Assembly: GCA_017550445.1 (NCBI GenBank)
Contig: JAFZOV010000055.1
Coordinates: forward strand, 1 to 8,887
Origin: Fibrobacter sp.
GTDB lineage: Bacteria > Fibrobacterota > Fibrobacteria > Fibrobacterales > Fibrobacteraceae
Reading direction: 5' to 3'
Length of the DNA stretch: 8,887 bases
Part shown: positions 1-8,887 of the stretch, in pieces
Layout of the letters: each line of letters opens with the position of its first letter
How positions within the stretch are numbered: position 1 is the stretch's first letter
The notes under the pieces: generated by a model
What the model was told of the DNA's origin: nothing
What the model saw: the letters and a program-made list of their open reading frames with translations, nothing else
Databases searched by the model: none
Position numbers and translations under genes: made by a program

Positions 1-90
1 GTTATTGACTCTTTTTGTGTTCTTGGTTTGTTGTGCCGTAGCCGACACGAGGCAGCACATCAAGGCTGCAATAATCAAAGATTTTTTCAT
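1..90 (-). CDS. Secreted protein of unknown function, N-terminal 30 codons only
   Basis: The frame opens with ATG at 90 and is open to the window edge, so only 30 residues are visible. It begins MKKSLIIAALMCCLVSATAQ: a lysine-rich n-region, a hydrophobic core at about residues 4-17 and a plausible signal peptidase I site after SATA, followed by a polar QQTKNTKR stretch. There is no good lipobox despite the CC pair, so export to the periplasm or outside is more likely than lipidation. No Shine-Dalgarno sequence precedes the ATG. It lies 11 bases after the stop of the truncated tuf frame and could be translated by reinitiation from it. It is probably read from the tRNA promoter, since no terminator is visible between. 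The function cannot be judged from this fragment. Confidence 0.7.
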   Translation of the reverse strand, partial: MKKSLIIAALMCCLVSATAQQTKNTKRVNN

Positions 91-101
91 TGTATTAAAG
101 T

Positions 102-140
102 TTAATTGGGCTTGCTTCTGTCAAAATGTTCTTTTGCCAT
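102..140 (-). pseudogene. tuf: Remnant of an EF-Tu gene (first 11 codons plus stop)
   Basis: On the minus strand a GGAG ribosome binding site (149-152) stands 8 bases before an ATG at 140. The frame reads MAKEHFDRSKPN and stops at TAA (102-104). MAKExFxRSKP is the hallmark N-terminus of bacterial EF-Tu, which normally continues HVNIGTIGHVDHGKT. The reading breaks right after the proline, and none of the GTPase domain follows. The position fits exactly: tRNA-Thr(GGU) directly precedes tuf in the classical Thr-Tyr-Gly-Thr-tuf operon. The simplest reading is a deletion that removed nearly all of this tuf copy, with an intact copy presumably elsewhere. The remaining 12-codon frame still has its ribosome binding site and may act as a translated leader for the gene behind it. 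Confidence 0.8.
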
Positions 141-163
141 TATTCTATCTCCATTTTAGTGAG

Positions 164-235
<72 letters not shown>

Positions 236-241
236 TTATAT

Positions 242-274
242 AGCTCGCTGATGCGCTCTCTGCATCAGCGAGCT
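242..274. repeat. Perfect 13-bp hairpin in the tRNA operon spacer
   Basis: Arms 242-254 (AGCTCGCTGATGC) and 262-274 are perfectly complementary around a 7-base loop. Read on the plus strand the stem is followed by TTTT, so it could end antisense transcription. In the direction of the tRNAs no T-run follows, so it should not stop the operon. It occupies the place where tRNA-Gly usually sits in this cluster. It could be an RNase processing hairpin, a plus-strand terminator or a dispersed palindrome. The structure is certain but its role is not. Confidence 0.75.
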
Positions 275-281
275 TTTATCG

Positions 282-364
282 TGGGCCGTCGTGGTTTCGA
301 ACCACGGTAGGCGTAAGCCAACGGATTTACAGTCCGTCCCCTTTAACCACTCGGGCAACGACCC
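282..364 (-). tRNA. tRNA-Tyr(GUA)
   Basis: This is a minus-strand cloverleaf of 83 bases with the long variable arm typical of bacterial tRNA-Tyr. The acceptor stem GGGTCGT pairs with ACGGCCC with one wobble. The anticodon stem ACGGA/TCCGT holds loop CTGTAAA with anticodon GTA. The variable arm contains the short stem GGC/GCC, and the T-arm CGTGG/CCACG has the normal loop TTCGAAA. The discriminator is A, and CCA is not encoded. It lies between tRNA-Thr(UGU) and the spacer hairpin. Confidence 0.96.
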
Positions 365-374
365 ATTATGTCTA

Positions 375-447
375 AGCCAAAGATAGGAATCGAACCTACG
401 ACCGGCTGATTACAAATCAGCTGCTCTACCAGCTGAGCTACTTTGGC
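375..447 (-). tRNA. tRNA-Thr(UGU)
   Basis: This is a minus-strand cloverleaf of 73 bases. The acceptor stem GCCAAAG/CTTTGGC is perfect. The D-arm is GCTC/GAGC, the anticodon stem GCTGA/TCAGC has loop TTTGTAA (anticodon TGT, threonine ACA/ACG), and the T-arm GTAGG/CCTAT has loop TTCGATT. The discriminator is T and no CCA is encoded. It is the first gene of the tRNA operon, with the promoter about 40 bases upstream. Confidence 0.96.
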
Positions 448-485
448 ACACCCTAGTTTCATTACTGAACATAGGAGTGAGCCAA

Positions 486-514
486 ATTTAATAAGTTTTA
501 TTGGGTTTTGTCAA
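486..514 (-). promoter_or_regulatory. Sigma70-type promoter of the tRNA operon
   Basis: On the minus strand a perfect TTGACA (509-514) is separated by 17 bases from TTAAAT (486-491), which keeps four of six consensus -10 positions. The upstream side (about 515-565) is very rich in A and T runs, like an UP element. The predicted start lies about 30 bases before tRNA-Thr(UGU). The strength fits a stable RNA operon. Confidence 0.8.
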
Positions 515-615
515 CGAAAAACGTCAAAAAAAGCAAAAATTTTTCATTTTTTTCAAGAAACCTGTCTACATACTAGATAAAAGAGTGTGAATAAATTGTG
601 AATAGTTTTGAAAAG

Positions 616-648
616 ACAAAAAAGAACCCCTTTTCGATGGAAAAGGGG
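616..648 (-). terminator. Intrinsic terminator of the lipoprotein gene
   Basis: A 9-bp stem, CCCCTTTTC (640-648 read on minus) against GAAAAGGGG (627-635), closes a 4-base loop and is followed on the minus strand by TTCTTTTTT (618-626). It lies about 30 bases after the lipoprotein stop codon. A second 9-bp inverted repeat (661-669 with 683-691, AATAACAAC/GTTGTTATT) spans the stop codon itself and may protect the mRNA end. Confidence 0.85.
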
Positions 649-679
649 GCTAAATTATTCAATAACAACCAGTTATATG

Positions 680-1618
680 TCAGTTGTTATTCCACATGTC
701 CTCGAGCGTATAGTTCCCGTCCAAGAATTCTGCACACAATTCCGTTTTCGCGGCCACGGCCAGATCTTCCAGCGTTACAACTTCGCCGTTCTGCGTTGTA
801 GGCATCATATACGTTATGGTCGGATTCGTACAGTACACATTGCCGATATGGCTGTCCTTACGATAAATGGAGCAGGCCTTTTCAAAGGTATCTGAATCCA
901 ATCCGGTATAAGTCTCACTTATCCGGAACCCCTGCGTCACACCTCCCGATGTAACAAGGTACGTATTCATAGAAAGGGACCTCGACGCAAAGACAACATT
1001 CATATAAAGCGTATCCCCTTCCAGGTAGACATCGCAGCTTTGGGCCGGATCGGCAGGAGCGTTTTCATTGTAAATCCATTTTCCCGGCATTTCTGACATG
1101 ACATCTTTATAGTAATCATAGTACTCATCACACTGGGTTTCCATATTCGACTTCGTCGTAGAAAGGACTATCGACGCCCTTGCATCGCCGACGACACCAT
1201 CCACTTCCACCTTTCCCTTTACATGGGAGCTAGAGCAAGAGGTTTCCATGTTCTCGTCCATATCCTTGACATCGTCACAGATAACGTCAGCCTCTTGTTG
1301 GAACATGCCCGACAACAGTACATCGACATAGAAAGCAGTCGGATCACCCACTTCGAAATCGAACACCGTATTCATGGTAGATTCATACATCTTCGCATCA
1401 AAACTCATTTCCAAAGTAATGTGGTTATCGCGGGAATAGACCTTGCAATCAAATACTGCACTTGTTCCTCTCGCCAAGTGACGCTCGTGCACAACTTCGC
1501 CGAAACTCTCGGGGCGTTCCAGCCAGCTTGAAGAATCATCCGATGTACATGCAGCAAACGCAAAGGGCAAAAGCAAAGCGCCAGTCTTAAATAAACTTGT
1601 CTTGAAAGCAGATTTCAT
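680..1618 (-). CDS. Putative lipoprotein with two tandem four-cysteine domains
   Basis: The protein has 312 residues. The start chosen is ATG at 1618 because GAGGAG stands 6-8 bases upstream; an earlier in-frame ATG would put extra residues before the signal peptide. The signal sequence at residues 1-23 ends in AFAA before Cys24, a slightly loose lipobox, and is followed by a Ser/Asp tether, so an envelope lipoprotein is likely. The mature part has exactly eight further cysteines at 58, 114, 128, 163 and 195, 249, 263, 295. Their spacings, 56-14-35 and 54-14-32, nearly repeat. The blocks after the first cysteine (CKVYSRDNHITLEMSF and CDVYLEGDTLYMNVVF) and after the last (CDEYYDY and CAEFLDG) also match. 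This shows an internal duplication of about 137 residues, each probably with two disulfides. I recognise no enzyme motif. It is monocistronic, with its own terminator. Confidence 0.85.
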   Translation of the reverse strand: MKSAFKTSLFKTGALLLPFAFAACTSDDSSSWLERPESFGEVVHERHLARGTSAVFDCKVYSRDNHITLEMSFDAKMYESTMNTVFDFEVGDPTAFYVDVLLSGMFQQEADVICDDVKDMDENMETSCSSSHVKGKVEVDGVVGDARASIVLSTTKSNMETQCDEYYDYYKDVMSEMPGKWIYNENAPADPAQSCDVYLEGDTLYMNVVFASRSLSMNTYLVTSGGVTQGFRISETYTGLDSDTFEKACSIYRKDSHIGNVYCTNPTITYMMPTTQNGEVVTLEDLAVAAKTELCAEFLDGNYTLEDMWNNN

Positions 1619-1666
1619 GCATTCTCCTCGATAATATATTCTACAATATAGTCTATTTTGGATTGC

Positions 1667-1700
1667 TTGTAACAAGTTAATTTAACCAGTTTTATATATT
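1667..1700 (+). promoter_or_regulatory. Candidate promoter of the thioesterase-rarA unit
   Basis: TATATT at 1695-1700 is a good -10 candidate. Transcription would then start near 1707, that is at or very near the thioesterase ATG. This agrees with the absence of a Shine-Dalgarno sequence and suggests a leaderless or nearly leaderless mRNA. The only -35-like hexamer is TTGTAA at 1667-1672, whose spacing to this -10 is 22 bases. A shifted -10 (TTTATA, 1691-1696) would give 18. The stretch is AT-rich and the call is tentative. Confidence 0.3.
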
Positions 1701-1706
1701 TTGGCC

Positions 1707-2117
1707 ATGGAAACTTGCACATTTAAGCATACCGCACGGATCGATGTCCGTTATGCAGAAACCGACCAGATGGGTGTCGTGCACCACGCCGTGTACCCCA
1801 TATGGTTCGAACAGGCACGCACCGAATTTTTCAGGGCCGTTGGCGCCGGCTACGCCGAAATGGAAGCCGAAGGATTTGCAGCCCCGGTGTTGGAACTCTC
1901 GGTCCGCTACAGGCAACCCACCCACTACGGGGAATTCGTGGATATCGAAACGACCATGATCCGCGAAGGCAGCCTCAAGTTCCGCTTTGAATACAAGGCA
2001 TACGTAAACGGGACTCTCTGCACCACGGGATCTTCGCTGCACTGCATGACCAAGGGCGGACGCCCCACCCGTGATTTGCCAAGCGGATTTGCCAAACTTG
2101 AATTTGTGACCGAGTAA
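1707..2117 (+). CDS. YbgC/FadM-type acyl-CoA thioesterase (hotdog fold)
   Basis: The protein has 136 residues, the normal length for this family. Residues 12-36 carry the signature of the 4-hydroxybenzoyl-CoA thioesterase group: VRYAETDQMGVVHHAVYPIWFEQARTEF, cited here only as a pattern, with Asp20 as the expected catalytic acid and His-Ala-x-Tyr behind it. The later part LELSVRYRQPTHYGEFVDIET is the usual central strand region. The family hydrolyses acyl-CoA or acyl-carrier thioesters in the cytoplasm, and the substrate cannot be told from sequence. ATG at 1707 is chosen; a TTG two codons earlier is possible. There is no Shine-Dalgarno sequence. It is followed after 4 bases by rarA, so the two are probably co-transcribed and translationally coupled. 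Unlike ybgC of many bacteria, it has no tol-pal genes next to it in the window. Confidence 0.88.
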   Translation: METCTFKHTARIDVRYAETDQMGVVHHAVYPIWFEQARTEFFRAVGAGYAEMEAEGFAAPVLELSVRYRQPTHYGEFVDIETTMIREGSLKFRFEYKAYVNGTLCTTGSSLHCMTKGGRPTRDLPSGFAKLEFVTE

Positions 2118-2121
2118 CTAT

Positions 2122-3408
2122 ATGGACCAGCCGCTCGCCGAAAGATTACGCCCCAGGAACCTCGATGAGTTTTTAGGCCAGAACAAGATTCTGGGCGAGC
2201 AGAGCTTGTTGCGCAAAAGTCTCGAAAACGACAACGTGCCAAGCATGATCTTTTGGGGGCCTCCGGGCTGCGGAAAGACGAGCCTCGCCCACGTGATTCG
2301 CCAGCATACCAAGAAGGCGTTTGTAGCGCTTTCCGCGGTGGCAAGCGGTGTGAAAGAAGTCAAAGAAGTCTTGGCAGACGCCCGCAAGATGAAGGCGATG
2401 TTCAAGGACACGATCCTATTCATCGATGAAATTCACCGCTTTAACAAGGGGCAGCAGGATGCGCTGTTGGGTGCCGTCGAGGACGGCACGGTGACGCTCA
2501 TTGGCGCCACCACCGAGAACCCGGGATTCGAGGTCAACAGCGCGTTGCTTAGCAGATGCCAGCTGATTTTATTCGCACCGTTAAGCAAAGAGGACTTGCG
2601 CACGTTGATTTTTAGCGCACTCCGCGACCACCCACGCGGCTTGCAGCTGAAAGACGTTGAAGTTGAAGAAGCTGTTATAGACAAGTTAATCGCGCAGTCC
2701 GATGGCGATGCAAGATTCTTGCTGAATCAGATTGAATGGATTGGCAAGAACCTCGGCGACAAGAAAGTCATTGACGAAAAACTTCTTGAAGAATTCCAAT
2801 ACAAGAAGCCCCTACGCTACGACAAGGGCGGCGAAGAACATTACAACCTGATTTCTGCTTTGCACAAGTCGGTACGCGGAAGCGACCCCGATGCCGCCCT
2901 CTATTGGCTGCACCGCATGCTACAAGGTGGCGAAGACCCCAGGTTCATTCTGCGCAGACTCATGCGCATGAGCATGGAAGACATCGGCCTCGCCGACCCC
3001 AATGCGCTATTGCTTGCCACATCGGCCCGCGAGGCTTACGACTTCATGGGAATCCCCGAAGGCTTGATTGCTCTTGACGAACTCGCGATTTACCTATCGC
3101 TCGCCCCCAAGAGCAACAGCGTGGAACTCGCCGGCATCAAAGCAGATAGCATCGTGAAGCAGACAGGCACGCTCCCCGTGCCGCGCGCCTTCCGCAATTC
3201 AGTCACCAAAGTCGGCGAAAAGCTCGGCTACGGAATCGACTACCAGTACGACCACGACAGCCCCGGCGGCTACTCCGCACAAGAGCACATGCCCAAGCAA
3301 CTTGAAGGCGTCGAAATTTACGAGCCCAAGCCCTACGGCAAAGAAAAAGCCCTCGGCGAACGCCTCGCGCAATTGAAGCAGATTAAAAGAGAGAAGAACG
3401 GGAAGTAA
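2122..3408 (+). CDS. rarA: RarA (MgsA) replication-associated AAA+ ATPase
   Basis: The protein has 428 residues, close to the roughly 440 usual for RarA/MgsA/WRNIP1. The AAA+ core is complete: Walker A GPPGCGKTS at 46-54, Walker B ILFIDE at 98-103 followed by the family-typical IHRFNKGQQDALL, sensor 1 GATTENP at 128-134 and an arginine finger in LLSRC at 145. The C-terminal tetramerisation part has the diagnostic EEHYNLISALHKSVRGSDPDA at 238-258 (pattern quoted for recognition), and the YQYDHDSPGGY motif comes near the end. RarA homologues act at stalled replication forks with the clamp-loader/SSB system. It starts 4 bases after the thioesterase stop with no separate strong ribosome binding site. 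Its stop is 6 bases from the stop of the convergent M48 gene, with no terminator visible. Confidence 0.96.
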   Translation: MDQPLAERLRPRNLDEFLGQNKILGEQSLLRKSLENDNVPSMIFWGPPGCGKTSLAHVIRQHTKKAFVALSAVASGVKEVKEVLADARKMKAMFKDTILFIDEIHRFNKGQQDALLGAVEDGTVTLIGATTENPGFEVNSALLSRCQLILFAPLSKEDLRTLIFSALRDHPRGLQLKDVEVEEAVIDKLIAQSDGDARFLLNQIEWIGKNLGDKKVIDEKLLEEFQYKKPLRYDKGGEEHYNLISALHKSVRGSDPDAALYWLHRMLQGGEDPRFILRRLMRMSMEDIGLADPNALLLATSAREAYDFMGIPEGLIALDELAIYLSLAPKSNSVELAGIKADSIVKQTGTLPVPRAFRNSVTKVGEKLGYGIDYQYDHDSPGGYSAQEHMPKQLEGVEIYEPKPYGKEKALGERLAQLKQIKREKNGK

Positions 3409-3414
3409 GCTCTA

Positions 3415-4470
3415 TTAGAACTGCTTCAACAGTCTAATCCTTTCAGGCGTGTCAGGGTGCGTGCAGAACATAATGTTCACCTTGGCGATGAGGCCCTTGA
3501 GTTTCATGTCGTTGTCGAATTCTTCGTCAGGGTGAATGATGTAAAGTTGCGCCACGTCGTTACGGCGAACGGAATCAAGTCCAGGATAATCCGAAATCTT
3601 TTGCAACGCAGAAGCTAGTGCCCACGGGTCACCGCAGAGTTCGGCACCACCGGCATCGGCCACGTATTCGCGCGTACGAGAAATTGCAAGGCGCGTAAAC
3701 CAGCTGAATATGTAACCGATGGTACTCCAGATTACAAGCAAAATAAGAATAAAAATGATTATGACACCGCCGCTGCCGCCACCGCCACGGCGGTTACGCG
3801 TATGACGCTTGGGTCCGCGAAGCATCGCTGAAAGTAGCTTAATAGCGACGGTCTGAATCGTCGCAAAAATTCCAACGAACACAATGCACACTACCATGAG
3901 TCGCGTGTCACGATTCTTGATGTGCGTGAGTTCATGACCCACTACAGCAGAAAGTTCCGCGTCGTTCAGTTTATTGATAAGGCCGGTCGTGAGCGTAATG
4001 GTAAACGAGGGTATATCGATACCGCTTGCAAAGGCATTCAGGCCTTCATCTTCCACAATGTTAATCTGCGGCATCTCGATGCCGCCTGCAATGCAGAGAT
4101 TTTCAACGATGTTGTAAACGCGCAGGTTGTCTTTGCGTTCGAGCGGCTTGGCATGCGTGGTATGGCGAATAATAGCCGTGTTTGCGCAATAGGCGATAAT
4201 GAACCACACACCCACAATCTGAAGTGTATACGGGAGCGCGGTCTTAAAAGCATCCCACACTTCGGGCCAGTGCAACAAGCCGTATTTTGTGTGTGTCGTA
4301 TGTTCAGCAGGGCAACCACCCTGGATAATAGAACAAAGAACCCCGGAAATATCCAGAATAACAATCGTTGCAAAAATCATCGCCAGAATAATAAGGGGGA
4401 ACATGCACAACAGCAAGACACTGTTGCGGTTGTTCCGCCAAATCTGGGTTTGAAGGCCGACGTACTGCAT
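3415..4470 (-). CDS. M48 family membrane zinc metalloprotease (HtpX-like)
   Basis: The protein has 351 residues. The zinc motif is H179-E-L-T-H183 within VVGHELTHIKNRD, and the third ligand is probably Glu268 in the downstream SRTREYVAD motif, as in HtpX/Ste24 proteases. Four hydrophobic segments are visible at about 19-41, 78-100, 191-213 and 235-258. This is the HtpX plan of two helices before and two after the active site. A basic, glycine-rich loop (about 218-235, RGPKRHTRNRRGGGG) separates the last two helices. The segment between the first two holds two cysteines (46 and 53). The family degrades or processes damaged membrane proteins. It is the last gene after lemA, a very common partner of M48 proteases. 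No good Shine-Dalgarno sequence precedes its ATG. The name htpX is avoided because this length and loop differ from the classical enzyme. Confidence 0.92.
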   Translation of the reverse strand: MQYVGLQTQIWRNNRNSVLLLCMFPLIILAMIFATIVILDISGVLCSIIQGGCPAEHTTHTKYGLLHWPEVWDAFKTALPYTLQIVGVWFIIAYCANTAIIRHTTHAKPLERKDNLRVYNIVENLCIAGGIEMPQINIVEDEGLNAFASGIDIPSFTITLTTGLINKLNDAELSAVVGHELTHIKNRDTRLMVVCIVFVGIFATIQTVAIKLLSAMLRGPKRHTRNRRGGGGSGGVIIIFILILLVIWSTIGYIFSWFTRLAISRTREYVADAGGAELCGDPWALASALQKISDYPGLDSVRRNDVAQLYIIHPDEEFDNDMKLKGLIAKVNIMFCTHPDTPERIRLLKQF

Positions 4471-4485
4471 TTAGACTCGCTTCGC

Positions 4486-4580
4486 TTTAGACGAGAGACT
4501 AGAGACGAGAGACGAGAGATTTTCCTACTAAATACTTCTCTCGTCTTTCGTCTGTAGGACCGCAGGTCCGTTCTTTCGTC
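4486..4580. repeat. GACGAGA-type repeat cluster with long hairpin between lemA and the M48 gene
   Basis: The 109-base gap between lemA and the protease gene is mostly repeats. AGACGAGAG-like units occur at about 4488-4498, 4503-4511 and 4510-4518 on the plus strand. Inverted CTTTCGTCT-like units occur at 4537-4553 and 4573-4581. The stretch 4503-4519 pairs with 4537-4553 over 17 bp with only one G-U pair, around a 17-base loop. A second small hairpin, GGACC-GCA-GGTCC, lies at 4557-4569. No U-run follows in the direction of transcription, so this is not a classical terminator. It looks like a dispersed intergenic repeat that may set relative expression or mRNA stability of the two genes. Confidence 0.7.
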
Positions 4581-5140
4581 TAAAATCTCACCTCGGGAGC
4601 TTTGTTAAGCGTTTCGCGGCCTTCGGTAGCCTCGTACATGGGGGCGCGCTTGAAGCCGAACATGCCAGCAACGATATTGCTCGGGAACACTTCGCAAGCG
4701 TTGTTCAGTTCGCGAGTGGTAGAATTAAAGAAGCGACGTGCGGCAGAGAGCTTGTTTTCGATGTCGGCAAGTTCATTCTGCAGCTGCAAGAAATTCTGGT
4801 TGGCCTTGAGTTCAGGGTAAGCTTCCAGCGAAATACGCAGCCCGGCGAGTGCGCCAGAAAGAGCCTTGTCAGCGGCAACCTTTTCGTCAACGGTCGTTGC
4901 GTTCATGGCAGCAGCACGTGCAGAAGTCACCTTATCTAGAGTTTCTTTTTCGTGAGAGGCATAGCCCTTGACAGTGCTCACCAATTGCGGCACCAAATCA
5001 AAACGCTGCTTGAGCTGTACATCAATGTTGGCGAATGCGTTTTCGCGGTTGTTGCGGAGCTTTACCAAACCGTTGTACATCGAAATGAACCAGGCGATCA
5101 ACGCAATCGCGACAACGCCGACAACAATTCCTACTGTCAT
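4580..5140 (-). CDS. lemA: LemA family membrane-anchored protein
   Basis: The protein has 186 residues, the typical family length. One transmembrane segment lies at residues 3-20, followed by the long helical LemA domain. Its recognisable marks are NNRENAFANIDVQLKQRFDL at about 29-48, LVSTVKGYASHE, and the C-terminal FPSNIVAGMFGFKRAPMYEA pattern. LemA proteins are helical-bundle membrane proteins whose biochemical role is unsettled. They are very often encoded beside M48 (HtpX-like) proteases and are associated with membrane protein quality control. Here the partner gene follows after the repeat-rich gap. An AGGAG ribosome binding site stands just before the ATG at 5140. The stop codon lies inside the edge of the repeat cluster. 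The name refers to the LemA family and not to the unrelated Pseudomonas sensor kinase also called LemA. Confidence 0.95.
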   Translation of the reverse strand: MTVGIVVGVVAIALIAWFISMYNGLVKLRNNRENAFANIDVQLKQRFDLVPQLVSTVKGYASHEKETLDKVTSARAAAMNATTVDEKVAADKALSGALAGLRISLEAYPELKANQNFLQLQNELADIENKLSAARRFFNSTTRELNNACEVFPSNIVAGMFGFKRAPMYEATEGRETLNKAPEVRF

Positions 5141-5171
5141 ATTTTACTCCTTTCTGTTTCTTAAAAAGAAA

Positions 5172-5200
5172 TGTATATAAAAAAAGGAGCTTAATTGTAA
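5172..5200 (-). promoter_or_regulatory. Weak candidate promoter in front of lemA
   Basis: On the minus strand TTACAA (5195-5200) and TATACA (5172-5177) are 17 bases apart in an AT-rich gap. The -35 overlaps the end of yggS. Matches to consensus are modest (three and four of six). It would let lemA and the protease be expressed apart from lon and yggS. Confidence 0.3.
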
Positions 5201-5955
5201 TCGCGTTCGCCAAAAAGGGCCGTTCCCACGCGAATCATGGTCGAACCTTCTTCAATAGCGACTTCCAGGTCACCCGTCATACCCATCGAAAGCTGGTCGA
5301 AGTTTGCAAAGGCGCCGCCCTTGGCAAGGAACTTTTGCTGCAAATTGCGCAGGAACGCAAAACATTCGCGGCTATCTTCGGCCACACCGGTGTTCTTGCC
5401 GATGGTCATGAGTCCGCGGAAACGCAGATGCGGGAACGCGGACTCGCCACGAGCCACGAGCGATTCAAGGAATGCCTCGGCTTCGTGAACATCCAAACCG
5501 CTCTTGGTTTCTTCTTCGCCAGCGTTAATTTGGAAAAGAATGTCGAGGATCTTGCCCGCACCGCTTTCGCTATTTTCGCTGGGGAATGCCGCGCAGACTT
5601 TCTCCAACTTTTCTACTGCTTCGATGCTCGCGATAGAATGGATGCAGTCTGCCACAATGGCAGCCTTCTTCAGCTTGTTACTTTGTACAGGTCCAATCAC
5701 ATGGCAACGCACGCGGCTGCCGTCTTTTGCGATAAGCGGCTGCGAGAACTTAAGTTCAGCTTCTTGCACGCGGTTTTCGCCGAAATCAGTTGCACCAAGC
5801 GCAATCGCATTTGCTACAGCCTCTGCCGGGTGGAACTTGCTCACCCACACGAGTTTCACCGAGTCGCGACTACGGCCTGCAATCTTGCAAGCTTCAGCAA
5901 TCCTTGCTTCGAGAGCTGCAAGATGCTCTCGCATTTCATCTAAAGTAAATTCCAT
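5191..5955 (-). CDS. yggS: YggS/PLPBP family pyridoxal-phosphate-binding protein
   Basis: The protein has 254 residues from ATG at 5955, slightly longer than the usual 225-240. It has the type III fold PLP barrel signature. The PLP lysine is Lys40 in VWVSKFHP, and it carries FGENRVQE at 58-65, HVIGPVQSNK at 85-94 (usually HFIGxLQxNK) and SMGMTGD...GSTMIRVGTALFGER at the C-terminus, which binds the phosphate. Family members keep pyridoxal phosphate and amino-acid pools in balance in the cytoplasm and have no known enzyme activity. A GTG five codons upstream (5970) is an alternative start, but AAGAAG stands better placed for the ATG. It lies between lon and lemA on the same strand, with a palindromic repeat in the gap to lon. 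Confidence 0.94.
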   Translation of the reverse strand: MEFTLDEMREHLAALEARIAEACKIAGRSRDSVKLVWVSKFHPAEAVANAIALGATDFGENRVQEAELKFSQPLIAKDGSRVRCHVIGPVQSNKLKKAAIVADCIHSIASIEAVEKLEKVCAAFPSENSESGAGKILDILFQINAGEEETKSGLDVHEAEAFLESLVARGESAFPHLRFRGLMTIGKNTGVAEDSRECFAFLRNLQQKFLAKGGAFANFDQLSMGMTGDLEVAIEEGSTMIRVGTALFGERDYN

Positions 5956-5980
5956 ATAGTCTTCTTTCACCTCTAGAAAA

Positions 5981-6008
5981 GGAGATGCCCGACCAAGTCG
6001 GGCATGAC
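5981..6008. repeat. Palindromic intergenic repeat between lon and yggS
   Basis: ATGCCCGAC (5985-5993) pairs perfectly with GTCGGGCAT (5997-6005) around a CAA loop, framed by GGAG on the left and GAC on the right. Read on the minus strand it is GTC-ATGCCCGAC-TTG-GTCGGGCAT-CTCC, the form of dispersed REP-like palindromes seen in many bacterial genomes. A short TTTT follows 4 bases later on the minus strand, so weak termination after lon is possible. Confidence 0.65.
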
Positions 6009-6018
6009 ACCTAAGATT

Positions 6019-8370
6019 TTACTTTTTCTTGCCAGCAGCTTCAGATTTCTCTTCCTTAAACAGCACCTTGATGATTTCATCGATGTGCTTGTGCGTAAAG
6101 ATTTTGAGACCCTTCTTCGCAGGAGCCGGAAGTTCATTCACATCCTTCTGGTTCTGCGCAGGCAGGCGGAGCGTTTTCACACCGGCCTGCAAAGCGGCAA
6201 GTGCCTTCTCGTTCAAGCCACCAATCGCAAGGCATGCACCCGTGAGACTCACTTCGCCAGTGAAAGCAATCTCGGGCGAAACCGGCTGCTTAGTAAACGC
6301 AGAGAGCAAGCAAAGCGTCAGGGCAATACCCGCAGAAGGACCATCCTTCGGCACGGCGCCTTCGGGCACGTGAATGTGAATGTCCGTCTTCTTCACGACA
6401 TTCGGGTCAATGCCAAAGCGGCTCAGGCGTTCGCGCACAAGGCTAAGCGCAATCTGCGCCGATTCCTTCATCACGTCGCCAAGCTTACCCGTCATCAGGA
6501 GTGTTCCCTTGCCCGGTAACAGCATGCATTCAATAGGCAGAATTTCACCACCCACGCTTGTCCATGCAAGGCCCACAATGACGCCCGGGCGACCTGCGTC
6601 CGGAAGCTGACTATCCAAATAACGCGGAGCGCCAAGGTAATCCTGCAAAGTCTTTTCGGAAATATCCGCCTTGAACTTCTTGCCCATCACCTTGTCTTTC
6701 GCGCGATGACGCACCACGTTTTCGAGCGTACGTTCCAATTCACGAACACCCGCTTCGCGCGTCCATTCGCGAATTATCTTGCCAATAATATCATCGTCAA
6801 AAGCGACATCCTTGCCGTTTTCAATACCCGTGCGTTCGCAAATGCGCGGCACCAGGTACTTGCTTGCAATCTGCAACTTTTCGTGCGGATAGTAACCCGG
6901 CAGGCGCACAATTTCCAAGCGGTCGCGCAACGCCTCGGGAATTTCGGCTTCGCTGTTCGCCGTCGCAATAAACAGCACGCGGCTCAGGTCCAGGCCCACT
7001 TCCATAAAGTGGTCGGTAAAGTCGTGGTTCTGTTCAGGGTCCAGGACTTCGAGCATGGCACTCGCGGGGTCGCCACGGAAGTCGCTTGCCATCTTGTCGA
7101 TTTCATCAAGCAGAATAATCGGGTTCATGCATTTGGCACGGCGGAGCGCCTGAATAAAGCGGCCAGGCATTGCCCCAATGTAGGTGCGGCGGTGACCGCG
7201 GATTTCAGCCTCGTCACGCACGCCACCGAGCGTAATACGAACAAAGTTACGCTGCATGGCATTGGCAATAGATTCCACCAAAGTAGTCTTACCCACGCCC
7301 GGAGGACCGACCAAACAAAGAATCGGCGCACGTCGTTCGGTACCCGTCAACTTGAGCACCGCCACGTATTCCATGATGCGTTCTTTCACCTTGTCCAGGC
7401 CAAAGTGCTTGGAGTCAAGTTCGCTCTTCACCTTCTTCATGTTGAGGACGGTGTCGGTGTATTCACCATAAGGCAGGTTCAGGAACCAGTCCAGGTAATT
7501 GCGGCTCACCGCGTATTCCGGCGACGTGGGCTGCATCAGGCGCATGCGGCTGATTTCTTCTTCAAGCTTTTCTTGAATGGCCGCCGAGAACTTCTTCGCC
7601 TTGATTTTCTTGAGCAGCTGGTCCGGTTCAGATGAATTGCCGTTTTCGCCATCCAGTTCGTCTTGCAACTGGCGAATCTGTTCGCTAATGAACCATTCCT
7701 TCTGCTGCTGGGCCATCTTCTGGCGCACGTTCTGCTGCACCTTGACCATCATGGTGTCGGTATCGGCCGCCACCTGCATAATCTCGATTAAACGTTCTGC
7801 AAGGGCGTCAATCTCGCCGATTTCCAGCAAGCGCTGACGCTCGTCCATGGAAATCTGCAAGAAGGGAATCATGCCATAAAAGGCATTAATCTGGCTGTCC
7901 ATGGTAAACAGGGCATCGACCATGCCTTCTGAAATGTTACGGTGCAGGGAATATTCCTTGAACTGGGTCAGCACCGTCTCGAAACGCGGAGTCTTGTCGG
8001 CCGCCGTAATCGAGGGTTTGCGGGCAGAAACCGAGACCGTCAAAAATTCATTCTTTGTCACGATAGAACGGAGATCTACCACCTGGACGCCTTCCAGAAC
8101 CACCTTAACGCAGCCGTTCGGGAAAGGGGTCACGTTACTCACATGGGCAAGCACGCCCACCGAGTAAATGTCCAGCATGGGATTTTCGATTTCTTCCTGT
8201 TCAATATTTTTCTGTGCCGAAAGAATAATTTCCCCATCGTGGGATTCAGCATATTCAAGAGCGCGCAAAGAAATATCCCTACCGACAAGAATGCGGCGGG
8301 TCGTGTGCGGAAATACAACAGCATCCCTCAGAGGGAGCAACGGATACATTTTCGATGTGTCTAAAGCCAT
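6019..8370 (-). CDS. lon: ATP-dependent Lon protease
   Basis: The protein has 783 residues, full length for bacterial LonA. The N-terminal substrate-binding domain (about 8-200, beginning YPLLPLRDAVVFP) is followed by a coiled helical part with QQQKEWFISEQIRQLQDEL. The AAA+ module has Walker A GPPGVGKT at 355-362, Walker B IILLDEID at 418-425 and the usual GGVRDEAEIRGHRRTYIGAMPG between them. The protease domain has the Ser679-Lys722 dyad in PKDGPSAG and GGLNEKALAA. All catalytic parts are intact, so it should be active in the cytoplasm on misfolded and short-lived regulatory proteins. The C-terminus is lysine-rich (EEKSEAAGKKK). There is no Shine-Dalgarno sequence before ATG 8370; Met8 is an alternative start. 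The antitoxin-like gene ends only 19 bases upstream on the same strand. Confidence 0.97.
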   Translation of the reverse strand: MALDTSKMYPLLPLRDAVVFPHTTRRILVGRDISLRALEYAESHDGEIILSAQKNIEQEEIENPMLDIYSVGVLAHVSNVTPFPNGCVKVVLEGVQVVDLRSIVTKNEFLTVSVSARKPSITAADKTPRFETVLTQFKEYSLHRNISEGMVDALFTMDSQINAFYGMIPFLQISMDERQRLLEIGEIDALAERLIEIMQVAADTDTMMVKVQQNVRQKMAQQQKEWFISEQIRQLQDELDGENGNSSEPDQLLKKIKAKKFSAAIQEKLEEEISRMRLMQPTSPEYAVSRNYLDWFLNLPYGEYTDTVLNMKKVKSELDSKHFGLDKVKERIMEYVAVLKLTGTERRAPILCLVGPPGVGKTTLVESIANAMQRNFVRITLGGVRDEAEIRGHRRTYIGAMPGRFIQALRRAKCMNPIILLDEIDKMASDFRGDPASAMLEVLDPEQNHDFTDHFMEVGLDLSRVLFIATANSEAEIPEALRDRLEIVRLPGYYPHEKLQIASKYLVPRICERTGIENGKDVAFDDDIIGKIIREWTREAGVRELERTLENVVRHRAKDKVMGKKFKADISEKTLQDYLGAPRYLDSQLPDAGRPGVIVGLAWTSVGGEILPIECMLLPGKGTLLMTGKLGDVMKESAQIALSLVRERLSRFGIDPNVVKKTDIHIHVPEGAVPKDGPSAGIALTLCLLSAFTKQPVSPEIAFTGEVSLTGACLAIGGLNEKALAALQAGVKTLRLPAQNQKDVNELPAPAKKGLKIFTHKHIDEIIKVLFKEEKSEAAGKKK

Positions 8371-8383
8371 ACACTACAAAGAT

Positions 8384-8413
8384 AGTATCTTATGCAGAGG
8401 CGACTATATCCAA
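8384..8413 (-). promoter_or_regulatory. Tentative lon promoter overlapping the end of the antitoxin-like gene
   Basis: On the minus strand TTGGAT (8408-8413) and GATACT (8384-8389) are 18 bases apart, with transcription predicted to start only about 8 bases before the lon ATG. Neither box is a strong match. lon may instead be read from the promoter upstream of the small module. No heat-shock type element was recognised. Confidence 0.3.
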
Positions 8414-8602
8414 TACGGCGTTCATGTAAGTTTGGTAGGGAATGCCCACAGCCGCAGCCTTGCGCTTTAGCGCATCTACAGTCTTGACCTTCAGCCTTAT
8501 GGAATACATCTTCTTCTCTTCCTTGGACTCCGCAATGGCGCGCCTGATGCGGGCGATGGATTCTTCAAGAGTTTCCGACTCGTGACCACCGGTAATTGTC
8601 AT
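8390..8602 (-). CDS. Ribbon-helix-helix (CopG/BrnA-like) antitoxin-like protein
   Basis: The protein has 70 residues. The acidic, helical N-terminal half (HESETLEESIARIRRAIAE) is followed by YSIRLKVKTVDALKRKAAAV and GIPYQTYMNAVLD. This is the pattern of CopG-type antitoxins: a short strand with alternating residues, helix, then the G-[IL]-PYQT turn and second helix. Such proteins dimerise, bind their own operator and neutralise a small toxin encoded next to them. The ATG at 8602 overlaps the stop of the preceding 42-residue ORF (ATGA) and has AGGGGG in front, so translation is coupled. No intact toxin is visible in the window; only a broken frame lies upstream. Its stop is 19 bases before lon. 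The fold assignment is fairly sure, the antitoxin role less so. Confidence 0.8.
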   Translation of the reverse strand: MTITGGHESETLEESIARIRRAIAESKEEKKMYSIRLKVKTVDALKRKAAAVGIPYQTYMNAVLDIVASA

Positions 8603-8727
8603 GGGGTCCCCCTGACATCGGTGTCGTTTTCAAGAGCCTCGATAACTTTTTTAGGGTAGATGTCGTCCACCAACATAAAGCCCTTGGGCAATTTAACCTT
8701 GTTTTGCATTTTGCACCTCGTCTTCAT
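8599..8727 (-). CDS. Small ORF of 42 residues, unknown function, coupled to the antitoxin-like gene
   Basis: The minus-strand frame starts with ATG at 8727 behind AAGGAGGG, the best ribosome binding site in the window (spacing about 5). It encodes MKTRCKMQNKVKLPKGFMLV followed by a DDIYPKKVIEALENDTDVRGTP tail. It is basic at the N-terminus and mixed in charge after that, with no signal peptide or membrane segment. The stop TGA overlaps the ATG of the next gene as ATGA, the mark of an operon partner. I do not recognise the family. It could be a very small toxin, an accessory factor or a leftover domain of a larger protein. The strong ribosome binding site and coupling argue that it is translated. 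Confidence 0.55.
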   Translation of the reverse strand: MKTRCKMQNKVKLPKGFMLVDDIYPKKVIEALENDTDVRGTP

Positions 8728-8850
8728 GAGCCCTCCTTACGGTTATCAAGGTTTTTATATCATCAGTAACAATTAAAGTCCAAAATTGGTTGTCAACTTC
8801 GGCAATAATTTTTGACACATTGTCTCAAAGGCATGTTGTGTAATATTCAT
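8693..8850 (-). pseudogene. Broken small toxin-like gene (two frames)
   Basis: An ATG at 8850 with GGAAGG upstream opens a frame that begins MNITQHAFET and then runs on with no recognisable sense to a stop at 8773. From about 8824 a different frame (offset +2) reads DNVSKIIAEVDNQFWTLIVT and DDIKTLITVRRAHEDEVQNA to a stop at 8693. The first piece resembles the N-terminal [IV]TxHA start, and the second the final LITV strand, of small DUF4258-type toxin-like proteins. Both together give only about 52 codons, far fewer than the usual 80-100, so an internal deletion with frame change is likely. The second piece alone could be a 41-residue ORF from GTG at 8818. It overlaps the start of the 42-residue ORF by 35 bases. 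The family assignment is weak. Confidence 0.4.
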
Positions 8851-8865
8851 CTATTACCTTCCTTA

Positions 8866-8882
8866 ATATACAAATTGTATAT
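8866..8882. promoter_or_regulatory. Palindromic operator candidate over the module's -10 box
   Basis: ATATACAA-A-TTGTATAT has perfect 8-bp arms around one central base. On the minus strand it contains TACAAT (8874-8879), five of six matches to the -10 consensus, about 25-30 bases before the first ATG of the module. A dimeric ribbon-helix-helix protein such as the one encoded downstream typically binds such a site and represses its own operon. The -35 would lie outside the window. Confidence 0.5.
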
Positions 8883-8887
8883 ACATA

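Follow-up and report, generated by a model that had tools for sequence, protein, structure and literature searches.

The tufB operon, tRNA-Thr-Tyr-Gly-Thr-tufB, neighbours the secE and rpoBC operons. Its four tRNA genes ahead of the EF-Tu gene, and the variation in its tRNA content, have been described (PMC8046335). Misassembled ends of contigs have also been described, and these possibly stem from chimeric contigs or PCR-chimeric reads (PMC4270193). The window, by which is meant the whole stretch of 8,887 nucleotides analysed here, can be set beside both of these descriptions: it is very probably a Fibrobacter metagenome contig with a chimeric left end, and the truncated EF-Tu gene found at that end an assembly artefact. 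Base 1 of the window is assumed to be the end of the contig. Judged by the RarA gene (2122-3408), which shares 98% identity with genes of Fibrobacter MAGs, one of them titled sheep rumen, the window is Fibrobacter sequence. Its other genes encode a thioesterase, an M48 peptidase, LemA, an alanine-racemase-domain protein and Lon. The Lon gene is adjoined by a CopG/BrnA-type antitoxin-like gene of 70 aa (8390-8602, minus strand).

The features at the left end of the window are all read on the minus strand and are as follows, from the tRNA cluster down to base 1.

375..447, minus strand: tRNA-Thr(UGU), called by ARAGORN.
281..364, minus strand: tRNA-Tyr(GUA), called by ARAGORN.
163..235, minus strand: tRNA-Thr(GGU), called by ARAGORN.
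149..152, minus strand: GGAG Shine-Dalgarno sequence of tufB, read from the sequence; the same GGAGATAGAATA leader precedes the tuf start in L126 and L130.
109..140, minus strand: opening 32 nt of tufB (EF-Tu); by comparison with relatives, the window's left end has no other tuf sequence.
102..140, minus strand: 12-codon frame MAKEHFDRSKPN-stop, probably made by the junction and absent from the relatives examined.
1..108, minus strand: non-tuf tail with a signal-peptide-like frame that starts from an ATG at 90, has no Shine-Dalgarno sequence and is open at base 1.

A preliminary description of this DNA had noted a GGAG site followed by MAKEHFDRSKP, one further codon and a stop, directly after tRNA-Thr(GGU), and this is confirmed as stated, on the minus strand: the ATG occupies 140-138, MAKEHFDRSKPN runs from 140 to 105 and the stop lies at 104-102, the whole reading MAKEHFDRSKP-N-stop. 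Its recognition of the start of an EF-Tu gene behind a tRNA operon is also borne out, as the tRNA cluster stands directly upstream of an EF-Tu start codon equipped with a Shine-Dalgarno sequence, and 140-109 is the tufB start of a tRNA-Thr-Tyr-Thr-tufB operon. Over these 32 nt the identity with Fibrobacter tuf starts is 97-100% in most matches (no mismatch in 15 and one mismatch in 12 of 27 loci), and the resemblance is therefore not due to chance. The tuf match stops at 109, the third base of the proline codon (108) being C in the window and G in 27 of 27 relatives, and nothing beyond 109, toward base 1, is tuf. A comparison with the intact tuf gene of the genome itself and with the same locus in related species had been expected to support a deletion by an identity that ends sharply near 107; against the relatives the sharp end was indeed found, but at 109, and it fits a chimeric contig as much as a deletion.

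The same locus was compared in relatives, where 34 of 80 loci match the left end of the window. Twenty-seven of these 34 align down to window position 109, 25 of them through the tRNA cluster and the other two (L020 and L021) over the tuf start only, these two being the other tuf copy, which has no tRNAs. The frame goes on as EF-Tu (MAKEHFDRSKPHCN...) in all 27 loci, that is, in 25/25 syntenic loci and in both loci of the other copy, as far as the respective contig reaches. Among the remaining seven loci, five are on contigs that stop before the ATG, and two (L028 and L040) align only down to window positions 147 and 179, respectively, with runs of N (a gap or a mask) over the tuf start and tuf sequence thereafter. 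These N runs across the tufB start of two public Fibrobacter assemblies are located at about 768-797 in L028 and about 8926-8979 in L040. In Fibrobacter, the tRNA genes ahead of tufB are Thr(UGU), Tyr(GUA) and Thr(GGU), in this order; a tRNA-Gly, as it occurs in the four-tRNA operon (PMC8046335), was found neither in window positions 163-447 nor in L126, L130, L134, L035, L016, L019 and L033.

The 32-nt start was also searched in 80 Fibrobacter genomes as a pattern degenerate at three positions (Y, Y and R), and it occurs 122 times in 71 of the 80 genomes. The next three tuf codons follow in 121 of these occurrences, and in the last one (G026:C18) the contig ends 3 nt away. The 12-codon frame was found in none of the 27 loci compared and at none of the 121 testable tuf starts in the 80 genomes. 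Three occurrences of the 32-nt start in each of G017, G037 and G065 could suggest a second, partial tuf-start repeat that is native to Fibrobacter, in other words a conserved short ORF unrelated to assembly, but all nine copies go on as tuf within the sequence shown, and throughout the genus every occurrence that could be tested, 121 of 121, goes on with the next tuf codons, which makes such a repeat extremely improbable. One candidate, G037:C85, with a match of 87% over 52 nt of the query, proved to be an ordinary tuf start.

Two tuf genes score over the family cut-off in G008, G009 and G011, hence in three of 11 Fibrobacter genomes, the other eight being fragmentary; in G011, both tuf copies are listed from position 6. 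The tuf copy in L127 precedes the sequence MAGERIRI, which we take to be the start of rpsJ. As tuf is duplicated, assemblies tend to break in it, and 24 of the 27 contigs (22/25 syntenic ones) end inside tuf, 42-615 nt past the A of the ATG, while G001 and G005 show paired contig ends at the tuf start at equal depth, 99 nt. A de Bruijn graph assembler that meets a repeat would be expected to leave contig ends at equal depth. The break in the window lies 32 nt into the same gene, but there it is followed by 108 nt of other sequence.

In the relatives, tRNA-Trp comes after tufB (L035, L130 and L134), and L035 holds an intact tufB with tRNA-Trp, nusG, rplK, rplA, rplJ and rplL. This gene order bears on the proposal that a deletion with its breakpoint after the proline codon removed tufB, leaving behind a fossil with a possible role as leader peptide. 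Such an event agrees with the sharp end of identity at 109 and with the intact start signal, but it would be expected to bring native downstream sequence up to the breakpoint, and the tail corresponds to none of the genes found there (tRNA-Trp, nusG, rplKAJL); in the 80 Fibrobacter genomes, which do not include the window's own genome, it has no strong match and only short weak ones in four. The claim of a fossil of the tufB locus finds no counterpart in the relatives, where the 12-codon frame is absent, and that of a leader peptide is not supported, given the same lack of conservation and the predicted folding of the 162-nt leader, whose fold energy equals that of shuffled sequences (z 0.08) and gives no support to an attenuator-like RNA structure. 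Loss of tufB by a simple deletion is thus judged highly improbable.

The tail itself begins with 18 nt of A+T-rich sequence, followed by ATG AAA AAA TCT..., and the frame MKKSLIIAALMCCLVSATAQQTKNTKRVNN is open to base 1; this second ATG, at 90, lies 11 nt past the stop of the 12-codon frame. The tail reads as the start of a gene for a secreted protein, with a putative signal peptide and no Shine-Dalgarno sequence. Among signal-like starts, a Shine-Dalgarno 4-mer is present at 31 of 49 in Fibrobacter against 1 of 35 and 0 of 12 in Bacteroidota, the 35 coming from regions mostly picked by their match to the tail, with the four matched starts removed, and the 12 from unselected loci. For all mechanically called genes, the corresponding counts are 157/396 in Fibrobacter and 14/141 and 1/78 in Bacteroidota; the 4-mer is also missing in Fibrobacter from 18 of the 49 signal-like starts and from 239 of the 396 called starts. 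By the log-likelihood ratio of its upstream sequence, the tail leans further toward Bacteroidota than do 395 of 396 Fibrobacter starts, and its score is reached by 22 of 145 Bacteroidota starts, in models of upstream sequence and codons that were evaluated on the genes used to train them. The codon term discriminates poorly, as 13% of Fibrobacter genes reach the value of the tail, and the upstream log-likelihoods under the Fibrobacter set and under the Fibrimonadales and Bacteroidota sets differ by only 1.3 to 3.7 nats. The Bacteroidota training regions of the first composition test were mostly chosen for a match to the tail; in a retest with the four matched starts removed and an unselected Bacteroidota set, the direction of the result was unchanged. 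By these measures of start context, the tail is not typical of Fibrobacter gene starts and appears more Bacteroidota-like.

Searches for the source of the tail point in the same direction less firmly. Up to 10 or 11 candidates per Fibrobacter genome and two per Bacteroidota genome (sets of 397 and 399) were scored, and weak matches are undercounted in the figures that follow. At E <= 0.01, the tail alone gives at least five short matches (24-35 nt of the query) in four of the 80 Fibrobacter genomes; two of these matches also pass E <= 0.001, and none among the matches listed is strong or near-identical. At the site of the best of them, in G055, there is no such gene start. In one Bacteroidota family, the tail has matches at E <= 0.01 in at least 141 of 397 genomes, against at least 4 of 80 in Fibrobacter; at E <= 0.001, the counts are at least 31 of 397 in this family and at least 13 of 399 in a second one, against at least 2 of 80 in Fibrobacter. 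In tail matches the second Bacteroidota family appears hardly above Fibrobacter, and this control with the same query (13/399 vs 2/80 at E <= 0.001) weakens the argument for Bacteroidota. Most of the Bacteroidota matches fall on the A+T-rich stretch around the gene start in the tail, and four of the 20 loci viewed (L138, L160, L162 and L166) are clear starts of secreted-type proteins. In G664, a match of 72% over query positions 2-86 is the start of a secreted-type protein of 176 aa; none of the five other genomes of the same genus matches the tail at E <= 1e-4, and as signal peptides do not tell related genes from unrelated ones, this gene is at most a possible relative of the tail. The tail DNA, searched against overlapping sets of 397, 6, 399, 37, 139 and 58 Bacteroidota genomes, gave only short matches, none of them near-identical among those listed, and the tail peptide gave no near-identical match in 395 Bacteroidota genomes (93 with E <= 1, the best at E 0.017). 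A near-identical source was likewise not found in phages or plasmids, and a 26-nt pattern from the tail has no match in viral contigs. Bacteroidota would be the likeliest, though not a proven, origin of the tail.

The junction at 109/108, the continuation of tuf in the relatives, the habitual ending of contigs in tuf and a tail that is neither tuf nor typical of Fibrobacter gene starts are the grounds on which the left end of the window is read as chimeric. What the window presents is a terminal stretch of foreign appearance, attached at a place where assemblies break in a duplicated gene, base 1 being taken as the contig end. With two tuf copies in the genome, the assembler would have run out of unique path just inside tufB, and a chimeric read or a wrong join may then have added about 108 nt from elsewhere, most likely from a different organism, one whose gene starts are of the Bacteroidota type. 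The 12-codon frame would be an accident of this join, and the real organism would keep an intact tufB.

The same junction could also have formed in a living genome, through an insertion or a horizontally acquired segment that interrupts tufB after codon 11, so that EF-Tu would be supplied by tufA only and the leader, with the 12-codon frame, would precede an acquired gene for a secreted protein. Fibrobacter has a second tuf gene, which makes the loss of tufB conceivable, both leader and start codon are preserved, and the next frame opens 11 nt past the stop; however, tRNA-Trp, nusG and rplKAJL would be severed from the upstream tRNA-tufB unit, the start context of the tail is unusual for Fibrobacter, no strong match to it was found in the 80 genomes, and the arrangement is seen in 0 of 27 loci. 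A real rearrangement of this kind is accordingly considered unlikely. It is very unlikely that a real strain lost tufB by capturing a Bacteroidota-type gene for a secreted protein, that the tRNA-tufB promoter now drives this gene with a 12-codon EF-Tu leader ahead of it, and that tufA is the sole source of EF-Tu.

A separate observation concerns two Fibrobacter genomes in which EF-Tu-derived genes stand beside a contractile injection system gene, at L128:5535-11097 (G057:C1, about 65.5-71.1 kb) and in L131 (G065:C13). An EF-Tu-like protein of 570-571 aa (MAKEHFQRSLPHxNLGFLGAESDRN...) no longer has the G1 nucleotide-binding motif and continues into another copy of EF-Tu domain II, and the G057 protein also has a second domain III (Pfam). 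Its neighbours are a further, divergent EF-Tu of 398 aa and, in G057, also a domain II/III protein of 223 aa. A Pvc16_N gene is next in both genomes, and in G057 it is followed by tail tube, CIS_tube, base_V and gp25 genes and a weak Baseplate_J match (injection-system genes at L186:3044-9914). An injection system beside EF-Tu paralogues without a P-loop is puzzling and looks worth a separate study.

As biology, the truncated EF-Tu gene of the window probably does not matter. Its value lies in a caution, that short-read assemblies break at duplicated genes, tuf among them, and that a chimeric contig end can pass for a clean truncation of a gene, complete with a believable leader peptide; frames that leave the edge of a window at such genes should be compared with relatives before they are called fossils.

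Set against the known systems, the left end of the window resembles the four-tRNA tufB operon in that tRNA-Thr(UGU), tRNA-Tyr(GUA) and tRNA-Thr(GGU) are followed by the tufB leader and start, and it differs from that operon in having a cluster without tRNA-Gly and only 32 nt of tufB. With chimeric or misassembled ends of metagenome contigs it has in common that the non-matching stretch is confined to the terminal 108 nt and that this stretch is joined within a duplicated gene, at a place where the contigs of its relatives also end.
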